A stretch of DNA of 64,000 bases from assembly GCA_021787595.1 (NCBI GenBank), contig JAJYLQ010000005.1:1-64000 (forward strand), written 5' to 3'. The notes below the pieces were generated by a model. That model saw nothing but the letters and a program-made list of their open reading frames with translations, made no database searches and was not told where the DNA came from. This document shows positions 1-64,000 of the stretch, in pieces (the first letter of the stretch is position 1; every line of letters begins with the position of its first letter). This DNA comes from Chloroflexota bacterium. GTDB lineage: Bacteria; Chloroflexota; Anaerolineae; Anaerolineales; Villigracilaceae. Both the position numbers and the translations under genes were made by a program.

Positions 1-261
1 AGTTCCGGAAATTCCACCAGAGGATACATAACAGGCCTCCTGCAGGATGATCATGTTCATGCCTCTGGATTCTACCGCTCGGCGCTCGTTTGATTATTCA
101 ACCGTTAAAGTGCTGCAAAAGTCGAGTAATAATTGGCATTTTTCTAATCGTTATTCTTATATCATTGTTTTTACGGTGAACTTTATTGAGCATACGCTTA
201 TGTCTTTTACCAATTGCAAACTCCGCGTCTTTCTCTGCTACGCTTCGCAATGTAATTAATA

Positions 262-293
262 AAAATCGGACGCAATTGTAGCATCCGATTTTT
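262..293 (-). terminator. Intrinsic terminator after metG
   Basis: A hairpin with arms AAATCGGA and TCCGATTT has T runs on both strands just past the metG stop codon. It can end metG transcription and possibly also anything arriving from the left. I see no gene in bases 1-260; the 70-residue open frame there has no recognisable features. Confidence 0.7.
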
Positions 294-299
294 TTCTAT

Positions 300-2216
300 T
301 TACTTTCCCAATCTTGCTCTTTCTTCCTCAACGATACCTTCTTCCAACTTCTTGAACAACGGACCCGGTTGATTCAATTTCGCGCCCGGCTTCAAATCGC
401 TGGGTTTCCACTTTAAACTTTCAACCTTCAAACCTTCAACTGCTTTATATCTCAACACTTTATGCGTGCCAAGCGAGTCGGTCACATCTTCGGTGTATTG
501 CTTACCGAAGAGCGGAGTTGTGTAGCCGAAAAATTCATGCAATCGTTGTGACGTGAACGGCAGGAACGGCGCGAACAAAACCTTCAACGAGTCGATAGCT
601 TTGAGCGCAGTGTAAATCGTCAGCGCGGCTTCGTCTTTGTTTTGCTTGATCGTTGTCCACGGCGCGGTTTGATCAAGATATTGATTGACAATGGTGGCGA
701 GCTTCATCGCTTCGCCTAATGCGGAACGCAGTCGCACGGCTTCGAGTTCCGCGCCGACCGTGTTAAATCCGTTTTCGATAAAGGCGAGCAGATCCAAGTC
801 CGAGGCACGTAGGGGCAAGGTCGCCTTGCCATCGGATGGGGAAATCCCGTCCCTACCACCAAACGATGGCACGCGTCCATCCCAATTCTTATAACAGAAC
901 GACAGCACGCGGTTCGCAAGGTTGCCCCACGTCGCGACCAGCTCGTTGTTGTTGCGCGCCACGAACTCCTTCCAATCCCAATCGCTGTCTTTCATCTCCG
1001 GCATGTTGACCGTCAGATAATAGCGCAGCGCATCGGCATCGTAACGCGCCAGCGCGTCGAGTCCCCACACCGCCCAATTGCGCGAGCCGCTGATCTTCTG
1101 TCCTTCGAGATTCATGAATTGATTGGCTGGCACATCGTAAGGCAATGTCAACTTATCTCCCTCACCCTTACCCCCTCTCCCAGCGGGAGAGGAACGGGGT
1201 GAGGGGTCAAAGATTTCCATGAACTGACTTCCTGCGCCCATGAGTTGCGCGGGCCACAGCGACGTGTGGAAGAAGATGTTGTCCTTGCCGATGAAATAGA
1301 ATTGTTTCGCTTTGGGATTGACCCACCACTTGCGCCACGCATCTCCTTTCGACTTCGTGGCGCGGGGCGCCACTCCGCTCTGGGCAATGTCTTGCAACTG
1401 ACTCCACTCAATCGGAGCGGAGAGGTAGCCGATGACCGCTTCGAACCAAACGTAGATGCGTTTGCCCGCCTCGGTCCAACCCGCGACCGGAACCGGGATG
1501 CCCCAATCGAGGTCGCGCGTGACAGAGCGAGGCTTCAATCCCTCCGACTCGATCTTTTTCAGCGATTCTCCGATGACCGTGTCGCGCATGTGTTCCATGC
1601 GCTCATTCAAAAACTTTTTGACGTCCGGTTCGAGCTTTGAGAGATCGAGATAGAAATGTTCGGTCTCGCGCAGTTCGAGCGCGCCGCCGGTTTTGGAGCG
1701 CGGATTGATCAGCTTCTCCGGCTCCAGCACGTTGCCGCAGTTATCGCATTGATCGGAACGCGCGCCTTCATAGCCGCAGATGTAACATGTTCCTTCAACA
1801 TATCTATCTGGCAGGAACTTATTTGTTGAAGGCGAGAACCACTGCATGGATTTTTGTGTAAACATGAATCCATTCTTCTGGAGGGCGAGGAACATATCCT
1901 GCGAAACCTTGAAATGATTCTCGGTATGCGTGGACGTGAACAGATCGTACGTGATGCCATAGCCTTGGAACACTTCAAGGAATGACTCATGAAACCGCTT
2001 ATAAACCTCCTCGACCGGCTTTCCTTCCTGATCCGCGCGAATCGTGACCGGTGTACCGTGTGAGTCCGTGCCGCTGACCATCAGCACGTTGTTCCCTTTG
2101 AGTCGATGATAGCGCGCCACGATGTCGCCGGGCAGGTGCGAGCCGGTGATATTTCCAACGTGGATTTCGGCGTTGGCGTAGGGCCAGGCGATGGCGATCA
2201 AAATGTTTTCGGGCAT
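300..2216 (-). CDS. metG: Methionyl-tRNA synthetase
   Basis: Charges tRNA-Met with methionine in the cytoplasm. The class I HIGH-like motif is HVGN (residues 19-22). A zinc knuckle has cysteines at 144, 147, 157 and 160, and the KMSKS-like loop is KISGS (374-378). At 638 residues it ends without an EMAP-like tRNA-binding tail. Two stretches do not belong to the family: residues about 280-291 (SGVAPRATKSKG) and 338-355. Both are translated from palindromic repeats that occur elsewhere in the window, so they look like in-frame repeat insertions that the enzyme tolerates. The gene follows a Met-rich leader peptide and terminator (2408-2550), which suggests control by charged tRNA-Met. Confidence 0.95.
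   Translation of the reverse strand: MPENILIAIAWPYANAEIHVGNITGSHLPGDIVARYHRLKGNNVLMVSGTDSHGTPVTIRADQEGKPVEEVYKRFHESFLEVFQGYGITYDLFTSTHTENHFKVSQDMFLALQKNGFMFTQKSMQWFSPSTNKFLPDRYVEGTCYICGYEGARSDQCDNCGNVLEPEKLINPRSKTGGALELRETEHFYLDLSKLEPDVKKFLNERMEHMRDTVIGESLKKIESEGLKPRSVTRDLDWGIPVPVAGWTEAGKRIYVWFEAVIGYLSAPIEWSQLQDIAQSGVAPRATKSKGDAWRKWWVNPKAKQFYFIGKDNIFFHTSLWPAQLMGAGSQFMEIFDPSPRSSPAGRGGKGEGDKLTLPYDVPANQFMNLEGQKISGSRNWAVWGLDALARYDADALRYYLTVNMPEMKDSDWDWKEFVARNNNELVATWGNLANRVLSFCYKNWDGRVPSFGGRDGISPSDGKATLPLRASDLDLLAFIENGFNTVGAELEAVRLRSALGEAMKLATIVNQYLDQTAPWTTIKQNKDEAALTIYTALKAIDSLKVLFAPFLPFTSQRLHEFFGYTTPLFGKQYTEDVTDSLGTHKVLRYKAVEGLKVESLKWKPSDLKPGAKLNQPGPLFKKLEEGIVEEERARLGK
1159..1206. repeat. Palindromic repeat inside metG
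   Basis: A palindrome built on CCCTCACCC, CTCTCCC, GGGAGAGG and GGGTGAGGGG lies in frame in metG and encodes residues about 338-355. The same core occurs upstream of argG, at the end of argH, upstream of the aspartokinase gene and inside the 172-bp MITE-like elements. Confidence 0.85.
1346..1380. repeat. GTGGCGCGGGGCGCCAC repeat inside metG
   Basis: This segment matches the one at about 3787-3822, upstream of the GT87 gene, and partly the one at 51519-51600. In metG it is translated as part of residues 280-291, where the family has no such sequence. Confidence 0.8.
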
Positions 2217-2234
2217 TCGTGTCTCCAGTATCTT

Positions 2235-2395
2235 ATGTCATTGCGAGGAGTGGCGCCTTGGCGCCACGACGCGGCAATCTCCTCGCAATAGTGAAATATT
2301 ACTTTGGCGGTTACATGAGATTGCTTCGCTCCCTCGGTCTCGATATGCGGCGCCTTTGGCGCCGCTACTCGACCAGAGGTCGCTCGCAATGACAT
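2235..2395. repeat. Inverted-repeat element, ATGTCATTGCGAG family
   Basis: Ends are ATGTCATTGCGAG on the left and CTCGCAATGACAT on the right, a 13-bp terminal inverted repeat. The interior contains smaller palindromes such as TGGCGCCTTGGCGCCA. It lies between metG and its leader terminator, so it would be part of the metG transcript. This is one of eight copies in the window. Confidence 0.8.
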
Positions 2396-2407
2396 GCTCA
2401 ATGCAAA

Positions 2408-2440
2408 CAAAAAAGCTGTCCGCGAAACTGGGACAGCCTC
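2408..2440 (-). terminator. metG leader terminator (attenuator)
   Basis: On the minus strand GCTGTCC (2437-2431) pairs with GGACAGC (2421-2415), followed by TTTTTT. It stands between the Met-rich leader frame and metG. A competing pairing is available: CTGGGA in the leader (2476-2471) with TCCCAG (2433-2428), which would open the 5' arm. The hairpin also ends the GT87 operon, whose last stop lies just upstream. Confidence 0.7.
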
Positions 2441-2460
2441 TTATTTCGACAAAGGCAGAA

Positions 2461-2550
2461 CTAACGCTCATCCCAGACGCGGCAAAGCATCTCCATTCGC
2501 ATTTGCATGGACATGGTTTTTGTCACCATTAGGGAAGAGCGGGAAATCAT
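2461..2550 (-). CDS. Methionine-rich leader peptide of metG
   Basis: A 29-codon frame, MISRSSLMVTKT followed by MSMQMRMEMLCRVWDER, has seven internal Met codons, five of them in nine residues. The first ATG lies 7 nt after a TAAACT -10 element, so the RNA would begin at or next to the start codon (leaderless). An in-frame ATG at 2529 is an alternative start. It is followed by a terminator and metG. The design fits transcription attenuation: stalling at Met codons when charged tRNA-Met is short would favour read-through. The Met codon density and the position are seen; the function is inferred. Confidence 0.7.
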   Translation of the reverse strand: MISRSSLMVTKTMSMQMRMEMLCRVWDER

Positions 2551-2557
2551 GGGCGAT

Positions 2558-2586
2558 AGTTTAAGCCGGCAGTGGAGGTTTGTCAA
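2558..2586 (-). promoter_or_regulatory. Promoter of the metG leader
   Basis: TTGACA (2586-2581), a 17-bp spacer and TAAACT (2563-2558), then ATCGCCC and the leader ATG. It overlaps the end of the GT87 gene. The CGCCC after the -10 is shared with the lysine, arginine, aspartokinase and aminotransferase promoters of this window. Confidence 0.7.
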
Positions 2587-3772
2587 TGGGCTGCCGCTTC
2601 CATCGCATCAACCAAAGAAACATTCCAAGAATCAAAATGGTATTGATAATGCTGAGCAAATCCTTTTTGGTATAAGCCTGTACCAGGAGCGAGACGAACG
2701 AAAGCACGTCCAACACAATCAGAAACAGGAAAACATACAGATGCGATTTTGTCTTCTCCACCAGCTTGCCCACGATCCAGACAATCGGTATCACGTAAGG
2801 AAGCTGGTCATACGACCAAAGATATAACGCAGCCACAAAACCTACTGGGATGATGAAATTAAACGCTTCCCACGCGGCGAGTTGATCCCGATTTCGCCAG
2901 AGATAATACGCTCCAAGCCCGAGCGCGAGAAGCGTTCCAAGCGTGCCGGCAATCCACATACATGTCATGTTCTGATTGCAGGACAAATATGCGAAGCTGT
3001 AAATGTTGGATTGGATGCCAAGCGTCCGGTCGAGCACGACCTGGCTTGCGCCGCGAAATTTGATCAGCCAAAGCGGGTCGCGGAGGAGGCCGATGACCAG
3101 CAAAGCCAGTCCGCCGACGATGATTCCGAGGATGGCTTTCCAGTTGCGCCGCACCAAAAACCAGAATCCAGCAAGAGCGAGGAGCGTGAGTCCCTGCGGC
3201 GGTTTCAGCATCGTCAAAGACAAGGCGATGCCGGCCGGCAAAGGTTTGTCTTTTTCCAGGAGCAGGATGGCGGCCAGAATCGCGGCCGAAGCCAGCGTGC
3301 CCACGGAGCCAATTTGCAGGCTTAAATAGACGGGTCCAAAAAATAAAAGAAATATGGTAAGCGGAAGGAAGAGCCATCTCTGGGCCTGTCCCTTCCAATG
3401 ATTCAGCAATATGTAAACCGTAATTGCCAGGACGATTTGCGAAATGATTTGCCACGCAATGTACGCTTGTCCCAATGTCAGCAACCCAAGCGGGGCCATG
3501 AAGAACATCAATGGCAGGGGATAGGGAAAAATCCGGTTTGGCTTCCACGTTGCGCCGAATGCATCATGCCCGGCCAGCCACTGTGTTGCGTTATATGGAT
3601 TCTCGCCCGTCCAAACCATGCGGCCGGAAAGCCAGAAGAAGAAAAAATTTGAATTAGTGTAATCTTGACGCTGGTAGTTTTGTATGGCCTTCCAATAGAA
3701 GAGAACGCCTAGAAAAATCAAAACCAGGGCGATGCCAAGAATCTTTAGAATGCGTTGTCGTGTAGGCTTCAT
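2561..3772 (-). CDS. GT87 / DUF2029-type membrane glycosyltransferase
   Basis: A polytopic membrane protein of about 403 residues with roughly ten hydrophobic segments. Near the N terminus it has the WLSGRMVWTGENPYN stretch and the following FPYPLPLMFF segment, both typical of the DUF2029/GT87 family. Members are GT-C enzymes that use polyprenyl-phosphate sugars (for example mannosyltransferases of actinobacteria), so a role in lipid-linked sugar transfer is inferred. The start is placed at ATG 3772 (MKPTRQR). A longer frame to 3814 would translate part of a repeat and is rejected. The substrate cannot be told. Confidence 0.8.
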   Translation of the reverse strand: MKPTRQRILKILGIALVLIFLGVLFYWKAIQNYQRQDYTNSNFFFFWLSGRMVWTGENPYNATQWLAGHDAFGATWKPNRIFPYPLPLMFFMAPLGLLTLGQAYIAWQIISQIVLAITVYILLNHWKGQAQRWLFLPLTIFLLFFGPVYLSLQIGSVGTLASAAILAAILLLEKDKPLPAGIALSLTMLKPPQGLTLLALAGFWFLVRRNWKAILGIIVGGLALLVIGLLRDPLWLIKFRGASQVVLDRTLGIQSNIYSFAYLSCNQNMTCMWIAGTLGTLLALGLGAYYLWRNRDQLAAWEAFNFIIPVGFVAALYLWSYDQLPYVIPIVWIVGKLVEKTKSHLYVFLFLIVLDVLSFVSLLVQAYTKKDLLSIINTILILGMFLWLMRWKRQPIDKPPLPA

Positions 3773-3860
3773 AAGCAAGTTCTCACCCTTCGACTTCGTG
3801 GCGCGGGGCGCCACTCCGCTCAGCGCGATGATAATGTTTCTTTCTTATCCCGAACTGATG

Positions 3861-4367
3861 TTATTTCAACTTCTTCAAAACTGCGAACGGCGACTCATCT
3901 TCCTCGGGACGGTGGCCGCAATCCGCGAGGTTCAAATCCTGCCCGCAGACGGGACATAGCCCTTTGCAGTCCGGCTTGCAGATTGGGCTGATGGGAACCT
4001 CGAGCAGCGCGTACTCGCGGATCAGCGGCTCGAGATCAATCTGCGCGTTTTCGGGAACCAGGAGTCCCGAGTCGCTCACGGATTTTTCATTGAACGCGTA
4101 CAACTCGGTCATATCCCAGACGAGCGCGTGATCGAATTCTTTCAGGCAGCGGACGCATTCGAGTGTGGTTCCGGCTGAGAATTTTCCGGTGAATAATAAG
4201 CCCTGCGGCGTGCGGCCCACCTGAACTGCGCCGGAAAATCCGCGCAGTTCGAGATCGTCTCCCAGTTTGACCTTGTCAAATTCAAATGGAAATTCGTGTG
4301 TGTAGCCAACTTCCTCGTGGATAATGAAGCCGACGTTCAAACGGAAAGGGCGGCGGGGATTGGACAT
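3861..4367 (-). CDS. DUF177 (YceD-like) protein with C-terminal zinc motif
   Basis: 168 residues. The middle has the conserved C-x-x-C of the family (LECVRCLKEF). The C terminus adds a second cluster, CKPDCKGLCPVCG, likely to bind zinc. DUF177 proteins often sit next to rpmF and are linked to 23S rRNA and ribosome assembly in plants and bacteria. No rpmF is present here; the gene stands between the GT87 gene and the polyprenyl synthase gene. The role is inferred from the family only. Confidence 0.8.
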   Translation of the reverse strand: MSNPRRPFRLNVGFIIHEEVGYTHEFPFEFDKVKLGDDLELRGFSGAVQVGRTPQGLLFTGKFSAGTTLECVRCLKEFDHALVWDMTELYAFNEKSVSDSGLLVPENAQIDLEPLIREYALLEVPISPICKPDCKGLCPVCGQDLNLADCGHRPEEDESPFAVLKKLK

Positions 4368-4408
4368 TGGTACCTCTGAACTTCTTTCGGACGCGAAGAG
4401 CTTTGCGA

Positions 4409-5374
4409 TTATATCTTTCTGTCTACGATGAACTTCGCCAGGTTTTCCAACCCATCGCGTTCGATGGCCGGCTCGAATCTTTGCAGAACTTGCAGCGCGC
4501 GCTCCACGTGCTGGCTGGCCTCATTCATGGCTTTGCTGATCGCATCCGTGCGGCGGATGTTTTCGATCAGCCGCGTCATGCGTTCCTCGTTGGCCCATCC
4601 GCCGTCAGGAAGCGATTTTACGTCATCATCTGCCGGATGAGATTCCGCGTAATAGATTGCCGGGAGCGTGACCAGTCCGTTGAGCAGGTCCGAGCCGACC
4701 GGTTTGCCGACAGTTGACTGCTCCCCGGTAAAATCAAGAACGTCGTCCACGATTTGAAATGCGATTCCCGTTTCGTAGCCGAACTGCCGCATCGCTTCGA
4801 CCGTTGACTCTCCCACGGGGCTGATCATTGCCGCCGAACGGCTGGTCATCTCGAAGAGCGACGCGGTTTTGGCGTAAATGCGCTGCATGTAATTTTCGCG
4901 GCTGGTGACGCCGCGCGCAGAAAACATCTGGGTCAGTTCGCCGTTGACGATAATCGCCAGCGTCTCCGCGAACAATTTCATCAGCGGCAGGTGATCGGTC
5001 TCGGCGGCGAGTTTGGCGGCGCGCGCAAACAAAAAGTCGCCGGTCAGAACGGTGGCGGCGGGCGACCAGCGCGCGTTCAGCGTGGGCATCCCGCGGCGCA
5101 GGAGCGATCCGTCAATCAAATCGTCGTGGACCAGTGTGGCGGTATGAAGCAGCTCCACCGACGCCCCCAGCGTGACGATTTTATCTTCGGGCGCGCCAAG
5201 CATATTTCCAACGAGCAGCGCCAGGGTCGGCCTGATGCGCTTGCCCCCGGCGGCGAGAATCTGTTCGAGCGCCGCGCGCAAATCCGGATGGCGGTCATCC
5301 GCCTGGGCATGGAGTCGAGTCTCTACGAGTTTAAGTTGTTCCTGAACGGGCGAAAGAAAAGTAACGTTATTCAA
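4409..5374 (-). CDS. Polyprenyl diphosphate synthase
   Basis: A class I trans-prenyltransferase of 321 residues that condenses isopentenyl diphosphate with an allylic diphosphate. Both aspartate-rich motifs are intact: DDLID (84-88) and DDVLD (210-214). The GGKRIRP substrate-binding segment is at about 43-49. Chain length (geranylgeranyl or longer, for quinones or carriers) cannot be decided from this sequence alone. It overlaps the upstream tatD gene by 4 nt, so the two are translationally coupled. Confidence 0.9.
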   Translation of the reverse strand: MNNVTFLSPVQEQLKLVETRLHAQADDRHPDLRAALEQILAAGGKRIRPTLALLVGNMLGAPEDKIVTLGASVELLHTATLVHDDLIDGSLLRRGMPTLNARWSPAATVLTGDFLFARAAKLAAETDHLPLMKLFAETLAIIVNGELTQMFSARGVTSRENYMQRIYAKTASLFEMTSRSAAMISPVGESTVEAMRQFGYETGIAFQIVDDVLDFTGEQSTVGKPVGSDLLNGLVTLPAIYYAESHPADDDVKSLPDGGWANEERMTRLIENIRRTDAISKAMNEASQHVERALQVLQRFEPAIERDGLENLAKFIVDRKI

Positions 5375-6207
5375 ACGAATTCTCCCCAGGAAAAAAGCCG
5401 CGCCGCGTTTGCGGTTGTGATCGCGGCGATCTCCTGTGGGGTATTGGATTTGATTTCCGCAATTTTATCAGCAATATGGACAACAAAGGCAGGTTCGTTT
5501 CGTTTCCCTCGATGGGGATGCGGCGACAGGAAGGGCGCGTCCGTTTCGATGAGCAATCGTTCCAGCGGCAAGGCCGCAATGAGCTGACGCCTCTGTTCCG
5601 CGTTTTTGTACGTGACCGGGCCGGTGACCCCGATGTAAAAACCGAGACGGACCGCGCGCATGGCGGTTTCGAGCGAGCCCGAAAAGGAATGCAGCACGCC
5701 GGGGGTTTCAGCCAGCCCCTCATTCCTGGATTTCAAACGGGCTGCCCATTCCTCCAAAATTTTCATCAAGTCCTCGGCGCATTCGCCCTGCGCCGCGTCG
5801 TTTTCCTCGCGGAGATGAATGATCGCCGGCTTATGAACCGATTCCGCTAATTCAAGCTGCCGCTTCAATTCCTCGCGTTGAGCCGCGCGCTTTTCTTTTT
5901 CTTTGACCCAGTAATAATCGAGTCCGATCTCACCGATGGCGACAACTTTTTTATGCGCGGCAAGTTCGCTGATTTTTTTGAATGTATCCTCGTTCAATTT
6001 ATCAATATCCGTCGGATGAAATCCAACTGCCGCGTAAATTATCGAATCAGATTCAGCCAGCCTCACCGCGTCGGCGCTGGATTTGTGATCGAGTCCTGGG
6101 ACGAGAATCCGGACCAGCCCGGCGTCCCTGGCGCGTTGAATCACCGCCGCGCGGTCGTCATTGAATTTATGAAAATCCAGATGGCAGTGGGTGTCTGTGA
6201 GTGCCAT
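5371..6207 (-). CDS. tatD: TatD family metal-dependent hydrolase
   Basis: 278 residues of TIM-barrel amidohydrolase type. The N-terminal metal site is DTHCHLDF (His7, His9), followed by GEIGLDYYW, HLREENDA and IETDAPFLSP, which carry the other expected metal ligands. Family members are 3'-5' DNA exonucleases or related deoxyribonucleases. The stop codon overlaps the start of the polyprenyl synthase gene. Confidence 0.9.
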   Translation of the reverse strand: MALTDTHCHLDFHKFNDDRAAVIQRARDAGLVRILVPGLDHKSSADAVRLAESDSIIYAAVGFHPTDIDKLNEDTFKKISELAAHKKVVAIGEIGLDYYWVKEKEKRAAQREELKRQLELAESVHKPAIIHLREENDAAQGECAEDLMKILEEWAARLKSRNEGLAETPGVLHSFSGSLETAMRAVRLGFYIGVTGPVTYKNAEQRRQLIAALPLERLLIETDAPFLSPHPHRGKRNEPAFVVHIADKIAEIKSNTPQEIAAITTANAARLFSWGEFV

Positions 6208-6212
6208 GTGTT

Positions 6213-6280
6213 AACGTGTCAAGTATCAGGCGTCACGTGTCAAGTTGACCTGGCACCTGATACTTGACACCTGACACGTT
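6213..6280. repeat. Palindromic repeat with GTGTCA motifs
   Basis: AACGTGTCA at the left and TGACACGTT at the right flank internal inverted copies of AAGTATCAGG and CCTGATACTT. It fills the space between the phosphohexomutase gene and tatD, and its last bases touch the mutase stop codon. It could fold in RNA. Confidence 0.75.
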
Positions 6281-7706
6281 ATTTAAGTCCTGCGACTTTC
6301 AAACCGTCTTGAAGAATTGCCTGAACTTTGTCCTGGTGGGTTGTCTCGCAGTAGACGCGCATGATCGGCTCGGTGCCGCTGAAGCGGATCAGCATCCAGC
6401 CGCCGTCTTCGAGTTTGAACTGGAATCCGTCAACCGTGACCAGTTCGGTGACCTTCAATCCGCCAATCGTTTTTGGATTCGCTTTCAGGATCATTTCTTC
6501 GCGCGTTTTGCGGTCGCCGCTGAAAGGCGTGTCTATGCGGTCGTAATAATGCGCGCCAACTTTTGCAAAAAGATCGTCGAGCAATTGAGTCGGAGTCCTG
6601 CCGGTCTTGACCATGAAATCCAGCATGTAAAGTCCGGCCAGAATTCCATCGCGTTCCGGCACGTTGCCGCGGAAGGCGTAACCGCCGCTTTCCTCGCCGC
6701 CGATCAACGCATCCGTCTCCGTCATCTTCGGCGCAACGTATTTGAATCCCACGCCCGTTTCGTAAACCGGCACATCATAAAGCCTGCCAAGCTTGTTGAG
6801 CATCGTTGTAGTCGAAAGCGTTTTGACAATTGCTCCGCGCTGTTTGCGAATCTCGAGCAGATAATAAGCGAGCAAACCGTAAACGCGCAGCTGATTGACG
6901 AATTGTCCGCGTTCATCGCCCACGCCGACGCGGTCGGCATCGCCATCGGTGATGAGCAGAACATTTGCCTTGTTATCGAGCGCAGCCTGCAAACCAACGT
7001 TGATGTTGGGCGGGATCGGCTCGGGGCGCTTCATCTCCGGGAACGATGGATTGCGCGTGTTGTGAATTTCGATCACTTTCGTCCTGCCGCCTGCCAGCAA
7101 ACGCGTGAACCATCCCGCGCCGTTGCCCCACATGGTGTCGGCCATGACGATCAGTCCCGCGTCTTGGATGGGCCGCAGGTCAATCAAACCATCGCGCGTC
7201 AGATGATTGATATACGGAGTCGCCGCGTCGAACTTGGCGATCCTGCCCGCGCTTTCCGCCTCGGCGTAATTCGTCCGCTTCACGGCCTCGACTGAATCCG
7301 GGATCCCGTTTTCGATCTGTTTCAAACCCTCAGGATCAATCGCGCCGCCCGTCTCATTCCGAACTTTGAATCCGTTATCCGTTGGCGGATTGTGCGACGC
7401 GGTGATGTTGACCGCGCCCGCGGCTTTTTTATCCAGCACCGAGTACGCGATCACAGGCGTTGGCGTCGCGCCATCCGTCAAATAGACTCGAAAGCCGTTG
7501 CCCGCTAAAACTTCGGCAACCGCCGCCGCAAAGTTTTCACTGCTGAATCGCTTGTCGTGTCCGACAACGATCGCTTCACCTTTTTTGCCCTGCGAAAGCA
7601 TGTATGAAGCGAAACCCTGCGCCGCGCGGCGCACATTGTCGAACGTATAATCCTCGGCGATCTCGCCGCGCCAACCGTCTGTGCCAAATTTGATTTTGTA
7701 AGCCAT
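6279..7706 (-). CDS. Phosphoglucomutase/phosphomannomutase family enzyme
   Basis: 475 residues of the alpha-D-phosphohexomutase superfamily, interconverting hexose 1- and 6-phosphates. All four functional loops are visible: catalytic serine in TASHNP (Ser104), metal-binding DGDADR (about 254), sugar-binding GGEESGG (about 336) and phosphate-binding RFSGTEP near the C terminus. Glucose versus mannose preference is not decided. It may supply sugar phosphates for the GT-C-like proteins nearby (inference). Confidence 0.92.
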
Positions 7707-7805
7707 GAAGAATTCTCCCGTTCATGAAGATAACGGGTGAGATTATAACAGAGGCGAAAATCGCAGTGGTCATGGAAACGAAGGAAGGGGGAACACTCAA
7801 AGTAT

Positions 7806-7894
7806 GATACTGTTGGCGAATTCATTTTTCGCCTGTAAATGTGCGGCTGGAAACAGTTATACAAGCGCAATTTCTCGATTTCGCCAACAGTATC
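7806..7894. mobile_element. 89-bp MITE-like element with 14-bp inverted ends
   Basis: The ends GATACTGTTGGCGA and TCGCCAACAGTATC are perfect 14-bp inverted repeats. The element is flanked by AAAGTAT on both sides (7799-7805 and 7895-7901), a 7-bp direct repeat that looks like a target duplication. There is no coding capacity. The rest of 7707-8071 holds a small inverted repeat around AGTGCACT and no gene. Confidence 0.8.
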
Positions 7895-8071
7895 AAAGTA
7901 TGCAGGCAGACTGCAGAATCTTCGCGACATCGCATTGCACTGCTTTTTAGTGCACTCGAAGAGCAGACACCCTGTAGGCCTGATTTTGTTCCGAAGCCTG
8001 GCTGCGCTGGAGTGCTTTGCGAAGACTTCGGACTCCGTGACCAACAACCTTCTAGCGCGCCCAAAGAAGGC

Positions 8072-9763
8072 TTATTGCCTGAAGAATACAACAAGACTGT
8101 GGAACAAAGCCGGATTCAGTTCTAAAAACCGTTCTTTGTAACCGGAGACTGCCAGCAATGTACTTATGATAATCGTTGCGCCTGCCAGGCCGATGGCTAA
8201 AATCGAGTAAGGCATCCGGGCCATTCGCCAGCGGGAGAGAAATTGATGACCGGCCCAGAATCCGGTGAGCGCCAATAGGATCAGGGCCGGCATGAAGTCG
8301 GCGATGAAACGCATCGTGCAATAGAAATAGATCATGATCGTAACAAAGGACACCGATGCCGCCCCGGCCAAAACAATCGAAATCCACGCCAACGATTCTT
8401 GATTCGTGTCCGTACGCGAAGAATCTTTGGAGCGCCTGCTAAAAACCTTTTTCATGATGGTAAAAGCGGGAATCAGGGCAAACAATAAGAACGGGGCAAT
8501 ATACAGCAAGCCGGTGATCTTTTCCCTTGAATAGTAAAAATCCGGCACGCTGTGAAAAAGGGCAAATGATTGATCCCCCGAATACGGCTTGAGAAATGGA
8601 AATTGGCGCAGAGTTTTGAATGGTGTCAATAAGTAGTTGTAAAGATTGGCCGGGATATAAGAGAGTGAAAAGATATCTTTGAAGTGGTTGCGATAATCTA
8701 TTCCGCTCAGCTGATAGCGCAGGCCCGATTCGAAGATGGAACCAAACCGCGCCCAGTTATACCATCCGAGCAAAAGCGCGCCTGCGATCAAAGGTACGGC
8801 CAGTGCTGTTAATGGCTTCCATGCTTTCGCAATGTCACGTGTTCGGAAATAGTCTCGCACGATCCATATGACGATCATCGCAATGATGAATAACGCCGGC
8901 AAAACCAATGTCAGGCGCGACGCAATTGCAAGACTCAGCACAACGCCAGCCAGGGCCAATTTCCAGGCGGAAGGCGACGGCCCGTCATCCAGCGCCATGA
9001 ACGCGAAGAACAATCCGCCAATCAGGAAAAATTGCCCGCTTATGATGGATGCTTCGTAGATCTCGGGCTGGCTCAACATCCAGGTCATCGGGCTGATCAA
9101 TCCGCAGAGGAAAATTCCCAGTAACGCCGTCCACACCGGGAGGTCCGGAAAGAAGCGCCGCCAGAGTTCGAGCGCAAAGACTGATTCGACGCCGAAGAGT
9201 CCAAGCACGGAAGCGAAGACAATATACTGGTCGCCAACTTCTCCGGGAATCCAAAATTTTGCTGCGGCCAGAAACAGCGCCGGCGCCGGTCCCCAATAAA
9301 GATAAAACTTTCCTTTGTAGAGCGAGCTGTCGAAAATATAGAACGCATCCGGCTGGGACTTGCGCGCCTGAACGTCATAAGGATCGGGCAAGGATAAGAG
9401 CGTCGCATTTGGTTCGATCTCCAGCGAAAGCCGTCCATGCTGGAAAGAAGTCGCAAGCATGTCATAGTAATTCGTTGCGGCGGGCCACTTTGTCCAGAAT
9501 CCGGCGCTGACGAACCAAACGTAAATTGTGGCAATCAAAACACCGGTCAAACCCGCGAGGAAATAAACGCGTTTGAGTTTCGATGAAACCGGTGAAAAGA
9601 ATACCGAACAAGTGACGATCAGAATGCCGGCCATCAGAAGCGCAATCCGGCTCATGCCCCAATGAACGTTTCGATCGAGCCCGATGCGATTCGCGAAAAT
9701 TGCAATTGCCGCAGGCACAACACCAAAGATCACTGCAATGGTCAGTATCGAACGCTTTTTCAT
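8072..9763 (-). CDS. Polytopic membrane protein, GT-C-like, first of two paralogues
   Basis: 563 residues from the ATG at 9763 (MKKRSILTIAV). A longer frame to 9973 overlaps the upstream gene and carries no family sequence. It has about 12 hydrophobic segments with a large soluble loop after the second or third. The loop holds the run YKGKFYLYWGPAPALFLA, which is closely matched in the next gene as YKGRYYLYFGPTPALLLA. This architecture recalls lipid-linked sugar transferases of the GT-C fold, but I do not recognise a defined family. Confidence 0.7.
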   Translation of the reverse strand: MKKRSILTIAVIFGVVPAAIAIFANRIGLDRNVHWGMSRIALLMAGILIVTCSVFFSPVSSKLKRVYFLAGLTGVLIATIYVWFVSAGFWTKWPAATNYYDMLATSFQHGRLSLEIEPNATLLSLPDPYDVQARKSQPDAFYIFDSSLYKGKFYLYWGPAPALFLAAAKFWIPGEVGDQYIVFASVLGLFGVESVFALELWRRFFPDLPVWTALLGIFLCGLISPMTWMLSQPEIYEASIISGQFFLIGGLFFAFMALDDGPSPSAWKLALAGVVLSLAIASRLTLVLPALFIIAMIVIWIVRDYFRTRDIAKAWKPLTALAVPLIAGALLLGWYNWARFGSIFESGLRYQLSGIDYRNHFKDIFSLSYIPANLYNYLLTPFKTLRQFPFLKPYSGDQSFALFHSVPDFYYSREKITGLLYIAPFLLFALIPAFTIMKKVFSRRSKDSSRTDTNQESLAWISIVLAGAASVSFVTIMIYFYCTMRFIADFMPALILLALTGFWAGHQFLSRWRMARMPYSILAIGLAGATIIISTLLAVSGYKERFLELNPALFHSLVVFFRQ

Positions 9764-9828
9764 TCGGATGCTTTTATCTCGATTCCAATTGGATGCCTGT
9801 GGCTTTGGCAAGATTGCCCGGATGACTT

Positions 9829-11304
9829 TCAGGAAATTCCAAACCAGGTCAGGTGGCTTGCGAACGCGATAAGGGTGTTCAGGATGATGGAGAGAATCGC
9901 GATCATCGTCCCGAAAGCCGGCAGCCATTTCTGCAAATTCGTTCTGTTCCCGGCCCATGAACTTATTTCCCAAAGCCCAATCACGGCAAGCATTGTCAGA
10001 GACGGGGCAAAGTCGGCCTCATAACGCGTTGCGGCGTAGAAGAACATCATCAATGGAATGAATGCTGCCAGAAAAGAACCGATCAGGCTTATATTGATCC
10101 AATTGAAAAGGCCTTCTTCGCTGGATTTCGCTCCCCTTTTGATCCGGCTTGCGATAAGGGAAAGTATTGGAACAGCCGCAAAGACGATAAACGGGCTGGC
10201 GCATATCAGCCCGGTGATCACTCCGTCAATCACATAAGGTTTGGGCAGCCCATAAAACGGGAAGAGGGGCGTTTTGTTCCCATTTTGCGGAACCAGGAAT
10301 GGAAAAGAGTTGCTGATCGAAAAGGGATTGAGAAAATAATTGTACAAATTCTGTGGGATGTATCCGCGCAGGAACATGGTGTGGTAGAAACTTTGGAGAT
10401 TGTAAGCAAGCTGGTAATAAAGTCCGAATTCGAAGATCGAGCCGAAGCGGGCGTAGTTGTACCACGCCAGGACGGCTCCGCCGATTGCCAGTGGAGTGAG
10501 CAATGTTCCGGCTGGCAGGATCAGCCTGGAATACGATTTTGAGCGGAGGGCCTCCCATGCCAGAAGCGCAAGAATCACAAAAACCATGAATGCGATTGGG
10601 AACGATTCCGTGATCCGTGCGGCGGCTGAACCGGCCCACAAAATGCCGGCCGCCAACAGCCACCGAGCTTTGATCTTTCCCTGCTCAAAAGCAGGAAAGA
10701 CACAAGTCAATCCCGCCAGGAAGAAGAATTGTCCGCCGGACAAGGCGGCTTCATAAATCCACGGATGAACCAACATCCTTGTGAATGGTCCGATCAAACC
10801 TGCCGCGAGGATCGCGAGAGCATCCATCCAGTCTGGTAAATTACCGAAGAAACGACGCCGAATTTTTATCAGGAGGAAACTTTGAAGAACGAAGATCCCG
10901 GCGACAAAAACAAACACCAGATATTGGTCGCCAATCTCCAACGGCACGAGATATTTGATGATTGCCAAAAGCAGCGCGGGCGTCGGACCAAAGTAAAGAT
11001 AATACCGGCCTTTATATAGAGAGGCATCCATGACAAAAGGAATGTTGGCGCGCTGTTGCGGGTCATAGGGATTTTGCAGCGCCAAAAGCGATGGATCCGG
11101 TTTAGCCAGCAGCGCGAGCTGGCCGCGCTGAAAAGCTGCTGCGAGTTGATCGTAATAATTGCTGGTCTTTGGCCAATATATCCAGTGACCGCCAGATATA
11201 AGCCCCACATAGGTAATAATAACCGCAGCAATGGCGATCACCAAAAGAAAACCCTCTTTATTGAAAATTGAAGGCGTACCAGCGGATGAAATATTTCTAT
11301 TCAT
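9829..11304 (-). CDS. Polytopic membrane protein, GT-C-like, second paralogue
   Basis: 491 residues, shorter at the C terminus than its downstream neighbour (8072-9763) and clearly homologous to it. Both share a periplasmic-type loop with NYYD, NPYDPQ / DPYDVQ and the YLYFGP-like run. Tandem duplication is the simple explanation. It starts after the AT-rich interval that precedes the tRNA-Pro promoter. The function is not known; transfer of sugars from a lipid carrier is a guess from topology. Confidence 0.7.
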   Translation of the reverse strand: MNRNISSAGTPSIFNKEGFLLVIAIAAVIITYVGLISGGHWIYWPKTSNYYDQLAAAFQRGQLALLAKPDPSLLALQNPYDPQQRANIPFVMDASLYKGRYYLYFGPTPALLLAIIKYLVPLEIGDQYLVFVFVAGIFVLQSFLLIKIRRRFFGNLPDWMDALAILAAGLIGPFTRMLVHPWIYEAALSGGQFFFLAGLTCVFPAFEQGKIKARWLLAAGILWAGSAAARITESFPIAFMVFVILALLAWEALRSKSYSRLILPAGTLLTPLAIGGAVLAWYNYARFGSIFEFGLYYQLAYNLQSFYHTMFLRGYIPQNLYNYFLNPFSISNSFPFLVPQNGNKTPLFPFYGLPKPYVIDGVITGLICASPFIVFAAVPILSLIASRIKRGAKSSEEGLFNWINISLIGSFLAAFIPLMMFFYAATRYEADFAPSLTMLAVIGLWEISSWAGNRTNLQKWLPAFGTMIAILSIILNTLIAFASHLTWFGIS

Positions 11305-11397
11305 AATCTATGGAGCAAATTAGACGTGGCAGCAGGATTATAACCGCACGCCGGGCGGACAAAATAGCGCGAGCCAAAACTGTCAGAATCGCTTTAC

Positions 11398-11426
11398 TTG
11401 TCAAAAGGATAGGCGGCAGGTATAAT
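11398..11426 (+). promoter_or_regulatory. Promoter of tRNA-Pro
   Basis: TTGTCA (11398-11403), a 17-bp spacer and a perfect TATAAT (11421-11426). The tRNA starts 31 bp further on. Confidence 0.75.
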
Positions 11427-11457
11427 GCGTCCTGCTTTTGGAAACACCCATGTGTTT

Positions 11458-11531
11458 CGGGGCGTGGCTCAGCCCGGTAGAGCGCACGGTTCGGGTCCGT
11501 GAGGTCCCGAGTTCAAATCTCGGCGCCCCGA
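11458..11531 (+). tRNA. tRNA-Pro (CGG)
   Basis: Acceptor CGGGGCG pairs with CGCCCCG, the discriminator base is A, the D arm is GCTC/GAGC, the anticodon stem is CACGG/CCGTG with loop TTCGGGT (anticodon CGG), and the T arm is CCGAG/CTCGG. The 3' CCA is not encoded. The CGGGG start is typical of bacterial proline tRNAs. Confidence 0.93.
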
Positions 11532-11848
11532 CAAAAAGCGAAGTTTTACAAGCCAGAAACCTCACGGCAATAAAATTTTCGCAGCCGTGAGGCGGCTGGC
11601 GGCAAAAGGGGAAGAAGTTCGTTAGCGCGGCTTCCAGCCGCAACCAAAGAGATCACCACAAAGGTTTTTTCTTCGCATCCATAAAGGAATTTCTCTGTGC
11701 CCTTTGTGCCTAAGCACTGTGTTCTATCGATGTCATGATGGATTCTCAAGGGTAATACCATAAAGACAATGGAACCTCCGTTGGGGACACAAATCAAATC
11801 TTCTCTTATACATGAGCATGTCGTAAAGGGATGTTCGCCTTCTTGAAA
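11532..11848. other. Intergenic stretch without a visible gene
   Basis: Between the two tRNA genes I see short inverted repeats (for example CCTCACGGC with GCCGTGAGG near 11560-11592) and no convincing frame or RNA gene. Confidence 0.5.
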
Positions 11849-11879
11849 TCAAAACCCGCCATCACCCGGCGGGTTTTGA
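11849..11879 (-). terminator. Intrinsic terminator after tRNA-Met
   Basis: AAAACCCGCC and GGCGGGTTTT form a 10-bp stem with a 7-nt loop. It lies 43 bp past the 3' end of the minus-strand tRNA. It is symmetric, so it can act in both directions. Confidence 0.8.
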
Positions 11880-11921
11880 TATAACCACTTTGCTGCTAAA
11901 AACCTCATCATGGTTACTGGA

Positions 11922-11996
11922 TGGTGCCGAGGGTGAGATTTGAACTCACGACCAAGGGCTTATGAGTCCCCTGCTCTGCCACTGAGCTACCTCGGC
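11922..11996 (-). tRNA. tRNA-Met-like (anticodon CAT), with encoded CCA
   Basis: On the minus strand GCCGAGG pairs with CCTCGGC, the D arm is GCTC/GAGC, the anticodon loop is CTCATAA (CAT), the T arm is GTGAG/CTCAC, and ACCA ends the molecule. The acceptor starts with a G-C pair, so this is not an initiator. It is an elongator Met tRNA or a tRNA-Ile2 read after lysidine modification. One anticodon-stem pair next to the loop (A-G) looks mismatched. Confidence 0.88.
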
Positions 11997-12086
11997 GTGG
12001 CTTCGAGCGGCGCAAATATTACTATGAGACAAAGCCTTTGTCAACAGAAGGCCGCGCGCAAGGTATAATGATGCAAAGGAGAGCGC

Positions 12087-12974
12087 ATGAAAGTCTTGGT
12101 GCTGACAGGTGGAACAAAAGACCGCTCTTTCATCCAGAGCGCGCTGGAGAAATCCGGGCATCAGATGATTCACGCGGGCAGCGCGGAGCAGGCCAAACGG
12201 CTGATCGAAGCCGGAGAATCCCGCTTCGTCATCGCGGATTTCGACCTGCCCGAGGTTCAAAACTATGATCTCATCCGACGCGTGCGCGCCCTGAAACTTC
12301 CGCCCGTTTATTTCCTGATGCTGACCTCCAGTGAAAGCGACTCGGTCGAAGCCGACGACACATTACACAAACCGTTGAATGCAGCCGAGCTCAAGGCCCG
12401 CATCATGATTGGCCAGCGCTTTCTTTCGCTGGGTGACAGCCTATCCCAGGCGCGCGACCAGATCGAGAACCTGGCAATCTACGACAATCTGACGAGTCTG
12501 ATGAATCGCAGCGCTTTTCATCGAACCGCGCAGGGCGAACTGGAGCGCGCCCGCCGCGCCGGTTCGCCGGTGAGCCTGATCGCACTGGACATCGACAGCT
12601 TCAAATTCCTCAATGAAAAATACGGGGTCCAAATGGGCGATGAAATCCTGAGGGTCGTATCGCAAACCATCCGTGAGAAGAGCCGCCCGTACGACTGCAT
12701 CGGGCGCTGGAGCGGCGACGAATTCATCATTGCGCTTGCAGGCGTGATCGGCACGGATGCTGAAAAGATTGCCACGCGGATCCTCAGCGGCGTTCAATCC
12801 ACGCGGGTCACGTACAAGGACAACATCGTCAATGTAAGCGTCAGTGCGGGTGTCGCCTCCGCATCCTATATCAGTGCCTCGACTGAAATTGAACCGCTGA
12901 TCGAGCAGGCGCGGCAGGCCATGACCCGCGCCAAGGAAGCGGGCGGAGATCAAGTCAATCTCATTTACTTATGA
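12087..12974 (+). CDS. Receiver-GGDEF protein (diguanylate cyclase-like)
   Basis: 295 residues. Residues 1-115 form a CheY-like receiver with Asp in ADFDLP as likely phosphoacceptor and Lys in HKPL. Residues about 125-293 are a GGDEF domain. The active-site loop is SGDEF instead of GGDEF. An RxxD inhibitory site (RPYD) stands five residues before it, as usual for product-inhibited cyclases. The enzyme would make cyclic di-GMP from two GTP; whether the Ser variant is active has to be measured. The RBS AAGGAG and a TATAAT at 12064 precede it. Confidence 0.88.
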   Translation: MKVLVLTGGTKDRSFIQSALEKSGHQMIHAGSAEQAKRLIEAGESRFVIADFDLPEVQNYDLIRRVRALKLPPVYFLMLTSSESDSVEADDTLHKPLNAAELKARIMIGQRFLSLGDSLSQARDQIENLAIYDNLTSLMNRSAFHRTAQGELERARRAGSPVSLIALDIDSFKFLNEKYGVQMGDEILRVVSQTIREKSRPYDCIGRWSGDEFIIALAGVIGTDAEKIATRILSGVQSTRVTYKDNIVNVSVSAGVASASYISASTEIEPLIEQARQAMTRAKEAGGDQVNLIYL

Positions 12975-13021
12975 TCCATCGCCCCGCTCTCTTGAGCGTT
13001 TTTTCTTCATGTTGGATTAGT

Positions 13022-13086
13022 ATTACAGCGCAAGGTCAAGCTCAGGCCGCCGTCCTCGGCGCAGCAAGCAACTTTGCGCTGTAACG
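13022..13086. mobile_element. Short MITE-like relative of the 172-bp elements
   Basis: A 65-bp sequence starts with ATTACAGCGCAAGGTC and ends with CAACTTTGCGCTGTAACG. These ends are those of the 172-bp elements at 19685, 20581 and 60396, but in reverse orientation and with a different, shorter interior. Flanks are TTAGT and TTAGA, a partial target duplication. The rest of 12975-13168 holds no gene. Confidence 0.7.
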
Positions 13087-13168
13087 TTAGAAAATCCTTC
13101 GAACAATTTTGGGGTGGTAAAATCAGCCCGCTTTCTGGACATAAAATTCAGCAGAGCAAGGAGGCCCA

Positions 13169-13648
13169 ATGAAAGTGGATGACGGTCAGGTCATTTCCAT
13201 GCATTACACACTGCACGTGGATGGACAGGTTGTAGATTCATCGGAAGGCGGCGAGCCTTTGCAATTCATCCAGGGCATGGGACACATCATTCCCGGCCTG
13301 GAGCACGAGCTTTACGATATGAATATCGGTGACAGCAAAAAAGTCGTCGTCGCGCCGAAGGATGGATACGGCGAAACGAATGCCGAGGCCTTCATGGATG
13401 TGCCGCGCGGTTCGTTTCCTCCGAATGTGCCGCTGAAGGCCGGAACTGAATTGGAATTGCGCGACCAGGCAGACCATCCGGTTTACGCGCGCATCGAAGC
13501 CGTCAGCGACACAAATGTTCGTTTAAATATGAATCATCCGCTGGCTGGTAAGGAACTTCATTTCGATGTGAAGATCGCGGACATCCGCCAGGCCACCGAC
13601 GAGGAAATCTCGCACGGGCATGTTCACAGCGGCGAACATAACCACTAA
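13169..13648 (+). CDS. slyD: FKBP-type peptidyl-prolyl isomerase, SlyD-like
   Basis: 159 residues, close to SlyD length. An FKBP domain (about 1-70 and 125-145) is interrupted by an insert-in-flap chaperone domain (about 70-125). It catalyses cis-trans isomerisation of prolyl bonds and acts as a folding helper. The C terminus HGHVHSGEHNH is a short histidine-rich metal-binding tail of the kind used in nickel handling in SlyD. The RBS AAGGAGG precedes the ATG, and a terminator follows at 13656. Confidence 0.92.
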   Translation: MKVDDGQVISMHYTLHVDGQVVDSSEGGEPLQFIQGMGHIIPGLEHELYDMNIGDSKKVVVAPKDGYGETNAEAFMDVPRGSFPPNVPLKAGTELELRDQADHPVYARIEAVSDTNVRLNMNHPLAGKELHFDVKIADIRQATDEEISHGHVHSGEHNH

Positions 13649-13655
13649 ACAAACG

Positions 13656-13677
13656 CCTCCGCACATGCGGAGGTTTT
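13656..13677 (+). terminator. Intrinsic terminator after slyD
   Basis: CCTCCGCA pairs with TGCGGAGG, followed by TTTT. The stretch to 13795 holds nothing else I recognise. Confidence 0.8.
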
Positions 13678-13795
13678 CATTTGGCATATTGCACAAGCCG
13701 AAGTTCTCTAACGTCAGCTATACATTAATAATTTTTGTGCAGAGTGGATTCTTCTGGGCTTGCTCAGGCTAACGCGCACTTAAAAAAAACGAGAA

Positions 13796-14095
13796 TCATT
13801 TCTTTCGTTTCTCCAGCCACTTCTTGAAGGATTTCTGACTCTCACCTGAAGGCTTGCCCAAGACAAGATTCTCTATACTGACATCTTCATCCAAATCAGG
13901 CCAGTGAATCCCCTCACCGTCACCTATCAAACGCCAATTTTTGCGTTCCTTTGCTGTTCCATGCAGGAGGCGCGGAAACCACGCAAGTGGAACGGAAACT
14001 GTACGCCCATCGCTTAAGTCTACGATCAACGTGTCATCGGTCACTGTGACATTTTGCGCTGAAGCCATGCGAAGTTCAGTCGCTAAAGTAGTCAT
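13796..14095 (-). CDS. DUF2442 protein
   Basis: 99 residues with the DUF2442 pattern: a short beta-rich body containing DGRTVSVPLAWFPRL, then WRLIGDGEGIHWPDLDEDVSIENLVLG. The C terminus is a basic KKWLEKRKK tail. It overlaps the end of the DUF4160 gene by 20 nt, so the pair is co-expressed. DUF2442 and DUF4160 are often neighbours and have been suggested to form toxin-antitoxin-like modules; the activity is unproven. Confidence 0.85.
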   Translation of the reverse strand: MTTLATELRMASAQNVTVTDDTLIVDLSDGRTVSVPLAWFPRLLHGTAKERKNWRLIGDGEGIHWPDLDEDVSIENLVLGKPSGESQKSFKKWLEKRKK

Positions 14096-14321
14096 ACCAT
14101 CCCTCCAAGAGCATCTTCTGATTATCCTCGACCAATCCTTGAATACGATTTAGTTCGCTCCGGCTGTATCCGCCGCTGTTTTGTAACCGCACAGGATCAA
14201 GCCAGAATTTTGCTTTGTTCTTTTCACGCTCCACATGTACATGAGGCGGTTCATCGCGGTCACCGGAATAGAAAAAGAAGCGATAGGCCCGTGTTCCCAG
14301 ATTGTCGGCATAAGCATTCAA
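14076..14321 (-). CDS. DUF4160 protein
   Basis: 81 residues with the family hallmarks: RFFFYSGDRDEPPHVHVERE near the N terminus and KMLLEGWYDYF at the end. It is the first gene of a two-gene unit with the DUF2442 gene. A role in a toxin-antitoxin-like pair is possible but not shown by the sequence. Confidence 0.88.
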   Translation of the reverse strand: MNAYADNLGTRAYRFFFYSGDRDEPPHVHVEREKNKAKFWLDPVRLQNSGGYSRSELNRIQGLVEDNQKMLLEGWYDYFSD

Positions 14322-14347
14322 ATTATAGCACCTCCATCATCAACGAC

Positions 14348-14662
14348 TCAAAAAACGAACTGAAATATCGTTAACGCCGCCATTCCCACTAATATCGTCA
14401 GCAGCGTATTCTTCGTCCATGCGGCGACTAGGATCGCGACCGCACCCGCCAGCAAACGGTGATTTCCCAGGCTGAAATCCAATGTCCCGGAAGGCATCAG
14501 CAATTCTGGAATCACAATGGCAGATAGCACCGCAGGCGGGACAAATCGCAAAGCGCGTCGTATCACTTCCGGGATTTCAAAGCGGCCAAACAAATAGATG
14601 AACGAAAGCCGCATTCCGTAGGTCAACAAACCGCCCAATATCATCGTCAGCCAGATATTCAC
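14348..14662 (-). CDS. azlD: AzlD family branched-chain amino acid exporter subunit
   Basis: 104 residues with four hydrophobic segments and the AzlD-type N terminus (MILGGLLTYGMRLSFIYLFGR) followed by RRALRFVPPAVLSAIVIPEL. With AzlC it forms an inner-membrane exporter for branched-chain amino acids or analogues. It overlaps azlC by 4 nt. Confidence 0.9.
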   Translation of the reverse strand: MNIWLTMILGGLLTYGMRLSFIYLFGRFEIPEVIRRALRFVPPAVLSAIVIPELLMPSGTLDFSLGNHRLLAGAVAILVAAWTKNTLLTILVGMAALTIFQFVF

Positions 14663-15360
14663 AGCGTCTCCTTTGCAGATTTACGATTCTCCAAATACGT
14701 ACCAACAAAGATTCCAATCAACGCGGCGAGAATCAATCCAAGTTTGAACGGCAGGCTATATGCAATCAACGCAACAGCTCCCGCCGATACCGCCGCGGCC
14801 ACGACCGGATAATCCTTCAATACCGGTGTGACCATGGCGATGAACGTCAGCGGCAATGCAAAGTCAAGCGGCCAGCTCGCTGGAATGGCCGTGCCAAGAA
14901 ATATTCCAAGCGCAGTGCCGACCTGCCAGGTTGTCCACAACGCCAATCCCGCGCCCAGAAAGAACCAATGGCTCGTCGGCGTGAATCCATCTTCTTCATA
15001 ATGAATGATGGTGGTGGCATAGACCTCGTCCACCAAAAGATAAGCCAGAAGTGTCTTCCAGCGCGTCGGCAGGTGTTCAATATACGGCGCAATGGACGCA
15101 CTGTATAACAAATGCCGCATGTTGACAACTGCAATGGTCAGCACAATGATGAGTCCCGGCGCGGACTGGTGAATCATCTGCGCGGCCACGAATTGGGATG
15201 ATCCGGCAAAGACGATGGACGACATCATTTGCGCGGGAGCCGCTGAAAGTCCGGATTCGAGCGCCAGCGCGCCGTAGATCAATCCAAATGGGAAGACTCC
15301 AACCAGGAGCGGGAATTCGGCTCGAACTCCCGCCAAAAAGGATTTCGTTCTTCGATTCAT
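14659..15360 (-). CDS. azlC: AzlC family branched-chain amino acid exporter
   Basis: 233 residues with about six membrane segments. Family motifs include FPFGLIYGALALESGL near residue 25 and SSIVFAGSSQFVAAQM near residue 50. It works with AzlD in export. An AGGAG RBS lies within the gap to the acyltransferase-like gene, whose stop is 6 nt upstream, so the three genes form one operon. The reason for pairing an exporter with an acyltransferase-like protein is not clear. Confidence 0.92.
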   Translation of the reverse strand: MNRRTKSFLAGVRAEFPLLVGVFPFGLIYGALALESGLSAAPAQMMSSIVFAGSSQFVAAQMIHQSAPGLIIVLTIAVVNMRHLLYSASIAPYIEHLPTRWKTLLAYLLVDEVYATTIIHYEEDGFTPTSHWFFLGAGLALWTTWQVGTALGIFLGTAIPASWPLDFALPLTFIAMVTPVLKDYPVVAAAVSAGAVALIAYSLPFKLGLILAALIGIFVGTYLENRKSAKETL

Positions 15361-15366
15361 GGTCTC

Positions 15367-16086
15367 CTAATGCGGAAGCGGAATACCTGCGTAACTTTGT
15401 AATGTCATCTCGAGATACATGTTGCGGATCGCGGACTCCAACACACTCTTGATGCGGACGCGCTCGTTTGCCGAATTATTGTTCGGGTTGAACGCAATTG
15501 ATTTTCCAAGTTTGACCTGACGCAACCCTGGATGCACCGCCATCGGACAAAAGCGCAAAACGTTTTGGGTACGTTCGTAATACATTTCGCCCAGCCGCGC
15601 AAAACCTTTCTTGAACGGACTCATATTGCATTGTTCATCGCGAGGCAAAGCCGGGTCTTCCGGGAAGATCAGCAGGCTCCTGCCTTCCTGCAAATAGTTC
15701 ACGCTGATGCGATAGGTCTCCAAAAGTTCTTCGCCCTGCCAGACCGGAATACATTCGATGCTCGATAAAAGTCGAACCGATATTTGAGAGAGCATTCGTG
15801 AAAAAGGCACGCTCAACGGCGGAGGAATATGCAATTGCGGTTCGACGAAATCCTTGTTCAAATAAGCGGCAGCTTTCGACCAATCCATCATGTCACCCAC
15901 CGCCCACGGATACAATCGGACCGGCAAAGAACAACATACCGCGATCGGTCCCAATGCCAGCGCATGATTTCCTACAAAAACCGCCGGACCATCCTTGGGA
16001 AAATTTTCATCGCCAACCATTTCGCCACCCCAAATGGAAACATCCAACAAAGCCTTTAAGATTTTATAAAGCACGTCACCCGACAT
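15367..16086 (-). CDS. PlsC-like acyltransferase-fold protein, catalytic motif degenerate
   Basis: 239 residues resembling 1-acyl-glycerol-phosphate acyltransferases: VFVGNHALALGP near residue 37 and the LLIFPED block near residue 145 sit where NHxxxxD and FPEGT are found. The aspartate of the HX4D catalytic motif is Gly here and the EGT is EDP, so ordinary acyl transfer is doubtful. A good RBS (GGAGGTGG) precedes the ATG. It leads the azlCD operon. It may be a divergent enzyme or a non-catalytic relative. Confidence 0.6.
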   Translation of the reverse strand: MSGDVLYKILKALLDVSIWGGEMVGDENFPKDGPAVFVGNHALALGPIAVCCSLPVRLYPWAVGDMMDWSKAAAYLNKDFVEPQLHIPPPLSVPFSRMLSQISVRLLSSIECIPVWQGEELLETYRISVNYLQEGRSLLIFPEDPALPRDEQCNMSPFKKGFARLGEMYYERTQNVLRFCPMAVHPGLRQVKLGKSIAFNPNNNSANERVRIKSVLESAIRNMYLEMTLQSYAGIPLPH

Positions 16087-16170
16087 AATCCACCTCCGGT
16101 GTTTGATGTCGTGCCATTTACATTATATAACAACAAATTAGACGAGAAGAAACGGTTTCAATCTTACTTA

Positions 16171-17346
16171 TCAGATCAGGCTTGCGCCAGCCGAAGCCTT
16201 GCAAATGTAAATCTCCGGATGAAGCTTCGTTTCTGATTCATAACCTGCGGTAAGAGCTTTTACGAAATCATTGACCTTTTCCCGCGCCACTAAATTGACC
16301 GTGCATCCGCCGAAGCCGGCTCCCGTTAAACGCGCGCCATGGCAGCCTTCGAGCGGTTGCGCGATGCGCGCCATCGCGTCCAGTTCGGGACAGGACACTT
16401 CATACAAATCGCGCAGGCTCGCATGGCATTCATTCATCAGCCGCCCGAACTCGCAGACGTTTCCACTTTCGAGCAATTCAATTGCCCACCTTGTCCGCTC
16501 GATTTCCTCGACGATGTGGCGGGCGCGCTTTTCGACGTCTTTTCCCAGCCTCGAGCATAACCGGTTGAAATCGTCCACGTTGACGTCGCGCAGAGCTTTG
16601 ATCCCCGGCAAATCTTCGCGAAGAACGCGCACCGCTTCTTCGCACGCCGCGCGCCGGTCGTTGTATGCGCTGCTCACCAGCGAGCGCCTCACGGACGTAT
16701 CCGCAATGACGATGGCAACATCCTGCGGCAAAGGCAGCGAACGATATTCCAGCGACCTGCAATCCAACAGCATCAAGCGATCCGCTTCGCCGCACGCGGA
16801 CGCGAATTGATCCATGATGCCGCAATTCACGCCCACATATTGATTTTCCGCGCGCTGGCAAAGCAAAGCCAATTCCATCGGGCTGATTTTCCAGCCGCCG
16901 AGATTCATCCACGCCGCGCCGAAAGCCAATTCAACCGAAGCCGAGGAACTCAAACCCGCGCCGCGCGGCACGTCCGAGGCGAAGACCGCGTTCATGCCGT
17001 TTACCACCAACCCTTTTTCCATCAATGACCACGAAACGCCCGCCGGATATTTTGCCCAGTCTACAAGCGGTGAACCATCAAAGGAAGATTTTGAAGAAAT
17101 GCTCTGCGATGTAAATGAAATTTTTTCGTTATTGAAATCAGCCGCGACAATGGTTGAACGATCCGAGCCAGACGGAGAAAAAGCGATGTATGTGGCGCGG
17201 TCAATCGCGGCGGGCAGGACAAAACCGTCGTTGTAATCCACGTGCTCGCCGAGCAGATTCACGCGTCCCGGCGCGCGAGCGATGAAAGCAGGAGTCGTCC
17301 CAAATTTTTCGCGAAAGATTTTTGTGATGTGATCTTGAATGGTCAT
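16171..17346 (-). CDS. galK: Galactokinase
   Basis: A GHMP kinase of about 391 residues that phosphorylates galactose at C1 (Leloir pathway). The signature GRVNLLGEHVDYNDGFVLP sits near the N terminus, the ATP loop PRGAGLSSSAS at about 120 and the C-terminal GAGFGGC loop at about 345. The start is placed at 17346 (MTIQDHITK). The frame extends to 17418, but the extra residues partly come from the repeat at 17399. No other gal gene is adjacent. Confidence 0.93.
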   Translation of the reverse strand: MTIQDHITKIFREKFGTTPAFIARAPGRVNLLGEHVDYNDGFVLPAAIDRATYIAFSPSGSDRSTIVAADFNNEKISFTSQSISSKSSFDGSPLVDWAKYPAGVSWSLMEKGLVVNGMNAVFASDVPRGAGLSSSASVELAFGAAWMNLGGWKISPMELALLCQRAENQYVGVNCGIMDQFASACGEADRLMLLDCRSLEYRSLPLPQDVAIVIADTSVRRSLVSSAYNDRRAACEEAVRVLREDLPGIKALRDVNVDDFNRLCSRLGKDVEKRARHIVEEIERTRWAIELLESGNVCEFGRLMNECHASLRDLYEVSCPELDAMARIAQPLEGCHGARLTGAGFGGCTVNLVAREKVNDFVKALTAGYESETKLHPEIYICKASAGASLI

Positions 17347-17398
17347 CGAAGAAGCCCTTTGAACAAAGTCATTCGTATTGTAATGCCTAACAATATTC

Positions 17399-17573
17399 AT
17401 GTCATTGCGAAGCGGCATTCTTCCGCTGTAGCAATCTCACGTTTTCAAGTTATACGGAGATCGCCACACTGTAAAAACGCAGTGCAAGCGTGGCGCTGGT
17501 TTCGACCCTGAAAGAGCGCAGGGCGTTATGCCGAAGAATACGGCTACTCAACCAGCGCCACTCGCAATGACAT
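17399..17573. repeat. Inverted-repeat element, ATGTCATTGCGA family
   Basis: ATGTCATTGCGA at the left and TCGCAATGACAT at the right, 175 bp, with nested palindromes inside. It separates the divergent galK and ECF sigma genes. Confidence 0.8.
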
Positions 17574-17637
17574 CGAAAATGGTGTCTCATTTTTGGCTCG
17601 AACGGGATTATCCTATTAAGGACATGATAGAAACCCG

Positions 17638-18243
17638 ATGGACAAATCTGTGCTGCGCGAAGGCGCACTTCAACCCATGAAGATCCGCAAGCCGCCGCGC
17701 GAACTCTCCCAGCCTGCCCGCGCCGAACCAAGTCTGGGCGCTTTCGACGCGATTTTCAGGGATCATTGGGCATCCGTCTATCGCCATCTTGTGCGTCTGG
17801 TCGGCGATCCGGCCGAGGCTGAAGATCTGGCGCTCGAAACATTCCTGCGGCTCTATCAAAGAAAGCCCAATGCGGAAAGCGAATTCAACTTCGGCGGCTG
17901 GCTCCACCGCGTGGCGACCAATCTTGGACTGCAATCCATCCGCAGTTTCAAGCGCCGCGAACATTACGAATTGACCGCAGGCAAAGGTGCGCTCGATGAA
18001 ACGCCCAATGACCAGCCTGCAAAAATTCAGGCCAACGAGGAAGAGAAGCAGCTCGCCCGCGTTGTTCTTTCACGCATGAATTCCAAACACTCGCAATTGC
18101 TTGTCATGCGTTATTCAGGAATGTCTTATAAGGAAATCGCCGGGGCCATGAAACTTTCGCCAGCGTCCATCGGCCCGTTACTATTGCGCGCAGAACGCGA
18201 ATTCGAAAAACGCTATCGCGCTTTGAATCAGGAGGAGCTATGA
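17638..18243 (+). CDS. ECF-type RNA polymerase sigma factor (first pair)
   Basis: 201 residues with a sigma-70 region 2 (about 35-100, DHWASVYRHLVRLVGDPAEAEDLALETF) and a region 4 helix-turn-helix (about 140-195, YSGMSYKEIAGAMKLSPASIGPLLLRA). The N terminus has an extra 30 basic residues, so the start might be the internal ATG at 17677. It overlaps the next gene by 4 nt (ATGA), which encodes its likely anti-sigma factor. Confidence 0.9.
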   Translation: MDKSVLREGALQPMKIRKPPRELSQPARAEPSLGAFDAIFRDHWASVYRHLVRLVGDPAEAEDLALETFLRLYQRKPNAESEFNFGGWLHRVATNLGLQSIRSFKRREHYELTAGKGALDETPNDQPAKIQANEEEKQLARVVLSRMNSKHSQLLVMRYSGMSYKEIAGAMKLSPASIGPLLLRAEREFEKRYRALNQEEL

Positions 18244-19397
18244 ACGAACATCTGAACGACGGTCAATTGCGCGCCGCCCTCGACGGCGAATTGAATGCAG
18301 GCGAACTCCGGCATCTTGAATCCTGTGCCGCGTGCCGCACGCGAAAAGACGCCCTGCAGCTTCAAGTCAAACAGACTGCCCGCAAACTATCCTTCCTTTC
18401 TTCAGGCAATGAGCAGGTTCTTCCAGAAAGGACCGCTTTGCACCGCTTCCAACAAAAACAAATTCAAAAGGAGAGACCCATGCTAAAAAAGATATTCGCT
18501 TCACCTGTTTTGCAGGCCGGCGCGGTCGTCGTGCTGATCCTCGCAGTGGTGCTTTCAGTCCCAAGCACGCGCGCCTTTGCAGGCCAGCTGCTCGACCTGT
18601 TCAGAGTCCAGCAAGTGACAGTGCTTCCGATTGACGCCAGCGGCTTGCAGCAATTGACCGGCAACAACGCTCTCGGAAAACAGATCAGCCAATTGATCTC
18701 AAGTTCAACGAAAGAGTTACAAAAACCCGGCGCGCCGGTGGCTGTGACCAGCGCAGCGGATGCAAGCCAGAAAGCTGGATTCACCGTGCGGCTTCCGCAA
18801 GGCATGACGCCCTCCCGCGTTACCGTGCTTGGAAATTCCGCGTACAACTTTACGATTGACCGCACGAAGGCGCAGGCCTTGTTGAATGAGGCTGGACGCA
18901 GTGATCTGGTTCTGCCGCAATCCATTGACGGCGCAGTCATCTCGGTGACGGTGCCCGCTTCGGTCCGCGCCGATTACGGCTCCTGCCCGGACCCGGCTGC
19001 GGCTGACCTGACCCGGAACGGATCCATGAGCCGGCAGTATCCCGACTGCGTCATCATGGCCCAAATTCCGAGTCCAACTGTCAGCGCACCCGCAAACGTA
19101 AACGTCGCGCAGCTTGCCCAGATCGGACTTGAGTTCACCGGCATGTCCAGCGATCAGGCCGCGGCTTTCGCCCAAAGCGTTGATTGGACTTCGACTCTCG
19201 TTGTCCCAATCCCAAAGAATGCCGCGACGTATCAGCAAGTGCAGGTGGACGGCGTGACGGGAACGCTCATTCAGCGCCCGGCGGATGATGCGCCGCAATA
19301 CGTTTTGCTGTGGGTGAAGAACGGCATCGTTTACACGATTGGATCGCTCGGAACCAATTCACAGCAAGCCATTCAGATGGCGGACTCGCTTCAATAA
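18240..19397 (+). CDS. Membrane-anchored zinc anti-sigma factor
   Basis: 385 residues. The N terminus carries the ZAS motif HLESCAAC (HxxxCxxC), a sigma-binding domain. One transmembrane helix lies at about 88-108. About 270 extracytoplasmic residues follow that I do not assign to a family. It would hold the partner sigma factor (17638-18243) inactive until an outside signal arrives. Coupling by a 4-nt overlap supports the pairing. Confidence 0.85.
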   Translation: MNEHLNDGQLRAALDGELNAGELRHLESCAACRTRKDALQLQVKQTARKLSFLSSGNEQVLPERTALHRFQQKQIQKERPMLKKIFASPVLQAGAVVVLILAVVLSVPSTRAFAGQLLDLFRVQQVTVLPIDASGLQQLTGNNALGKQISQLISSSTKELQKPGAPVAVTSAADASQKAGFTVRLPQGMTPSRVTVLGNSAYNFTIDRTKAQALLNEAGRSDLVLPQSIDGAVISVTVPASVRADYGSCPDPAAADLTRNGSMSRQYPDCVIMAQIPSPTVSAPANVNVAQLAQIGLEFTGMSSDQAAAFAQSVDWTSTLVVPIPKNAATYQQVQVDGVTGTLIQRPADDAPQYVLLWVKNGIVYTIGSLGTNSQQAIQMADSLQ

Positions 19398-19549
19398 AAA
19401 CAAATCAATGCAGGGGCGCAGCGAAATTGCAAAAAGACTTGGCGGTTGATGTCCGCTGTGCCCCCACGGTTCTATTTCTGTTATGAGCGCCGGAGTCGAC
19501 ATCTCCGGCGCGGTTCATGAGAACTATTGACATTCATATAAATTGGTTT

Positions 19550-19653
19550 ATGTCACCCTGAGCGAAGGGTCTCTAGTCCGAAATACGAGACTCTTCGGTC
19601 GCACACTTGCCCTGCGTGCAAGTGCAGGGAAGTGCGCTCCCTCAGAGTGACAT
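19550..19653. repeat. Inverted-repeat element, ATGTCACCCTGA family
   Basis: ATGTCACCCTGAG at the left and CTCAGAGTGACAT at the right. A relative forms the 3' end of the homoisocitrate dehydrogenase gene (37014-37100). Confidence 0.75.
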
Positions 19654-19684
19654 CCCTTAACTGACTTTTGTAAACATCAATAAT

Positions 19685-19856
19685 ATTACAGCGCAAAGTT
19701 AGAGTTTTGAGGGTTCTGCTCATGGCTTTTCTACCGTTTTCGCCCTCATCCCCAACCCTTCCCCCGAATGGGGAAGGGAGTCCCCTCTCCCTTTGGGAGA
19801 GGGAAAGGGTGAGGAAGAATTGGCAAGGAACGATTGCTCGACCTTGCGCTGTAATG
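19685..19856. mobile_element. 172-bp MITE-like element, copy 1
   Basis: Inverted ends ATTACAGCGCAA and TTGCGCTGTAATG. The core holds the palindrome CTTCCCCxxAATGGGGAAG. A perfect 5-bp duplication, ATAAT, flanks it (19680-19684 and 19857-19861). Copies 2 and 3 (20581, 60396) are nearly identical. It is too short to code for a transposase. Confidence 0.85.
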
Positions 19857-19910
19857 ATAATAAACGAATACCAAATGAGCGCGACCGGCTTTAGATCATA
19901 AAGAGCAGCA

Positions 19911-20567
19911 ATGTCCGAAGAACAGAAGAAACAATTGCAAGCACAACCTTGGAATTTTGTCAACGGACCAAGGAATGAAGGTAAAAAAGATGTAGAGGAA
20001 AAACCAGCCTGGTATGAGACTTGGCGAGGGACTCTAATCGCAGTTTTCTTTATCGTGCTGTTCTACCTCGTGAATAGAATTAACGTTGCTAATTGCAATG
20101 TCGCACTTCTTGCGATAGTGTCTGCGTACCTTTTCTTGCAGGTCAGATCAAGAGCCGCAAAATTTATCTTTGGTTTACTGTGGCTGCTCCTTTTGCCAAA
20201 TACCGCCTATCTATTCACCGATCTGGGACACATCATTTATCAGTGGAATAATACCGTGTCTCTATCCGGGCACGCGATGTTGCTCGCCCAGTATCTACTA
20301 CTGGAATTGTTCGGAGTGATGACATTCCTTTTTTCATTTTATCCGTTTGAGAAAGTTACAGATCGGGTAAATGTTTTCAAAAAGAGAAAAGTCGCATGGT
20401 TGATACTTTTTAATTTCGCCGTTGCTTTCGGCGTCGTTTTGGGGAGATTTGAACATATAAATTCCTATGCAGTGTTTACCAATCCGCTAAGCGCATTGGG
20501 GTCAGCGATAAACATCTTCGTTTCCTTGGACCTCCTGGGTTTAACGATATTTTTCTGCTTTGAATAA
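19911..20567 (+). CDS. DUF1361 membrane protein
   Basis: 218 residues, six or so membrane segments and the DUF1361 hallmark LPNTAYLFTDLGHI (about 97-110). The function of the family is unknown. Codon use is visibly more A/T rich than in neighbouring genes. The gene sits exactly between two direct copies of the 172-bp MITE-like element, with 54 and 13 bp spare, which suggests a separately acquired piece of DNA, although each copy has its own target duplication. Confidence 0.85.
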   Translation: MSEEQKKQLQAQPWNFVNGPRNEGKKDVEEKPAWYETWRGTLIAVFFIVLFYLVNRINVANCNVALLAIVSAYLFLQVRSRAAKFIFGLLWLLLLPNTAYLFTDLGHIIYQWNNTVSLSGHAMLLAQYLLLELFGVMTFLFSFYPFEKVTDRVNVFKKRKVAWLILFNFAVAFGVVLGRFEHINSYAVFTNPLSALGSAINIFVSLDLLGLTIFFCFE

Positions 20568-20580
20568 AGTAGTAAACTAT

Positions 20581-20752
20581 CATTACAGCGCAAAGTTAGA
20601 GCATTGAGGGTTCTGCTCATGGCTTTTCTACCGTTTTCGCCCTCATCCCCAACCCTTCCCCCAAATGGGGAAGGGAGTCTCCTCTCCCTTTGGGAGAGGG
20701 AAAGGGTGAGGGAGAATTGGCAGGGAACGATTGCTTGACCTTGCGCTGTAAT
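20581..20752. mobile_element. 172-bp MITE-like element, copy 2
   Basis: CATTACAGCGCAA to TTGCGCTGTAAT, flanked by ACTAT on both sides (20576-20580 and 20753-20757). Same orientation and nearly the same sequence as copies 1 and 3. Confidence 0.85.
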
Positions 20753-20824
20753 ACTATTCCCAACCACATTCTTCCATGTAATCAGGATCAAACTGGAAAC
20801 CTGTACAATCTGGTCACAACCAAA

Positions 20825-21745
20825 ATGGATAATATTCCTGCCATCGAAACACATGAATTACGCAAGGTCTTCGGCGAGCGCGCCGCGGTAAAAGGACTCA
20901 CGCTGCAAGTCGAGCAGGGCGAAGCGTTTGGATTTCTCGGCCCAAACGGCGCGGGCAAAACCACCTCGATGAAGATGCTGCTGGGATTGATCGCGCCGAC
21001 ATCCGGTTCTGCCTCGATGCTCGGTTCCCCGATCGGGGATCGCGCCGCGCTCAAACACATCGGCTTTCTGCCAGAGCATTTTCGCTTTCAGGAATGGTTG
21101 ACTGCAAACGAGTTTCTTGAACTGCACGGCCATTTATACGGCATGGATTCCAATGAGCTCAAAGCGCGCATCAGCGAATTACTCGAACGCGTTGGGCTGA
21201 CGGATTTTCGCGACAAACTCCTGCGGACCTTTTCGAAAGGGATGCTGCAGCGCATCGGACTGGCCCAGGCTTTGCTCAACCACCCGAAGCTGGTCTTTCT
21301 CGACGAGCCAACCTCCGGCCTGGATCCGGTGGGCCGGCGTTTGGTGCGCGACATCATCCATGAATTGCGGGATGAAGGCACGAGCGTTTTTCTCAACTCC
21401 CATTTGTTGAGCGAGATCGAAGTCACGTGCGACCGCGTGGCTTTCATCCGGCATGGGGAAGTGGCGCGCGTCCTCGAGCTTGCCTCGCTCGATACCAACC
21501 AATCGGATGTCCTGATCCGCGCCGGCGGCCTGACGGAAGAAGTAACGTCAGGTTTAGCAAAATGGGGAAAGAATATTCAAGCCAATGGCGAAACAGTAAA
21601 CCTGACAATTTCTGCTGAATCAGCCTTGCCTGAGATCACGCGCTATCTGGTTGCGAAAGGCGTTGAGGTGTATGCCATCACTCCGCAGCGCGTCTCGCTC
21701 GAGGATATCTTCATCGAAACCGTTGGAAAGGACGGCAGCCTGTGA
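20825..21745 (+). CDS. ABC transporter ATP-binding protein
   Basis: 306 residues. Walker A GPNGAGKT is at about 41, the signature FSKGMLQRIG near 137, Walker B VFLDEP near 160 and the H-loop NSHL near 195. It is of the ABC-2 exporter type (CcmA/NatA-like). The ATG at 20825 is chosen; the open frame reaches back into MITE copy 2, which is not plausible coding sequence. It overlaps the permease gene by 4 nt. Confidence 0.92.
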   Translation: MDNIPAIETHELRKVFGERAAVKGLTLQVEQGEAFGFLGPNGAGKTTSMKMLLGLIAPTSGSASMLGSPIGDRAALKHIGFLPEHFRFQEWLTANEFLELHGHLYGMDSNELKARISELLERVGLTDFRDKLLRTFSKGMLQRIGLAQALLNHPKLVFLDEPTSGLDPVGRRLVRDIIHELRDEGTSVFLNSHLLSEIEVTCDRVAFIRHGEVARVLELASLDTNQSDVLIRAGGLTEEVTSGLAKWGKNIQANGETVNLTISAESALPEITRYLVAKGVEVYAITPQRVSLEDIFIETVGKDGSL

Positions 21746-22608
21746 ACAGCATCTGGACGATCACGCGCATGACGTTCCGCGAAGCGATCCGCCGTCGCAT
21801 TGTTTTGACCGGATTGATTCTCGGCTTGTGCTTCATCATCATTTACGCCATCGGCTTTCACTTCATATACATTTCGTTCAGGGGCGTAGAGAGCACAATG
21901 CAAAACGCTCCATCACAGCAGGCGCTGGCGCACATCGCAGATACTGAAGGAATAAACGCGCTATTGTTAGCAGGGCTTTATGCAGTCACCTTTCTTTCGA
22001 TTGCGATGGCAGCTTTATTAGCTGCAGATACGCTAGCCGGGGAAATTAACTCCGGCACGATCCAAACCATCGTGACCAAGCCCATCCGCCGCTCGGACGT
22101 TGTCATCGGCAAGTGGCTGGGATTTGCGTTCCTGCTCCTGTTGTATTTCCTGCTGATGGCTGGCGGCACGGTGTTGAGCGTGTTCTTCCAATCGGGATAC
22201 GCGCCTCGCAATTTGCTGGCCGGAATGGCGTTGATCTATTTCGAAGACTTGCTGGTCATGTCCATTTCCATGGCATGTTCCAGTTTCCTCTCCGCATTGG
22301 CAACCGGCGGCGTGGTCTTTGGTTTATACGGCCTGGCATTCATCGGCGGCTGGATCGAACAATTCGGTGCAATGATACAAAACTCCACAGCGGTGAAAGT
22401 GGGAATCGTCGCCAGCCTGGTCATGCCAAGCGAATCTTTATGGCGAAGGGCCGCCTTCGAGATGCAGACTCCATTGGCGGGAGCATTGAACATGTCGCCG
22501 TTTGGGACGATATCCGTGCCGAGTCCGTTGATGGTTGGATATACAGCGGCATATCTGTTGGTTACAATGATGTTGGCCATCCGCGTTTTCGAGAAACGCG
22601 ATTTATAG
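21742..22608 (+). CDS. ABC-2 type transporter permease
   Basis: 288 residues with six hydrophobic segments. The N terminus MNSIWTITRMTFREAIRRRI is typical of ABC-2 permeases, and the AADTLAGEINSGTIQTIVTKPI block near residue 93 is a family mark. It forms an exporter with the upstream ATPase; the substrate is unknown. A terminator follows at 22725. Confidence 0.9.
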   Translation: MNSIWTITRMTFREAIRRRIVLTGLILGLCFIIIYAIGFHFIYISFRGVESTMQNAPSQQALAHIADTEGINALLLAGLYAVTFLSIAMAALLAADTLAGEINSGTIQTIVTKPIRRSDVVIGKWLGFAFLLLLYFLLMAGGTVLSVFFQSGYAPRNLLAGMALIYFEDLLVMSISMACSSFLSALATGGVVFGLYGLAFIGGWIEQFGAMIQNSTAVKVGIVASLVMPSESLWRRAAFEMQTPLAGALNMSPFGTISVPSPLMVGYTAAYLLVTMMLAIRVFEKRDL

Positions 22609-22724
22609 AACCGAAACCGCCCCGAGCAAAATCGTCGAAGCCGTGGAAAACCAATATTGAGGAAGAACCACCTGGAAAGTTCTTCGATTTAAATTTCCCT
22701 GAAGGACGACCAATCCACCCTTCG

Positions 22725-22756
22725 AACAGCCATGACAATTTTGTCACGGCTGTTTT
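22725..22756 (+). terminator. Intrinsic terminator after the ABC exporter
   Basis: AACAGCC-TGACAA and TTGTCA-GGCTGTT form an almost perfect stem, followed by TTTT. Confidence 0.75.
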
Positions 22757-22809
22757 GAATCTTCGCGGCAGTTTCCAAAAATTCCTTGTTCGAGAATGAA
22801 CAATTCCTC

Positions 22810-22838
22810 TTGTTCTCCTGTATGCTCCAGTGTAAAAT
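22810..22838 (+). promoter_or_regulatory. Candidate promoter of the V-ATPase operon
   Basis: TTGTTC (22810-22815), 17-bp spacer, TAAAAT (22833-22838). About 270 bp of leader without a convincing frame follow before the first ATPase gene. The terminator upstream and the operon downstream support it. Confidence 0.5.
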
Positions 22839-23112
22839 TATGACAATTCCAGTATGGAATATCCGCAACCGGATGCAAGTAGGATCGAAAGCGCAAATTT
22901 CAAATGGCCTGCAAGTCGAAGTCTGTCAGTTCAGTGTTTCCCCTGGCGGGGACAGGCTCGCAGTCGGCCGGCAAAGGTTTATTTGCTGAGTTGAATACAA
23001 ATTAATTCGGGTTCGACTTCAAGAACATGCAGGCATACTTGCACGGTGAGTATTTTGTGGTTATCCGGCGCGAACCGTTCGAAGTTACAAGCCGTCAATC
23101 AGGAGATTTCGC

Positions 23113-23427
23113 TTGAACGAGAAAACCATCCAACAAGTACTCGAGATCGAGCAGCAGGCAGACGCGGTCCACGCGGAGGCTTTGCGCGAGGCTGAAAAAC
23201 TTCCGCTTCAGGCCGAGCAGGAGGCGCAGGCGCTGATCGAAAAAGCGCGCGCCGAGGCGGAGGAAGAAGCCCGCAAAATGGCCGCCAAGGCCCAGGCGGA
23301 GGAAGAACGCCAGCGCATCCTTGCAGACGCGGAGAAAACCGTCCAACGCACCGAAGCTGTCGCGAAGACAAACTTCAACAAAGCCGTCGCGTATGTATTG
23401 AATAGAGTCAGCGGCAGGGAATCCTGA
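23113..23427 (+). CDS. V/A-type ATPase peripheral stalk subunit G (H)
   Basis: 104 residues, almost entirely alpha-helical and heptad-like, rich in Ala, Glu, Arg and Lys, as in the G/H subunits that pair with subunit E in the peripheral stalk. It starts with TTG at 23113; AGGAG lies 8 nt upstream and no suitable ATG exists. It is the first gene of the operon G-C-I-K-F-E-A-B-D. Confidence 0.8.
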   Translation: MNEKTIQQVLEIEQQADAVHAEALREAEKLPLQAEQEAQALIEKARAEAEEEARKMAAKAQAEEERQRILADAEKTVQRTEAVAKTNFNKAVAYVLNRVSGRES

Positions 23428-23428
23428 A

Positions 23429-24487
23429 ATGGCTTCCAGCGGCATTTCCGGATACGCAGCCGTCAACGCCCGCGTGCGAGTGATGTACTCCGCACTGCTC
23501 ACGCCGCAGGAAATGGGCAGGCTATCCGAGACTCCAGACTTCAACAGTTTGATGGAACAGTTGAAGCACACAGCGTACGGCCCGTATCTGGAACAGGTGC
23601 GGGATCGAGACCTGACGCCGAGGCGGGCGGCGTTCCAACTCCGGGAAAGACTCGCCAACGCGTATTCATCCATCATCGGCATCGTTCCAGATCAAACCCG
23701 CCCGCTGCTCGTCCAGCTCTACCGGTTTTTTGAAGTCAGCAATTTGAAGGCCGTGTTACGCGGCATCGTCAAAGGGGAACATTGGGACGTCGTTAGATAC
23801 CTGCTTTTTCCTTTTGGTACCAGAACGGTGATCCCCGCAGAAGAAATGATGACGGCGGGCAACATCGCCCCGGCTGTCGAATTATTGCGCAGCACTCCTT
23901 ATTACGAAACGCTTTCGTATGCGATGAAGCGCTATAACGCGGAACAAAGTTTATTTCCGCTGGAAGTGACGCTCGATCTCAATTATTGGCGGGATTTGTG
24001 GAAGAACGTCAAACAGCTTTCGAGCCTGGACCGAACACAGGCCAGCCGCATCCTCGGGACGATGCTGGACATCACCAATTTGATGTGGGCGATCCGCTAC
24101 CGGACGTATTATCGTTTGTCCGAGGAGGAAGTGATCAACTACACACTTCCCTTCGGTTATCACGTCCACGATGAAGACATTCGCGGGATCGCAGCGGGAG
24201 CAGATGCGGCGCAAATCGTCCAGCGCGTTTATCCGGGTTTGACCCAAGTCGAAAATTTGACCGCCAAATCAGGCGATGGCCTTTCTCAGTTGGAATTGCA
24301 ATTACAAAGACGCGTCTTCGATCAATGTCAGGCGGCGTTCGTCGGCGATCCATTCCATGTTGGAATTCCGCTGGCGTATCTGCTTTTGAGCGATCTTGAA
24401 ATCCAGGATCTGGTCGTGCTGATCGAAGCCAAATCGTCGAACATCCCGGCAGAAAAATTCAAGCAATATATGATTATGAAGAATTGA
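23429..24487 (+). CDS. V/A-type ATPase subunit C (d)
   Basis: 352 residues, all helical, matching the C/d subunit that caps the c-ring and connects it with the central stalk. The region after residue 5 (YAAVNARVRVMYSALLTPQEMGRLSET) is characteristic. It starts one base after the previous stop codon. A repeat of the ATGTCATTGCGA family separates it from the next gene. Confidence 0.88.
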   Translation: MASSGISGYAAVNARVRVMYSALLTPQEMGRLSETPDFNSLMEQLKHTAYGPYLEQVRDRDLTPRRAAFQLRERLANAYSSIIGIVPDQTRPLLVQLYRFFEVSNLKAVLRGIVKGEHWDVVRYLLFPFGTRTVIPAEEMMTAGNIAPAVELLRSTPYYETLSYAMKRYNAEQSLFPLEVTLDLNYWRDLWKNVKQLSSLDRTQASRILGTMLDITNLMWAIRYRTYYRLSEEEVINYTLPFGYHVHDEDIRGIAAGADAAQIVQRVYPGLTQVENLTAKSGDGLSQLELQLQRRVFDQCQAAFVGDPFHVGIPLAYLLLSDLEIQDLVVLIEAKSSNIPAEKFKQYMIMKN

Positions 24488-24496
24488 TTCATAGAT

Positions 24497-24598
24497 TGTC
24501 ATTGCGAGGAGTGGCGCTATCAGCGCCACGACATGGCAATCTCCCGTTTGATGCTTCGTTGAGCTTGCCGCAACCCCTGCGGGGTCTCGCAACGACAT
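24497..24598. repeat. Inverted-repeat element, ATGTCATTGCGA family
   Basis: TGTCATTGCGAGG at the left and TCTCGCAACGACA at the right, inserted inside the ATPase operon between the C and I genes. It would be transcribed. Confidence 0.78.
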
Positions 24599-24658
24599 CC
24601 TTATAACAGAGTAATAGAGCGAGAAAGAGATAGATACTACATTCTTTGGAGAGAGAGC

Positions 24659-26623
24659 ATGTTCTATCCGGAAGAGATGACAGAGATCGAATTGGTCGTA
24701 CCCGCCAAGGATTTGCTGGCAGTCACAAAGGCATTGGGAGAACAGGCCATCTTCCAGCAGAGCGACAGCAGCTACCTGACCGGAGAGTCGGAGCTGGCAC
24801 AGCCAAAAGAATGGCAGGATAAAGCCAGCGCGTATGCCGCGCTCGAACGTCGAATCCAAACCACGATGCAGGCGCTCGAACTTGCCGAAGGTGAACCATC
24901 CAAAAAAGGATTCGATGCGCCGGTGGATGTCAATTCGGTGCAGGCGGTCGTGGGCCAACTGGAAGGCGAAGCCCGCAAAACGAGCGAGCAATTGACCAAC
25001 GAAACCAGACAGGTGGAATATTTGGAAGGCATGCTGCGCCAGTTGCAGCCGGTGGCTGACGTTGATATTGATCTGAGTAAACTGCAAGGCTCGCATTCGC
25101 TCTTCTCTGTGCTTGGCGTAATGCCGGTCGAGAACATGGAACGACTGCAAACCAGCCTCTCGCGAATCCCGTTCGTGTTTTTGCCGCTTCATCAGGAAGG
25201 CAAAGAAGCGGTCGTCTGGCTGGCCGGATCGAATGCCAACAGCGACATTTTAAAGCGCGCCGTTTCGAGCTCCTATTTGAATCCGTTGACGCTGCCGGAA
25301 AATGTCAAAGGCAAGCCTTCGGAAATCATCGCTTCCCTCAACAGTCAAATCGCAAATTCCAAAAACAAGATCCGGGATTTGAAAAACACATTGGTCAGTT
25401 TGCGCGAGGCGCATACACAGCGACTGCAGCGCCTGCTGTGGGAAGTCCGCTCGAGCCGCATGTTGACGGATGCCATCGTTCGTTATGGACGGCTCAAATA
25501 TACGTATCTCATCGTCGGCTGGGCCATCGCATCAAAGCTTCCGCAATTGCAGGAAAAACTCAGGAAGGTTTCAAACGAAATCCTGATCGAAACGTTCCCG
25601 ATCAAACGCAGCGAGGTCAAACAGAATGTGCCGGTGGCGCTGCGGAATCCGAAAGGCTTCCTCCCCTTCCAGGACCTCGTCACAACATACGCGCGTCCGC
25701 TCTACAATGAACTCGATCCGACATTTTTGATCGCCATCACCTTCCCGCTCTTGTTCGGCGCGATGTTTGGCGATGTCGCGCATGGATTGATGCTGGCCCT
25801 GCTCGGTGTTTTGCTGCTCAGCAAAAAAGTGAAAGCCTTGCGAAGCCTCGCCAGCCTCGGCGGACTCGTGACCATCTGCGGGTTGGTTGCGACTGCGTTC
25901 GGTTTCGTTTACGGAAGCATCTTCGGCATCGAGACCATTTTGCCCGCCCTCTGGATTCATCCGATGGAAAACATCCTGACGATTCTCGGAACTGCGGTCG
26001 GCGCGGGCATTTTCCTGCTCACTGTGGGTTTCATCATCAATATTTTCAATGCCGCCATGAGTCGCAATTGGGGACGGCTCATCTTCGATAAGAACGGCCT
26101 GGTTGGCCTGGCCTTTTACTGGTCGTTACTTGGCTACGCCGCGGGATCCTTCATCAGCAATTTCCCGATTCCCAAAACTGCATTGCTTGTCACTGCCGTG
26201 ATTTCGGCTTTCTTCATCATGTTTGCGGAAATCTTCAAGCATCTGGTTGAGGGCCATCGCCCCTTGATCGAGGATGGAGTCGGCACCTACGCGATCCAGG
26301 CTTTCTTCGAGTTGTTCGAGGCGCTCATCGGTATGTTGAGCAACACGCTTTCCTATGTGCGCCTGGGCGCGTTCGCCGTGGCGCATGCCGGTTTGAGTTC
26401 CGTGATTTTTATCGTCGGCAGTTTGATCAATCCCGGCCAGGGCGTTGTTTATTGGATCATTGTGGTGCTTGGCAACATTGGCCTCGTCCTGTTCGAAGGA
26501 TTGATCGTCGGCATCCAAACCATGCGTCTCGAATATTACGAATTCTTCAGCAAGTTCTACAACGGCGGAGGCTCGCGCTTCGAGCCGCTCACGTTATCCG
26601 CCTCGGATAAAGGAGTCAACTGA
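24659..26623 (+). CDS. V/A-type ATPase subunit I (a)
   Basis: 654 residues. The N-terminal half (to about 345) is a soluble arm with coiled coil that anchors the peripheral stalks. The C-terminal half has seven to eight membrane helices and provides the ion half-channels. The conserved arginine region lies in ALIGMLSNTLSYVRLGAFAVAHAGLS (about 557-582). Its length is normal. The RBS GGAGAG precedes the ATG. Confidence 0.93.
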   Translation: MFYPEEMTEIELVVPAKDLLAVTKALGEQAIFQQSDSSYLTGESELAQPKEWQDKASAYAALERRIQTTMQALELAEGEPSKKGFDAPVDVNSVQAVVGQLEGEARKTSEQLTNETRQVEYLEGMLRQLQPVADVDIDLSKLQGSHSLFSVLGVMPVENMERLQTSLSRIPFVFLPLHQEGKEAVVWLAGSNANSDILKRAVSSSYLNPLTLPENVKGKPSEIIASLNSQIANSKNKIRDLKNTLVSLREAHTQRLQRLLWEVRSSRMLTDAIVRYGRLKYTYLIVGWAIASKLPQLQEKLRKVSNEILIETFPIKRSEVKQNVPVALRNPKGFLPFQDLVTTYARPLYNELDPTFLIAITFPLLFGAMFGDVAHGLMLALLGVLLLSKKVKALRSLASLGGLVTICGLVATAFGFVYGSIFGIETILPALWIHPMENILTILGTAVGAGIFLLTVGFIINIFNAAMSRNWGRLIFDKNGLVGLAFYWSLLGYAAGSFISNFPIPKTALLVTAVISAFFIMFAEIFKHLVEGHRPLIEDGVGTYAIQAFFELFEALIGMLSNTLSYVRLGAFAVAHAGLSSVIFIVGSLINPGQGVVYWIIVVLGNIGLVLFEGLIVGIQTMRLEYYEFFSKFYNGGGSRFEPLTLSASDKGVN

Positions 26624-26685
26624 TCGCTTGCGATCAGCAGATTTAAAAAGATTTCTGAATCACTACACTCAAGGAGGAGCGTTCC

Positions 26686-27120
26686 ATGTTTCTGTTTGCT
26701 GCAATTCTAGCGGGTATGGTTCCATTGATTCCAGCCGTGATCTATTTCCTGCGCGAAAAGAAGTACGGTCCGAAGGCCGCGACCGAAGGTTTGATTTTGG
26801 GATTGAAGGGATTCAACTTCATCGTTGGATTGATGGCCGCGGGCGCGGGCGCAGTCTGGCTGGCCTCGCCGACAACCGCAATGGCCGCGGGACTGGCAGC
26901 GGGCGCGACATCTGATCCGTACGCGTCGCTGGCGGCCGCGGTTGCGACCGGCCTGGCCTGCATCGGCGCAGGCATCGGCGTGAGCGGAACCGGCGCGGCG
27001 GCAGTTGGTAGCATCGCCGAAAAACCGGAATCGTTTGGCCGCTCGCTGATCTTCGTCGGCCTGGCGGAAGGCATCGCGATCTACGGTCTGCTGATTGCGT
27101 TCATCGTATTGAACCGGTAG
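26686..27120 (+). CDS. V/A-type ATPase rotor subunit K (c)
   Basis: 144 residues and four hydrophobic segments. The last two form a standard ion-binding hairpin: GLACIGAGIGVSGTGAAAVG, then the glutamate helix LAEGIAIYGLLIAFIVL. The first two segments (about 1-22 and 45-65) do not repeat the hairpin and have no ion-binding Glu, so the subunit probably has one site per four helices or a processed N terminus. I see no Na+ versus H+ signature that settles the coupling ion. Confidence 0.88.
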   Translation: MFLFAAILAGMVPLIPAVIYFLREKKYGPKAATEGLILGLKGFNFIVGLMAAGAGAVWLASPTTAMAAGLAAGATSDPYASLAAAVATGLACIGAGIGVSGTGAAAVGSIAEKPESFGRSLIFVGLAEGIAIYGLLIAFIVLNR

Positions 27121-27126
27121 TCAACC

Positions 27127-27432
27127 ATGAAGATGTTGGTGATCGGCGACCCGAAAGCCGTGCTTGGATTCTCCCTCGTCGGCGTGGACGGCGAGGCGGC
27201 GGCCTCTGCCGCGGAAGTGAATCAAGCGCTCGATAACGCGCTTTCGGCGAAAGACATCGGCATCATCCTCATCACGCAGGACGCCGCAAAGTCCATCGGG
27301 CCGCGCATGGAACAACTTTCATTGCGAAGCACGGTTCCGCTGGTGGTCGAGATTCCGAGTTCGGCGGGCGTCGATTCGAGCCAGCCATCGCTGAGCGACA
27401 TCGTGCTGCGCGCCATCGGCGTCAAGATTTAA
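27127..27432 (+). CDS. V/A-type ATPase subunit F
   Basis: 101 residues with a CheY-like small domain. MLVIGDPKAVLGFSLVGVDG at the start and the IILITQDAAKSI strand are typical. Subunit F binds D in the central rotor. Seven bases separate it from the K stop codon. Confidence 0.9.
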   Translation: MKMLVIGDPKAVLGFSLVGVDGEAAASAAEVNQALDNALSAKDIGIILITQDAAKSIGPRMEQLSLRSTVPLVVEIPSSAGVDSSQPSLSDIVLRAIGVKI

Positions 27433-27518
27433 CCGGAGATCAACAGAGATAATATCGAAAGGCAGGATTGCGAGAATGCCTCAAAGAATCGTTGTTTATC
27501 TCCGTTCATCTCTGGTGA
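27431..27518. repeat. Imperfect palindrome between the F and E genes
   Basis: CGGAGATCAACAGAGATAA at the left is mirrored by TTATCTCCGTTCATCTCTG at the right. It fills the only sizeable gap in the core of the ATPase operon and could fold in the mRNA, perhaps separating expression of stalk and rotor genes. That role is inference. Confidence 0.6.
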
Positions 27519-27540
27519 ATAAGATACTCTTAGGTAGCCT

Positions 27541-28161
27541 ATGAGAACTGTAGAAGAAAATATCAAGATGCTTTCCCGTTCGATCCTGACCGACGCGCAG
27601 GCGGAGGCCGATAAGATTTTGGAGGAAGCCAAAGCCAAGGCAGAGTCCGTCAAGCGCCGCGCCGAGGAACAAGCCAGGGCCGAACGTGCCCAAATTCTCG
27701 AAGATGCGACGCGTGAGTCCGAGCGTCTGCGCGGCCAGGTCATCGCGACCACACAGCTCAAAGCGCGCACACAAATTCTGGAGAATCGCGAAAAGGTACT
27801 GAATGATGTCTTCAAAGCCGCGCGCGAAGAACTTCCGGCCATTCAGCAGTGGAGCGAATATAAAGACATTGCATTGAACCTCCTGCGTGAAGCATTGGTG
27901 CAGCTCAAAGGCACGGACGTAATCGTGCGCGCCGACAAAACAACCATGAAATTGTTGAACGATGAAGCCATCCAAAAAGCGGCCAAGGAATTCAACATAA
28001 AAATCAAGGCTGGCGAGTCGCTGGAACATGGCGTTGGTGTGATCGTTGAAACGGCCGATGGTCATCTCAACTACGACAACACGTTGGAAACGCGTCTAAA
28101 CCGCATGCAGAACTCGGCTCGTTCCGCGGTTTATCACCTCTTGATGGGAGAAACGTTATGA
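27541..28161 (+). CDS. V/A-type ATPase subunit E
   Basis: 206 residues. A long helical N terminus (1-90) partners with subunit G, and a globular C-terminal domain binds the A3B3 head. IKAGESLEHGVGVIVETADGHLNYDNTLETRL (about 157-188) is the conserved C-terminal block. It overlaps the A gene by 4 nt. Confidence 0.9.
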   Translation: MRTVEENIKMLSRSILTDAQAEADKILEEAKAKAESVKRRAEEQARAERAQILEDATRESERLRGQVIATTQLKARTQILENREKVLNDVFKAAREELPAIQQWSEYKDIALNLLREALVQLKGTDVIVRADKTTMKLLNDEAIQKAAKEFNIKIKAGESLEHGVGVIVETADGHLNYDNTLETRLNRMQNSARSAVYHLLMGETL

Positions 28162-29924
28162 GCCAGCAATTTGGAAACATCACGTGGGTCAACGGGCCAG
28201 TCATCCGCGCACGTGGTTCGCGTGACGTCAGCATGTTGGAACAGGTGGAAGTTGGTGATGAACGATTGGTGGGCGAGATCATCGGCTTGAACGGCGACTC
28301 CATCACGATTCAAGTTTACGAAGAGACGACGGGGATGCGTCCCGGCGCGCCCGTTTTCGGGACGGGCCTGCCGCTTTCCGTCGAGTTGGGACCCGGTTTG
28401 CTGCGAAGCATCTATGACGGCATCCAGCGCCCGCTTCCGATCATCGAACGCGAAACCGGTTCGTTCATTGACCGCGGCGTCCACATGAATCCGCTCGACC
28501 GCATCGAGCATTGGAGCTACAACCCGATTCTCAAAGAAGGCGAGCAGGTAAAGGGCGGTGAAATTCTGGGGACTGTCCAGGAAACCGAAAACTTCGAACA
28601 TCGCATCATGGTCCCGCCAAATGTTTCGGGAACGCTCACGTGGGTTGCGCCCGCAAAGAAATACACGATTGATGAAGTGATCGCCCGCGTCAAAACGGAA
28701 CGCGGCGAGCGCGAGTTGACGATGATCCAGCGCTGGCCGGTTCGCCGCCTGCGCCCATACAAGGCGCGCCTTGGACAAAACATCCCGCTGATCACAGGCC
28801 AGCGCGTGCTCGATATGCTCTTCCCGGTTTCCAAAGGCGGGACGGCGGCCATCCCCGGCGCGTTCGGCGCGGGCAAGACCGTCACACAGCACAGCATCGC
28901 CAAATGGGCTGACGCGGACATCGTGGTTTACATTGGATGCGGCGAACGCGGCAACGAGATGACCGAAGTGCTGCAGGAATTTCCGCATCTGATTGACCCT
29001 CGGAACGGGCGCCCTTTAATGGAACGCACCGTGCTGATTGCGAACACGTCCAACATGCCGGTGGCCGCGCGCGAGGCCAGCATTTATACGGGCATCACGA
29101 TCGCGGAATATTTTCGCGACATGGGTTATCACGTGGCGCTGATGGCGGATTCAACCTCGCGCTGGGCAGAAGCATTGCGCGAAGTTTCAGGCCGTCTCGA
29201 AGAGATGCCAGCCGAGGAAGGTTATCCGGCGTATCTCGCGGCGCGTCTGGCAGAGTTCTACGAACGCGCCGGTTACGTGGAAACGCTCAACGGCAAGCAA
29301 GGCTCGATCAGCGTTATCGGCGCGGTCTCGCCTCCCGGCGGTGACTTCTCCGAACCGGTCACGCAGCACACCAAACGTTACATCCGCTGCTTCTGGGCGT
29401 TGGATAAATCACTCGCATCGGCGCGGCACTTCCCGTCCATCAACTGGCTGGAAAGTTACAGCGAATACACGGAAGATGTCGCCGGCTGGTGGCGCGAAAA
29501 AGTCGGGCAGGATTGGCTCAAGATGCGCAACCATGCCGTCGAGTTGTTGAGCGAGGAAAGCCGCCTGTCGCAAATCGTAAAGCTGGTCGGTCCGGACGCG
29601 CTGCCCGATGAACAGCGCCTGGTTTTGGAAACCTCCCGAATCATCCGCGAAGGTTTTCTCCAGCAAAACGCGATGGATAACATAGATGCGTACTCCGACA
29701 TCCACAAGCAAATCGCGATGATGAATCTCATGCTGCATTTTCACGAGCGCGCAGAACGCATCATCAAACGCGGTGCAAATATTGGCACCATCCATGCGCT
29801 GCCCATCGTGAACGTGCTCATCCGCATGAAGGAACAGATCCCAAATAACGAACTGGAGAAATTGGATGACATCCGCAAGACGCTCGATGAGCAGATGGAT
29901 CAACTGGAGGCGGAATACAGATGA
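28158..29924 (+). CDS. atpA: V/A-type ATPase catalytic subunit A
   Basis: 588 residues. Walker A GAFGAGKT is at about 234-241, preceded by the non-homologous bulge region typical of V/A-type A subunits. The catalytic glutamate lies in GCGERGNEM, with Walker [15 protein letters not shown] downstream. It hydrolyses or makes ATP at the A-B interface. Translationally coupled with E and B by ATGA overlaps. Confidence 0.96.
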
Positions 29925-31360
29925 ATCAATCAACGAATCAATTAACCGATTGGGGTATTCAGGAAGTCAGCGGTGTGGGACGCGTCGAAGGTCCCATCGT
30001 GGTTGTGGAACGCGCCGGCAACGTCGGCTACGATGAAGTCGTCGAGGTGATCGATTCGCAGGGACGAATGCGACGCGGCCGCGTCCTCGAAGTCGGCGAG
30101 AAGATGGCGGTTGTCGAGGTCTTCTCCGGCACGAGCGGCCTGACCATTGACGGCACGCACATCCGCTTCCTCGGACAATCGCTGCACATTCCGGTCGCGG
30201 AAGAAATGTTGGGGCGCATCTTCGATGGCACGGGCAACCCGATTGACGGCGGGCCGCAACCTTTGGCAAGCACGTTCGCCGATATCAACGGACAACCCAT
30301 TAATCCAACTTCACGCGTGTATCCACGCGATTACATCCAGACCGGCATTTCGGCCATTGACGGCATGAATACGCTGGTCATGGGGCAAAAACTTCCGCTC
30401 TTCTCCGGCGCAGGTTTGCCGCACGACCAACTGGCCGCGCAAATCGTGCGTCAGGCCACGCTGGGTTCACCCGCGGGCGAAAGTCCAAAGCAGGCGCAGC
30501 AGTTCGCGATCGTCTTCGCGGCGATGGGAGTCAAGCATGATGTGGCGGAATATTTCCGCAACGCGTTTGCCGAAAGCGGCGCGCTGACGCGTGTGGCAAT
30601 GTTCCTCAACCTCGCGGATGATCCGCCGGTGGAACGTTTGGTCACGCCCCGCGCCGCGCTGACGCTCGCAGAATATCTCGCGTTTGACCGCCAAATGCAC
30701 GTGCTGGTCGTTCTCACCGACATGACCAATTACTGCGAAGCCCTGCGGCAAATTTCCAACGTGCGCGGCGAAGTGCCCAGCCGCAAAGGCTATCCCGGTT
30801 ATCTTTACAGCGACCTCGCCTCGCTCTACGAACGCACCGGACGCGTGAAAACCAGCGAAGGCTCGATCACGCAGATTCCGATTCTCACCATGCCGAGCGA
30901 CGACATCACGCATCCGGTCCCGGATTTGACCGGATACATCACCGAAGGCCAGATCGTACTCGGACGCAACTTGAATCACCAAAATATTTATCCGCCCATT
31001 TCGGTGCTGCCCAGCCTTTCGCGTTTGATGAAAGACGGCATCGGCGCGGGACACACGCGCGGCGATCACTCGCATCTTTCGGCGCAGCTTTACGCGGCGT
31101 ACGCGCACATGCAGGATGTCCGCTCGCTGGCATCCGTGATCGGCGAAGAGGAACTTGGCGCGGTGGACCAGCAATTCCTGAAATTCGGACGCGCCTTCGA
31201 ACGCGAGTTCGTCGGCCAGTCCCCGACCGAAAATCGCACCATCGAGCAGACGCTCGATCTCGGCTGGAAGCTTCTCTCGATGCTCCCGAAGGAAGAGCTG
31301 ACGCGCGTCTCGCCGGACGAGATCAAACGCTACTACAAAGAGCCGCATGATACGAATTGA
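29921..31360 (+). CDS. atpB: V/A-type ATPase subunit B
   Basis: 479 residues. It is the non-catalytic partner of A: the P-loop position reads [10 protein letters not shown], lacking the Walker lysine, as in other V/A B subunits. The arginine-finger region [13 protein letters not shown] is present at about 297-309. It overlaps the D gene by 14 nt. Confidence 0.95.
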
Positions 31361-32045
31361 CATTGCCCCGACCCGCAGCAATCTGATCCGCATCAAGCAG
31401 GAGTTGCAATTCGCGCGTGAAGGACACGAAATCCTCGACCGCAAACGCGAGGCTTTGACCGCGGAATTGATTCAGGTGGCGCACGAGGCGGAGCAACTCC
31501 AGCAGAAAGTATGGGCACAGCTTGCGTCCGCGTATGCCGCGATGGAAAAGGCTCAACTGTTGATGGGGCGCGAGGGCGTCGAATGGGCCGCGCTGGCGGC
31601 GAACAAAACCGTCGAAGTCACGACTAAATTCCGCGGCGTGATGGGCGTGACCATTCCGGTTATCGAAGCGCGCGGCGAACCGCCCGAAATGCTGTATGGC
31701 CTCGGCGATGTGTCCGCTTCCCTCGATGAATCCACAACCGCTTTCCGCGAAGTGTTGAGTCAAATCCCGGAACTCTCACGATTGGTCACCGCAGTCTGGA
31801 GATTGGCGCGCGAACTGCGCAAGACCAAACGCCGCGTGAATGCCTTGCAATACATCTTCATTCCCGATTACGAAGAGACGGTTGCGTTCATCAAAAGCGC
31901 GCTCGAAGAACGCGAACGTGAAGAAGCTTTCAGACTCAAGAAGCTGAAGAAGCGAGTCGAGGTATCCTTGCAGGCCGAACCCGGCACGGAAGGAGAACCG
32001 TTCCTCGAAGTCACCGGCGACATCACCACCGAACAATTTGGATAA
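31347..32045 (+). CDS. atpD: V/A-type ATPase subunit D
   Basis: 232 residues. The central rotor shaft is two long helices at either end ([25 protein letters not shown] near the N terminus and [32 protein letters not shown] near 170-200). The last 30 residues are an acidic tail. It is the last gene of the operon. Confidence 0.93.
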
Positions 32046-32340
32046 TTCAACGGAGTCCGAAGTCTCGAGATGTCGCCACGGCGCCACAGCGACGCTTCGG
32101 ACTCTGTTACTAACAGCTTTTTACTGACGTTCATAAAAATTGGTTATATAAAACAAATGCTCAAGCCGCCGCTTGCACTTTGTCCTTCGCGAAGTGTCGC
32201 CATGCGGCAACACCCTGTGGAGCGGCGGCGAGGACGTGGCGCTTCTTCCATGGCGCGCCATGCGACACCGCCGAGAGCATGGAGCATTAAACAATTAATG
32301 TGAACATCAATAGTGCGCCCTCTCTACTTCTCCACTGCAA
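32046..32340. other. Intergenic stretch with inverted repeats
   Basis: GAGTCCGAAG (about 32053) and CTTCGGACTC (about 32094) enclose GTCGCC-type palindromes. A second G+C-rich cluster lies at about 32190-32270. No gene is seen. Confidence 0.5.
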
Positions 32341-32344
32341 AGTA

Positions 32345-32372
32345 TTGACACATTCCGTTTTTCGAGTAGAAT
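32345..32372 (+). promoter_or_regulatory. Promoter of the lysine operon leader
   Basis: TTGACA (32345-32350), 16-bp spacer, TAGAAT (32367-32372), then ACCGCCCAAT and the leader ATG. The TAGAAT-to-ATG block is identical to that of the argG leader and differs by one base in the aspartokinase leader. Confidence 0.8.
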
Positions 32373-32382
32373 ACCGCCCAAT

Positions 32383-32499
32383 ATGTATCGAGATAAAGCA
32401 AGTATCTTAATGGAGGCTCGGTCTAAGCGCATGCCCAATCTTGCAACTTCGGTTGTCGGGTTTGGGCATGTTTCGGTTAAACAAAAAATAGATAGATAA
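32383..32499 (+). CDS. Lys/Arg-containing leader peptide of the lysine operon
   Basis: A 38-residue frame beginning MYRDKASILMEARSKR and ending VSVKQKIDR. Four Lys and four Arg codons include the AAA CAA AAA pair close to the stop. The start lies 10 nt after the -10, leaving an RNA leader of about 3 nt. Strong hairpins lie within and after the frame: CATGCCCAA with TTGGGCATG, and AATAGATAGA (32487-32496) with TCTATCTATT (32515-32524). The exact match of its start region to the argG leader supports a real peptide. Sensing of lysine is inferred. Confidence 0.6.
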   Translation: MYRDKASILMEARSKRMPNLATSVVGFGHVSVKQKIDR

Positions 32500-32566
32500 G
32501 CCTCCTTCGTTGATTCTATCTATTTGCGTGCAACGAAACGCTCCCCGACGCGGGAGCGTTTTTATT
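32500..32566 (+). terminator. Attenuator terminator before homocitrate synthase
   Basis: AAACGCTCCC (32536-32545) pairs with GGGAGCGTTT (32552-32561), then T-rich sequence. A competing pairing is TTCGTTG (32506-32512) with CAACGAA (32531-32537), which would take the base of the 5' arm. This is the expected shape of a leader-peptide attenuator. Confidence 0.7.
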
Positions 32567-32590
32567 TAAGTTTACATTGGAGATTCGATT

Positions 32591-33973
32591 ATGGAAATTT
32601 TGGATACAACTTTACGCGAAGGCGAGCAGACTCCTTACGTCAACTTCACGGTGGACGAAAAGGTCGAGATCGCGCGTTTGTTGGATCAAGTCGGAGTCGA
32701 TATGATCGAAGCGGGCGATCCGTCCGTTTCGCCGAACGTCGCGAAAGCCATCGAGCGCATCGTTTCTCTCGGACTTCGAGCGGAGATCGTTGCCCATTCG
32801 GTTGCCTCACGCTCGGGCATTGACCGCGCGAAAGCCTGCGGCGCGAAGCGCGTCGCGATCTTTTATGCCACCTCCAAAATCCATCTGGACGCGAAGCTTC
32901 ATAAGACGCCCGATGAAGCAGTTGCAATCATCCGTGAACACGTTGCTTACGCGCGCGGTCTCGGATTGAAAGTCCGTTACACGCCCGAAGATGCGACGCG
33001 CACCGATTTCGATTTTCTCGTTCAGGTTTGCAATGCCGCCATCGAAGCTGGCGCCGACCGAATCAGTTTTGCCGATACGCTCGGCATCATGCAGCCGCAC
33101 ATTTTTTACGAACGCGTTTGCGAACTGCATCAACATCTGCTTCCATGCAAAATGGATTTGCACTGCCACGATGATTATGGGCTGGCGCTGGCGAACGCCA
33201 TGGCGGGCATCCGCGCCGGCGCAGACTGCATTCACACCACCGTCAATGGAATGGGGGAACGAACTGGCGTTCCTGATTTAGCAGAGACCATCCTTGCATT
33301 TCATAATTTGGAGGGCGAAGCAAAATTCAATCTTCGACCATTGATGGAACTGTCCAGTTATCTTGAAAAGGTCTCAGGCTTTTTTCTCGCGCCCAATAAA
33401 CCCATCACCGGGCAAAACGCATTCAGCCATAAAAGCGGCGTGCATACGAACGGAATCTTAAAAGATCCGCGCACCTATGAACCGTTCGATCCGTCTCTGC
33501 TTGGACGCGAACGCAAAATTGTCATTGATAAATATACCGGCAAAAGCGCGGTCTCTGCCCGCTTGGCTGAATATGGAATCGAAGTCAGTGCCTCCGAGTT
33601 GGATGTGATCGTTTCGCGCATCAAGAATCTCGGCGATCAACGCAAGCAGCTTTTCGATACTGACATCATTGAGATTGCCGAACTCGTGACTGGACGCGAG
33701 ATGGACGTGATCCCGCACGACATCAGCGCCATGGTGATGGTGGAAGTTGAATCGCATGTGTACACTTCGTCGGTGGTGCGGCGCGTGCGCGGCTTTACCA
33801 ACGTGAACAATGTCTATGAAATGACTGGCGATTACGATGTGAGCGCATTCGTCAACGTTGAAAATGTGATGGCATTAAATAACCTCATCGAAGAGATTCG
33901 CACGGTGCCGGGCGTCAAGCGCACCGAGACGCGCATGGTGCTGAAAAAATATCCTGCTAATGGAAATAAGTGA
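32591..33973 (+). CDS. Homocitrate synthase-like enzyme with C-terminal RAM domain
   Basis: 460 residues. It joins acetyl-CoA and 2-oxoglutarate (first step of the aminoadipate lysine pathway) if the family assignment holds. The LeuA-like TIM barrel starts with LDTTLREGEQTP, and the HCHDDYGLALANA metal site lies at about 193-205. In place of the isopropylmalate synthase regulatory domain, residues about 380-455 form an Lrp/AsnC-type ligand-binding (RAM) domain ending in VPGVKRTETRMVLKKY. Archaeal homocitrate synthases with such a domain are known, where it serves lysine feedback. The context (LysT, LysU, HICDH, LysX) favours homocitrate over isopropylmalate. Confidence 0.85.
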   Translation: MEILDTTLREGEQTPYVNFTVDEKVEIARLLDQVGVDMIEAGDPSVSPNVAKAIERIVSLGLRAEIVAHSVASRSGIDRAKACGAKRVAIFYATSKIHLDAKLHKTPDEAVAIIREHVAYARGLGLKVRYTPEDATRTDFDFLVQVCNAAIEAGADRISFADTLGIMQPHIFYERVCELHQHLLPCKMDLHCHDDYGLALANAMAGIRAGADCIHTTVNGMGERTGVPDLAETILAFHNLEGEAKFNLRPLMELSSYLEKVSGFFLAPNKPITGQNAFSHKSGVHTNGILKDPRTYEPFDPSLLGRERKIVIDKYTGKSAVSARLAEYGIEVSASELDVIVSRIKNLGDQRKQLFDTDIIEIAELVTGREMDVIPHDISAMVMVEVESHVYTSSVVRRVRGFTNVNNVYEMTGDYDVSAFVNVENVMALNNLIEEIRTVPGVKRTETRMVLKKYPANGNK

Positions 33974-34013
33974 CAATCACTTCGGAAGTGACTGTCACTT
34001 GAAAGGAAAACTT

Positions 34014-35261
34014 ATGGGTACACTCGTTGAAGAAATTTTTTCACGAAAAGCCGGTCGGCGAGTCAAGGCCGGAGAGATTGTATTGCTCGATGTGGATTAC
34101 ATCATGAGTCACGATAACACGACTCCGTTGGCAATCAAAGCCTTCCGCGAAATTGGCAAACCGATTCGCGATAAGGATCGCATCGTGATTCATTTCGATC
34201 ACGCTTATCCCGCGCCGAATGTGTTGGCGGCTGAAAACCATCGAAAGATTTTGGATTTTGCAAAAGAACAAGAACTTCCGCATCTGTATAAGCAAGGCGT
34301 GTGTCATCAAGTGATGATCGAGGAAGGTTATGTCACGCCCGGCTCCATTGTCATCGGCGCGGACTCGCATTCGAACACTTACGGCGCGATGGGCGCGTTC
34401 GGTTCGGGCTTTGGCTCGACGGAAATTGCTGTGGCATGGGTCACTGGCAAATGTTGGTTCAAGGTACCGGAAACGATTCGAATCGAACTTCACGGTGAAG
34501 CGCAGAACGGAGTCTATTCAAAAGACGTGATGATTTGTATCGCGGGCTTGCTTGGCATGGATGGCGCAACATATCGCTCCGTTGAATTCGGCGGCGAATA
34601 CATTGATAACCTGCCTGTGCATGAGCGCATCGTCTTTCCGAATATGTCAACCGAAATCGGCGCGAAGTGCGGACTCATCGCGGCAGATGAGGTGACGATC
34701 AATTATCTCGAAAGCGAAACCCCGGCTCGGGGTCCGTTTGAACGAATCGTTCCAGTCAATCCACAATATGAACGCGTCATCGAGATTGATGTCTCGATCA
34801 TTGCGCCACAAGTCGCATGTCATCCCGATGTGGATAATGTCAAGCCGCTCGAAGAAGTCAAAGGCTTGGAAGTGCATGAAGTTTATATCGGAACATGCAC
34901 CAATGCGCGCTTCGAAGATATCGAGATCGTCGCAAATATGTTGAAAGGCAAAAAGGTCAATCCGTTTGTGCGCGTGATCGTCACGCCAGCCAGCGAACGG
35001 ATTTATCGAAAAGCATTGAAGAATGGATTGATCGAAATCTTGATGGACGCGGGCTGCACCGTCACCGCCACCGGATGCGGCGCGTGCATCGGACGCCATG
35101 GCGGAATCCTCGCACCGGGCGAGCGCGCGCTGACGACGATGAACCGCAACTTCATTGGACGCATGGGGAGTCCGTTATCGGAAGTTTATTTGGCGAGCCC
35201 AGCGACTGCCGCGGCAACCGCGTTGACCGGCCGGATCACGGATCCGAGAGAATACTTATAA
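34014..35261 (+). CDS. lysT: Homoaconitase large subunit (LeuC-like)
   Basis: 415 residues from ATG 34014, with RBS AAAGGA just upstream; a longer frame from 33960 is rejected. It is an aconitase-fold 4Fe-4S enzyme of the LeuC/HacA type. Cluster cysteines lie in IGTCTNAR and in GCGACIG near the C terminus. With the small subunit it converts homocitrate to homoisocitrate. Assignment to homoaconitase and not isopropylmalate isomerase rests on the operon. A short palindrome around ACTTCGGAAGT precedes it. Confidence 0.85.
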   Translation: MGTLVEEIFSRKAGRRVKAGEIVLLDVDYIMSHDNTTPLAIKAFREIGKPIRDKDRIVIHFDHAYPAPNVLAAENHRKILDFAKEQELPHLYKQGVCHQVMIEEGYVTPGSIVIGADSHSNTYGAMGAFGSGFGSTEIAVAWVTGKCWFKVPETIRIELHGEAQNGVYSKDVMICIAGLLGMDGATYRSVEFGGEYIDNLPVHERIVFPNMSTEIGAKCGLIAADEVTINYLESETPARGPFERIVPVNPQYERVIEIDVSIIAPQVACHPDVDNVKPLEEVKGLEVHEVYIGTCTNARFEDIEIVANMLKGKKVNPFVRVIVTPASERIYRKALKNGLIEILMDAGCTVTATGCGACIGRHGGILAPGERALTTMNRNFIGRMGSPLSEVYLASPATAAATALTGRITDPREYL

Positions 35262-35262
35262 A

Positions 35263-35344
35263 ATGTCGTTGCGAGTCTTCGAGAAGCAATCTCCTTGCAA
35301 ATCGGAGATTGCTTCGAGGTGCTAAAGCGCCTCTCGCAATGACA
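35263..35344. repeat. Inverted-repeat element, ATGTCATTGCGA family
   Basis: ATGTCGTTGCGAG at the left and CTCGCAATGACA at the right, between the homoaconitase genes. Inside, GCAATCTCC pairs with GGAGATTGC. Confidence 0.75.
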
Positions 35345-35364
35345 CGAACACAAAAGGAGAGCTT

Positions 35365-35862
35365 ATGGGAAAAGCTTGGAAGTTTGGAGATAACTTGAAC
35401 ACGGACGAGATTATTCCGGGACGTTTCAACATTACGATTGATCCGCTTGAATTGGCGAAGAATGTTTTCTGCGAGATCAAACCGGAATATGCGAAGGGTG
35501 TCAGGCCCGGCGATGTGATCGTTGGCGGGGGAAATTTTGGCTGCGGTTCTTCGCGTGAGCATGCACCGATTGCTATCAAAGGCTCGCAAGCCAAATGCGT
35601 GATTGCCTCATCGTATGCGCGCATCTTTTTCCGCAACGCCATCAATATCGGCTTGCCGATTCTAGAATGTCCCGAGGCAGCAAATGACGTTGAAGAAGGA
35701 GATGAAGTAGATGTGGATTTGACTTCGGGACAGATCATCAATGCCACGAAAAACAAAACCTATCAAGCGCATCCATTGCCGGATTTTGTTTTGAAGATCG
35801 CTTCAGCGGGCGGCATCGTGAGTTTTTTGAAAGAGCATGATATTCAGGAATTGATGAGCTGA
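35365..35862 (+). CDS. lysU: Homoaconitase small subunit (LeuD-like)
   Basis: 165 residues with the swivel domain. NTDEIIPGRF near residue 13 and GGGNFGCGSSREHAPIA at about 54-70 are the substrate-binding motifs of LeuD/HacB. It completes the homoaconitase with the preceding gene. The RBS AAAAGGAG lies upstream. Confidence 0.88.
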   Translation: MGKAWKFGDNLNTDEIIPGRFNITIDPLELAKNVFCEIKPEYAKGVRPGDVIVGGGNFGCGSSREHAPIAIKGSQAKCVIASSYARIFFRNAINIGLPILECPEAANDVEEGDEVDVDLTSGQIINATKNKTYQAHPLPDFVLKIASAGGIVSFLKEHDIQELMS

Positions 35863-35981
35863 TGTCATTGCGAGGAGCGTTCTTTGCGACGAAGCAATCC
35901 CCTCGCAAATGGGAGATTGCTTCGCTTGGTCTCGATACGTGGCGCGATGCGCCACTACTCAACCATCGCTCGCAACGACAT
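35862..35981. repeat. Inverted-repeat element, ATGTCATTGCGA family
   Basis: ATGTCATTGCGAGG at the left and CTCGCAACGACAT at the right. It touches the lysU stop codon and fills the gap to the next gene. Confidence 0.78.
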
Positions 35982-35994
35982 GTAAAAGGTATTT

Positions 35995-37134
35995 ATGACT
36001 TATAGAATTTGTCTCTTGCCCGGTGATGGCATCGGGCCCGAAGTGATTGATTGCGCGGTTCGAGTCTTGTGCGCGCTTCCACTTGGATGGAATTTCATCG
36101 AAGGTGGAATTGGCTACGCGGAATATCAGCGTTCCGGTTCGCCGTTGCCCGATGAAACTTTGCTAAAGATTCGCGGCGCTGATGCAGCGTTATTCGGCGC
36201 GGTCACTACACCGCCGAACATTCCGAATTATTTTTCGCCCGTTGTGCGGATGCGTCAATCGCTTGACCTTTACGCGAACTTGCGCCCTATTCGATCCATC
36301 CCGCATTCGTCTGCGCCGTCTGGCATTGACTTCATTATCGTCCGCGAAAACACTGAGGGATTGTATTCAGGTATCGAACGACTTGAAGAAGATGGCAATC
36401 GCGCGATCACGGAACGCGTTATCACACGCAAAGGTTCGGAACGCATCATTCGCAAAGCATTCGATCTTGCGCGTCAAACTGGACGCAAATCGGTTCATGT
36501 CATTCATAAGGCGAATGTGCTTCGTCAAACTGACGGGTTGTTTCGCGCGGTTGCGATTGAAGTTGCGAGAGATTATCCCGAAATCACAATGAATGAGATG
36601 CTGGTGGATACTTGCGCGATGGAACTCGTCCGCGCGCCAGGACAGTTTGAAATCATCGTGACAACAAACTTATTCGGCGACATCTTGAGCGATGAAGCCT
36701 GTATGTTCGTCGGTGGACTCGGTGTTGCGGCTTCGGGCAACATCGGCTCGGACGCGGCAGTGTTCGAGCCGGTGCATGGCAGCGCGCCGAATCTGGCTGG
36801 AACAGGAAAAGCAAATCCATCCGCAACTTTATTCGCGGCGGCGATGATGTTGGATTATCTCAACGAATCGAATCACGCAAATCATCTTAGGCAGTCAATT
36901 GAAACTTGTATTGCATCGGGAAAGTCAACGCCAGATTTAGGCGGGAATTTAACAACAAGTCAGATGACCAATGAAGCCATTGCGACTCTTCAAACAAATG
37001 ACAATGTCACCCTGAACGAAGTGACATCGTACTCGAATAGTAAGAGTCTCGCCGCTTCGCGGCGGGATTCTTCACTCCCTTCGGTCGTTCAGAATGACAT
37101 TACATCTAATAATCTCGAAAGGAATAAATCATGA
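35995..37134 (+). CDS. Homoisocitrate dehydrogenase-like enzyme
   Basis: 379 residues of the beta-decarboxylating dehydrogenase family, NAD-dependent: LLPGDGIGPEV at the N terminus, RENTEGLYSG at about 117, the metal-binding TNLFGDILSDEA at about 223 and GSAPNLAGTGKANP at about 262. It oxidises homoisocitrate to 2-oxoadipate by context. Residues from about 340 on (NVTLNEVTSY onwards) are translated from a repeat at 37014-37100 and are not family sequence, so the original gene probably ended near there. The stop overlaps the ligase gene by 4 nt. Confidence 0.85.
   Translation: MTYRICLLPGDGIGPEVIDCAVRVLCALPLGWNFIEGGIGYAEYQRSGSPLPDETLLKIRGADAALFGAVTTPPNIPNYFSPVVRMRQSLDLYANLRPIRSIPHSSAPSGIDFIIVRENTEGLYSGIERLEEDGNRAITERVITRKGSERIIRKAFDLARQTGRKSVHVIHKANVLRQTDGLFRAVAIEVARDYPEITMNEMLVDTCAMELVRAPGQFEIIVTTNLFGDILSDEACMFVGGLGVAASGNIGSDAAVFEPVHGSAPNLAGTGKANPSATLFAAAMMLDYLNESNHANHLRQSIETCIASGKSTPDLGGNLTTSQMTNEAIATLQTNDNVTLNEVTSYSNSKSLAASRRDSSLPSVVQNDITSNNLERNKS
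37014..37100. repeat. Inverted-repeat element fused to the dehydrogenase gene
   Basis: ATGTCACCCTGAACGAAG at the left and CTTCGGTCGTTCAGAATGACAT at the right, related to 19550-19653. It lies in frame at the 3' end of the homoisocitrate dehydrogenase gene. Confidence 0.75.
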
Positions 37135-37973
37135 CTCGTCTTGGATTTTTGATGACGCGTTTGCGTCCCGAAGAAAAATTGTTGCTCGAAGAATTGGAGA
37201 AACGTCCGAAGGTGGAAGTCGTTCGCATTTTGGATGGCGAACATTTCTTCGATATTTCTCAATTGCCGCAAGAAGTTGATCTCGTCTTTGAGCGTTCGAT
37301 CTCTTATTCACGTGGGCTTTATATCTCGCGCATTTTCGAGGCGAACCATGTGCCAGTGATTAATCCATCAGTGCTAGCGGAACGGTGCGGCGACAAATAT
37401 GTCACGAGTCAACTGCTCGTGCAGAATGGAATCCCAACGCCCAGAGTGGTGATGGCTTTTGACGAGGAGTCCGCTTTGAGGGCGATTGAAGCGGTTGGTT
37501 ATCCGTGTGTGCTGAAACCTGTCATCGGTTCATGGGGGCGTTTGCTGGCGCGCGTCGAGAATCGTTCTGATGCTGAAGCGTTCACCGAGCATAAAGCCGC
37601 GCTTGGAATCAATCATCAGGTTTTTTACATTCAGGAATATGTCAACAAACCCGGACGCGACATCCGCGCGTTTGTGATCGGCGAGGAACCGATTTGCGCC
37701 ATCTATCGAACGTCCGACAGCTGGATCACCAACACCGCGCGCGGCGGCATCGCATCGAATTGCCCATTGACACCGGAACTGATTGAAATTTGTCAACGCA
37801 CCGCGCGCACTATCGGATGCGGGATGCTGGCGATTGATGTTTTTGAAACCGCTGACGGCTTGGTCGTGAACGAAGTCAATCACACGATGGAATTTCGCAA
37901 CAGCATCACCACAACGGGAGTCAATATCCCATCATTGATGGTGGACTACGTTTTATCGCAAGCGCGTGCTTGA
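37131..37973 (+). CDS. lysX: LysX-type ATP-grasp ligase (LysW-aminoadipate ligase)
   Basis: 280 residues of the RimK-like ATP-grasp family. LQxG-type linker residues, ATP-binding [19 protein letters not shown] (about 124-142), FYIQEYVNKPGRDIRAFVIG and the C-terminal metal site [10 protein letters not shown] are visible. It would attach alpha-aminoadipate to the C-terminal Glu of LysW using ATP. It closes the operon of homocitrate to 2-oxoadipate genes, which favours the lysine branch. A paralogue stands in the argG-lysK operon (41443). Confidence 0.88.
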   Translation: MTRLGFLMTRLRPEEKLLLEELEKRPKVEVVRILDGEHFFDISQLPQEVDLVFERSISYSRGLYISRIFEANHVPVINPSVLAERCGDKYVTSQLLVQNGIPTPRVVMAFDEESALRAIEAVGYPCVLKPVIGSWGRLLARVENRSDAEAFTEHKAALGINHQVFYIQEYVNKPGRDIRAFVIGEEPICAIYRTSDSWITNTARGGIASNCPLTPELIEICQRTARTIGCGMLAIDVFETADGLVVNEVNHTMEFRNSITTTGVNIPSLMVDYVLSQARA

Positions 37974-37981
37974 TTGCAATT

Positions 37982-38066
37982 ATGTCATTGCGAGCGAAGC
38001 GCGGCAATCTCCTGTTCGCATGTTAGTTGAGATTGCCACGACCCCTTCGGGGTCTCGCAATGACAT
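37982..38066. repeat. Inverted-repeat element, ATGTCATTGCGA family
   Basis: ATGTCATTGCGAGCG at the left and GTCTCGCAATGACAT at the right, between lysX and the argG leader promoter. Confidence 0.78.
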
Positions 38067-38133
38067 TGCAACAGAATAACTGGAGATGAATAAATGAAAA
38101 CAGACTGAAAGGTTTGCATCGGACGATTTGGTA

Positions 38134-38161
38134 TTGACACATGTTGGATTGGTAGTAGAAT
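38134..38161 (+). promoter_or_regulatory. Promoter of the argG leader
   Basis: TTGACA (38134-38139), 16-bp spacer, TAGAAT (38156-38161), ACCGCCCAAT and the leader ATG. Same layout as the lysine operon promoter at 32345. Confidence 0.8.
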
Positions 38162-38171
38162 ACCGCCCAAT

Positions 38172-38267
38172 ATGTTCAGCCTGTTCGCGTTGCCGCGTTC
38201 CCGTCGTCCGAAGCCCGCTTCTCTTCGAGAAGGCCGGGATCGTTTTGTTTGGATGATGGAACAGTAA
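38172..38267 (+). CDS. Arginine-rich leader peptide of argG
   Basis: A 31-residue frame: [18 protein letters not shown] followed by [13 protein letters not shown]. Six of its codons are Arg (positions 9, 11, 12, 19, 22, 24). The start is 10 nt after the -10. Four RNA segments fit classic attenuation: CTTCTC with GAGAAG (38218-38232), GAGAAGG (38227-38233) with CCTTCTC (38316-38322), and the terminator. Ribosome stalling at the Arg codons would block the first hairpin and favour the antiterminator. Confidence 0.75.
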
Positions 38268-38307
38268 ACGCATCGTGCGCTGACGTACATCGTATAAGTC
38301 AACCAAA

Positions 38308-38340
38308 ACAGCCCTCCTTCTCGGAGGGCTGTTTTTATTT
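38308..38340 (+). terminator. Attenuator terminator before argG
   Basis: ACAGCCCTCC (38308-38317) pairs with GGAGGGCTGT (38323-38332), followed by a T run. Its loop and 5' arm overlap the antiterminator partner CCTTCTC. Confidence 0.85.
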
Positions 38341-38342
38341 TT

Positions 38343-38415
38343 CCCTCACCCTTCCCTCTCCCACTGGGAGAGGGGACTCCCTTCCCCTTTTGGGGGAAGG
38401 GTTGGGGATGAGGGA
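38343..38415. repeat. Palindromic repeat upstream of argG
   Basis: CCCTCACCCTTCCCTCTCCC and the mirror GGGGGAAGGGTTGGGGATGA, the same core as in the 172-bp MITE-like elements and in metG. It lies between the attenuator and the argG RBS. Confidence 0.8.
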
Positions 38416-38431
38416 TAAACAAGGAGAAGTT

Positions 38432-39703
38432 ATGAAAGACAAACCAAAACCACAAGTCAAAAAAGTTGTTCTCGCATATTCGGGCGGACTCGATACGTCG
38501 GTCATCGTGCCGTGGCTGAAAGAAAACTATGGCTGTGAAGTCGTCTGTTTCTGCGCGGATATTGGTCAGGGCGATGAAGACTTGCGCGGTCTCGAACAGA
38601 AAGCCATCAACAGCGGGGCGAGCCAGTGCATCATCCATGACATGAAAGAAGAATTCGCCGCTGAATACCTATTCCCGATGTTGAAAGCGGGCGCGGTATA
38701 TGAGCATAAATATTTGCTCGGCACATCCGTTGCGCGCCCGTTGATTGCCAAACATCTCGTGGATGTGGCGCATCAAGTCGGCGCGGACGCGGTGGCGCAC
38801 GGCGCGACCGGCAAAGGCAACGATCAAGTTCGATTCGAATTGACCGTTATGGCACTTGATCCGCGACTCAAGATCATCGCTCCGTGGCGCGAATGGGAAA
38901 TCCGCTCGCGCGAAGATGCGATTGCGTACGCCGCGAAACATAAAGTGCCGGTGACCGCGACCATCAAATCCATTTACAGCCGCGATTCGAATCTGTGGCA
39001 TCTATCGCACGAAGGCGGTCTGCTCGAAGATCCGTGGAACGAATCGGAAGAGTCGATGTATCAAATTAGCGCCTCGCCGGAGAGCGCGCCGGACGAACCG
39101 GAATATGTTGAGATTGAATTTGAAAGCGGCACACCGGTCGCGGTGAACGGCGAAAAACTTTCGCCCGCAAAAATCGTCGAGCGGCTCAATGCCATCGGCG
39201 GCGCGCACGGCATCGGTCGCGTTGACCTCGTCGAGAATCGACTCGTCGGCATGAAGTCGCATGGCGTGTATGAAACACCCGGCGGAACCATCTTGCTTTT
39301 CGCTCATCGTGAACTTGAATCTCTCATCCTCGACCGCGAGACGATGCACTTCAAAGAAATGGTCGCGGTCAAATATGCTGAACTCGCCTACAACGGTTTG
39401 TGGTTCACGCCTTTGCGCGAAGCGATGGATGCGTTTGTCAATGCTACGCAAGGTCCGGTCACTGGCACGGTGCGGCTCAAACTTTATAAAGGCAACATCA
39501 TCTCTGCGGGTCGCAAGTCGCCGTTCAGTCTGTATCGCGAAGATTTCGCTACGTTCGGCGAAGAAGATGTTTACGATCAGAGTCACGCCGAAGGCTTCAT
39601 TCGGTTGTTTGGTTTGTCGTTGAAAGTCCGCGCGCTGAATGGTTTGCCTGTTTCGGGACTCGACATGCCCAAGCCGGATTACTCGAGGTTCAAAAGAGAT
39701 TGA
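38432..39703 (+). CDS. argG: Argininosuccinate synthase
   Basis: 423 residues from ATG 38432 (RBS AAGGAG). The longer frame reads through repeats and is rejected. It joins citrulline and aspartate with ATP. The N-type ATP pyrophosphatase loop [10 protein letters not shown] is near residue 16, and [15 protein letters not shown] is at about 125-139. It heads the arginine/carrier operon argG-argH-lysW-argX-lysY-lysZ-lysJ-lysK. Regulation by arginine through the leader is inferred. Confidence 0.96.
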
Positions 39704-39707
39704 TTGT

Positions 39708-39766
39708 GTAGGGGCATAGCGAGTCCATTAAGGCTTTGATATTCTCAAGTCTCGCTATGCCCCTAC
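39708..39766. repeat. GTAGGGGCA palindrome between argG and argH
   Basis: GTAGGGGCATAGCGAG at the left and CTCGCTATGCCCCTAC at the right, 16-bp perfect arms. A relative lies at 57891-57949. Confidence 0.8.
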
Positions 39767-39784
39767 TGATGAATGGAGATGAAC

Positions 39785-41197
39785 ATGACCCTTTGGAGCG
39801 GAAGATTTACTCAATCATTAGACTCCCTCGCATGGGACTTGAATTTATCCTTGTCTGTTGATAGACGCATGGCCATCCAAGATGTGGATGGAAGTCTCGC
39901 GTGGGCGAATGCTTTGCATAAAGCCAAAATTCTTTCGGATGAAGAACACGGTCAGATCGCCCTCGGGCTGGCTTCCGTTAAAGAGGAATTCGCCAGCGGA
40001 AAATTTTCCTTCGCCGCGTCTGACGAAGACATTCACACCGCGGTCGAGCGTCGCTTAACAGAACTCATTGGTGCAACCGCTGGCAAACTTCATACGGGTC
40101 GCTCGCGCAACGATCAAGTCGCCACTGATTTCAGATTGTGGATGCTTCAAACGATTCCTTTATTGAACAACGCGTTGAAAGATTTGCAATCCGCATTGAT
40201 TGAGCGAGCCGAACTCGCAGATCAGACTCTCATGCCTGGATACACTCATCTTCAACGTGCACAACCAATTCTGCTCGCGCACTGGTGGCTGAGTCATTTC
40301 TGGTCTCTTCAACGCGACCGCGAACGCCTTGTTGATTTAACAAAACGCGTTTCAGTTTTGCCACTGGGTTCCGGTGCACTTGCTGGAACTCCACTTTCCA
40401 TAAATCGAATTGAATTGGCAAAGTCACTTGGCTTTGCAGATGTTTCGCAAAACAGCATGGATGCTGTTTCCGACAGGGATTTTGCCGCGGAGTTTTTGTT
40501 TTGTTCAACGATGATTGGAATTCATCTAAGTAAACTTGCCGAGCAAATCGTTTTATACACCAGCGCCGAGTTTGGATTTTTCGAGTTATCGGATTCGTTT
40601 TCCATTGGCTCAAGTCTCATGCCGCAGAAAAAGAATCCCGATGTGTTCGAACTGACGCGCGGCAAGGCTGGCACATTGATCGGTCTGCTGACTGGATTGC
40701 TTGCCGCGCTGAAAGGACTGCCATCCACGTACGATAAAGATTTGCAGGAAGATAAGCAATCGGTATTTCAAGCGACCGATATATTGCTTGGTGTATTGCC
40801 TGTCATTGCTGGAGCGTTACGAACAATCACTGTCAAGCCTGAGCGAATGCGCGCCGCGATTGATTCATTCATGATGGCGACTGATTTAGCGGATTATCTT
40901 GTGAGTAAAAGGATTCCATTTCGCGAAGCACATGCGATCACAGGAAAAGCTGTCCGCGCCGCGACGGAGAAAAAGATTCAGCTTGATGAACTTCCACTCG
41001 AAGCGTATCAGACTCTCAGCCCCGCGTTCGAAGCGGATGTGTATCAAGTGTTCGATCCGGTGAAATCCATCGTCAAGAAAAACGCGATTGGCGGAACAAG
41101 TCCCCAATCGGTAAAGAAACAAATTGAATTGGCAAAATCAAACCTCACCCTCATCCCCTCGCCTTTAGGAGAGGGGAGTAAATCAAAAGGAGAATAA
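39785..41197 (+). CDS. argH: Argininosuccinate lyase
   Basis: About 470 residues. It cleaves argininosuccinate into arginine and fumarate. The superfamily signature GSSLMPQKKNPD is at about 280-291, and TAGKLHTGRSRNDQVATD is at about 97-114. The start at 39785 (MTLWSGRF) has GGAG six bases upstream; ATGs at 39773 and 39779 are possible. The last 16 residues (after NLTLIPSP) come from a palindromic repeat. Confidence 0.95.
   Translation: MTLWSGRFTQSLDSLAWDLNLSLSVDRRMAIQDVDGSLAWANALHKAKILSDEEHGQIALGLASVKEEFASGKFSFAASDEDIHTAVERRLTELIGATAGKLHTGRSRNDQVATDFRLWMLQTIPLLNNALKDLQSALIERAELADQTLMPGYTHLQRAQPILLAHWWLSHFWSLQRDRERLVDLTKRVSVLPLGSGALAGTPLSINRIELAKSLGFADVSQNSMDAVSDRDFAAEFLFCSTMIGIHLSKLAEQIVLYTSAEFGFFELSDSFSIGSSLMPQKKNPDVFELTRGKAGTLIGLLTGLLAALKGLPSTYDKDLQEDKQSVFQATDILLGVLPVIAGALRTITVKPERMRAAIDSFMMATDLADYLVSKRIPFREAHAITGKAVRAATEKKIQLDELPLEAYQTLSPAFEADVYQVFDPVKSIVKKNAIGGTSPQSVKKQIELAKSNLTLIPSPLGEGSKSKGE
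41145..41175. repeat. Palindromic repeat at the end of argH
   Basis: CCTCACCCTCATCCCCTCGC with GGAGAGGGGAG, a short relative of the metG and MITE core, translated as the argH C terminus. Confidence 0.65.
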
Positions 41198-41199
41198 AA

Positions 41200-41370
41200 A
41201 TGTCTACTGTTAGTTGTCCCGAATGCGCTGCGGATGTAAAGCTCGAAGCCGGAACCGAAGTCGGCGAAATCATCGTCTGTCCCGATTGCGGCGTGGATTT
41301 GGAAGTGACCGCGCTCTCACCTGCGACGATCCAGCTTGCGCCGATGGAGCAGGAAGATTGGGGTGAATAG
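41200..41370 (+). CDS. lysW: LysW amino-group carrier protein
   Basis: 56 residues. Four cysteines in two CxxC pairs (6/9 and 27/30) bind zinc, the body is acidic, and the protein ends in the diagnostic EDWGE. The side-chain carboxyl of the last Glu is the attachment point for aminoadipate or glutamate, whose amino group stays protected through the later steps. RBS AGGAG, 7 nt spacing. It is the only LysW seen in the window although two ligases are present, so it probably serves both. Confidence 0.95.
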   Translation: MSTVSCPECAADVKLEAGTEVGEIIVCPDCGVDLEVTALSPATIQLAPMEQEDWGE

Positions 41371-41427
41371 ACGGTGGACGGTGGACCATGGACGGTTGAG
41401 CGGTCTACCGTCTACGGTCCACGGTCA
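41371..41427. repeat. GACGGTGGAC repeat between lysW and argX
   Basis: Runs of GACGGTGGAC and GGACCATGGACGG are mirrored by CCGTCTACGGTCCACGG. A relative forms the end of ilvD and the spacer before ilvB (62506-62561). Confidence 0.75.
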
Positions 41428-41442
41428 TCGAACGGAGGTGCC

Positions 41443-42315
41443 ATGCAACAACGATTGAAGATTGGCGTTTTGTGTTCGCGCGTGCGCGTCGAAGAAAAAT
41501 GGATTTTTGCTTCGCTCGAAAAACGCGGCATTGATTTTGATCGCCTCGATGACCGCTTGATAAGTTTTGATCTCGATGATTCGGCGCAGTGGAAACAATA
41601 CGACGCGGTCTTGGAGCGCAGCATCAGTTACACAAGTGGACTCTATGCATTGCGAATCCTGAACGCGTTCGGTGTGCCGACTGTGAACACAGTTGGTGTG
41701 GCAGAAGCGTGCGGCGATAAGTTGACAACCAGTACGTTGTTGATGAAAGCGGGATTGCCACAACCGCGCAATGTGGTGGCGTTCACGCCGGAGTCCGCTT
41801 TGGATGCGCTGGAGAAACTTGGCTATCCGGCGGTGGTCAAGCCTGTGGTCGGATCATGGGGACGATTGCTGGCAAAGATCAATGATCGCGACGCGGCGGA
41901 AGCGATCTTCGAGCATAAAGCCACGCTTGGCTCGACACAGCATCAAGTCTTTTACATTCAGGAATACATCGAGAAGCCTGGACGCGACATCCGAGTGGTG
42001 GTGATCGGCGACCGCGTGTTGACTGCGATGTATCGCACGTCACCGCACTGGATCACGAATACGGCGCGCGGCGGCGAAGGTCAGTTATGCCCGATCACGC
42101 CTGAGATTGAAGACTTGTGTTCGAAAGCCGCGCAAGCGGTCGATGGCGGTGTGCTGGCAATTGACTTGATCGAACATCCTCAACGCGGATTCCTAATCAA
42201 CGAGGTCAATCACACGATGGAATTTCACACGCTTCAGCCATTAAGCGGAGTCGACATCGCCGGTGAGATCGTGGATTACACAGCCGCTATCGCAAGCAAG
42301 GAGCCGGTGCAGTGA
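41443..42315 (+). CDS. Second LysX/ArgX-type ATP-grasp ligase
   Basis: 290 residues from ATG 41443 (RBS CGGAGG). Homologous throughout to the LysX at 37131: [50 protein letters not shown] and [11 protein letters not shown]. Directly after lysW and before lysY in the operon that also has argG and argH, it is the best candidate for ArgX, the ligase that loads glutamate on LysW for ornithine and arginine synthesis. Substrate choice is inferred from position. It overlaps lysY by 4 nt (GTGA). Confidence 0.85.
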
Positions 42316-43346
42316 CAACTGTATCTATCGTTGGCGGTTCGGGTTACGGCGGCGGCGAAGCCTTGCGCCTCTTGCTGGATCATCCGAATGTGGAAGTCAA
42401 GCAAGTCACCTCGCGTTCGCACATGGGCGAATTCGTTTATCAGGTGCATCCCAATTTGCGGAAGCGCACCCAATTGAAGTTCAGCGATCCGTTGCAACTC
42501 GAACCCGTTGATATTCTTTTCCTCGCACAACCGCACGGTGAGGCGCAACATCATATCAATGAATATGCAAAACTCGCGCCAAAGATCGTTGATCTCGCCG
42601 CGGACTTCCGCCTGCACGATGCAACTGTCTATGAAAAATGGTATGGCGAGCAACACGCCGCGCCCGAATGGCTAAACAAATTTGTTTATGGCTTGCCCGA
42701 ACTTCATCGCGCCGAACTTGCCGCCGCGAATTATGTCAGCGGTGTGGGATGCAATGCGACGGCTAGCAACCTCGCTTTGCTTCCGCTCGTCAAAGCGGAT
42801 TTGATTGACAAGGACGCGCCGATCATCATCGAGATCAAAGTTGGATCATCGGAAGGAGGCGCGGAGGGAAACTCCGCTTCACACCATCCCGAGCGGGCTT
42901 CCGTTATTCGGACCTTCTCTCCCTTTGGTCATCGTCACACTGCTGAAGTGATTCAAGAAATGAGCGTGACGAATGTTTCGCTGACGATGACATCTGTTGA
43001 TTTGGTGCGCGGCGTTTTGGCGACGGTACACGCCAAAGTTAAAGCGGGCGTGATGACAAAGGATTTGTGGAAAGCGTATCGAAGCGCAGCAAATGAAAAC
43101 CCATTCATTCGCATCGTGAAGGAACAGCGCGGAATCTACCGCGTGCCCGAACCCAAGATTCTCGCTGGATCGAATTATGCTGACCTCGGCTTCGATCTCG
43201 ATGAAAGCAATGGTCATATCGTTTCGATGTGCGCCATTGACAATCTTATGAAAGGCGCGGCAGGCTCGGCAATACAGTGCATGAATCTGATGATGGGCTG
43301 GGATGAAACATTGGGCTTGGAGTTCGCGGGTCTGCACCCAATTTAA
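42312..43346 (+). CDS. lysY: LysW-aminoadipyl/glutamyl phosphate reductase (ArgC family)
   Basis: 344 residues with a GTG start overlapping the previous stop. Rossmann loop [14 protein letters not shown] at the N terminus. The catalytic cysteine is Cys147 in [10 protein letters not shown], the form found in LysY, where acetyl-type ArgC usually has GCYPT. It reduces the acyl phosphate on the carrier to a semialdehyde using NADPH. It probably acts on both lysine and arginine intermediates, since no second copy is seen. Confidence 0.9.
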
Positions 43347-43347
43347 G

Positions 43348-43461
43348 ATGTCATTGCGAGGAGTGGCGCTATCAGCGCCACGACGTGGCAATCTCATGTT
43401 TTCATGCAATGGAATGTTTGTAGGTAAGCCGAGATTCCTTCTCGAAGACTCGCAACGACAT
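43348..43461. repeat. Inverted-repeat element, ATGTCATTGCGA family
   Basis: ATGTCATTGCGAGGAGTGG at the left and CTCGCAACGACAT at the right, between lysY and lysZ. Confidence 0.78.
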
Positions 43462-43477
43462 ATCTTTGGAGAATTAG

Positions 43478-44293
43478 ATGGCTCAATCAATTACAGTTGT
43501 TAAACTCGGCGGCACGGAAGGCGTGGACTTCTCCGCGATCTGCGAAGATGTCGCAGGATTATTGAAGCAGGACATGCAGCTTGTTCTTGTGCATGGCGGA
43601 TCGTCGGAGGCGAACTCGCTTGGCGAGGCATTGGGCGCGCCGCCGAAATTCATTACATCGCCATCAGGATATACTTCGCGCTACACAGATCGAAAGACGC
43701 TGGAGATTTTTGCAATGGCAGTCAATGGAAAGATCAATACGTTGCTCGTTGAACAATTGCAAGTACTCGGCGTTAATGCGCTTGGCTTGAGCGGTATAGA
43801 TGGAAAACTTTTGCAAGCCACGCGCAAAGATTCGATTCAATCCATCGAAAACGGCAAGCGCAAAATTATCCGCGATGATTACACAGGAAAGATCGAATGC
43901 GTCAACGCCGAATTGCTTCAAACTTTGTTGGCGAGCAAATATCTTCCAGTCATCGCGCCGATGGCAGTCAGTGAAAAAGGCGAAGCGTTGAACGTGGATG
44001 CAGATCGCGCCGCGGCGATGGTCGCATCTGCATTGAAAGCGGAAACACTTGTGTTACTCACGGCAGTTCCAGGGTTGATGAAAAACTTTCCAGATGAATC
44101 ATCGCTCATCAAACAATTGAATCAGAGTCAATTGTCCGACGCGCTCGAAGCCGCGCAAGATCGGATGAAGAAAAAAGTTTTGGGCGCGGAAGAAGCCCTC
44201 AAGGGCGGCGTGAAGCGGGTCATCATCGCGGACGGTCGAATCGAAAATCCAATCTCAAATGCTTTGGCAGGAAAAGGAACAATCATTCAATGA
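43478..44293 (+). CDS. lysZ: LysW-aminoadipate/glutamate kinase (ArgB family)
   Basis: 271 residues of the amino acid kinase fold. VKLGGTEG at the N terminus takes the place of the usual VKxGG loop, LVHGGSSEAN binds substrate, and LLTAVPGLM and MKKKVLGAEEALKGGVKRVIIADGR lie toward the C terminus. It phosphorylates the side-chain carboxyl of the carrier-bound amino acid. Overlaps lysJ by 4 nt. Confidence 0.9.
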   Translation: MAQSITVVKLGGTEGVDFSAICEDVAGLLKQDMQLVLVHGGSSEANSLGEALGAPPKFITSPSGYTSRYTDRKTLEIFAMAVNGKINTLLVEQLQVLGVNALGLSGIDGKLLQATRKDSIQSIENGKRKIIRDDYTGKIECVNAELLQTLLASKYLPVIAPMAVSEKGEALNVDADRAAAMVASALKAETLVLLTAVPGLMKNFPDESSLIKQLNQSQLSDALEAAQDRMKKKVLGAEEALKGGVKRVIIADGRIENPISNALAGKGTIIQ

Positions 44294-45471
44294 ACGCACA
44301 AGAAATTATTGACATCGAATGCAAACACACTTCGGGCGCGTATGCCAAGCAGCCGCTGGTCATCGTGCGCGGACAAGGCGCGTCGTTGTTCGATGCGGAT
44401 GGCGTCGAGTATCTCGATTGCTCGTCGGGACACGGCGTTGCCAATCTCGGTCACGCGCATCCGAAAGTGGCGGAGGCAATTTATAAGCAAGCCTCCACGC
44501 TGATTACTTTATTCGAAACGTTTCCAAACGACAAGCGCGCGGAGTTGATGCAAAAAATTACTTCGCTGGTGGACGGATTGGATCGAGTCTTTCTTTGCAA
44601 CTCGGGGACGGAAGCCGTTGAAGCCGCATTGAAGTTCTCCCGCATCTCAACCGGACGCAAGAACGTGGTCGCCGCCATGCGAGCCTTTCACGGCCGGACG
44701 TTTGGTTCACTCTCCGCGACGTTCAACAAAAAATATCGCGATGGATTCGAACCGTTGGTTCCCGGATTTAGTCACGTTGCTTATAACAACATCGAAGCAT
44801 TAGATAAAGCCGTGACTGATGAAAGTGCCGCTGTGATTTTAGAAGTTGTTCAAGGCGAAGGTGGTGTGTATCCCGCCAATGCGGAATACATTCAAGCCGC
44901 GCGTCGAACCTGCGATGAGCGCGGCGCGTTGTTGATTGTGGATGAAATTCAAACCGGCTTTGGCCGCACCGGGAAGATGTTTGCGATTCAACATTTCGGC
45001 GTCATGCCTGATTTATTAACATGCGCCAAATCGTTGGCAGGTGGACTTCCCATGGGAGCGGTGTTGATTGGAAAGAAAATAAAAAATTTAACACCCGGTG
45101 TTCACGGCTCGACGTTTGGAGGCAATCCGTTGGCGTGCGCCGCGGCGGTCGCGGCATTGACTGCGATTGAGGAAGAAGATTTGCCTGGTCAAGCCGCGGC
45201 GAAAGGCAAATACTTGATGGATAAGTTGAAACAAATCCAATCGCCGTACATTCGCGAAGTGCGCGGAATGGGCTTGATGGTCGGCATTGAAATGAAACAG
45301 AAAGTTGTGCCATATATCCGAGAATTACAGGATTTGCATATCATTGCTTTGAACGCGGGCATGACCGTCATCCGTTTGCTGCCGCCGCTGGTCATTACTT
45401 ATAAACAACTCGATCACCTTGTGGATGTGTTGGCGGAAGTATTGACTCAGAAGATGGATGATGGAGAATAG
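44290..45471 (+). CDS. lysJ: LysW-aminoadipate/glutamate semialdehyde aminotransferase (ArgD family)
   Basis: 393 residues, class III PLP aminotransferase. LCNSGTEAVEAALKF at about 98, the VDEIQTGFGRTGKMF block near 220 and the PLP lysine in TCAKSLAGGLPMGA near 246. It transfers an amino group from glutamate to the semialdehyde on LysW, giving LysW-bound lysine or ornithine. Confidence 0.92.
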   Translation: MNAQEIIDIECKHTSGAYAKQPLVIVRGQGASLFDADGVEYLDCSSGHGVANLGHAHPKVAEAIYKQASTLITLFETFPNDKRAELMQKITSLVDGLDRVFLCNSGTEAVEAALKFSRISTGRKNVVAAMRAFHGRTFGSLSATFNKKYRDGFEPLVPGFSHVAYNNIEALDKAVTDESAAVILEVVQGEGGVYPANAEYIQAARRTCDERGALLIVDEIQTGFGRTGKMFAIQHFGVMPDLLTCAKSLAGGLPMGAVLIGKKIKNLTPGVHGSTFGGNPLACAAAVAALTAIEEEDLPGQAAAKGKYLMDKLKQIQSPYIREVRGMGLMVGIEMKQKVVPYIRELQDLHIIALNAGMTVIRLLPPLVITYKQLDHLVDVLAEVLTQKMDDGE

Positions 45472-45521
45472 TTCATGGTTGAACGTTATCCATGATCCAT
45501 TGACCATGTTTCATTTAGAAA

Positions 45522-46631
45522 ATGTTTATGACTGAAACGCTAATTGGACTCGTCTCGCGATACAGCCCATCGGGACGAGAACGCGGCGCAGTGGAATGGC
45601 TGGTAGCGCGCATGAAGTCGCTTGGCTATAGCCGCGCATTCGTTGACGGGGCAGGCAATGCAATTGGCATCATGGGAAATGGATCAAAACAGATTGTGTT
45701 GTTGGGACACATTGATACCGTTCCCGGCGAGATCCTTGTTCACCTCACCCCTAGCCCCCCACCGTCTCCCCCCATTTTCACAAAAAATGGGGGGAGAGAA
45801 AGAGGGGGGCAGAGAGGGGAATCATTATATGGACGCGGGTCTGTGGATGCAAAAGGGCCGTTATCGTGTTTTGTGGATGCGATCGCTCAAGTTGGCAATG
45901 TAGAAGGATGGCAATTCGTTGTCATCGGCGCGGTGGAAGAGGAGCGCGATTCGGGTGGCGCGCGATTCATAGTCAATCAATATAAGCCAGACTTTGCGAT
46001 CATCGGTGAGCCGAATCACTGGGATCGGATCGCGTTGGGATACAAAGGCAGCGCGTGGGCAGCTATAACAATCAAGCGTGAACAGATGCACACCGCCAGT
46101 GGCGAAGAGACGGCGTGCGAATCTGCGATTGAGTTGTGGCTGAAGATAAAGGCTTACGCGGATTCGTTCAACGCTGATAAACAAAAGACCTTTGATAAAC
46201 TGTTACTTATTTTGCGCGGCATAAATTCAGAATCGAATGATTTCGAACAATGGGCGCGGTTGAGAGTTGGTGCGCGATTGCCGATGAATGTTTCACCGAA
46301 GGAATGGTATGCAAAGTTAAATGAAATTGCGGATGGAGCAATCATCGAGCCAACGGGATTCGCTGTCCCGGCGTGGGAGTGTGAGAAAAACACTCCGCTG
46401 GTGCGTGCTTTCTTGAATGGAATCCGCTCACAGGGCGGCGAGCCGCGCTTCGTCTATAAAACGGGAACGGCTGATTTGAACATCGTCGCACCGATTTGGA
46501 AATGTCCCGCGCTGGTCTATGGTCCCGGTGATTCGACTCTCGATCACACGCCGAATGAGCATATCGAGCTGGAAGAGTATTCGAAAGCAGCGGATGTTTT
46601 GCGTGAAGCACTGGAAAAGTTGACCCGCTAA
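45522..46631 (+). CDS. lysK: LysW-lysine/ornithine hydrolase (M20 peptidase family)
   Basis: 369 residues. It releases lysine or ornithine from LysW. M20 metal motifs HIDTVPGE (about 66-73) and [10 protein letters not shown] (about 147-156) are intact. Residues about 76-101, rich in Pro, Gly and Arg ([11 protein letters not shown] onwards), come from an in-frame palindromic repeat placed just before [13 protein letters not shown], a surface position. ATG 45522 or 45528 may be the start. The 3' end overlaps the convergent metA by 4 nt. Confidence 0.9.
45741..45822. repeat. In-frame palindromic repeat inside lysK
   Basis: CCTCACCCCTAG and CCCCCCATTTT are mirrored by AAAATGGGGGG and GAGGGG. It is translated in lysK (residues about 76-101). 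Confidence 0.8.
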
Positions 46632-47569
46632 AAATTCGAGTGGATCGAACCGCGCGGGATTTCGTCTGGATCGAAGGGCGTTACCTGATAGACATAATAG
46701 TTCAACCAGTTTGAGAATAACAGATTGGCATGTCCGCGCCAGCGCACCTGCGGTGACTGCGCCGGGTCATTGTTGGGATAATAATTGTGCGGCACGTGAA
46801 TCGGCAAACCTTTGCTGACATCGCGGTCATATTCGGACTTGAGCGTGAGCGGATCGTATTCCGAATGGCCGGTCACGAAGATGTGGCGGCCATCCTTCGA
46901 TGCGACGATGTAAATGCCGGCCTGATTTGATTCGGCCAGGATTTGTATATCGCCGACTTTCTCAAGGTCGGCGCGGCGAATCTCGGTGTGGCGCGAATGC
47001 GGGGCGTAGAAAACGTCATCGAAGCCGCGCAGCAGGCTCTCGGTTCGGGAAAGGACGCGGTGCTCGAAGACGCCGAACATTTTTCCGGGGAGATCGTATT
47101 TTGGAATCCCGTAACGATGATGGAGTCCGGCCTGCGCTCCCCAGCAGATATACAGAGTCGACTCAGCGCTCGTCTCAGCCCAATCCATGATGCGAGTCAG
47201 TTCGTGCCAATAATCAACTTCCTCGAACGGCATCTGTTCGACAGGCGCGCCGGTGATGATGAGGCCGTCGAATTTTTCGGGGCGGATCGCATCGAAGGTG
47301 ACATAATGCTTGAGCAGATGTTCCGCGTCCGTGTTTTTGGAATCGTGTGTCGCGGTGTGGACGAGTGTGATTTCGATTTGCAGTGCGGAGTTGCTCAATA
47401 AGCGCAGCAACTGCGTTTCGGTCGCGATCTTGGTGGGCATGAGATTCAGGATCGCCACACGCAGCGGGCGAATATCCTGATGCGAAGCGCGCTCTTCGCC
47501 CATGACAAAGATGTTTTCGTTTTCGAGGGTCGCGCGCGCCGGAAGTGTGGATGGAATTTTTACGGGCAT
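46628..47569 (-). CDS. metA: Homoserine O-acetyltransferase (MetA family)
   Basis: 313 residues, aligning to standard MetA numbering. Catalytic Cys142 is in [12 protein letters not shown], and His/Glu of the triad are in VTGHSEYD. Residue 111 is Glu in [12 protein letters not shown]. In this family Glu at 111 goes with acetyl-CoA and Gly with succinyl-CoA, so acetylhomoserine is the likely product. This agrees with metY in the same operon. Control is by the SAM riboswitch upstream of metY. Confidence 0.93.
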
Positions 47570-47641
47570 GGTGGAAGGATGAAGGCAGAAGGAGGGCAGA
47601 TAAAAACTTCTTCATGCTTCATAATTCATCCCTTCTCCTTT

Positions 47642-48925
47642 CTATTGGAGTGCCTGATCCAAATCCCACAGGAGATCGTCAACGTCTTCCAGCCCGATGC
47701 TCAAGCGGATGAAATCGGGGCTGACGCCGGCGGCTTTTTGTTCCTCGTCCGAAAGCTGGGAGTGTGTTGTGCTGGCGGGGTGAATGGCGAGCGACTTTGT
47801 GTCGCCGACATTGGCAACGTGACTGAAGAGTTTGAGACCGTCAATGAATTTTGCGCCGGCTTCGCGGCCGCCTTTGACGCCGAAGCCGAGCACCGCGCCC
47901 GGGCCTTTCGGCAAATATTTTTTGGCGCGTTCGTGGTCGGGATGACTGCTCAAACCCGCATAGGTCACCCAACTGACCTTTGAATGATCTTCGAGAAATT
48001 CTGCCACCGCTTGCGCGTTCTCGACGTGACGTTCCATCCGTAATGACAGAGTCTCCAGTCCCTGAATAAACAGCCATGAATTGAACGGCGATTGGCACGT
48101 TCCCAAATCTCTTAAGATGCCGGCGCGCGCTTTTGAGATAAAAGCCAGCGGGCCGAAATCCTCCGCGTAAACGACATCGTGATAAGCAGGGTCGGGCGTG
48201 TTGAAGTTTTTGTGACGCGTACTCTTCGCCCAGTCGAATTTTCCGCTGTCCACGACCACGCCGCCGATGGAAGTGCCGTGGCCGCCGATGAACTTTGTTG
48301 TCGAATGGGTAACGATATCCGCTCCCCATTCGAAGGGACGGCAGAGATATGGCGTGGCAAACGTGTTATCAATCATCAGCGGAATGTGGAATTCCTGCGC
48401 AATCTTCGCAACTTCTTCGAACGGAAAGATGTTCACGAGCGGATTGCTGATCGTCTCGCCGTACAGGATTTTTGTATTTGGCTGGATCGCGCGGCGGAAA
48501 TTTTCCGGGTCGGATGGGTCAACCAGCGTTACGTGAATGCCGAGGCGCGGAAAAGTATAGGTGAACTGGCTGATGGTCCCGCCGTATAACGTCGAAGCGG
48601 AAACAATATGGTCGCCCGCTTCGCAAATCGCCAGGATGGCCGTTGCCTGCGCGGCATGGCCGGAACTGACCTCCAGCGCGCCGACGCCGCCTTCCAAATC
48701 CGCCATCCTTTTTTCCAACACATTGGAGGTCGGGTTTCCGATGCGCGTGTAGATATTTCCGGCTTCCTGCAGCGCAAACAAACGCGCGGCGCGTTCCGTG
48801 CTTTGCAGATTGTACGCCGCCGTCTGATAAAGCGGCACAGCGCGGCTGCCCGTGGTTTCCTCGGGTTCGTATCCCGCGTGCAGCTGGCGGGTGGTGAAAC
48901 CAAATTGACGTTCTGTTGTGAGCAT
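47642..48925 (-). CDS. metY: O-acetylhomoserine sulfhydrylase
   Basis: 427 residues, Cys/Met metabolism PLP enzyme. The PLP lysine lies in [17 protein letters not shown] near 209, and the N terminus [26 protein letters not shown] is typical of MetY. It makes homocysteine from O-acetylhomoserine and sulfide. First gene of the metY-metA operon, behind the SAM-I riboswitch at 49022-49140. Confidence 0.93.
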
Positions 48926-48965
48926 AAGACTCTCCTCGAATTGGATTTACCCGCTCATCAGGAGA

Positions 48966-49003
48966 GAAAAAATTACCTCTCCTGAAAGCACAAGAAGAGG
49001 TAA
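48966..49003 (-). terminator. Terminator of the SAM riboswitch expression platform
   Basis: On the minus strand TTACCTCT (49003-48996) pairs with AGAGGTAA (48980-48973), followed by TTTTTT. It stands between the riboswitch and metY. Confidence 0.85.
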
Positions 49004-49021
49004 CAAAGTATACATACCATC

Positions 49022-49140
49022 CTCTCATCTTCCAGTTTTCGAATAGCATTGACTATTCTCTGTCGGAATTGGCACCTTGACTTTGCAGCCAGGTTGCCGA
49101 GGCGTCACGGGGCCGTTCCCTCAGCCTCTCTGGATAAGAG
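49022..49140 (-). promoter_or_regulatory. SAM-I (S-box) riboswitch
   Basis: The minus strand reads CTCTTATCCAGAGAGGCTGA, GGGA, then GACGCCTCGGCAACC, GGTGCCAATTCC and GAAGATGAGAG. These are the conserved S-box blocks. The P1 stem is CTCTTATC with GATGAGAG. SAM binding would favour the terminator downstream and shut off metY-metA. Confidence 0.93.
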
Positions 49141-49164
49141 CGAGTATTCGATTGTTAGCGGCGG

Positions 49165-49194
49165 TTTATATCACAATGATTTGATTTAAGTCAA
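49165..49194 (-). promoter_or_regulatory. Promoter of the metY-metA operon
   Basis: TTGACT (49194-49189), 18-bp spacer, TATAAA (49170-49165), about 25 bp before the riboswitch. Confidence 0.7.
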
Positions 49195-49230
49195 GACTTT
49201 TATGTTGATGCTAAAAGAAATATAAATAGA

Positions 49231-49257
49231 ACAGAGATGCAACAGCATCTCTGTTTT
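49231..49257 (-). terminator. Hairpin after groES
   Basis: ACAGAGATGC and GCATCTCTGT form a perfect 10-bp stem with loop AACA. The U run is better on the plus strand, so it may serve either direction. Confidence 0.6.
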
Positions 49258-49311
49258 GTATCGGACATCGTTTAAAAAATTCTACGGTGTGTATGCAAAT
49301 TCAAAATTTGG

Positions 49312-49384
49312 ACGTCGTTGCGACGAAGCAATCTCCCCCTTCAACGCGGGGATTGCTTCGGGTGGAACACCCTCGCAGCGACGT
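49312..49384. repeat. Inverted-repeat element, ATGTCATTGCGA family variant
   Basis: ACGTCGTTGCGA at the left and TCGCAGCGACGT at the right, with GCAATC and GATTGC inside. It lies 24 bp past the groES stop codon. Confidence 0.7.
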
Positions 49385-49407
49385 GATAAAGTATTTACAT
49401 ACAGACC

Positions 49408-49683
49408 CTAGTTGAGAACCTTCGCCAGCACGTCGTTGGCTTCGAGCAGCAGGTATTCCGTCCCGTCCATTTTGAATTCCGTGCCGGTGTATTTGGCGAA
49501 GAGCACCTTGTCATTGACTTTCAGTTTGATCTCTTCATCGTCGCCGATAGCCACGACCAGGCCGGTCTGCGGTTTTTCCTTTGCGGTTTCGGGAAGCAAT
49601 AAACCGGACGATGTCTTGCTTTCCTGTTCGATGGGTTTGATGAGCACGCGCGTGCCCATCGGTTGAAGATTGATTTTTGCCAT
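49408..49683 (-). CDS. groES: Co-chaperonin GroES
   Basis: 91 residues from MAKINLQP. The family core LQPMGTRVLIKPIEQESKTSSGLLLPETAKEKP with its mobile loop and the dome residues KVLFAKYTGTEFKMDGTEYLLL are visible. It caps GroEL; no groEL lies in the window. It is the second gene after the glutaredoxin, 12 nt downstream, which places a chaperonin subunit in a redox-linked transcript. Confidence 0.95.
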   Translation of the reverse strand: MAKINLQPMGTRVLIKPIEQESKTSSGLLLPETAKEKPQTGLVVAIGDDEEIKLKVNDKVLFAKYTGTEFKMDGTEYLLLEANDVLAKVLN

Positions 49684-49695
49684 TCCTACCTCCAA

Positions 49696-49947
49696 TTAGA
49701 GTCCAAGATATTTGTCTATTTTCACGCGGTCGAAGCCGACCACGATCTTTCCACCGATGTCGATCACCGGCACGCCTTGTTGACCGGAGCGGCGCACCAT
49801 ATCGCGGGCGGCAGCCATGTCGCGGCTGACGTCCACGTCTCTGAACTTGATTCCTTTCTCACGGAAGTATTTCTTCGTCATGTTGCAGAACGAACAAGTG
49901 GGGGTGCTGAAAACGATGACGCGCGGTTGGGGTTGGGTTTGATCCAT
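49696..49947 (-). CDS. Glutaredoxin-like protein
   Basis: 83 residues with a thioredoxin fold. The active site is TCSFC (CxxC near residue 18) and the GVPVID cis-proline loop is near 58. It reduces disulfides or glutathione-like mixed disulfides. It starts 33 bp after the promoter motif at 49980-50007 and leads the groES transcript. Confidence 0.88.
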   Translation of the reverse strand: MDQTQPQPRVIVFSTPTCSFCNMTKKYFREKGIKFRDVDVSRDMAAARDMVRRSGQQGVPVIDIGGKIVVGFDRVKIDKYLGL

Positions 49948-49979
49948 TGTTCACCTCTATGCAAAACTTCTACGAAGAA

Positions 49980-50035
49980 TAGATGCGCAAGGGACAAAAA
50001 AGTTGCATGCAACTTTCGGCTTTTTCCGGCATCTG
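49980..50035. promoter_or_regulatory. Divergent ECF-type promoters sharing a palindrome
   Basis: AAAGTTGCATGCAACTTT (49999-50016) is a perfect 18-bp palindrome made of two head-to-head TGCAACTTT -35 elements. Each is followed after exactly 13 bp by a -10: CATCTA on the minus strand (49985-49980) toward glutaredoxin-groES, and CATCTG on the plus strand (50030-50035) toward the thioredoxin operon. The same arrangement occurs before the OsmC operon and the ECF sigma gene. Confidence 0.7.
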
Positions 50036-50040
50036 TATAT

Positions 50041-50300
50041 TGATATACTGAACACGGGCATAAATTGCGCTTTTGTTCAACGGGATTCGGCAAGGGATAA
50101 ATCCCCGCCTCAGCGCATGAAAGTGGCGCCTTGGCGCCACTCGTTGCGCCAGTCCGAAGGCGTCGCCGTGGCGCCATGGCGACAACTTTCACGTACTGAG
50201 CAGGTGGCTTCAGCCCCGCGAATCAAGCGGTAGAAAACCGCAATTTGTGACCGTGCCTGGTATATTATCCGAAAAGGAGTCTGGACATTTCCAATTCAAC
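50041..50300. other. Leader region of the thioredoxin operon with a repeat
   Basis: It holds TGGCGCC-type palindromes (about 50114-50190) that seem to have been inserted between promoter and gene. A TATATT at about 50259 may be a second promoter. No gene is seen. Confidence 0.4.
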
Positions 50301-50819
50301 ATGGATACAAATACTTTCTTCCAGAAGATTCAGAAGAACCCTCGCCCCGTGGTGGTTGATTTGTGGGCACCGTGGTGCGGACCCTGTAAAATGGTCAAAC
50401 CGACTTTGGAAAAACTATCGAAAGAATATGCCGGGCGCGTCGACTTGTGGGAGATCAACGCCGATGACTCGCCTGAACTTTTGCGAAAGCTGGGCGTGTA
50501 CGGAATCCCGACGCTGGTTGTCTTCCGCGGCGGCAGGGAGATTTCGCGGTACGTCGGCGCAAAACCCGCAAACGCGCTGAAGAATTTGTTCGAGACACTT
50601 TCGACCGGCGGCGATCCCGGCCCTGCCGCGCTTGCCGTCAAAGATCGCATCCTCCGCGTTGGCGCTGGATTGGTCCTCGCCTGGATCGGCTGGATCATGA
50701 ACTCAAATTGGCTGTTGTTCATTCTTGGCGGCGCGCTGATGTTCAGCGCGGTGTATGATCGCTGTCCGATCTGGCGGGCGATCACTTCCAAATTTAGAGA
50801 ATTGACCAGCAAAGCATAG
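50301..50819 (+). CDS. Thioredoxin-DUF2892 fusion protein
   Basis: 172 residues. Residues 1-105 are a thioredoxin domain with active site WAPWCGPC and the GIPTL cis-proline loop. Residues about 115-165 hold two membrane helices and YDRCPIW, the pattern of DUF2892 proteins. The fusion would place a thioredoxin on the cytoplasmic face of the membrane. ATG 50301 is chosen; a GTG at 50247 is in frame. It is followed 15 nt later by the methyltransferase gene. Confidence 0.85.
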   Translation: MDTNTFFQKIQKNPRPVVVDLWAPWCGPCKMVKPTLEKLSKEYAGRVDLWEINADDSPELLRKLGVYGIPTLVVFRGGREISRYVGAKPANALKNLFETLSTGGDPGPAALAVKDRILRVGAGLVLAWIGWIMNSNWLLFILGGALMFSAVYDRCPIWRAITSKFRELTSKA

Positions 50820-50834
50820 CAGGAGGAATGGTCT

Positions 50835-51410
50835 ATGAACTTGGATGATCGCCGTTTTGACCATCGCAAGATGGATATGTTGATGGGCGCGGATCGTCAG
50901 GCGAGATGGAATCCATCAGCATTTATCAGCCGCTTCGATATTCGTCCGGGCGCCTCGGTTCTGGACCTGGGATCGGGCCCCGGTTTCTGGACATTTCCCC
51001 TCGCTGACAAGGTCGGCGCGCAAGGCGCGGTTTGGGCGTTGGACATCAGCCAGGAAATGCTCGACGAGCTTTCCCAGCGCAATCCGCCAAAACAAGTACA
51101 TACCTTGCGAAGCGAACTTCCGAAAATTGATTTGCCTGATTCGAATTTCGATTTGATTTGGATGGCATTTGTCTTTCACGAAGTCATGCCGCCGCAAAAG
51201 CTGGCAGACGAAATGTTCAGAGTGGCGAAGGCCGAAGGTGTTGTGGCCGTTCTCGATTGGCGTCCCGACGCGGCCGGTGAAGGCGGCCCGCCGCGCCATC
51301 ATCGTTTATCAATCGAGCAAGTCATTGGATTCCTGCATCAGGCAGGTTTCCAATCCGTCGAGAAAACCTGGCAGGATGGCGACGCGTATTTGATCGAAGC
51401 CCGGCGATGA
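50835..51410 (+). CDS. Class I SAM-dependent methyltransferase
   Basis: 191 residues. Motif I VLDLGSGPGFWTFPLA (about 36-51), motif II ALDIS and WMAFVFHEV are of UbiE/methyltransferase 11 type. The N terminus has FDHRKMDMLMGADRQARWNP, shared by related archaeal and bacterial proteins of unknown substrate. A strong RBS (AGGAGG) and the short gap place it in the thioredoxin transcript. Confidence 0.85.
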   Translation: MNLDDRRFDHRKMDMLMGADRQARWNPSAFISRFDIRPGASVLDLGSGPGFWTFPLADKVGAQGAVWALDISQEMLDELSQRNPPKQVHTLRSELPKIDLPDSNFDLIWMAFVFHEVMPPQKLADEMFRVAKAEGVVAVLDWRPDAAGEGGPPRHHRLSIEQVIGFLHQAGFQSVEKTWQDGDAYLIEARR

Positions 51411-51416
51411 ATTGAA

Positions 51417-51456
51417 CAAAAAAGTGCTGATGAAAAAAATCATCAGCACTTTTTTG
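51417..51456 (+). terminator. Intrinsic terminator after the methyltransferase
   Basis: AAAAAAGTGCTGATG pairs with CATCAGCACTTTTTT, a 15-bp perfect stem. Confidence 0.9.
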
Positions 51457-51464
51457 TAAGTCGA

Positions 51465-51650
51465 CCATCGCCCTGAGCGGAGCGCAGTGAAGTCGAAGGG
51501 CAGACCAAGCCAGCAATTTCGCTTCGACTTCGTGGCGCTGGTTTCGATACGCTCCTTTGCTCGCTACTCAACCATCGCACCACTCCGCTCACATCGTCCC
51601 GACACTTGCACCTGACGCAAGTGCAGGTGTGTCCTTCGGGAGCGCGACAA
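51465..51650. repeat. Compound repeat region
   Basis: Segments such as CTTCGACTTCGTGGCG, GGTTTCGATACGCTCC and CACTTGCACCTGACGCAAGTG match or resemble repeats elsewhere in the window (1346, 3787, 17500, 19605). No gene. Confidence 0.6.
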
Positions 51651-51655
51651 TTTGT

Positions 51656-52249
51656 TCAGTTGCTTTGCGTCAGCAGCGGTGTCACATATTTTTCGAGCAT
51701 GGCGCGGCTGATCGCACCGGTCCACGCGTAACGGACTGTCCCCGTTCGATCAATCACATACGAGTTGGGAAGATTTTGATTTCTGAAAACAGACAGGGAT
51801 GCGTTTTGCGGATCAACCCAAACGTGAAATTTCAATCCATAACTTTGAGCAAATTGCGACACGGAATCCTTCGGCTCTCCGGCTTCGATGGCGACGATCA
51901 TAAAACCTTCCGCTGCGTGTGATTCGTAATAAGCTTCGAGCGTTGGCATTTCCGCTTTGCATGGCGGACACCACGTCGCCCAATTGTTCACCAGCAATAT
52001 GTCCTGCCGGAAATCGGAAAGCGATTCGCTGGTCCCATTCACGTTTTGCAGAACGAGCTGCGGAGCCGGGTAGTTGACCGCGGCCGGCACGACCGACATC
52101 TCATCCGCGGACGGTGCGGAGCCTGATGCGGTGCTGGATCTGGGCCAGAAGATGAACAGCGCGATGCCGATCAGGATCAAGCCGATGCCCATCGCGACCA
52201 GCCCGCTGTTATCCCTTTTTCTTTTTCGATATTTGCCCTTTTGGGTCAT
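51656..52249 (-). CDS. TlpA-type membrane-anchored thioredoxin
   Basis: 197 residues. A basic N terminus is followed by one membrane helix (about 16-36). An AhpC/TSA-like redoxin domain has the active site WCPPC (Cys94, Cys97). It would act outside the membrane in thiol-disulfide exchange, for example cytochrome c maturation or disulfide reduction. Third gene of the osmC-PDO-tlpA transcript. Confidence 0.9.
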   Translation of the reverse strand: MTQKGKYRKRKRDNSGLVAMGIGLILIGIALFIFWPRSSTASGSAPSADEMSVVPAAVNYPAPQLVLQNVNGTSESLSDFRQDILLVNNWATWCPPCKAEMPTLEAYYESHAAEGFMIVAIEAGEPKDSVSQFAQSYGLKFHVWVDPQNASLSVFRNQNLPNSYVIDRTGTVRYAWTGAISRAMLEKYVTPLLTQSN

Positions 52250-52274
52250 GAGGAACCTGCCGATTCGGTGAGCG

Positions 52275-52943
52275 TTATTTCTCGAGGGCGCGTTTGATCT
52301 CTGTCAGCAGGCCCTGTTCCGGTACTGCGCCGACAACCATCTTGGCTCCCGAATTGATCACGGTCTGCGGCACGCCGCTGACGTAATATTCCTGCGCCAG
52401 TTCGGGGAACTCCGTGGCCTCGATGCCTTCGGCGCGAATCATTGCCGGGTTTTCCATTGCCATTTGATGCGCGAGCAGCACGGCTCGCGGGCAGTATGGT
52501 CAGGTAGGTGTGACAAAAACCTGGAGCAGTAATGGTTCGTTCAGGTTCTTCAGGAAATCGCGAACTGCCGGGCTGAGACCGGAGTCGCGGTTGGACACCA
52601 TTAGAATGTCGTTGACAAGAGTGGCGAACTCGTGTCCCGACGGGACGCCCGAAAATTGGATTCCAAGATTCGAAATCTGTTCTCCGTCTTTGGCGGCAAC
52701 CACGAGAGCCGGATATTTGTCAACATGATATCGGTCGGCCACGTTTTTATCGGCTTGAAAATCATAAACTTTCAAGCTGACTTTATCGTTGATGACAACA
52801 ACTTCATCCAGAAGCTGTTGAATCTCCGCACAATATTCGCAGTTCTGGGCGGAACCAAAAAAGAGAATCTGAACCGGCTCTTTCAATTGGGCGAAGGCTT
52901 CGCGGATCTGATCAACGATCTGTTTGTCGAGAAGTTTTTCCAT
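52275..52943 (-). CDS. PDO-type protein disulfide oxidoreductase, possible selenoprotein (in-frame UGA)
   Basis: Read through one TGA (52502-52500), this is a 222-residue protein of two thioredoxin folds, the length and layout of PDO enzymes. The first site is CEYC (35-38). The second reads TPT-stop-PYCP: TGA takes the place of the first Cys of the family's CPYC (residue 148). Right after it the RNA can form a SECIS-like hairpin: 10 nt, stem CGCGAGC, loop CGTGCT, stem GCTCGCG. Family sequence continues in the same frame to the stop at 52275 (GVPQTVINSGAK cis-Pro loop). Selenocysteine is the best explanation; a nonsense mutation or sequencing error is the alternative. Confidence 0.7.
52470..52489 (-). 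promoter_or_regulatory. Candidate bacterial SECIS hairpin
   Basis: CGCGAGC and GCTCGCG form a perfect 7-bp stem with a 6-nt loop CGTGCT, 17 nt between the UGA and the loop. A G in the first two loop positions and this spacing agree with known bacterial SECIS elements. Confidence 0.6.
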
Positions 52944-52952
52944 GTGGTTTTC

Positions 52953-53357
52953 CTAATCGGCGCTTGTTGCAGGCGCGGCCACCTGGGTCGTGATGTCGAA
53001 CTGCGGCGGGTTTTCGAGATGTTTCTTCACCGCGCACAGATCTGCTGAGCGGATGAGCGAGTCGCGATACTTTTCCGGAAAGCTGGGCGGGACCTGGATT
53101 TCGAGATCAATTTTCTCGACCATGCCGGTAAACGGGTTGGCGTGAACGCGCTGAACGATCCGAATGTCATCGGCGGGCAAGCCGCGCTGGCGGCAAAAGC
53201 CCAGCACGTAAATCCCGGCGCAGGTTCCGATGGAGGAAAGGAAAACGGCGAAGGGCGTGGGCGCGCTGGCGGCAGGCGGCTGGTCGGTCGGGACGGTAAA
53301 CCCGCCGAAGTGCGCGTCCACGCGCGAGCCGCCGGGGAAGTCAACGATCATTTCCAT
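52953..53357 (-). CDS. OsmC family protein
   Basis: 134 residues. Conserved redox cysteines lie in SSIGTCAGIYV and DLCAVKKHLENPP, as in OsmC/Ohr-type peroxide-reducing proteins. The position of the first Cys and the GFCRQRGLP stretch resemble the YhfA-like group. It leads the transcript osmC-PDO-tlpA, 9 nt before the PDO gene, and lies 50 bp after the promoter at 53407-53434. Confidence 0.85.
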   Translation of the reverse strand: MEMIVDFPGGSRVDAHFGGFTVPTDQPPAASAPTPFAVFLSSIGTCAGIYVLGFCRQRGLPADDIRIVQRVHANPFTGMVEKIDLEIQVPPSFPEKYRDSLIRSADLCAVKKHLENPPQFDITTQVAAPATSAD

Positions 53358-53406
53358 TTCTAATTGATACTCCTTTTCGAGTTTTATAATTTCGTTTCAT
53401 GCCTTT

Positions 53407-53434
53407 TGGATGCACATGAATTGAAAAAGTTGCA
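53407..53434 (-). promoter_or_regulatory. ECF-type promoter of the osmC-PDO-tlpA operon
   Basis: TGCAACTTT (53434-53426), exactly 13 bp, CATCCA (53412-53407). Same motif and spacing as the divergent pair at 49980-50035. Confidence 0.7.
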
Positions 53435-53551
53435 GATGACTTTTCTCTGGATGATGTATACTTTCTCCCTGCAGCTTTTATGAGTTGAATCCAATGCTTC
53501 GCACCATTTTTTGACGGGAAGACTCCAAGTGAAATCCGATTCCGCTTAAAT

Positions 53552-53633
53552 CAATACCTTCGCCAATGCGGTATCGGGAGCGGCGAACGTAGGGACAATT
53601 TGGCAAATTGTCCCACAAATGGCGAGGGTATTG
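53552..53633. repeat. 82-bp inverted repeat with nested palindrome
   Basis: CAATACCTTCGCCA and TGGCGAGGGTATTG at the ends; in the centre GGGACAATTTG and CAAATTGTCCC. It lies in the space before the ECF sigma gene. Confidence 0.75.
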
Positions 53634-53678
53634 TTTAAATGGCTTTGTCCAAAAAACTGATGCGTCGCATGGCGCGAG

Positions 53679-53706
53679 TGCAACTTTTAAGGAATAAATT
53701 CATCTA
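53679..53706 (+). promoter_or_regulatory. ECF-type promoter motif before the sigma gene
   Basis: TGCAACTTT (53679-53687), 13 bp, CATCTA (53701-53706), immediately followed by the ATG at 53707. It suggests autoregulation. If the RNA starts about 6 nt downstream, translation must start at a later codon, such as ATG 53770, or the ATG is used from another promoter. Confidence 0.55.
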
Positions 53707-54330
53707 ATGATTAATCCGACACCGCAGGAACTATCGCTCGAAAAACTCCGCGCCGGCGACCGCGCTGAAATGGCCCGCATGGTGGACGTGTTTTCCGCCC
53801 CGGTCTACCGTTTGGGTTTGCGGATGCTTGGCAGCCCACAAGACGCCGAGGATGTTCTTCAGAACACGTTCATGAATGCGCTCACGCATTTGTCCGAATT
53901 CGAGGGACGTTCGAGCATCGCAACCTGGCTGTATCGCATCGCGGCCAACGAAGCGCTGATGTTGATCCGGCGCAGGAAGCCCGAAGTGAACATCGAAGAT
54001 TTGCAGGCCGATGACCCCGATGCCGGGCTGATGCCCACTCAATTTGTAGATTGGAGCGGCCTGCCCGAGAACGAATTGCTTTCTGAGGAAGGAAAGAAGG
54101 CCCTCGATGCGGCAATTCAGACTTTGCCGGAGAATCTGCGAATGGTTTTCGTCATGCGCGATGTCGAAGGGTTGTCAATCAAGGAAACTGCAGATGCCCT
54201 TGGATTGACCGGGACCAACGTCAAAACCCGGCTGCTGCGCGCCCGTTTGCATCTGCGGGAGAGACTGTCTGCCTATTATGCCGAACGCAGCCAGCACCTT
54301 ATTCGTGAGGACAAAAATGATGGATCATAA
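53707..54330 (+). CDS. ECF-type RNA polymerase sigma factor (redox pair)
   Basis: 207 residues. Region 2 is at about 25-90 (MLGSPQDAEDVLQNTFMNALTHLSEFEGRSSIATWLYRIAANEALMLIRRR) and region 4 at about 135-195 (VMRDVEGLSIKETADALGLTGTNVKTRLLRARLHLRERL). It overlaps the anti-sigma gene by 14 nt. The motif found at its own promoter and in front of three thiol-redox operons makes it the likely regulator of that set, in the manner of SigR with RsrA. The start could be 53707 or 53770. Confidence 0.92.
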   Translation: MINPTPQELSLEKLRAGDRAEMARMVDVFSAPVYRLGLRMLGSPQDAEDVLQNTFMNALTHLSEFEGRSSIATWLYRIAANEALMLIRRRKPEVNIEDLQADDPDAGLMPTQFVDWSGLPENELLSEEGKKALDAAIQTLPENLRMVFVMRDVEGLSIKETADALGLTGTNVKTRLLRARLHLRERLSAYYAERSQHLIREDKNDGS

Positions 54331-54583
54331 TCATGTGAATTGCGAAACGTTGCTCGGCTCTTTATCCGAATATATTGACGGCGAATTAAGTCCCGAACTT
54401 TGCCGCGAGATCGAAAAGCATCTTGCCGGATGCGATAACTGCCGCGTCGTCTTGAACACCACCAGGCGGACGATTGATCTCGTTCAATCGCCAGCGGAGG
54501 CGGTCCCCGTGCCCGACGAGGTGCGCGAACGCCTCTTCAAGCGCCTCAACCTCGACGATTATCTGAAGCCGAAATCTCAATAG
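54317..54583 (+). CDS. Small zinc-binding anti-sigma factor (RsrA-like)
   Basis: 88 residues and no membrane helix. CETLLGSLSEYIDGEL is followed by HLAGCDNC, giving a Cys-x(n)-HxxxCxxC ZAS zinc site as in redox-sensing RsrA. Disulfide formation in such proteins ejects zinc and frees the sigma factor. Being soluble, it would sense cytoplasmic thiol stress, which fits the redoxin genes next door. Start at ATG 54317 within the end of the sigma gene. Confidence 0.85.
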   Translation: MMDHNHVNCETLLGSLSEYIDGELSPELCREIEKHLAGCDNCRVVLNTTRRTIDLVQSPAEAVPVPDEVRERLFKRLNLDDYLKPKSQ

Positions 54584-54697
54584 CTTTTCCGCGTCGAATC
54601 TTTTTTGAATCGAAAATCAGCCTCCGGCGATTTTTATCGCGGCGGCTGGTTTGATTCCCGCATAAAGTGATGGGTAACCATATCTTTTGAATCGGGG

Positions 54698-54727
54698 TTG
54701 ACGTTTCTTCGGACCTCTTGATACACT
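54698..54727 (+). promoter_or_regulatory. Promoter of the aminotransferase gene
   Basis: TTGACG (54698-54703), 18 bp, TACACT (54722-54727), then CACGCCCA. The spacing to the RBS GAAGGA is short and no leader peptide is visible. A weak hairpin (CAGCC to GGCTG) lies at about 54617-54652. Confidence 0.55.
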
Positions 54728-54757
54728 CACGCCCATTCTTCTCGTGAAGGATGAGCA

Positions 54758-55960
54758 ATGTTGACTCTAAATCACCAGCTCGATTTGATTCGTCAATCCG
54801 CGACGGTTGGGATGAACGACCGTGTTCTCGAACTCAAAGCCAGCGGACGCCAAATTATCAGTCTGCAAGTCGGCGACCCGGATTTTGCGACTCCGCAATC
54901 GGTAATGGACGTTGCTTTGAACGTGATGAAAGACGGCTTGACCCATTACAGCCCATCCCGCGGCTTTCCGGACTTGAGGCGGGCGGTGGCAACCAAACTG
55001 ACGCGCGACGAGGGCCTGGCCTATGATCCGCAATCCGAAATCCTGATCACGCACGGCGGCATTCACGCTTATTACACCGCGATGCAGTCCATTCTTAATC
55101 CCGGCGACGACGTGTTGATCCCCGATCCAACCTGGGCCACGCACGCAAATATGGCGATCATGCTGCGCGGAAATGTCATTCGAGTTCCCGCGCCCGCGGA
55201 AAATGATTTCATCCCGTTTTTCGAATCATGGGAAAAAGCATTGACGCCAAAAACAAAAGTTATCGTCTTGAACTATCCATCGAATCCAACCGGCGCGTAC
55301 CCCACGCGTGAATATTTGGAAAAGCTGCAAGATTTTGCCGCGGCGAATGATCTCTGGATTGTGAGCGATGAAGTTTACGGAAGTTTGTATTATGCCGAAA
55401 AGCCAACATCTGCCGCGGCGATTGACGGCGCCAGGCCGCGGACATTGATCGTCAACAGTCTATCCAAGACGTACGCCATGACTGGCTGGCGCGTCGGCTA
55501 TTTGGCCGCGCCGCCGCAGGTGATCGAGAACGCCCTCAAGGCTGGACAAAACTCGATTACGTGTGTCGCGCCTTTTATCCAGAAAGCCGCGGCGTTCGCG
55601 CTGACCGATGCCGCAGTCCAGCGTGTCGCCGCGCAGATGCGGACTGTGTATGCCCGCCGCCGCGAACTCGTATCGCGGATTGCGCGCGAATTCGAAAGCG
55701 ATAAAGTGCTGGCTGCACCGCCCATGGGAGCATTTTATTTCTTCCTGGATTTCCGTCCGTTGAAAATGACTTCGTCTGAGATCTGCGAACGGATTCTGGA
55801 AGAAGCCGGCGTGGCGCTTGTACCCGGCTCGGCGTTCGGCGCTCAAGGTGAAGGATTTGCCCGCATGACGATTGCGGCTTCCGACGAGAATGTGGAGATT
55901 GGCTTTAGAAAGATTTTGGAATGGGCGGAACATTTAAAACGATCATTCGAGAATGGATAA
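54758..55960 (+). CDS. Aspartate/aromatic-type aminotransferase (class I/II)
   Basis: 400 residues, PLP-dependent fold type I. The PLP lysine is in VNSLSKTYAMTGWRVGYL (about 230-247), NYPSNPTGAY is at about 169 and the substrate Arg region is near the C terminus. It may make aspartate, phenylalanine or tyrosine; the following prephenate dehydratase points to aromatic amino acids. It could also supply aminoadipate, since no LysN is seen in the window (speculative). Confidence 0.88.
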   Translation: MLTLNHQLDLIRQSATVGMNDRVLELKASGRQIISLQVGDPDFATPQSVMDVALNVMKDGLTHYSPSRGFPDLRRAVATKLTRDEGLAYDPQSEILITHGGIHAYYTAMQSILNPGDDVLIPDPTWATHANMAIMLRGNVIRVPAPAENDFIPFFESWEKALTPKTKVIVLNYPSNPTGAYPTREYLEKLQDFAAANDLWIVSDEVYGSLYYAEKPTSAAAIDGARPRTLIVNSLSKTYAMTGWRVGYLAAPPQVIENALKAGQNSITCVAPFIQKAAAFALTDAAVQRVAAQMRTVYARRRELVSRIAREFESDKVLAAPPMGAFYFFLDFRPLKMTSSEICERILEEAGVALVPGSAFGAQGEGFARMTIAASDENVEIGFRKILEWAEHLKRSFENG

Positions 55961-56014
55961 TTCGAGATATGTTTTCGAATGTCGAATCATCGAATAACGA
56001 TGATCGGAGGTGTT

Positions 56015-56827
56015 ATGAGAGTCGCATTTCAAGGTGAACCCGGCGCGTACAGCGAACAAGCCATCTTCGATTATTTTGGAGAAGTGAAGGCGCATCCGTG
56101 TGAATCATTCGAGGCTGTGTTCGAATCGGTGGCTTCGAGGGATTGTGATGCGGCTTTGATCCCAATCGAGAATTCGCTCGCCGGCAGCATTCATCGAAAT
56201 TATGACCTGCTTTTGCGCTGCGACTTGCATATTGCCGGAGAATATTTCCTGCGCGTGCGGCACTGCTTGATTGCGTTTCCAGGCATCGGGAAAAAAGACA
56301 TTCGACGCGTCATCAGTCATCCGCAGGCGCTTGAACAATGCGCCGCGTACCTGCGCGCGTTGGATGTCAAAATCGAGCCGGTCTATGACACAGCGGGAAG
56401 TGTGAAGATGTTGAAGGAGAGCAGCGACCAGACAACCGCAGCGATTGCGTCCCGCCGCGCCGCGGACATGTACGGAATGCAGATTTTGGAAGAAGGCATC
56501 GAAGACAACATGGAAAATTACACGCGCTTTCTCGTCGTTCAGCGCGAGCCGGTCACACCAGATGGCGAAGCCAAGACATCCATTGTCTTCACATTGAAGA
56601 ATCAACCCGGCACGTTGTTCAAAGCGTTGAGTGTGTTCGCCCTGCGCGATATTGACCTGACGAAAATCGAGTCGCGGCCCTTGCAGGGTCAGCCGTGGGA
56701 TTATCTTTTCTACATTGATTTTATCGGCGCGGCGCATGAGGAGAAAGTACGCCGCGCCCTCGATCACTTGAGTGAACTGGCATTGATGCTGCGCGTGCTC
56801 GGTTCGTATCCGCGCGCTTCACAATAG
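56015..56827 (+). CDS. pheA: Prephenate dehydratase
   Basis: 270 residues from ATG 56015 (RBS CGGAGG). FQGEPGAYSEQA starts the catalytic domain, NYTRFLVV marks its end, and an ACT domain follows (about 195-265, SIVFTLKNQPGTLFKALSVFA, with the ESRP loop that binds phenylalanine). It turns prephenate into phenylpyruvate and is feedback-inhibited by Phe in the family. No chorismate mutase domain is fused. Confidence 0.94.
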   Translation: MRVAFQGEPGAYSEQAIFDYFGEVKAHPCESFEAVFESVASRDCDAALIPIENSLAGSIHRNYDLLLRCDLHIAGEYFLRVRHCLIAFPGIGKKDIRRVISHPQALEQCAAYLRALDVKIEPVYDTAGSVKMLKESSDQTTAAIASRRAADMYGMQILEEGIEDNMENYTRFLVVQREPVTPDGEAKTSIVFTLKNQPGTLFKALSVFALRDIDLTKIESRPLQGQPWDYLFYIDFIGAAHEEKVRRALDHLSELALMLRVLGSYPRASQ

Positions 56828-57874
56828 ATTTTCCTTCACCAACAATTCAGCGTTATAAATGGATCCGCCCGCTGCGCCGCGGATGGTGTTATGCGACAGC
56901 ACAACGAACTTCAGAGTCAAAAGCGGATCGCGGCGGATTCGGCCAACGACGGTGGTCATGCCTTTGCCCGTTAAACGGTCGAGTCGCGGCTGGGGGCGAT
57001 CCGCTTCGCCGCGGACCTCGATGACGGGCCGCGGCGTCGAGGGCAGTTCGCGCGCGGAGGCCGGGGCGTGGTAATCGCGCATGGCACGCGCCGCCGCTTC
57101 CGGGTCCGCGGGACGCGAGAGTTCCACGCTGACGCATACCGTGTGCCCATCCGTCACCGCGACGCGATTCGTATGCGCGCTGAATCCAATATCCGCCAAT
57201 TCAACTTTGTTGCCATCCAATTTGCCGAGCATCTTGCGCGGCTCCCATTCGACTTTGTCTTCCTCGCCGCCGATGTTCGGAATGACATTGTCGTGGATGT
57301 CGAGCGACGGCACGCCAGGGTAGCCCGCGCCCGAAAGCGCCTGCATGGAAACCGCAAAAACTTTTCTCACGCCGAAGGAATCGTCGAGCGCCTTGAGCGC
57401 GACCGTGAGGCCCGTGCTGGTGCAATTTGGATTCGTCGTGATGCACCCGCTCCAGCCGCGCTGCTGGCGTTGCCGCTTGACCAATTGAATATGATCGGCG
57501 TTGACTTCGGGCAGCAGGAGCGGCACATCGTCCGCGCGGCGATACGATGAGGCATTCGAACAAACCGCAAACCCTGCCTGGGCAAATTGCGGTTCGAGGT
57601 CTTTGGCGAGATCGGCGGGCAGTGCGGAGAAAACAATTTTTGCATGGATTGAGTCTGGCGTCGCGGGGACAACAACCATATCACGCGCGTACTCGGGCAT
57701 GGGATCATTCAATACCCAACGGCAAGCCTGCGCGTAAGGCTGTCCGATGGAACGGTCCGAGGCGGCTAACGCCACGACTTTGAACCACGGATGTTGATCG
57801 AGCAGTGAAATAAATCGCTGGCCGACCGAGCCGGTCGCGCCGAGAACTGCAACGGAAATTTGAGAGGATGACAT
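56819..57874 (-). CDS. asd: Aspartate-semialdehyde dehydrogenase
   Basis: 351 residues, of the archaeal/fungal-type subgroup. Rossmann loop AVLGATGSVGQRF at the N terminus. The active-site cysteine is in TTNPNCTSTGL (about 148-158). It makes aspartate semialdehyde for threonine and methionine; lysine probably comes from the aminoadipate route here. It overlaps the convergent pheA by 9 nt. Confidence 0.94.
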   Translation of the reverse strand: MSSSQISVAVLGATGSVGQRFISLLDQHPWFKVVALAASDRSIGQPYAQACRWVLNDPMPEYARDMVVVPATPDSIHAKIVFSALPADLAKDLEPQFAQAGFAVCSNASSYRRADDVPLLLPEVNADHIQLVKRQRQQRGWSGCITTNPNCTSTGLTVALKALDDSFGVRKVFAVSMQALSGAGYPGVPSLDIHDNVIPNIGGEEDKVEWEPRKMLGKLDGNKVELADIGFSAHTNRVAVTDGHTVCVSVELSRPADPEAAARAMRDYHAPASARELPSTPRPVIEVRGEADRPQPRLDRLTGKGMTTVVGRIRRDPLLTLKFVVLSHNTIRGAAGGSIYNAELLVKENLL

Positions 57875-57890
57875 AAAGGACTCCTTTTGA

Positions 57891-57949
57891 GTAGGGGCAC
57901 AGCGCGTCTGGAAAAGACATGGACGGGCCTTGTTTCGCTGTGCCCCTAC
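57891..57949. repeat. GTAGGGGCA palindrome between asd and the aspartokinase gene
   Basis: GTAGGGGCACAGCG at the left and CGCTGTGCCCCTAC at the right; a relative of 39708-39766. Confidence 0.8.
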
Positions 57950-57952
57950 AAA

Positions 57953-59377
57953 TTATTTCACGATCAATTCATGCAGCGCTTTCACGGCCAGCTCGGTATC
58001 CTCCGCGCTGACAACCATGCTGATGGAAACTTCCGATGAACCCTGCGCGATGGCGAGAACATTCACGTTATTCTTCCCAAGCTGCGAGAAGATTTGTCCC
58101 GCGACGCCGGGCGTGTGAATCATCCCCACGCCGACAACAGTGATGATCGAAACATCCTCCGTCTTCCAAATTCGATCAATGTCGCGCTCTTCAAGCTCGT
58201 CTGCGAAAGCTTTTTCAAGCGCATTGACCACAGGCGCGGCGGTTTCATCCGGCACAGCAAAACAAATGGATTGTTCCGATGAAGCTTGCGTGATCAGCGG
58301 CACGCTCGTGCCGGTAGATGCGACCGCGCCAAACGCACGCGCGGCCACGCCGGGAACGCCCAACATGCCGCGTCCTTCCACGGTGATCAGTCTTTGCTTG
58401 CGGATGGCTGTCACAGCTTTGACGACTCGTCCGTTCACGGGTTTGCCATTGGATTTTGCGTTGGCGATCAAACGCGTGCCGGGGTGCGACGGATTGAAGG
58501 TGTTGCAGATGCGAAGTCCGATCCCAGCTTCAACCACGGGTCGAATCGTTTTTGGATGGAGAACTTTGGCTCCGTAATACGCAAGCTCGGCGATTTCGCT
58601 GTACGTGATTTCAGGCAGCGTACGCGCCGAGGGTACAATGCGCGGATCGGTGGTCATCACGCCGTCAACGTCCGTCCAGATCCAGACATCGTCCGCCGGC
58701 AGGACCGCGCCGATGATCGCGGCGGAATAATCGCTTCCGCCGCGGCCCAACGTTGTTATCACGCCGTCGGGCGTCGCGCCGATGAAGCCAGTCGTGATTG
58801 GAATGATGCCCTCATCCAATAACGGTTTTAAAATACGCCGCGTTTTCTCAGTCGTCACTTTGATGACCGGATGAGCATTTTGAAAATGATCGTTCGTAAT
58901 GATGAACTCGGTGGCTTCGATTACTTCCGACTTAATGCCCGTATTCTCTACAATCGCGCCCAGCAAGCGGACGCTCATCCGCTCGCCAAGTGATGCCACC
59001 GCATCCAGCGCGCGCGGACTGGCTTCACCGAGCACAGCAATGGCCTTGCACAAATCCACAAAGGAAAGGATCAGTGCGTTGATCTCTTGCTTGGTTTCCA
59101 AGCAAGGGTTTTCGTCCTGAACGAGTTCATCCGCCGCAGCAAAATGTTTTTCGCGCAAAGTCTTTTCCGCCTCAGGAAGCGAATTGATATTTCCATGCGC
59201 AGCCTGCGAGGCGCTATCCAGCAGGAGATTGGTCACGCCCGCCATGGCTGAAGTCACCACGACGAGGCGCGGCCATTCGGCGCGGGCGTCGCGAATGATT
59301 TGCATGGCATTGATCAGCGCCTCCGTTGAACCAACAGAGGTTCCTCCAAATTTCATAACGAGCGTTTGGTTTGGCAT
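57953..59377 (-). CDS. Aspartate kinase
   Basis: 474 residues from ATG 59377 (RBS AAAGGAGAG). The longer frame is repeat sequence. VMKFGGTSVGS at the N terminus, FIGATPDGVITTLGRGGSDYSAA at about 226-248 and two ACT domains (about 315-470). It phosphorylates aspartate, the entry to threonine, methionine and isoleucine. The leader upstream is rich in Thr with several Met codons and has no Lys-rich run, in line with lysine being made elsewhere. Confidence 0.95.
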   Translation of the reverse strand: MPNQTLVMKFGGTSVGSTEALINAMQIIRDARAEWPRLVVVTSAMAGVTNLLLDSASQAAHGNINSLPEAEKTLREKHFAAADELVQDENPCLETKQEINALILSFVDLCKAIAVLGEASPRALDAVASLGERMSVRLLGAIVENTGIKSEVIEATEFIITNDHFQNAHPVIKVTTEKTRRILKPLLDEGIIPITTGFIGATPDGVITTLGRGGSDYSAAIIGAVLPADDVWIWTDVDGVMTTDPRIVPSARTLPEITYSEIAELAYYGAKVLHPKTIRPVVEAGIGLRICNTFNPSHPGTRLIANAKSNGKPVNGRVVKAVTAIRKQRLITVEGRGMLGVPGVAARAFGAVASTGTSVPLITQASSEQSICFAVPDETAAPVVNALEKAFADELEERDIDRIWKTEDVSIITVVGVGMIHTPGVAGQIFSQLGKNNVNVLAIAQGSSEVSISMVVSAEDTELAVKALHELIVK

Positions 59378-59394
59378 CAATCTCTCCTTTGACT

Positions 59395-59450
59395 CCCCTC
59401 TCCTTTTGGGAAAGTCCGCTGTTCTTTGCGGAGAGGGGCGGGGGTGAGGT
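59395..59450. repeat. Palindromic repeat between attenuator and aspartokinase gene
   Basis: CTCCCCTCTCC and GGAGAGGGGCGGGGGTGAGG, related to the metG, argG and MITE cores. Confidence 0.65.
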
Positions 59451-59453
59451 AAA

Positions 59454-59482
59454 CAAAAACGCCTCACGATTCCGTGAGGCGT
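59454..59482 (-). terminator. Attenuator terminator before the aspartokinase gene
   Basis: On the minus strand ACGCCTCACG pairs with CGTGAGGCGT with a 4-nt loop, followed by TTTTTG. The competing antiterminator is a perfect 9-bp pairing of TCCGTGAGG in the leader frame (59543-59535) with CCTCACGGA (59479-59471). Confidence 0.88.
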
Positions 59483-59516
59483 TATGTGTTTCGATATAAC
59501 CTATGTTTCGGTTACT

Positions 59517-59594
59517 TCAGTCCAAACACAAATTCCTCACGGAAAACCGGGAGGTAGTTGTGGTCATGGACATGGTGAAGCAAACCGATTTCAT
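59517..59594 (-). CDS. Threonine-rich leader peptide of the aspartokinase gene
   Basis: A 25-residue frame: MKSVCFTMSMTTTT, then SRFSVRNLCLD. Four consecutive Thr codons, one more Thr and three Met (including the start) precede the antiterminator segment. A ribosome that runs past the Thr codons covers TCCGTGAGG and lets the terminator form; one that stalls leaves it free. The logic matches the thr operon leader of enterobacteria. The start is 10 nt after the -10. Confidence 0.78.
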   Translation of the reverse strand: MKSVCFTMSMTTTTSRFSVRNLCLD

Positions 59595-59604
59595 GTTGGG
59601 CGGT

Positions 59605-59633
59605 ATTCTATGCGCGAGATGAGGATGAGTCAA
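59605..59633 (-). promoter_or_regulatory. Promoter of the aspartokinase leader
   Basis: TTGACT (59633-59628), 17 bp, TAGAAT (59610-59605), ACCGCCCAAC, ATG. One base differs from the -10-to-ATG block of the lysine and arginine leaders. Confidence 0.8.
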
Positions 59634-59691
59634 GGGGCGAATTTTTGTGTTCATCCATGCTATACTTGAAATGCACAGAAAGAAGACCAGC

Positions 59692-59922
59692 ATGATTTAT
59701 CAGATTAAGCAAAGCGAGCTTCCCAAGAAACTGTGGAACCTGATCGACGCTGCGTTGCGTGGTGAGCCAGTGTTTATTGAACGTGATGACAAGGCGTTGA
59801 TTCAGTTGATACCGCTTAAGCAAATGTTGCATCCGCGCAAGGCAGGAAGTGCAAAAGGCATGATAGAAATCGCGGATGATTTTGACGCGCCTCTTGATGA
59901 CTTTTCTGAATATACGCCATGA
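59692..59922 (+). CDS. Antitoxin of the VapB/PHD-like type
   Basis: 76 residues from ATG 59692. IKQSELPKKLWNLIDAALRGEPVFIERDDKALIQLIPL is the PHD/YefM-like DNA-binding domain, and the acidic C terminus (DDFDAPLDDFSEYTP) would wrap the toxin. It overlaps the PIN gene by 4 nt. The RBS is weak; an upstream ATG at 59671 is possible. Confidence 0.8.
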   Translation: MIYQIKQSELPKKLWNLIDAALRGEPVFIERDDKALIQLIPLKQMLHPRKAGSAKGMIEIADDFDAPLDDFSEYTP

Positions 59923-60306
59923 ATATCCTGCTGGATACGCATGCGTTCCTATGGTTTGTGGATGGTAGTCCGCGCTTGAGCCAGCCTGCGCGAGATTTGA
60001 TCGAAACAGAAGACTCGCAACCTTTTCTAAGCGTGGCAAGCCTATGGGAAATGGCGATAAAGATCAGCTTGGGGAAATTGACTTTGAAACAATCCTATGA
60101 AACCTTTATTTCTCATCAATTGGCACAGAATGGAATTGGTGTTTTGAATATTACGATGGCACACGCTGCCGCAAATTGCAACTCTTCCTTTTTACCACCG
60201 CGATCCATTTGACCGCTTGCTGGTTGTTCAATCAAAGATAGAAGATATGGCTCTTGTTAGTGCTGATCCCGTATTTGACATGTACAAGGTTAAGCGCGTT
60301 TGGTAA
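59919..60306 (+). pseudogene. PIN-domain toxin (VapC-like), frameshifted
   Basis: It begins as a PIN domain (LLDTHAFLWFVDGSPRLSQPARDLIE, then SVASLWEMAIK) with the acidic residues of the RNase site. At about 60171 an extra base breaks the frame: the first frame stops at 60212, while the end of the family (LPFYHRDPFDRLLVVQSK up to VSADPVFDMY) continues in the next frame to the TAA at 60304-60306. The last catalytic Asp residues are in the lost part, so the toxin is probably inactive unless the base is a sequencing error. Confidence 0.8.
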
Positions 60307-60395
60307 TATCTCGCCTTTGAAATAGAATGCGAAGTGGCAGTAAAGACTGCTCTGTATTTATAGGATAGTGTTCTATTTGTAAGTGATGGATTAGT

Positions 60396-60567
60396 ATTAC
60401 AGCGCAAAGTTAGAGCATTGAGGGTTCTGCTCATGGCTTTTCTACCGTTTTCGCCCTCATCCCCAACCCTTCCCCCGAATGGGGAAGGGAGTCTCCTCTC
60501 CCTTTGGGAGAGGGAAAGGGTGAGGGAGAATTGGCAGGGAACGATTGCTCGACCTTGCGCTGTAATG
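60396..60567. mobile_element. 172-bp MITE-like element, copy 3
   Basis: ATTACAGCGCAA to TTGCGCTGTAATG, flanked by TTAGT on both sides (60391-60395 and 60568-60572). Nearly identical to copies at 19685 and 20581 although 40 kb away, which points to recent movement. Confidence 0.88.
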
Positions 60568-60611
60568 TTAGTCGAGAGGGGAATAAACGATCAAACTTCT
60601 GTTTTCACCTC

Positions 60612-60639
60612 TTGACGGATTTTCAAATCTGCCTATAAT
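60612..60639 (+). promoter_or_regulatory. Promoter of the ilvD leader
   Basis: TTGACG (60612-60617), 16 bp, TATAAT (60634-60639). The leader ATG is 23 nt further on, so this RNA has a short untranslated leader, unlike the other four. Confidence 0.8.
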
Positions 60640-60662
60640 CGGGCGAAATATCTAACGCCGAA

Positions 60663-60764
60663 ATGAATCCAATCTTCAGCCTCTCCCTTATTGTCATTCT
60701 CCTCGCGGTCCTTATTATTAAGGATCTGTTTTTGGTTAGGATGGCAGCGGTGAGAGCCAAGTAA
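60663..60764 (+). CDS. ilvL: Ile/Leu/Val-rich leader peptide of ilvD-ilvB
   Basis: 33 residues: MNPIFSLSLIVILLAVLII followed by KDLFLVRMAAVRAK. Sixteen residues are Ile, Leu or Val, ten of them in the eleven-residue run LIVILLAVLII. GGTTAGG (60734-60740) in the frame can pair with CCTAACC (60792-60798) in the terminator 5' arm and loop. This is the layout of classic branched-chain amino acid attenuators. Confidence 0.85.
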   Translation: MNPIFSLSLIVILLAVLIIKDLFLVRMAAVRAK

Positions 60765-60783
60765 CTCATCGTAAGCAAATGCA

Positions 60784-60818
60784 AAGAGCCGCCTAACCAA
60801 TAGGCGGCTCTTTTATTT
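60784..60818 (+). terminator. Attenuator terminator before ilvD
   Basis: AAGAGCCGCCTA pairs with TAGGCGGCTCTT, a 12-bp stem with a 5-nt loop, then TTATTTTA. Confidence 0.9.
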
Positions 60819-60840
60819 TATCGATTCGAGGAAAAGAGCC

Positions 60841-62520
60841 ATGCGATCTGATACGGTCAAGAAAGGGTACGACAAAGCTCCACACCGGGCCTTGTTCCGC
60901 GCGGCGGGGTTGAAAGACGAAGACTTTGAGAAACCATTTATTGCAATCGTAAATTCCCACGTGGATGTTGTCCCCGGCCATGTTCATTTGCAGGAGTTTG
61001 GCAAACTCGTAAAAGACGCGGTGCGCGCCGCGGGCGGCGTGCCTTTTGAATTCAACACCATCGGCGTGGACGATGGCATCGCGATGGGACACATGGGGAT
61101 GAAGTACTCGCTTCCGTCGCGGGAACTGATCGCGGATTCCGTCGAGACGATGATCGAGGCCCACCAATTCGACGCCATGGTCTGTATCCCGAACTGCGAC
61201 AAGATCGTGCCTGGAATGCTGCTGGCCGCGATGCGCGTCAACATCCCGACCATTTTTGTTTCAGGCGGCCCGATGGCCGCGGGGAAAACTCCCGAAGGCG
61301 AAGCGATTGATTTGATTTCGGTGTTCGAAGGCGTGGGGGCCTATTCAGCCGGAAAGATTGACGAGAGCCGTTTATCTGTTTTGGAAAAATTTGCATGTCC
61401 ATCCTGCGGTTCGTGCTCCGGCATGTTCACGGCGAATTCGATGAACTGTCTGATGGAAGCCATTGGCCTGGCTCTGCCGTTCAATGGTTCAGCATTGGCA
61501 AAGACGAAAGAACGCGAAGACTTGGCGCGCAAAGCTGCGGCGCAGATCATGACTCTCTTCGAGCGCGATATCAAACCACGCGATGTGGTCACGCCCGAAG
61601 CCATTGATGACGCGTTCGCATTGGATATGGCAATGGGCGGCTCGACGAATACGGTTCTTCACACGCTGGCATTAGCCAACGAAGCGGGCGTGGGTTACCC
61701 GCTGAGTCGCATCAACGCTGTGGCGGATAAAGTTCCTCACATCTGCAAAGTGAGTCCGGCGGGCAAATGGCACATGGAAGATGTGCATCGCGCAGGCGGT
61801 ATTCCTGCAATTCTTAACGAAATCCAATGGTCAACCGGCATGTTGCACTTTGACCGCATCACGGTCAGTGGCAGGACGTTGGGCGAATCGATCAAAGGTC
61901 TTGATATCAAAGATGATCAAGTCATTCGTCGTTACGAAAACGCGCATTCGAAACGCGGCGGATTGTCCATTTTGTTTGGCAATCTCGCTCCGAATGGTGC
62001 AGTCGTCAAAGTTGGCGGTGTAAGCGAAGCCATGATGAAGTTCAGTGGTCCCGCGCGGATTTATGAATCACAGGATGAAGCACTGGCTGGAATTCTAGCA
62101 AATGAAGTGAAGCCCGGTGATGTGGTCGTTGTTCGTTACGAAGGTCCAAAAGGCGGACCCGGTATGCAGGAAATGTTATCGCCGACATCTGCAATTATGG
62201 GACAAGGACTCGGCGATAAAGTTGCTTTGATAACAGATGGAAGATTCAGCGGCGGGACGCGCGGCGCGTGCATTGGTCACGTGTCGCCGGAAGCCGCGGC
62301 GGGCGGGCCGATTGCCGCGCTCAAGGCCGGGGATGTGATTGACATTGATTTAACGGCGCGCCGCCTCGAGGTCCGGTTGAGCGAAGCGGAAATCAATCAA
62401 CGTCTCGCCGCGCTGCCTCCATTCAAATCCAAAGCTACATCGAAATGGCTGAAGCGTTATTCGCATTTTGTCACCAGCGCAGACACCGGCGCAGTGTTAT
62501 CAACGGACGGTGGACGGTAG
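60841..62520 (+). CDS. ilvD: Dihydroxy-acid dehydratase
   Basis: 559 residues. It converts dihydroxyisovalerate and dihydroxymethylvalerate into the keto acids of valine and isoleucine. Fe-S cysteines lie in CIPNCDK (about 118) and [11 protein letters not shown] (about 185), and [21 protein letters not shown] is near 479. The C-terminal LSTDGGR is derived from the GACGGTGGAC repeat that follows. First structural gene behind the Ile/Leu/Val leader. Confidence 0.96.
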
Positions 62521-62561
62521 ACGATGGACGGTACCGTCAACGGTCTACGGCCTATCGTCCA
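62506..62561. repeat. GACGGTGGAC repeat between ilvD and ilvB
   Basis: GACGGTGGACGGTAGACGAT and GACGGTACCGTC with mirrored CGGTCTACGG. A relative of 41371-41427; it overlaps the ilvD end. Confidence 0.75.
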
Positions 62562-62574
62562 GAAGGAGAAGAGA

Positions 62575-64000
62575 ATGAAAAAATCAGGCGCAGAAATTTT
62601 ATGGGAATGTTTGGTGCGGGAGGGTGTGGAGGTCGTGTTTGGTTATCCGGGCGGCGCGAACATGCCGATCTACGACGCGATGTTGAATTATCCGGTGCAT
62701 CATGTGTTGGTGCGTCACGAACAAGGCGCGGCGCACATGGCAGACGGCTACGCGCGCGCGTCTGGAAAAGTTGGCGTGGCGATGGCCACCTCGGGACCCG
62801 GCGCGACGAATTTGGTCACGGGCATTGCCACAGCGATGATGGATTCGTCGCCGGTGGTTTTCATCACCGGACAGGTCGCGGCGCATTTGATCGGCGGCGA
62901 CGCGTTCCAGGAAACAGACGTGACTGGAATTACCATACCCATCACGAAACACAACTACCTCGTGACACGCGCGGATGAGATCGCTGAAATTGTGGCCGAA
63001 GCTTTTTACATCGCGCGCAGTGGACGACCCGGCCCGGTGCTGATTGACATTTGCAAGAATGCGCAGATCGAACAGACCGAGTTTGTGTATCCCGAAGAAG
63101 TGAAATTGCCCGGTTATCAACCGGTATCACATGCGCCAAAAGAGTCGCTTGAATGTGCGGTGAAATTGATCGAGAAAGCACAACGCCCGATTGTTCTGTG
63201 CGGACACGGCGTGCTCATCGCCGGCGCAGAAGAAGCGTTGATGCAATTTGCGGTCAAGACTCAAACACCAGTTGCGAGCACGCTGCTGGGACTCGGCGCG
63301 TTCCCCGCATCGCATCCATTGAGCCTTGGCATGATGGGCATGCACGGTGAAGTGCATACCAATTTGGCGATTCAGAATTCGGATTTGATTCTGGCTTTCG
63401 GGATGCGTTTCGATGACCGCGTGACAGGCAACTTGAAAACCTACGCGCCCAAAGCGAAAAAGATTCACGTCGAGATAGATCCTTCCGAAGTCCACAAAAA
63501 TGTCGCCGCGGATGTCCCACTGGTCGGCGACTTGATGATGGTTCTCACTGACCTCATCCCGATGGTGGATGAATGCGACCACGATGAATGGCTGGAGCAA
63601 ATCAATGAATGGAAAACCGAAGCCGAGGCGCGCAGCATCATGAATTGGCCCAGCGATGACAAGTTGTATGTGCCGCATCTGATCAGCGACATTTGGAAAG
63701 CGACGGGCGGCGGTGCGATCATCACAACCGATGTGGGCCAGCACCAGATGTGGACGGCGCAATATTATGCGCTCGACAAGCCGAATCGCTGGATCACTTC
63801 GGGCGGCGCCGGGACGATGGGCTTTGGCCTGCCGTCCGCGATCGGCGCGTGGTTCGCGAACAAGGACCAGGAAATTTGGGCGATCGCGGGCGACGGCGGA
63901 TTCCAAATGACTCAGGCTGAACTCACAACTGCAGTGCAGGAAGGTGCGAACGTCAAAGTCGCCATCATGAACAATAATTTCCTGGGCATGGTGCGCCAGT
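62575..64000 (+). CDS. ilvB: Acetolactate synthase large subunit (cut by window end)
   Basis: 475 residues are visible; the gene runs off the end. RBS AAGGAG, then MKKSGAEILWECLVREGVEVVFGYPGGANMP. The glutamate that activates thiamine diphosphate lies in LVRHEQGAAHMADGYARA (about 43-60). The ThDP-binding GDGGF is near 442, with NNNFLGMVRQ at the edge. It makes acetolactate and acetohydroxybutyrate for Val, Leu and Ile. Shares the ilvD leader control. Confidence 0.95.
   Translation, partial: MKKSGAEILWECLVREGVEVVFGYPGGANMPIYDAMLNYPVHHVLVRHEQGAAHMADGYARASGKVGVAMATSGPGATNLVTGIATAMMDSSPVVFITGQVAAHLIGGDAFQETDVTGITIPITKHNYLVTRADEIAEIVAEAFYIARSGRPGPVLIDICKNAQIEQTEFVYPEEVKLPGYQPVSHAPKESLECAVKLIEKAQRPIVLCGHGVLIAGAEEALMQFAVKTQTPVASTLLGLGAFPASHPLSLGMMGMHGEVHTNLAIQNSDLILAFGMRFDDRVTGNLKTYAPKAKKIHVEIDPSEVHKNVAADVPLVGDLMMVLTDLIPMVDECDHDEWLEQINEWKTEAEARSIMNWPSDDKLYVPHLISDIWKATGGGAIITTDVGQHQMWTAQYYALDKPNRWITSGGAGTMGFGLPSAIGAWFANKDQEIWAIAGDGGFQMTQAELTTAVQEGANVKVAIMNNNFLGMVRQ

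Follow-up and report, generated by a model that had tools for sequence, protein, structure and literature searches.

Identification of an in-frame TGA at the active site of a disulfide oxidoreductase

Does the TGA codon inside a protein disulfide oxidoreductase (PDO) gene of an Anaerolineales bacterium end translation, or is it decoded as selenocysteine (Sec)? We analysed the whole 64,000-nucleotide stretch of DNA carrying this gene (the window) together with the host genome (4.08 Mb, 99.6% complete) and homologous loci. The gene runs on the minus strand from an ATG at 52943..52941, with an AGGA motif a few bases 5′ of it, to a TAA at 52277..52275 (Table 1). A preliminary description of this DNA had placed the TGA at the first Cys of a CPYC site, followed in the same frame by conserved family sequence up to a normal stop, and had anticipated that a usual gene caller would split the gene in two. 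Translation with TGA read as U agreed with these points: the TGA is codon 148, the resulting C-terminal UPYC site occupies residues 148-151 of 222, and standard ORF calling broke the gene into 52500..52943 (147 aa) and 52275..52481 (68 aa).

Table 1. Position of the PDO gene, its sequence elements and the associated genes
Feature	Position	Strand	Evidence and remarks
Sec-containing protein disulfide oxidoreductase (PDO), candidate coding region	52278..52943	minus	222 aa with UGA = Sec148; TIGR02187 match, nearest solved structure 1a8l, translated frame
N-terminal domain active site CEYC, residues 35-38	52830..52841	minus	translation and homologue alignment
In-frame TGA, predicted Sec148, first position of UPYC	52500..52502	minus	frame; homologues carry TGA, TGC or TGT only
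Putative SECIS apical stem-loop, CGCGAGC - CGTGCT loop - GCTCGCG	52470..52489	minus	sequence; conserved in Sec forms, lost in Cys forms
OsmC-like protein	52953..53357	minus	Pfam OsmC; directly upstream of PDO, adjoining in some relatives
TlpA/ResA-like thioredoxin-fold protein, hydrophobic N-terminal segment	51656..52249	minus	Pfam AhpC-TSA/Redoxin; downstream of PDO
ECF-type sigma factor	53707..54330	plus	Pfam Sigma70_r2 and r4_2; divergent from PDO here
Zinc-finger anti-sigma factor (zf-HC2)	54278..54583	plus	Pfam zf-HC2; HLAGCDNC = HxxxCxxC motif
selD, selenoprotein candidate	L018:1501-2433 (G000 C35)		TGA in SACAGUASKL; GGCGCAGGTTCTGCGCC hairpin downstream

The sequence past the TGA is constrained and the TGA recurs at one codon

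The two ORFs obtained by standard gene calling are what an ordinary nonsense mutation would leave, with the UGA ending translation and the pseudogene giving a truncated 147-residue protein or none. However, purifying selection past the TGA was strong. When the 74 codons that follow it (stop excluded) were compared with those of a congener with 93% identity (L022), we found 19 synonymous and no non-synonymous codon differences (dN 0, dS 0.52), indicating that translation past the TGA is under constraint at the protein level. The 147 codons preceding the TGA showed 26 synonymous and 16 non-synonymous differences. The pairwise dN obtained with another relative, L030, was spurious owing to a one-codon deletion.

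Alignment of the homologues, as proposed in the preliminary description, revealed that codon 148 was TGA in 33, TGC in 68 and TGT in 33 of the 134 homologous loci, with no other codon at this position. A second TGA occurred in none of the 134 loci. Among 61 relatives searched, 15 of the 33 full-length homologues carried the TGA. In a phylum sample of 400 genomes, 109 had a PDO homologue and, among the matches listed, at least 54 homologue places contained one in-frame TGA, whose position was read for the fetched loci. Homologues in named records at 60-69% identity belonged to Chloroflexota, mostly to Anaerolineales where the order was stated, and TGA forms were also present in records labelled Tepidibacillus and Acidobacteriota. 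The presence of the TGA at the identical active-site codon in many genera, together with the selection described above and a stem kept almost exclusively in TGA forms (see below), makes a pseudogene very improbable. Less probable still is that the TGA is a sequencing or assembly error for TGC or TGT, since the same TGA was found in the 93%-identical congener, which comes from another assembly, and in over 30 further loci, and since the codons flanking it are adapted to a hairpin.

A hairpin downstream of the TGA is retained in Sec forms

The TGA is followed by 10 nt (CCATACTGCC) and then by a stem of 7 perfect base pairs closed by a 6-nt loop, and direct reading of the sequence thus reproduced the hairpin reported initially. 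The published model of bacterial SECIS elements comprises a loop of 3-9 nt, a stem of 4-16 bp, a G within the first two loop bases, a UGA-to-loop distance of 16-37 nt and an MFE of -7.5 or lower (PMC13188914). The PDO hairpin agrees with this model (stem of 7 bp, loop CGUGCU, UGA-to-loop distance of 17 nt), and folding of the 42 nt located 3′ of the UGA gave -15.2 kcal/mol. In single-sequence folding, the stability of the region was only modestly above that of shuffled sequences (z -1.56) and not unusual for its composition, so that the SECIS argument is carried by the comparative evidence. The Rfam model SECIS_1 (RF00031) had no match here, a result that is uninformative because none of 14 control genomes was matched either.

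Comparison of the homologues showed that 26 of the 30 distinct Sec sequences, versus 1 of 93 Cys sequences, had all five core stem pairs intact. The peptide encoded over the stem is nearly identical in the TGA and Cys forms, yet the pairing differs. Moreover, the stem pairs varied between TGA-form genomes (A-T, G-T or G-C); a G-T pair occurred in five TGA forms, and two others (L082 and L099) retained the pairing with different bases, CAAGC/GCTTG. Codon usage followed the same line: the Arg codon in the stem was CGA in 22 of the 28 TGA forms with Arg at that place versus 2 of 26 Cys forms from the same clade, while the CGA share in the remainder of the TGA-form genes was 12%; for CTC as the stem Leu codon the count was 27/32. 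The recurrence of the TGA at one codon across numerous genomes and a stem that is almost specific for TGA forms argue from sequence comparison that neither the in-frame TGA nor its hairpin is due to chance. In a further TGA form (L098), the stem region reads CCAGG/CCTGG instead; these arms can nevertheless base-pair in roughly the same position and are possibly a compensated SECIS.

The host genome encodes the selenocysteine machinery

The preliminary description had named selA, selB, selC and selD as the genes to look for, and the whole set was present in the host genome. It comprised a complete selA (552 bits), selB (343 bits, above the cut-off), a tRNA-Sec that scored over the gathering score and was identified by ARAGORN as tRNA-SeC (anticodon TCA), and selD, which has its own in-frame TGA at the active site. 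Genome-wide reassignment of UGA, for example to Trp, would also account for an in-frame TGA that is read through and would dispense with Sec altogether. This explanation has a negligible probability, the lowest among those considered: TGA was the commonest apparent stop, closing 20 of the 39 window ORFs with at least 250 aa, meaning that it also serves as a normal stop and is not reassigned, the homologues carry Cys rather than Trp at codon 148, and the Sec machinery is complete.

Beyond the host, selA was found in 14 of the 15 genomes with a UGA-containing PDO, in one case in two pieces, and the remaining genome (G016, 88% complete) gave no selA match. The association between the UGA form and selA was not significant (14/15 UGA genomes vs 14/18 Cys genomes, p 0.35), because most Cys genomes keep selA too and the gene is near-universal in the sample. 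The four Cys-form genomes that lack a convincing selA (G042, G046, G047 and G060) agree with expectation. In G037, which has a UGA PDO, the two selA pieces overlap (C6:30365-31518), reflecting a frameshift or an assembly error.

The initial proposal that the CPYC site, here the C-terminal one, carries Sec, with a SECIS hairpin behind the UGA, was therefore strongly supported by the machinery, the selection past the UGA and the retention of the stem, and the gene almost certainly encodes a selenoprotein PDO, whose UGA148 would be read as Sec with hairpin-bound SelB to give a product reaching residue 222. The computed support consists of the gene structure, the Sec machinery, the purifying selection after the UGA, the near restriction of the SECIS to UGA forms and the fold. 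From these we infer Sec insertion itself, the redox chemistry and participation, together with TlpA, in an operon for thiol homeostasis under redox control (ECF sigma/zinc anti-sigma). When a ribosome reaches UGA148, SelB on the hairpin 10 nt downstream would bring Sec-tRNA-Sec, and translation would run on to residue 222. The product would be a tandem thioredoxin-fold oxidoreductase with CEYC in domain 1 and UPYC in domain 2. In the course of dithiol-disulfide exchange, the attack is expected from Sec148, which would then be linked to Cys151 as a selenenyl-sulfide.

The protein belongs to a family of predicted selenoproteins

The protein matched the NCBIfam equivalog TIGR02187 ('PDO_seleno_TRX') over residues 7-218 with 267.2 bits against a cut-off of 185. 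Both of its thioredoxin folds contain a CxxC-type site (CEYC 35-38 and UPYC 148-151), and an AlphaFold2 model built with 22 homologues (mean pLDDT 94.2) was nearest to 1a8l, with a TM of 0.93 and 35% identity over the whole chain. Structures have been solved for related PDOs from Pyrococcus furiosus (1a8l), P. horikoshii, Aquifex aeolicus and Aeropyrum pernix, and for the more distant AhpF N-terminal domains. The archaeal and Aquifex PDOs (1a8l, 1j08, 2ayt, 2hls) likewise consist of two fused thioredoxin folds with a C-terminal site of this type, but that site begins with Cys, whereas the present PDO has Sec there. The AhpF N-terminal domain (5h29, 6il7, 1zyn) shows the same tandem fold, with a TM of about 0.85 to E. 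faecalis AhpF; however, AhpF has a flavoprotein part attached, while the present PDO is a stand-alone protein with Sec. In line with this difference, the AhpF model gave 82.4 against a cut-off of 502.9, and the protein ends at residue 222 without a fused flavin/NADH disulfide reductase part.

The closeness of the AhpF N-terminal domains in fold and sequence, and an OsmC-like neighbour that may be a peroxidase, judging from its family, raise the alternative that this selenoprotein serves primarily as the donor module in a chain that reduces peroxides, as the AhpF N-terminal domain does for AhpC, and not as a general PDO. We consider this role unlikely, although far less so than the explanations without Sec, given that stand-alone PDOs are closer (1a8l, 4.7e-66) than AhpF (1.6e-32 at best), that no flavin domain is fused and that the OsmC-like gene adjoins PDO in some relatives only.

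Sec-containing members of this family have been predicted before. A survey from 2006 tabulated a Sec-containing 'homolog of AhpF, amino-terminal domain' (PMC1794560), and reviews from 2022 and 2026 linked the AhpF N-terminal homolog to TIGR02187 and a UxxC site (PMC9312934, PMC13188914), the latter listing the family, Asgard archaea included, as high-confidence predicted selenoproteins (PMC13188914). These proteins, tabulated as 'Homolog of AhpF N-terminal domain (Grx-like domain protein)', share with the present one the NCBIfam model, a single Sec and the UxxC site (PMC1794560, PMC9312934, PMC13188914); an example is ABB15282.1, which we liken by its description. The tabulated examples that we found came from Carboxydothermus, Symbiobacterium and Asgard archaea, and the present PDO comes from an Anaerolineales host. 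The gene is thus a further member of an already predicted selenoprotein family, and the possibility of an undescribed family was rejected. The earlier view that a UPYC site is not well described in the PDO family holds inasmuch as we found no enzyme study, but TIGR02187 was already a predicted selenoprotein family (PMC1794560, PMC9312934, PMC13188914). A search for papers joining selenoproteins to PDO by name returned nothing relevant, the family being filed under the AhpF name. The present loci add Chloroflexota selenoproteins that standard gene calling cuts in two.

Sec and Cys have been exchanged repeatedly among close relatives

On an unrooted tree of 124 homologues, mostly from Anaerolineae with a few rows from other phyla and with codon 148 masked, the Sec/Cys label required 20 changes by parsimony, 10 of which are forced by the well-supported branches alone. 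Sister pairs included L034 (Cys) with L038 (Sec) and L075 (Cys) with L078 (Sec). Of the two stem arms, the Cys member L075 retained only the left (CGAGC), and the Cys member L034 only the right (CTCGC). These half-stems look like decay following the loss of Sec, a direction suggested by sequence on an unrooted tree. Sec/Cys sister pairs with similar operons, in which selA is often kept either way, constitute a natural experiment on the retention and loss of Sec.

A recurrent, possibly redox-controlled operon contains PDO

A gap of 9 nt separates the stop of the OsmC-like gene from the PDO ATG, and both genes are probably co-transcribed. Downstream of PDO, 21 Sec and 28 Cys loci had TlpA in the same orientation. 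A co-oriented ECF sigma factor preceded PDO in 20 Sec and 24 Cys loci, including most Sec relatives, and 43 of these 44 relatives had an HxxxCxxC motif in the interval from sigma to PDO. In the window, the sigma/anti-sigma pair (53707-54583, plus) is divergent, while in many relatives it is on the same strand, just 5′ of PDO and TlpA. With SigR/RsrA-type systems as the basis, we infer that PDO would belong to a thiol-stress regulon, in which it may reduce the zinc anti-sigma factor.

Our search of the open-access literature turned up no account of the Anaerolineae forms, of their Sec/Cys exchange pattern or of this operon. The frequency of Sec/Cys switching among close relatives and the recurrent ECF sigma/zinc anti-sigma/PDO/TlpA operon are thus the part that we did not find described. 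We give about even weight to the idea that Sec/Cys exchange has a hot spot in the Anaerolineae PDO (10 changes or more, perhaps 20), which lies within this operon, through which selenium status could feed into redox gene control.

A cluster of thiol-redox genes occupies positions 49696-53357 of the window and comprises a glutaredoxin (CSFC), a thioredoxin fused to a YgaP-like membrane segment, the TlpA-like protein, PDO and the OsmC-like protein.
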